The notes beneath the pieces are model-generated. The model worked only from the letters and a program-made list of their open reading frames with translations, had not been told where the DNA came from and ran no database searches. This document shows positions 1 through 10,352 of a DNA stretch of 10,352 nucleotides, piece by piece; positions within the stretch are counted from its first letter, which is position 1, and each line of letters begins with the position of its first letter. The stretch comes from Chloroflexota bacterium. GTDB lineage: Bacteria > Chloroflexota > Dehalococcoidia > Plut-88900. Location: positions 1 to 10,352 of the forward strand of contig JACZVB010000019.1 of NCBI GenBank assembly GCA_022572865.1, written 5' to 3'. The translations under genes were made by a program, and so were the position numbers.

Positions 1-439
1 CTCCGTCATCTGTAGAGAGGAAGATCCCTTTCGTCGTGCCGGCGTAAAGGGCGGCCTTGGAAGTCGATGACGGTGTTATGATCAGCGACCCGACGTTTAT
101 GGTGCCGATTCCCCTGCTTATGTGCAACCAGGAATCGCCTCCATCCTCGGAGCGAAATATTCCTATGGAGGTGTTGTCGTATAGGGTCTGGTCCTCCTTC
201 CACGAGGGGGATATGACCAGGCTCGGAAAACCCGGCAGATCGAGGTCGGTGGATGGGGTCTCTCTATAGCTCTTGGGCGCGGCCCAGGGAGCCAGGATCC
301 CGACGCCATAGAAGATGACTATCACTATCAGGGCAGTGAAGGCCACCTTCTTATGAATGAGACGCCGCGCTGCCTGGGTCCAGGCTCCTCCCCTGGACTC
401 AGGCACAAATACATCTTCGTCGGAGCCGCGTATCGCCAA
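1..439 (-). CDS. DppC/OppC-type ABC permease N-terminus fused to Asp-box beta-propeller repeats (partial)
   Basis: I translated this frame by hand; it is open from a TTG at 439-437 to the left edge (146 codons visible), with an in-frame TGA at 454-452 just upstream. AGGA and GAGGT lie close before the TTG. Residues 20-55 look like the N-terminal segment of DppC/OppC permeases: Arg/Lys-rich (RRLIHKK), then one hydrophobic helix at about 32-50 ending in LAPWAAP. The usual next part (the GTDxxGRD region and permease core) does not follow. Instead there is a Pro/Asp linker and two repeats of Asp-box (BNR, sortilin/sialidase-like) type: SPSWKEDQTLY (77-87) with SEDGGDSW (97-104), then ALYAG (130-134) with STDDG (142-146). 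The propeller would sit outside the membrane. It lies 65 bp behind the DppB-type permease, so it is probably the partner permease with a propeller inserted in its first external loop. The permease core lies outside the window, so a single-span anchored propeller protein remains possible. Confidence 0.75.
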   Translation of the reverse strand, partial: MAIRGSDEDVFVPESRGGAWTQAARRLIHKKVAFTALIVIVIFYGVGILAPWAAPKSYRETPSTDLDLPGFPSLVISPSWKEDQTLYDNTSIGIFRSEDGGDSWLHISRGIGTINVGSLIITPSSTSKAALYAGTTKGIFLSTDDG

Positions 440-504
440 GCTACCTCGTCCTCAACACACTACTCTGGATAAAGCGTAAGGGCGTGGAGCAAAATCGGAT
501 ATTT

Positions 505-1434
505 TTAGTCATACCTGATCCTCGGGTCCAGGAACCCATAAAGGATGTCCACCATCAGGTTGGCAAGAACGAAGGAGATGGCGATCAAAAGGACCACGGC
601 CATGATCACAGGATAGTCACGGTTGAATATGGAGTCGACGGTCAGTCTGCCGATGCCCGGAATGCCGAACAGCCCCTCGGTAATGAAGGCGCCGGTCACC
701 AGGTCTCCCATTGACAATCCCACGACGGTAACTATGGGTATGAACGCGTTTCTGGCGATGTGACGGCGGCGGACGACAAATTCCTTCAGACCCTTGGACC
801 TGGCGGTCCTGATGTAGTCCTGGCCCAGCACATCCAGGGTGCTGGCCCTCATCAGCCTGGTAAGTATCGCTATGCCGGGGACCCCCAAAACAAAGGCGGG
901 CAAGATTATGCGGGTGTCGAAAAACCCTCCCCATCCTGAGCTAGGCAGCACGTCCAGCCATATCACAAAGACCAGAAGCAGCAGGGGAGCGGTTAGCAGC
1001 ACCGGCACGGAGACGAAAATCAGGGTCACGGATACTATTACCGGGTCAATCCATCGTCCTTGGTTCATAGCGGCTATCAGGCCCAGGGGAATGCCTCCCA
1101 GAACTGAGACGATAGTTGCGGCGATGCCTAGCTGGGCCGAAATCCAGATCTTCCCGGAAATCAGACTGGCCACCGATTGGCCCCTAAAGGTAAAGCTCTC
1201 CCCAAAATCACCATGGAAGGCGTTCCAGACATACCGCCCGTACTGCACGAAGAACGGATCATCCAGGCCCCGCTGCGCTCGGATTCGCTCTATCACAGCG
1301 GGGTCCCTGTGCTGTCCCACCAGTACCGAGACCGGGTCTCCCGGTCCATAGGTCCCCAGGGCGAAGGTTATGAAGGATACGGCAAACAGTACGACGGGCA
1401 TCCACGTCAGACGGCGCAGAATATAAGTGCGCAT
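505..1434 (-). CDS. DppB/OppB-type ABC transporter permease
   Basis: Integral membrane subunit of a peptide/nickel/opine-type ABC importer. The 309-residue length is normal for the DppB/GsiC family. The N-terminus (MRTYILRRL, then a helix at about 10-30 ending in YGPGDP) is the family signature. Five more hydrophobic segments follow, at about 100-125, 136-158, 173-192, 232-255 and 278-300. The cytoplasmic EAA-type loop that docks on the ATPase is at 204-216 (GQDYIRTARSKGL), followed by RNAFIP, and the conserved EGLFGIPGIGR motif lies near the last loop. The ATG at 1434 has a GGGGA stretch upstream. The gene lies between the binding lipoprotein (294 bp upstream) and the second permease (65 bp downstream). 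No ATPase gene is visible; it may lie further left or elsewhere. Substrate cannot be told from sequence; oligopeptide or a similar solute is a family-level guess. Confidence 0.93.
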   Translation of the reverse strand: MRTYILRRLTWMPVVLFAVSFITFALGTYGPGDPVSVLVGQHRDPAVIERIRAQRGLDDPFFVQYGRYVWNAFHGDFGESFTFRGQSVASLISGKIWISAQLGIAATIVSVLGGIPLGLIAAMNQGRWIDPVIVSVTLIFVSVPVLLTAPLLLLVFVIWLDVLPSSGWGGFFDTRIILPAFVLGVPGIAILTRLMRASTLDVLGQDYIRTARSKGLKEFVVRRRHIARNAFIPIVTVVGLSMGDLVTGAFITEGLFGIPGIGRLTVDSIFNRDYPVIMAVVLLIAISFVLANLMVDILYGFLDPRIRYD

Positions 1435-1728
1435 TCCCCAGTCCCCTACTTCAAACCTTGCCTGTTGCCCAGTATAGGACTAGTTTCAGGCGTAGTATAT
1501 TGAAAGGGCGCCCACAGGGCGCTTTCCAGGTCAGCCGCTGCGGATTCTTGGAGGCCCGTGGTCTCATGATAGACATTCAAAGGCGTAGGGGCCATCGGCA
1601 ACCCGATGATAGAGTTGGCGGAGACCACCACCGTCGCCTTCCCCATACTCATCTCGTCTATCTATACGAGCCGAGAAGGGATGGGGCCCCTGGGCCGGCC
1701 CCAAGGCCCCTTCTTCAAGCCGTTTCGC
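1435..1728. other. Spacer between binding-protein and permease genes
   Basis: 294 bp without a convincing gene. It is long for an operon-internal gap. It holds a strong hairpin next to the binding-protein stop (1683-1710), a short inverted repeat CTCGT/ACGAG at about 1652-1669, and a GCGCCC-ACA-GGGCGC hairpin at about 1508-1522. On the minus strand two TATACT hexamers occur about 23 bp apart near 1485-1520, but neither has a recognisable -35 box. A 68-codon minus-strand frame fills part of it and was not accepted as a gene. Confidence 0.5.
1683..1710 (-). terminator. Intercistronic stem-loop after the binding-protein gene
   Basis: GGGGCC (1683-1688) pairs with GGCCCC (1705-1710), and inside it TGGG (1691-1694) pairs with CCCA (1700-1703) around a CCGGC loop. 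Outer AGAA (1674-1677) can also pair with TTCT (1711-1714). It starts 18 bases after the binding-protein stop codon. On the minus transcript no U-run follows, so it is more likely an mRNA-stabilising or partially terminating structure than a full terminator. Such hairpins often let a binding protein be made in excess over its permeases. The role is inferred; the pairing is visible. Confidence 0.5.
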
Positions 1729-3546
1729 CTACTGCGACTCTAAATAGATGTTCTTGAGCTTGGGAACAATTAGAGGAGTCAAGATGTAGTTCTTGACGTG
1801 GGATTTTATCAGAACGTACCTGTCCCCCTCATACCATTTGGGGATCCACGGCGACTCGTTTACTATTATCTGTTCGGCCTGTTGATACAGGGCTATACGG
1901 GTTTCCACGTCCGCTTCCGTCCTGGCCTGCTCAAGAAGCCGGTCTACCTCAGAGTTGGTATAGCCGGTATGGTTGTTGGAGCTTTCACTGTGGAACAGGA
2001 TGTCCAGAAAGTCCTGTGGATCGGGATAGTCCGCCACCCATCCCAGGGTGAACATCTGGTATCTCCTCCGGTCCAGGTCGTTCAGGAAGGTGGCGAACTC
2101 GGACTGCTGTATCTCAACATCCACTCCCAGGAACCTCCGCCACATCTCCAGGACTACTTCTGTGTCCAGACCCACGGCGCCGCCACCGCCCGGCACCGAA
2201 AGTATTATGGTGGGCAGGTTGGCTGCCGCCTTGGCGGAGGCCTGGCTCAACAGAAGGATGCGCTCATCGGGGTCACTGGTCATGTCGGCTTGCAGCAACA
2301 GCTCTGTGATCTCGGGGTCGCCCTGCCCGTAGCTGGACTCCGCCATGAGCCGCATCGCCTTCTCAGGATCGTAGTGCAGGCCCTCCAGGTTTTGGTTGAA
2401 TCCAGGGAAGCCCGGGGGCAGGATTCCGTAGGCAGGTGTTACCAGGTTGGAGAGGACCGCGTCGGCGATAAGCTCCTTGTTGATTGCCAGGTTTAGCGCC
2501 TGTCTCACCTTGATGTCGTCGAAGGGCGCCATCTGGGTGTTCAACCCTATGTAGCTGATGCTATAGTCGGGCGGGGAGATGTTCAGGTCCCTGTTTAGCT
2601 CTTCCGTGGGGTCTAGGACCCTGTCTATGTCAGCCAGGCCGACCCCCGTGAAATCTATCTCGTCGTTTTCATACATGGTCATGCCCACCCCACCGCTGAG
2701 GATGAAGTTCACCGCATCCAGGTGAGGCGGGCCATTGTAGAACAGCTCATTACGCTCAAACCTAATGCTCTCTCCTATCTCCCACTTCACCATTTTGAAT
2801 GGCCCGGTGCCGTTGGGCCTGGAGGTCCAGTCGGTGCCCGATTCTACGTTTTCCTTGTCCACGACAAAGGCCGTCGGGTAGGTCAGCTTGGCCAGGAAGT
2901 AAGGTTTAGCGGCGTCGATGGTTATCTCCAGGGTATAGTCATCCAGCACTCGGATTCCGCTTACGCTGTTTGCCGTCCCGTTCAGCATGGCCTTGGCCCC
3001 GACGATGTCGTTCAGGTAGAGATCGGCCACCGTGGACTCGGTAGCCGGGTTTAGGGTCCGTTCCATGCTGTATTTGAAGTCGTGCGCGGTTACGGGCTTG
3101 CCGTCGTGAAATTTGACATCCGTCCTCAGGCGGAAGGTATAGGTACGACCGTCGTTTGTGACATCCCAACTCTCGGCTATATCGGGGATTATGAACAGGT
3201 CTGTGTCTATGCTTACCAATCCGCTGTAGATCTCCACTACCAGGGCCGCCGAGGTGGTATCGCTGGTGAGGGCCGGGTCCAGGGTCGGTGGGTCGCCAAA
3301 GAGCCTGGTGAACTCCCCGCCGGCAAGAGGGTCACTACCGGCGGTTGCGGATAGGGGCGTGGACGCCAGCGCACCGCTTTCGGAGGGTATCGAGGTGGGG
3401 GTGGGCAGCGGTGCGAAGCCCGGCGTTGCCGTGGGCGCGGTGCTCGGTTGTGATGAGGTATCACCTCCACCGCCGCACGCAGCCGCCACTAAGACCCCTA
3501 TCAGGGCCAGGCCTATGAATAGTCTCTTGCTTTTAAGCAGTGCCAT
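1729..3546 (-). CDS. Family 5 solute-binding lipoprotein of an ABC importer
   Basis: Surface lipoprotein that captures the solute and delivers it to the adjacent permeases (SBP_bac_5, DppA/OppA fold). I start it at the ATG at 3546 (MALLKSK): GGAG at 3556-3553 lies 6 bases upstream, whereas the in-frame ATGs at 3558 and 3552 lack their own ribosome site. Signal peptide residues 1-23 end in the lipobox VAAAC with Cys24, followed by GGGG and a Ser/Thr/Pro-rich tether to about residue 70. The family core is clear: PPTLDPALTSD, FRLRTDVKFHDGKPV with AHDFKYSMER, GTGPFKM, IKVRQALNLAINKE, and late GWVADYPDPQDFLDILF with SSNNHTGY. Length is about 605 residues, slightly long. A segment at about 412-450 resembles the C-terminal helical segment at about 533-571 and seems to be an extra copy. 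No truncation or frameshift is seen. Ligand unknown. Confidence 0.93.
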   Translation of the reverse strand: MALLKSKRLFIGLALIGVLVAAACGGGGDTSSQPSTAPTATPGFAPLPTPTSIPSESGALASTPLSATAGSDPLAGGEFTRLFGDPPTLDPALTSDTTSAALVVEIYSGLVSIDTDLFIIPDIAESWDVTNDGRTYTFRLRTDVKFHDGKPVTAHDFKYSMERTLNPATESTVADLYLNDIVGAKAMLNGTANSVSGIRVLDDYTLEITIDAAKPYFLAKLTYPTAFVVDKENVESGTDWTSRPNGTGPFKMVKWEIGESIRFERNELFYNGPPHLDAVNFILSGGVGMTMYENDEIDFTGVGLADIDRVLDPTEELNRDLNISPPDYSISYIGLNTQMAPFDDIKVRQALNLAINKELIADAVLSNLVTPAYGILPPGFPGFNQNLEGLHYDPEKAMRLMAESSYGQGDPEITELLLQADMTSDPDERILLLSQASAKAAANLPTIILSVPGGGGAVGLDTEVVLEMWRRFLGVDVEIQQSEFATFLNDLDRRRYQMFTLGWVADYPDPQDFLDILFHSESSNNHTGYTNSEVDRLLEQARTEADVETRIALYQQAEQIIVNESPWIPKWYEGDRYVLIKSHVKNYILTPLIVPKLKNIYLESQ

Positions 3547-3598
3547 CCTCATCTCCATCCGTTGACCGCTATGACGATATTAAGAGGCGGGACGTTCT

Positions 3599-3627
3599 AT
3601 GATACTAAGTTAGCATAACCCATTCAA
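3599..3627 (-). promoter_or_regulatory. Sigma70-type promoter of the transporter operon
   Basis: On the minus strand, TTGAAT (3627-3622; 4 of 6 consensus) is followed after exactly 17 bases by TATCAT (3604-3599; 5 of 6). Transcription would start near 3592, giving a leader of about 45 bases to the lipoprotein ATG at 3546. Spacing and position both fit; activity is inferred. Confidence 0.55.
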
Positions 3628-3632
3628 TGGGT
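3618..3632. promoter_or_regulatory. Perfect palindrome over the -35 box (candidate operator)
   Basis: ACCCATTCAATGGGT is a 15-base perfect inverted repeat around a central C. The -35 hexamer of the transporter promoter lies wholly inside it, so a dimeric regulator bound here would compete with RNA polymerase. The regulator is not in the window. Confidence 0.5.
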
Positions 3633-3634
3633 GT

Positions 3635-3654
3635 GGGACAGTTGACTGAGTCCC
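3635..3654. repeat. Imperfect dyad upstream of the transporter promoter
   Basis: GGGAC (3635-3639) and GTCCC (3650-3654) flank an inner AGT-TG-ACT. The octamer TGACTGAG (3643-3650) within it is the reverse complement of CTCAGTCA in both full units of the tandem repeat at 3698-3739, so the two elements may share a binding protein. This is a sequence observation; function is unknown. Confidence 0.35.
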
Positions 3655-3697
3655 GTAATTTGATCCTCCATTGATGTTTAACGCTGGCACTGTTGCA

Positions 3698-3757
3698 AAG
3701 TTTCTGCCCTCAGTCACTAAGTTTCTGCCCTCAGTCACCAAGTTTCACCCTCAGACC
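3698..3757. repeat. 21-bp tandem direct repeat, 2.8 copies
   Basis: Two units (3698-3718 and 3719-3739) differ only in their last base and share the core TTTCTGCCCTCAGTCAC. A third, degraded unit (3740-3757) keeps AAGTTTC and CCCTCAG with small changes. The 21-bp period equals about two turns of B-DNA, so each unit presents the same face. It lies between two divergent promoters, which suggests an operator array, but replication slippage without function is also possible. Confidence 0.75.
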
Positions 3758-3827
3758 GGTATCTCGATACCAGGAGACCGGGGTAGGACTGGCTGGCGGA
3801 GCCGGCGCCGTCAAAGGCAATTCGTCA

Positions 3828-3856
3828 TTGACATTCCCCTTTGGTAGAGCTAGACT
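3828..3856 (+). promoter_or_regulatory. Sigma70-type promoter of the cofGH operon
   Basis: Consensus -35 TTGACA (3828-3833), a 17-base spacer, and -10 TAGACT (3851-3856; 4 of 6). The start point would be near 3863, about 78 bases before the cofG GTG. An inverted repeat GGTAG (3843-3847)/CTACC (3855-3859) straddles the -10 box and could be an operator. Confidence 0.55.
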
Positions 3857-3940
3857 ACCTTTCCCGTTGGACGGGGCTCCTTATCCCGGCCATCCCTCCT
3901 TTGTTCTCACAGATGTAGCAGCGCCATTTGAGGAACTCGC

Positions 3941-5140
3941 GTGGTAAATATTGCCACCAGGAGCTTCGAAGAAGATACCCTGGAGAGGGCAGCGAACGGC
4001 GAGTCCATCACCAGGGATGAGGCCTACAGACTCGTGAGGTTCGATGGCACCCTGATCCCGGCCCTCATGGACTGTGCAAGCCGCATCCGGCAGAAGCACA
4101 AGGGCCGCATGGTTTCCTACTCCAGGAAGGTATTCATACCCCTGACCAATCTCTGCCGGGACAAGTGCGGCTACTGCACCTTCGTCAAATCACCCAAGCA
4201 CCTGGAGGCCAGGACCATGACTCCCGAGGAGGTGCTGGCCGTCGCAGAGGCGGGTCGAAAGGCCGGGTGTAAAGAGGCCCTCTTCAGCCTGGGTGAGAAA
4301 CCTGAAGAGGTGCATCCTCTGGCCAGGAAGCATCTGGAACAGCTGGGCTATCCTTCCATGACCGCCTACCTTATCGACATGTGCCGCCTGGTTTACCGGG
4401 AGACGGGACTGCTGCCCCATTCCAACTCGGGGGTCCTGGAGCGGGAGGAGGTGGCCCAGCTCAAGGAGGTGACCGTCAGCATGGGGTTGATGCTGGAGAA
4501 CATCAGCCCTCGCCTTCTGGAGAGGGGCCAGGCCCACTACGGCTGCACGGGCAAAGCCCCGGAGCTCCGGATAGCAACCATGAGCTATGCTGGTGAGATG
4601 AAGATACCCTTTACCACGGGCATCCTAATCGGCATCGGTGAGACCCCGGAGGAGAGGGTCGACTCCCTCTTCGCCATTAAAGAGCTCCATGAAGAATACG
4701 GCCACATTCAAGAGGTGATAATCCAGAACTTCCGTGCCAAGCACGACACCCGTATGCGGGGCTTCAAAGAGCCGACGGCCCTTGACATGGTGGTCACCAT
4801 CGCTGTGGCCCGCCTGGTGCTGGGTGGCCAGATGAACATCCAGGCCCCGCCCAACCTCACTCCAGATGCTTACCAGTTCTACCTGACCGCGGGCATCAAC
4901 GACTGGGGCGGAGTGTCGCCGGTCACAAAGGATTTCATCAATCCCGAGAAGGCCTGGCCCAAGATTGTCGAGCTGAAGGAAAGGACTGAAGATGCAGGCT
5001 TTGTCTTTAGGGAGAGGCTGGCCATCTATCCCGAATACATAGTGGAAAAACCCGGGTACGTGAACCCCTCTATGAGGGACACAATGCTGGATTGGACGGA
5101 CCAGGACGGCTACGTGCGGGAAGAGGAGACGCGATGGTAA
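3941..5140 (+). CDS. cofG: FO synthase subunit CofG (radical SAM)
   Basis: Subunit 1 of 7,8-didemethyl-8-hydroxy-5-deazariboflavin (FO) synthase, a cytosolic radical SAM enzyme. It closes the deazaflavin ring on the adduct made by CofH, giving FO, the chromophore of coenzyme F420. The [4Fe-4S]/SAM motif CRDKCGYC places Cys72, Cys76 and Cys79, preceded by the CofG-typical YSRKVFIPLTNLC. Other family features are LFSLGEKPEE, LPHSNSGVL, ISPRLLERG, TTGILIGIGET, IIQNFRAK, IQAPPNL and NDWGGVSPVT. It has 399 residues, longer than many stand-alone archaeal CofG proteins and close to the CofG half of fused FbiC, owing to a helical N-terminus. The start is GTG at 3941 with GAGGA 6 bases before it. The stop overlaps the cofH start, so the two subunits are co-translated. 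The other F420 genes (cofC, cofD, cofE) are not in the window. Confidence 0.95.
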   Translation: MVNIATRSFEEDTLERAANGESITRDEAYRLVRFDGTLIPALMDCASRIRQKHKGRMVSYSRKVFIPLTNLCRDKCGYCTFVKSPKHLEARTMTPEEVLAVAEAGRKAGCKEALFSLGEKPEEVHPLARKHLEQLGYPSMTAYLIDMCRLVYRETGLLPHSNSGVLEREEVAQLKEVTVSMGLMLENISPRLLERGQAHYGCTGKAPELRIATMSYAGEMKIPFTTGILIGIGETPEERVDSLFAIKELHEEYGHIQEVIIQNFRAKHDTRMRGFKEPTALDMVVTIAVARLVLGGQMNIQAPPNLTPDAYQFYLTAGINDWGGVSPVTKDFINPEKAWPKIVELKERTEDAGFVFRERLAIYPEYIVEKPGYVNPSMRDTMLDWTDQDGYVREEETRW

Positions 5141-6300
5141 CCGAGATCGACTCCCCTGGGGTGGTCGGGACATCTCTCGACCGTATACTAGGGGTAATAG
5201 ACCTGAACACATCTCATATACTCGATAGGGCCATGAACGGCGAGGAGATAGGGGTGGAGGACGCCGTCACCCTCTTCGGGGCCGCCGACCTGGAGCTCCA
5301 CGCCCTCTGCATAACGGCCAATGAGCTGCGGAAGCAGGCGGTTGGCGATATCGTTACTTTCGTTACCGTACGAAACATCAACTTCACCAACATCTGCTAT
5401 ACGGGATGCCGTTTTTGCGCCTTCGCCAAGCACTTCGGCGACGAGGAAGCCGAGACCCTGACCATCGATGAGGTGGCACGGCGCGCAGAGGAGGCCTGGG
5501 AATCCGGAGCCACCGAGATCTGCATGCAGGGCGGGCTGCACCCCAAGATGACAGGCTATGAGTACCGTGACATCATCATCGCCGTCAAGGAGCGGGTGCC
5601 CGACATCCACATTCATGCCTTCTCACCCTTCGAGATCCAGTATGGCACCAAGAAAACGGGCCTCAGCACCCGGGACTTCCTCCTGATGCTGAAGGAGGTG
5701 GGCCTTGGTACTGTCCCCGGCACCGCCGCCGAAATTCTGGACACGGAGATTCGCCAGAAGCTGACCAAGAACAAGCTGAGCGCCGAGCAGTGGGTCGAGA
5801 TCATAAAGACCGCCCACTCCGTGGGCCTGCGCACTACCTCCACCATAATGTACGGCCACATAGATGCTCCCATCCACTGGGCCAGGCACATCGCCCTCAT
5901 CAGGGATATCCAGAAGGAGACGGGCGGTATAACCGAGTTCGTCCCCCTGGGGTTCGTCCACTGGGACTCGCCCCTTTATCTGGACGGGGGCGTCCGGCCC
6001 GGGCCCACGGGCATGGAGGACCTGCGGATGCACGCCGTGGCCCGTATCATGCTCAACAACTGGATCAAGAACATCCAGGTATCGTGGGTGAAGCTGGGTC
6101 CCAAGTTCGCCCAGTTGTGCCTCAACGCCGGGGCCAACGACTTCGGCGGCACCCTGATGAACGAGAAGATATCCCGCTCTGCCGGCGCTCCCTACGGCCA
6201 GTACATGGCCCCCGAGGAGTTCCAGAGGCTTGTTAAGGACATGGGCCGCATACCCGCCCAGCGCTCCACCACCTACGACCTGATCAAGGTCTACGAGTAA
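5134..6300 (+). CDS. cofH: FO synthase subunit CofH (radical SAM)
   Basis: Subunit 2 of FO synthase: a radical SAM enzyme that joins the tyrosine-derived hydroxybenzyl group to 5-amino-6-(D-ribitylamino)uracil, giving the intermediate that CofG cyclises. The cluster motif CYTGCRFC places Cys88, Cys92 and Cys95, after NINFTNIC. Family features include CMQGGLHP, HAFSPFEI, KEVGLGTVPGTAAEILD, TTSTIMYGH, FVPLGFVH and a late GANDFGGTLMNE. I place the start at ATG 5134 (388 residues): GGAG sits 5 bases upstream and ATGGTAA overlaps the cofG stop. A start 14 codons earlier (5092) is open but lies inside cofG without a ribosome site. MqnC/MqnE menaquinone enzymes are relatives, but the pairing with cofG settles the call. 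A hairpin at 6338-6357 follows the gene. Confidence 0.95.
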   Translation: MVTEIDSPGVVGTSLDRILGVIDLNTSHILDRAMNGEEIGVEDAVTLFGAADLELHALCITANELRKQAVGDIVTFVTVRNINFTNICYTGCRFCAFAKHFGDEEAETLTIDEVARRAEEAWESGATEICMQGGLHPKMTGYEYRDIIIAVKERVPDIHIHAFSPFEIQYGTKKTGLSTRDFLLMLKEVGLGTVPGTAAEILDTEIRQKLTKNKLSAEQWVEIIKTAHSVGLRTTSTIMYGHIDAPIHWARHIALIRDIQKETGGITEFVPLGFVHWDSPLYLDGGVRPGPTGMEDLRMHAVARIMLNNWIKNIQVSWVKLGPKFAQLCLNAGANDFGGTLMNEKISRSAGAPYGQYMAPEEFQRLVKDMGRIPAQRSTTYDLIKVYE

Positions 6301-6337
6301 CCTCTTTCCGACCTTTATCCATCCAAGCCAGCGCGAA

Positions 6338-6357
6338 CGATGGCATCTTGGCCATCG
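6338..6357 (+). terminator. Stem-loop downstream of cofH
   Basis: CGATGGC (6338-6344) pairs perfectly with GCCATCG (6351-6357) around the loop ATCTTG, 37 bases after the cofH stop. No T-run follows, so intrinsic termination would be weak. A second small dyad CGAAC-ACTG-GTTCG (6356-6369) overlaps its edge. It lies just before base composition turns AT-rich, so it may also mark the boundary of an inserted segment. Confidence 0.35.
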
Positions 6358-6449
6358 AACACTGGTTCGTTGACAGCAACCTGGGCGCTTCTTACACTCC
6401 TACTAACTCTAGTTTATCCTCGCACTCAGGAAAGCCAGGTCGAATTTTA

Positions 6450-7427
6450 ATGCCAAATTATTATCTGGTGTCGTTGTCCAACAACACAAACTTAAAGCTC
6501 TGTATAAAGTATGCGCTTGCTGGCTTCACAAACAGTGCTAATGGTTTTTGGACATTTTTAGAGATTGATAACGGTGATTACCTCTCGTTCTTATACGCAG
6601 CTAAAGTGTGGAATCTTTATCGGGTGACAGAAAAGATTGCTATCGATGATGCTGCAGAGTTTCCGCCCTGGCCATCAATCACGTTCAAGCAGTCCGGTAA
6701 AACTTATTACTTTCCGTTCCGCTTATCTCTAGAACCGGTTAGGCAACTCGAAGAGAGCTTGGTCAGGCAAGAATTTGCATATGTAGCGGAGAATCTACTT
6801 CTGCGTGGGGGATATGGCAAGACTCACTTCCAAGCTGACCAGACTACCTTACAAGCCGTATCCCAAATGGGAGAGGTCTACACCCAAAAAGTTGAGATTT
6901 TGCCTCAGGCACCTCGATTGTATACTCCGAGAATCAGTCAAACTAAGGCGGTTGCGACTCCTCCGAAAATATATCAATTTTCAGAATTAGTTCTTCAAGC
7001 CTTAATCAAGAAACACTTACGAAAGCCATCAAACCTAAAGAAATTCCTTTCTGCTATAAATCAGGAATCTCTTGACGAACAATCCTTTGAAATACTTGGA
7101 GAACGAGCCCTACCAGAGGGTTACGTAGACATCATAGTAAAAGATGCTACCCCTATTGGTAGGTCCAGCAGCATTGCTATCGAAGTCAAGCGAGGAGACG
7201 CCACCATCAAAGACCTTGACCAACTAGGTAAGTATGTACAAATGATTGGCCAGGAATGTAAGGCAGGTGTTCTGATAGCTCGCAAAGCTTCTTCTAAGAC
7301 TTTACAATATGCGCAGCAAAATGATTTGCATGTCATTTCTTATGATGTGGCATTTAGCTCGTTGAATGGCACAGATGAATTTGAACATTTGTTGTCCTCA
7401 TTCCAGTTAGTCAAGCCAAGTTCGTAA
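6450..7427 (+). CDS. Predicted EVE/PUA-like domain plus PD-(D/E)XK nuclease
   Basis: A 325-residue two-domain protein. Residues 1 to about 140 resemble the EVE/YTH-like PUA fold: MPNYYLVSL start, GFWTFLEIDNGDYLSFLY, then VWNLYRV and FPPWPSITF with YYFPFRLSLEP. In EVE and YTH proteins this fold binds modified bases in an aromatic cage; Trp34 and Trp54 are candidate cage residues by position only. A Pro-rich linker (about 145-180) leads to a NucS/RecB-like nuclease domain: GYVDIIV (Asp227), IEVKRG (Glu245, Lys247) and DQLGKYV (Gln258), the usual D...ExK...Q order. I infer cleavage of DNA carrying a modified base. The ATG at 6450 fits the domain start; an open TTG at 6348 would add 34 residues with no domain match. 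Lower GC than its neighbours suggests transfer. The domain calls come from reading alone; the nuclease call is the firmer of the two. Confidence 0.75.
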   Translation: MPNYYLVSLSNNTNLKLCIKYALAGFTNSANGFWTFLEIDNGDYLSFLYAAKVWNLYRVTEKIAIDDAAEFPPWPSITFKQSGKTYYFPFRLSLEPVRQLEESLVRQEFAYVAENLLLRGGYGKTHFQADQTTLQAVSQMGEVYTQKVEILPQAPRLYTPRISQTKAVATPPKIYQFSELVLQALIKKHLRKPSNLKKFLSAINQESLDEQSFEILGERALPEGYVDIIVKDATPIGRSSSIAIEVKRGDATIKDLDQLGKYVQMIGQECKAGVLIARKASSKTLQYAQQNDLHVISYDVAFSSLNGTDEFEHLLSSFQLVKPSS

Positions 7428-7573
7428 GAGTCGGTGCTATATAGAATCTGATAATTTGAAACTAAGCTTTTAAATGCACAGGTATGAATCCTGATTTGCA
7501 TGTAGAATGAATCGCGGGTGGACGAAGCTATCGTTGTTACCCAGAATTTAATAACATCACGGAGAGTAAGCTT

Positions 7574-7789
7574 ATGACCGACAGACTAAGAATCAAACTG
7601 GATTTGGAATTGTTTCAACCTAACGAACTCTTGGCAGCGGAAGCCCAGGCTAAGAGGAAGAAGGGGGTAATTTATTCCTGGAATGCTACTAATAAGGATA
7701 ACTGGCTGCAACGTGGGGTCTCAACGGAGAACGTAATTGGGTTTATAGTATTTCCCACTTATCTCTCTGACGGAATCCATGTTCCTTAG
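7574..7789 (+). CDS. Small protein of unknown function, paralogue 1
   Basis: 71 residues, not recognised. The ATG at 7574 has GGAG at 7561-7564, 9 bases upstream. Without gaps it matches the next gene at 22 of 71 positions, including LxIxLD at 5-10, G31, IYxW at 33-36, NWL at 43-45, then G56, V59 and P61. The pattern suggests a short beta strand, a charged helix (AEAQAKRKK), then strands: a small alpha/beta fold. No signal peptide, membrane helix or metal motif is seen. It stops about where paralogue 2 goes on into an acidic tail, so it lacks that tail. It follows the nuclease gene by 146 bp of AT-rich sequence and shares its base composition. A role with the nuclease is possible from position but not shown. 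Confidence 0.7.
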   Translation: MTDRLRIKLDLELFQPNELLAAEAQAKRKKGVIYSWNATNKDNWLQRGVSTENVIGFIVFPTYLSDGIHVP

Positions 7790-7836
7790 GCAAGAGCATG
7801 AGTTCACGCGTAGTGAATGTGTTGGGGGGCTGATTT

Positions 7837-8091
7837 ATGATAACGACCTTGCAGATTAGGTTAGATGTCCAGTTTCATCAATTAGAAGACATCGAAGAGG
7901 CCGATGCTTTAGCAAGGAAGGAGAACGGAGCTATATATACATGGAAAACTGTTGGGCGGTCTAATTGGCTAGAGAAAAATCCTAGGTGTGTAGATGCTCT
8001 TGGTCTCGTGGTACTTCCAAAGGGATTGCCTGACTTCATAGAGATGGCAGATGACCTTTGGGAGGAAGATGACGAGGAGGTGTTTGGATGA
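7837..8091 (+). CDS. Small acidic-tailed protein of unknown function, paralogue 2
   Basis: 84 residues, not recognised; a clear tandem paralogue of the preceding gene (shared LDxxxxQ, GxIYxW and NWL positions). It adds a strongly acidic C-terminus, ADDLWEEDDEEVFG. The ATG at 7837 has a GGGGGG run 7 bases upstream. Its TGA overlaps the next ATG (ATGA at 8088-8091), and its last codons contain the GAGGAGGTG ribosome site of the RidA-family gene, so translation of the two is coupled. Base composition is AT-rich over most of the gene and becomes G-rich at the end. The acidic tail may be partly a by-product of reading through the older ridA leader. The conserved residue pattern between the two copies supports real coding. 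Confidence 0.75.
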   Translation: MITTLQIRLDVQFHQLEDIEEADALARKENGAIYTWKTVGRSNWLEKNPRCVDALGLVVLPKGLPDFIEMADDLWEEDDEEVFG

Positions 8092-8597
8092 CAATAGAAG
8101 AGAAACTCGCCCAGATGGGCATCACCCTGCCCGATTACAGCAAGACCGGGTATCCCGGCACCAATTACGGATCGATGAAGGCGTATCACCGGGTGGGGAA
8201 CGTGCTGTTCCTAAGCGGCCACATCCCCTGGAAGGACGGCGGGCCCGTATTCACCGGGATTCTGGGCAAGGACGTGACCATCGAGCAGGGGTACGAGGCG
8301 GCCCGTCTCACCGGCATGCACTGCCTGGCCGGTATAATACAGGCCATAGGCGACCTGGACAGCATCGTGTGCATCGTCCGCTCCCTGAACTTCGTGGTCT
8401 GCACCCCCGAGTTTACCGAGGTCAACAAGGTCTCCAGCGGCGCTACCGACCTCTTCGTCGAGGTGCTGGGTCGGGAAAAAGGCCTGGGGGGCCGGGCCAC
8501 CATCGGGGTGACCAGCCTGTCCAGCGGGGTCTGCTTCGAGAACTGGCTCACGGTAGAGGTCAAGGGGGAGTACATCCCCGACGAGCCCGGGTCCTGA
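8088..8597 (+). CDS. RidA/YjgF/UK114-family protein
   Basis: 169-residue cytosolic protein of the RidA superfamily, in the longer subgroup that starts with a TIEEKLAQMGITLPD-type helix rather than the 128-residue classical RidA. Classical members hydrolyse reactive enamine/imine intermediates released by PLP enzymes. Family features: VGNVLFLSGHIPW, TGILGKDVTIEQGYEAARL, GDLDSIVCIVRSLNFV, FTEVNKVSSGATDL, and GGRATIGVTSL, whose Arg136 aligns with the conserved substrate-carboxylate-binding arginine of RidA. The start ATG at 8088 has a near-perfect GAGGAGGTG 5 bases upstream. GC content returns to the level of the cof genes. The next gene follows after 63 bp on the same strand and is probably co-transcribed. 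Members of this subgroup can differ in activity, so deaminase function is a family-level inference. Confidence 0.9.
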   Translation: MTIEEKLAQMGITLPDYSKTGYPGTNYGSMKAYHRVGNVLFLSGHIPWKDGGPVFTGILGKDVTIEQGYEAARLTGMHCLAGIIQAIGDLDSIVCIVRSLNFVVCTPEFTEVNKVSSGATDLFVEVLGREKGLGGRATIGVTSLSSGVCFENWLTVEVKGEYIPDEPGS

Positions 8598-8660
8598 GCC
8601 CCATGATCAAAAGCCCTGGTTAGACACAAAGCCTGAGGCAGATATAAAGAGGGAAGAGAT

Positions 8661-10064
8661 TTGATCCTCAAACAGTATTATCTGGCCTGTCTCGCCCACG
8701 CCTCGTACCTGATAGGGGACGAGGGTAGCCGGACCGCCGTTGTAGTCGACCCTCAACGGGACGTGGACCAGTACCTAGAGGACGCCCGGGAGTCGGGACT
8801 TGAGGTACGCCACGTCTTTCTAACTCACTTTCACGCCGACTTCGTAGCCGGCCACCTGGAGCTTCGCGATAGGGCAGGGGCTGCTATACACCTGGGGGCA
8901 CGGGCTGAGGCCGAATACGACTTCACCCCCATGGGTGATGGGTCCGTGCTGGAGTTCGGCGATGTCCTGTTGAAGGTCCTGGAGACCCCGGGCCACACCC
9001 CCGAGGGCATATCCATCCTGGTCTACGACCTGGATAATGACCGGGACGTTCCCCACGCCGTCTTGACGGGAGACACCCTGTTCATCGGCGATGTCGGCCG
9101 CCCAGACCTGATGGCCTCCCTGGGTATCACAGCCTCTGAACTGGCCGGATTGCTATACGACTCCCTGCACCAGAAACTCCTCCCTCTGCCCGATGTGACC
9201 CTGGTCTACCCGGGCCACGGGGCCGGGTCCATGTGTGGAAAGAACCTGAGCACCGACACCGTCTCAACCATCGGGATTCAGCGGCAGTACAACTACGCTC
9301 TACAGCCGATGAGCAAGGAGGAGTTCACCGCGATGGTGACGGCGGACCAGCCTGAGGTCCCGGGATACTTCTCATACGATGCCATGCTTAACCGGCAGGA
9401 GAGACCGACCCTTGATAAAACCCTGGAGCAGGTTGTGACGCCGCTATCCCTGGATGGGACCCTCCAGAGGGCCGGGAGCGGGGCCCAGATATTGGACGTG
9501 CGAGAGCCTGCAGACTTTGCCGGCGCTCACTTAGCTGGTTCCATCAACGTCCCATTAAGCGGCAAGTTCGCCACCTGGTGCGGCACAGTCCTCAGAAGAG
9601 ACGTGCCTATCGTGTTGATCGCCGAGCCTGGAAAGGAGCACGAGGCCTCCTTACGGCTGGGCCGCATCGGCTACGATCACGTCGTGGGCTTTCTGGAAGG
9701 CGGCATGCAGGTCTTGGAACCTAGAACCGAGCTCGTTCGCAGAACGGACCGCGTCACTGCCGCTACTCTGGCCGAGCAGCTTGACTCACCTCAGCCCCCC
9801 GTAATCCTCGATGTAAGGACCCCAGGTGAGCGACAGCAGAAAGCTATCGTGGGGAGCCTACACATCCCTTTGAATCACCTTGCAGAGCGTACCGCCGAGG
9901 TGCCAAGGGACAGAAGGGTGGTCGTGCACTGCGCCAGTGGCTATCGGTCTTCCATCGCCGCCAGCGTGTTGGAGCGGAAAGGTTTCATGGAGATATCCGA
10001 CCTGGTGGGCGGCATCGGGGCTTGGGAGGCCTCCCACCTGCCGACGGTAGCCAGCCAGGCTTAG
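8661..10064 (+). CDS. CstB-like persulfide dioxygenase with pseudo-rhodanese and rhodanese domains
   Basis: 467 residues. Residues 1 to about 240 form a metallo-beta-lactamase fold of the persulfide dioxygenase (ETHE1/PDO) type: THFHADFVAGH (His56, His58, Asp60, His65), PGH with His112, and TGDTLFIGDVGRPD with Asp138. His56, His112 and Asp138 match the mononuclear Fe(II) ligands of ETHE1. Residues about 270-360 are a rhodanese fold (ILDVREPADFAGAH) whose catalytic Cys position reads LIAEPG, so it is inactive. Residues about 370-462 are a full rhodanese with CASGYRS and Cys424. This order (PDO, pseudo-rhodanese, rhodanese) is that of staphylococcal CstB, which turns persulfide sulfur into thiosulfate; Cys10 and Cys192 (SMCGK) lie where CstB also has cysteines, as I recall. 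Expected role: cytosolic sulfane-sulfur detoxification. TTG start at 8661 with GAGGGAAGAG just upstream. No sulfide:quinone reductase or CstR-like regulator is nearby. Confidence 0.9.
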   Translation: MILKQYYLACLAHASYLIGDEGSRTAVVVDPQRDVDQYLEDARESGLEVRHVFLTHFHADFVAGHLELRDRAGAAIHLGARAEAEYDFTPMGDGSVLEFGDVLLKVLETPGHTPEGISILVYDLDNDRDVPHAVLTGDTLFIGDVGRPDLMASLGITASELAGLLYDSLHQKLLPLPDVTLVYPGHGAGSMCGKNLSTDTVSTIGIQRQYNYALQPMSKEEFTAMVTADQPEVPGYFSYDAMLNRQERPTLDKTLEQVVTPLSLDGTLQRAGSGAQILDVREPADFAGAHLAGSINVPLSGKFATWCGTVLRRDVPIVLIAEPGKEHEASLRLGRIGYDHVVGFLEGGMQVLEPRTELVRRTDRVTAATLAEQLDSPQPPVILDVRTPGERQQKAIVGSLHIPLNHLAERTAEVPRDRRVVVHCASGYRSSIAASVLERKGFMEISDLVGGIGAWEASHLPTVASQA

Positions 10065-10132
10065 CTTTATTACGCCTCATCACCCTGCATCGGAGTGTGG
10101 GGCGCTCCTCGTCCTTTGCCCCTTTACTACGG

Positions 10133-10141
10133 TGATAGAAT
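10133..10141 (+). promoter_or_regulatory. Possible extended -10 element for the CoA-transferase gene
   Basis: TGATAGAAT combines a TGN extension with TAGAAT (5 of 6 consensus). Transcription would start near 10148, about 34 bases before the ATG. No good -35 box is seen at the normal distance, which is tolerated for extended -10 promoters. Weak support. Confidence 0.28.
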
Positions 10142-10181
10142 TTGCCCTAGACTATTCACCTGCCGGAAAAGCGTCGGTTAG

Positions 10182-10352
10182 ATGGACCAGGCCCTCGAAG
10201 ACCTCAGGATATTAGACCTTACTCACTACGTGGCCGGGCCGGTCTGCACCAAAGTCCTCGCCGACTTCGGGGCCGACGTCATCAAGGTGGAGCGCCCTGG
10301 TGTCGGGGACCGGGCTCGCCACCTACCTCCCTTCCTGAACGACTCCCCTCAC
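10182..10352 (+). CDS. CaiB/BaiF family III CoA-transferase, N-terminus (partial)
   Basis: The first 57 codons are visible and the gene runs off the right edge. Family III CoA-transferases move CoA between carboxylic acids (carnitine, oxalate/formate, benzylsuccinate and others). The N-terminal signature is clear: [20 protein letters not shown], then [14 protein letters not shown] and GVGDRAR, which form the Rossmann-like CoA-binding start of the fold. The catalytic Asp lies further on, outside the window. The ATG at 10182 has no strong ribosome site, only a purine-rich GGAAAAG about 10 bases upstream, but it fits the usual family start. The 117-bp gap to the previous gene and a possible promoter suggest separate transcription. 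Substrate cannot be told from this part. Confidence 0.9.

Follow-up and report, generated by a model that had tools for sequence, protein, structure and literature searches.

Organization of the locus

The investigated window, a stretch of 10,352 nucleotides from a Chloroflexota bacterium (GenBank assembly GCA_022572865.1, contig JACZVB010000019.1), contains at its left end components of an ABC importer, which are encoded on the minus strand in the order binding lipoprotein, dppB and a third gene that starts with TTG and is still open at base 2 (Table 1). In a profile search of this third frame, residues 20–64 match OppC_N (E 3.5e-9, 36.8 bits with a cut-off of 23.9) and the following part carries two Asp-boxes; the Sortilin-Vps10 profile scores this latter part at 14.8 bits, under the family cut-off of 33. 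An initial reading based on sequence only had described the frame as a permease N-terminus that continues directly into an Asp-box propeller, a description borne out by the presence of OppC_N and both Asp-boxes in one frame and by the uninterrupted frame of 662 residues found in a close relative.

Table 1. Features of the importer locus, with positions in the window.
Feature	Position	Strand	Basis and remarks
dppC-propeller fusion gene, 5' part	2..439	-	146 codons, open at window edge; complete gene is L001:732-2720
GAGGT, ribosome-binding-site-like	443..447	-	3 bases upstream of the fusion-gene TTG; read by eye
OppC_N segment, residues 20-64, contains TM1	248..382	-	Pfam match; model helices 31-48 and 50-53
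Inserted propeller, start (residue 68 on)	2..238	-	First modelled strand at residue 74
First Asp-box SEDGGDSW, residues 97-104	128..151	-	Sequence pattern
Second Asp-box STDDG, residues 142-146	2..16	-	Truncated by window edge; whole in L001
dppB, partner permease, 309 aa	505..1434	-	Pfam BPD_transp_1, E 8.8e-40
Family-5 solute-binding lipoprotein, 609 aa	1729..3558	-	SBP_bac_5, E 1.5e-90; lipobox-like AAAC, Cys at residue 28
Extended segment (residues 411-446) of the binding lipoprotein, exceeding that of most compared relatives by about 32 residues	2221..2328 (also L134)	-	Sequence comparison

An intact fusion gene in a close relative

The window covers 146 of the approximately 662 residues of the fusion protein, and all that lies beyond was read from L001, a locus of the Chloroflexi MAG B41T1B8, which together with its genome (G001) was used as stand-in for the genome of the window. 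When public genomes were scanned with the 146 residues, a relative was located at 95 loci, 80 of which were kept, with L001 being the best by far: it is 95% identical to the fragment over all 146 residues, and the DNA of both loci is 97.3% identical across 1167 bases. The operon of G001 is divided between two contigs, with C168 matching positions 1070–4524 of the window and C203, which carries L001, matching positions 1–1167. In L001, the gene extends as one frame through TM1, seven Asp-box blades, a GTDRLGRD motif, an EAA loop and the permease core. Its domains are identified as OppC_N (residues 20–64, 32.9 bits), Sortilin-Vps10 (PF15902, 81.8 bits, E 6.1e-23, cut-off 33), BNR (PF02012, 29.5 bits, passing a cut-off of 27) and BPD_transp_1 (residues 450–662, E 4.1e-31). 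The Asp-boxes reside at about residues 97, 142, 188, 245, 291, 337 and 382, where six sites were detected by pattern and the seventh (STNGGDLW) by eye. The initial reading had anticipated six to eight blades in a single frame, followed by GTDxxGRD and an EAA loop; the seven blades of L001 fall into this range, and both motifs are found behind the propeller, together with the core, in L001 and its relatives. Among the 80 loci, L001 alone combines Asp-boxes with a real GTDxxGRD in one frame. A second locus with a pattern match (L046) was discarded, with no permease sequence around it.

The recurrence of the architecture in relatives, which had been proposed as a further check, was found in a search of 5.8 billion proteins, where 11 sequences (P0001–P0010 and P0012; 60–98% identity) contain OppC_N, the propeller and BPD_transp_1. 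The same search retrieved P0011 and P0013, which are relatives of the fusion without the N-terminus, and P0014–P0016, which are without BPD_transp_1 and look frameshifted. Source labels among the fusion proteins refer twice to Dehalococcoidia and once to Chloroflexi. With 11 database proteins containing all three parts and five containing some of them, at 54–98% identity and from several sources, the layout is neither due to chance nor to one misassembly, and we are practically certain that the fusion architecture is real. The contrary explanation, by which a misassembly or frameshift has joined two genes while a normal DppC is located elsewhere, could draw on the mere 146 codons contained in the window and on the frameshifted appearance of P0014–P0016, but it is confronted with complete frames in 11 diverged proteins and with searches of the fragmented G001 assembly that recovered no second DppC by either protein query or PF00528, and we assign it a negligible probability.

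Position and structure of the insert

In an alignment containing 95 of the 226 listed non-fusion sequences (alignment A2, drawn from P0121–P0346; P0014 and P0015 were left out, as were P0013–P0016 in alignment A1), the plain homologues are gapped from residue 56, directly after the stretch ILAPWAAP at the end of TM1, to about residue 395, before the sequence GPS...GTDRLGRD. Exceptions are nine linker residues that the aligner placed midway through the propeller and, elsewhere, at most 7% of rows. TM1 and the GTD motif are separated by 359–364 residues in each of the 12 fusion rows that are complete (P0011 has 338, P0013 188 and P0016 358), compared to a median of 21 (range 21–120) in the 95 plain homologues.

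A structural model of the fusion protein based on 110 rows (pLDDT 87.6) places the propeller of about 330 residues (block pLDDT 79–96) between TM1 and TM2 of a permease to which all 282 residues of the solved DppC from E. coli (8z1w_B) align, while the tether on the side of TM1 (residues 59–65) is of low confidence. It replaced a first model based on 13 rows, in which the propeller was good but the permease mostly had a pLDDT below 50. Domain search and structure prediction had been proposed as checks of the initial reading. The Pfam domains yield a permease with an inserted propeller, and the model yields a DppC fold with the propeller in the extracytoplasmic loop between both helices.

With S/T-x-D-x-G-x-x-W boxes, one per blade, and the propeller fold of the model, the insert is an Asp-box (BNR/Sortilin-type) propeller. 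Its matches among solved structures comprise GH74 xyloglucanases, the BNR protein 3b7f, the Asp-box protein YCF48, which acts in photosystem II assembly, and many unrelated WD40 propellers. In GH74 xyloglucanases, two seven-bladed propellers flank the active-site cleft, and this identity was rejected since the model contains a single propeller with a size of about 330 residues. Free Asp-box propellers such as YCF48, proteins termed 'photosystem II stability/assembly factor-like' and GH74 are free-standing proteins or enzymes, whereas the domain described here is inserted into a permease.

The fusion gene encodes a permease of the DppC type that contains a seven-bladed Asp-box propeller and belongs to an ABC importer of family 5 (dipeptide/oligopeptide/nickel class). 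The permease shares OppC_N, the DppC fold, GTDxxGRD and the EAA-type loop with permeases of known structure (E. coli DppC 8z1w_B, M. tuberculosis DppC 8wd9_C and OppC 8z21_B/8j5q_C), from which it differs by about 340 extra residues, and its operon resembles those of DppC/OppC systems in encoding DppB and a family-5 binding protein. BPD_transp_1, GTDxxGRD and the EAA-type loop are located beyond the window edge, in L001 and its relatives. Pfam, the predicted fold and the operon all classify the protein as a permease of the DppC/OppC type, but it falls within no named NCBIfam equivalog (such as Opp1C–4C, NikC or DppC) among the 25 of 27 matches shown, all of which score under the respective cut-off, with Opp4C as the best (233.8 versus 350). 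In searches of open-licence literature, none of the papers listed mentions a comparable layout in its title or at the beginning of its abstract.

Phylogeny and distribution

The relationship of fusion proteins and plain DppCs was characterized in a phylogenetic tree of 109 cores, from which P0016 was left out. The 14 fusion proteins group into one clade (100/100, present in all 200 bootstrap trees), which lies several supported branches deep within plain DppCs in a tree that was midpoint-rooted for drawing only; among the plain rows, P0244 (with weak support, 87/51) and P0341 are closest to it. This organization fits a single gain of the propeller.

The fusion is so far confined to this small clade. 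Among the matches listed, with up to three candidates scored per genome, it was encountered exclusively in G001, both in a sample of 393 genomes of the class and in one of 400 genomes of the phylum, and the same was found for 100 relatives, all of which belong to the class sample. A match reaches E 1e-40 or better in 204 of the 393 genomes of the class sample. All matches listed except that of G001 begin at residue 378 or later and comprise the core alone. The samples miss existing carriers, such as the holder of P0012, which is encoded on a 3.2-Mb contig, and searches at the level of family and order covered the centre genome alone. Viral contigs contained no relative detectable with patterns from two core stretches. 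Similarly, a pattern search revealed at least two Asp-boxes in none of 106 non-fusion permeases of at least 364 residues, taken from the best 120 of 1057 matches with the core as query. P0122 (550 residues), possibly a chimera, combines an N-terminal part matching PF03176 with a DppC core that has no GTDxxGRD.

The fusion protein as probable working permease of its operon

Five genomes (G018, G327, G084, G281 and G365) contain orthologous operons for a binding protein, DppB and a plain DppC, whose products are 52–57% (binding protein), 59–63% (DppB) and 63–67% (core) identical to those of the fusion operon. The existence of orthologous operons with an ordinary DppC indicates that the insert would not be needed for transport as such. 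In G281 and G365, dppD-dppF are located in front of the operon. No adjoining dppD/dppF are found in the available sequence of the fusion operon, as is the case in G018, G327 and G084; in G001, one such pair is encoded on a different short contig.

In the fragmented G001 assembly, a protein query for another DppC returned 11 matches, consisting of the fusion gene, DppB and nine hits to the propeller part. A search with PF00528 gave 12 matches, none of them an ordinary DppC: the fusion gene and DppB, a fragment of contig C88 that resembles DppB, and nine others in seven frames, which are without GTDxxGRD and look like other importers (the second match on C179 was read as belonging to the same frame). 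The fragment on C88 (L121, positions 1–831) was recognized by eye at the contig edge, and its frame continues into non-permease-like sequence. As the MAG is fragmented and C88 begins with this fragment, a second importer may be absent from the assembly.

The core shares a mean pairwise identity of 84% among fusion proteins, compared to 56% for the propeller (P0011 left out). GTDxxGRD is invariant, the coupling loop follows the pattern [ED]AAR.MGA, and the core looks as that of a working permease should. The initial reading had taken the operon context as argument for a working partner permease. This is supported by the arrangement of binding protein, DppB and DppC, by the conserved core and by the results of the G001 searches, with transport itself standing as a prediction. 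The opposite scenario, in which the frame ends after the propeller and a normal DppC is found elsewhere in the operon, is contradicted by the core that follows the propeller, by the G001 searches and by the five orthologous operons, each with its ordinary DppC. We propose that the fusion DppC works with DppB, the lipoprotein of its operon and DppD/DppF ATPases encoded elsewhere.

Possible roles of the propeller

To our knowledge, few type I ABC importers carry large folded inserts in their permease subunits, with MalF-P2 of the maltose importer being the best known. P2 adopts an Ig-like fold and is located between TM3 and TM4. Both P2 and the propeller are folded and extracytoplasmic, and each belongs to one of the permease subunits of a type I importer, but P2 differs in fold and place and serves as working analogy only. 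A simulation study of the maltose importer describes contacts of a segment of MalF-P2 with MalE (PMC3150292). In the solved E. coli Dpp importer, the binding protein is situated on DppB/DppC, with a scoop of DppB reaching into it; this extracytoplasmic scoop follows TM1 and engages the binding protein (PMC12136057). Its location resembles that of the propeller, although it comprises about 30 residues in DppB compared to a domain of 330 residues in DppC.

Two features of the fusion lineage bear on a comparable contact. The binding lipoproteins of the window and G001, which are 98% identical, contain 46 residues between two landmarks, compared to 12–25 in all 29 other binding proteins examined, which were the top-scoring ones from 178 matching genomes. 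The extra segment resembles the C-terminal helix segment of the same protein with a local score of 46, which was reached by none of 1000 shuffles (maximum 40), whereas its score against the N-terminal part is 26; this comparison was picked after looking. Since it was seen only in the near-identical window and G001, the segment reflects one event that could be unrelated to the propeller, and its support for docking is circumstantial and one lineage's worth. The second feature is a hairpin in blade 4 with the motif ER[KR]xG, also picked after looking, which was found in 15 of the 16 fusion proteins compared to 2 of the 104 nearest free propellers. An elongated linker by which the lipoprotein could extend beyond the propeller was considered and rejected, as the linker of 51 residues lies within the range of 7–52 residues seen in the 21 of 29 relatives with a lipobox detected by pattern.

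In light of the extra segment, the blade 4 hairpin, the scoop of Dpp and the contact of MalF-P2, we place docking or retention of the binding protein first, followed by anchoring to a polymer or surface and by gating or assembly. On the outer face, the propeller might stand next to the gate and could provide an additional surface for docking, by which the binding lipoprotein is recruited to the permease or kept there, in analogy to MalF-P2 with another fold, a role to which we give somewhat less than an even chance. Each of the hints comes from one lineage, and the faster change of the propeller relative to the core, its higher dN/dS in a short comparison and the ordinary DppC of the orthologous operons count against docking. 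In the 80 codons of the propeller shared by window and L001, 3 synonymous and 5 non-synonymous changes correspond to a dN/dS of about 0.4 from only 8 changed codons, compared to about 0.1 for DppB from 15 changed codons, and the constraint on the propeller consequently looks weaker, as far as such small numbers allow. More tentative, and in our view somewhat unlikely, is the extended proposal that a propeller grafted once into DppC as a surface receptor and a matching new segment of the lipoprotein constitute a co-adapted uptake machine that is permanently docked or tethered to a polymer.

The same features can be interpreted differently. The propeller could bind a polymer of the surface or environment, such as a glycan, the S-layer, peptidoglycan or protein aggregates, and keep the importer close to its food without contacting the binding protein. 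GH74 xyloglucanases and 3b7f among its structural matches would suit such a receptor, yet likeness of the propeller fold tells little about the ligand, as unrelated WD40 propellers match equally, and a single propeller leaves no cleft of the GH74 type. Downstream of the fusion gene and on the opposite strand, L001 encodes a cohesin-domain protein, a Peptidase_MA_2 protein and a piece of an M28 peptidase (L001:2991–5284, minus strand), placing proteins that may handle extracellular material nearby, but these neighbours were found in one genome and outside the window; overall, we judge a polymer receptor to be unlikely. Alternatively, the propeller might pack on DppB/DppC or on a third protein, for example another Asp-box protein of the genome, and control opening or assembly. 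The hairpin specific to the fusion family, YCF48 among the fold matches and further Asp-box frames in G001 on contigs C65, C100, C230 and C244 are compatible with a regulator of this kind, for which the analysis identified no partner; the low-confidence tether on the side of TM1 would rather suit a domain that is mobile than a rigid gate, and we consider this role quite improbable.

Finally, the propeller might be a neutral passenger that was inserted once into a tolerant loop and kept without specific role, as could be argued from its restriction to one clade, from loops of up to 120 residues in plain homologues and from its much faster evolution relative to the core. Still, even where propeller identity falls to 43% its invariant positions are kept, the complete proteins contain seven blades in frame, which the model predicts with the confidence quoted above, and a passenger of 330 residues would be expected to decay or vanish in some members, making this explanation very unlikely. 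With respect to docking, affinity and substrate range, the natural DppC propeller and the sister operons without it provide a ready comparison.

Other genes in the window

The remainder of the window contains genes on the plus strand. Two radical SAM genes at 3941–6300, whose frames overlap by 49 bases and the second of which carries a CofH/MqnC C-terminal domain, form a pair that we take to be of the cofactor F420 or menaquinone type. They are followed by a protein with a C-terminal nuclease domain of the NucS_C type (6348–7427) and by one in which a metallo-beta-lactamase fold precedes two rhodanese domains (8661–10064).
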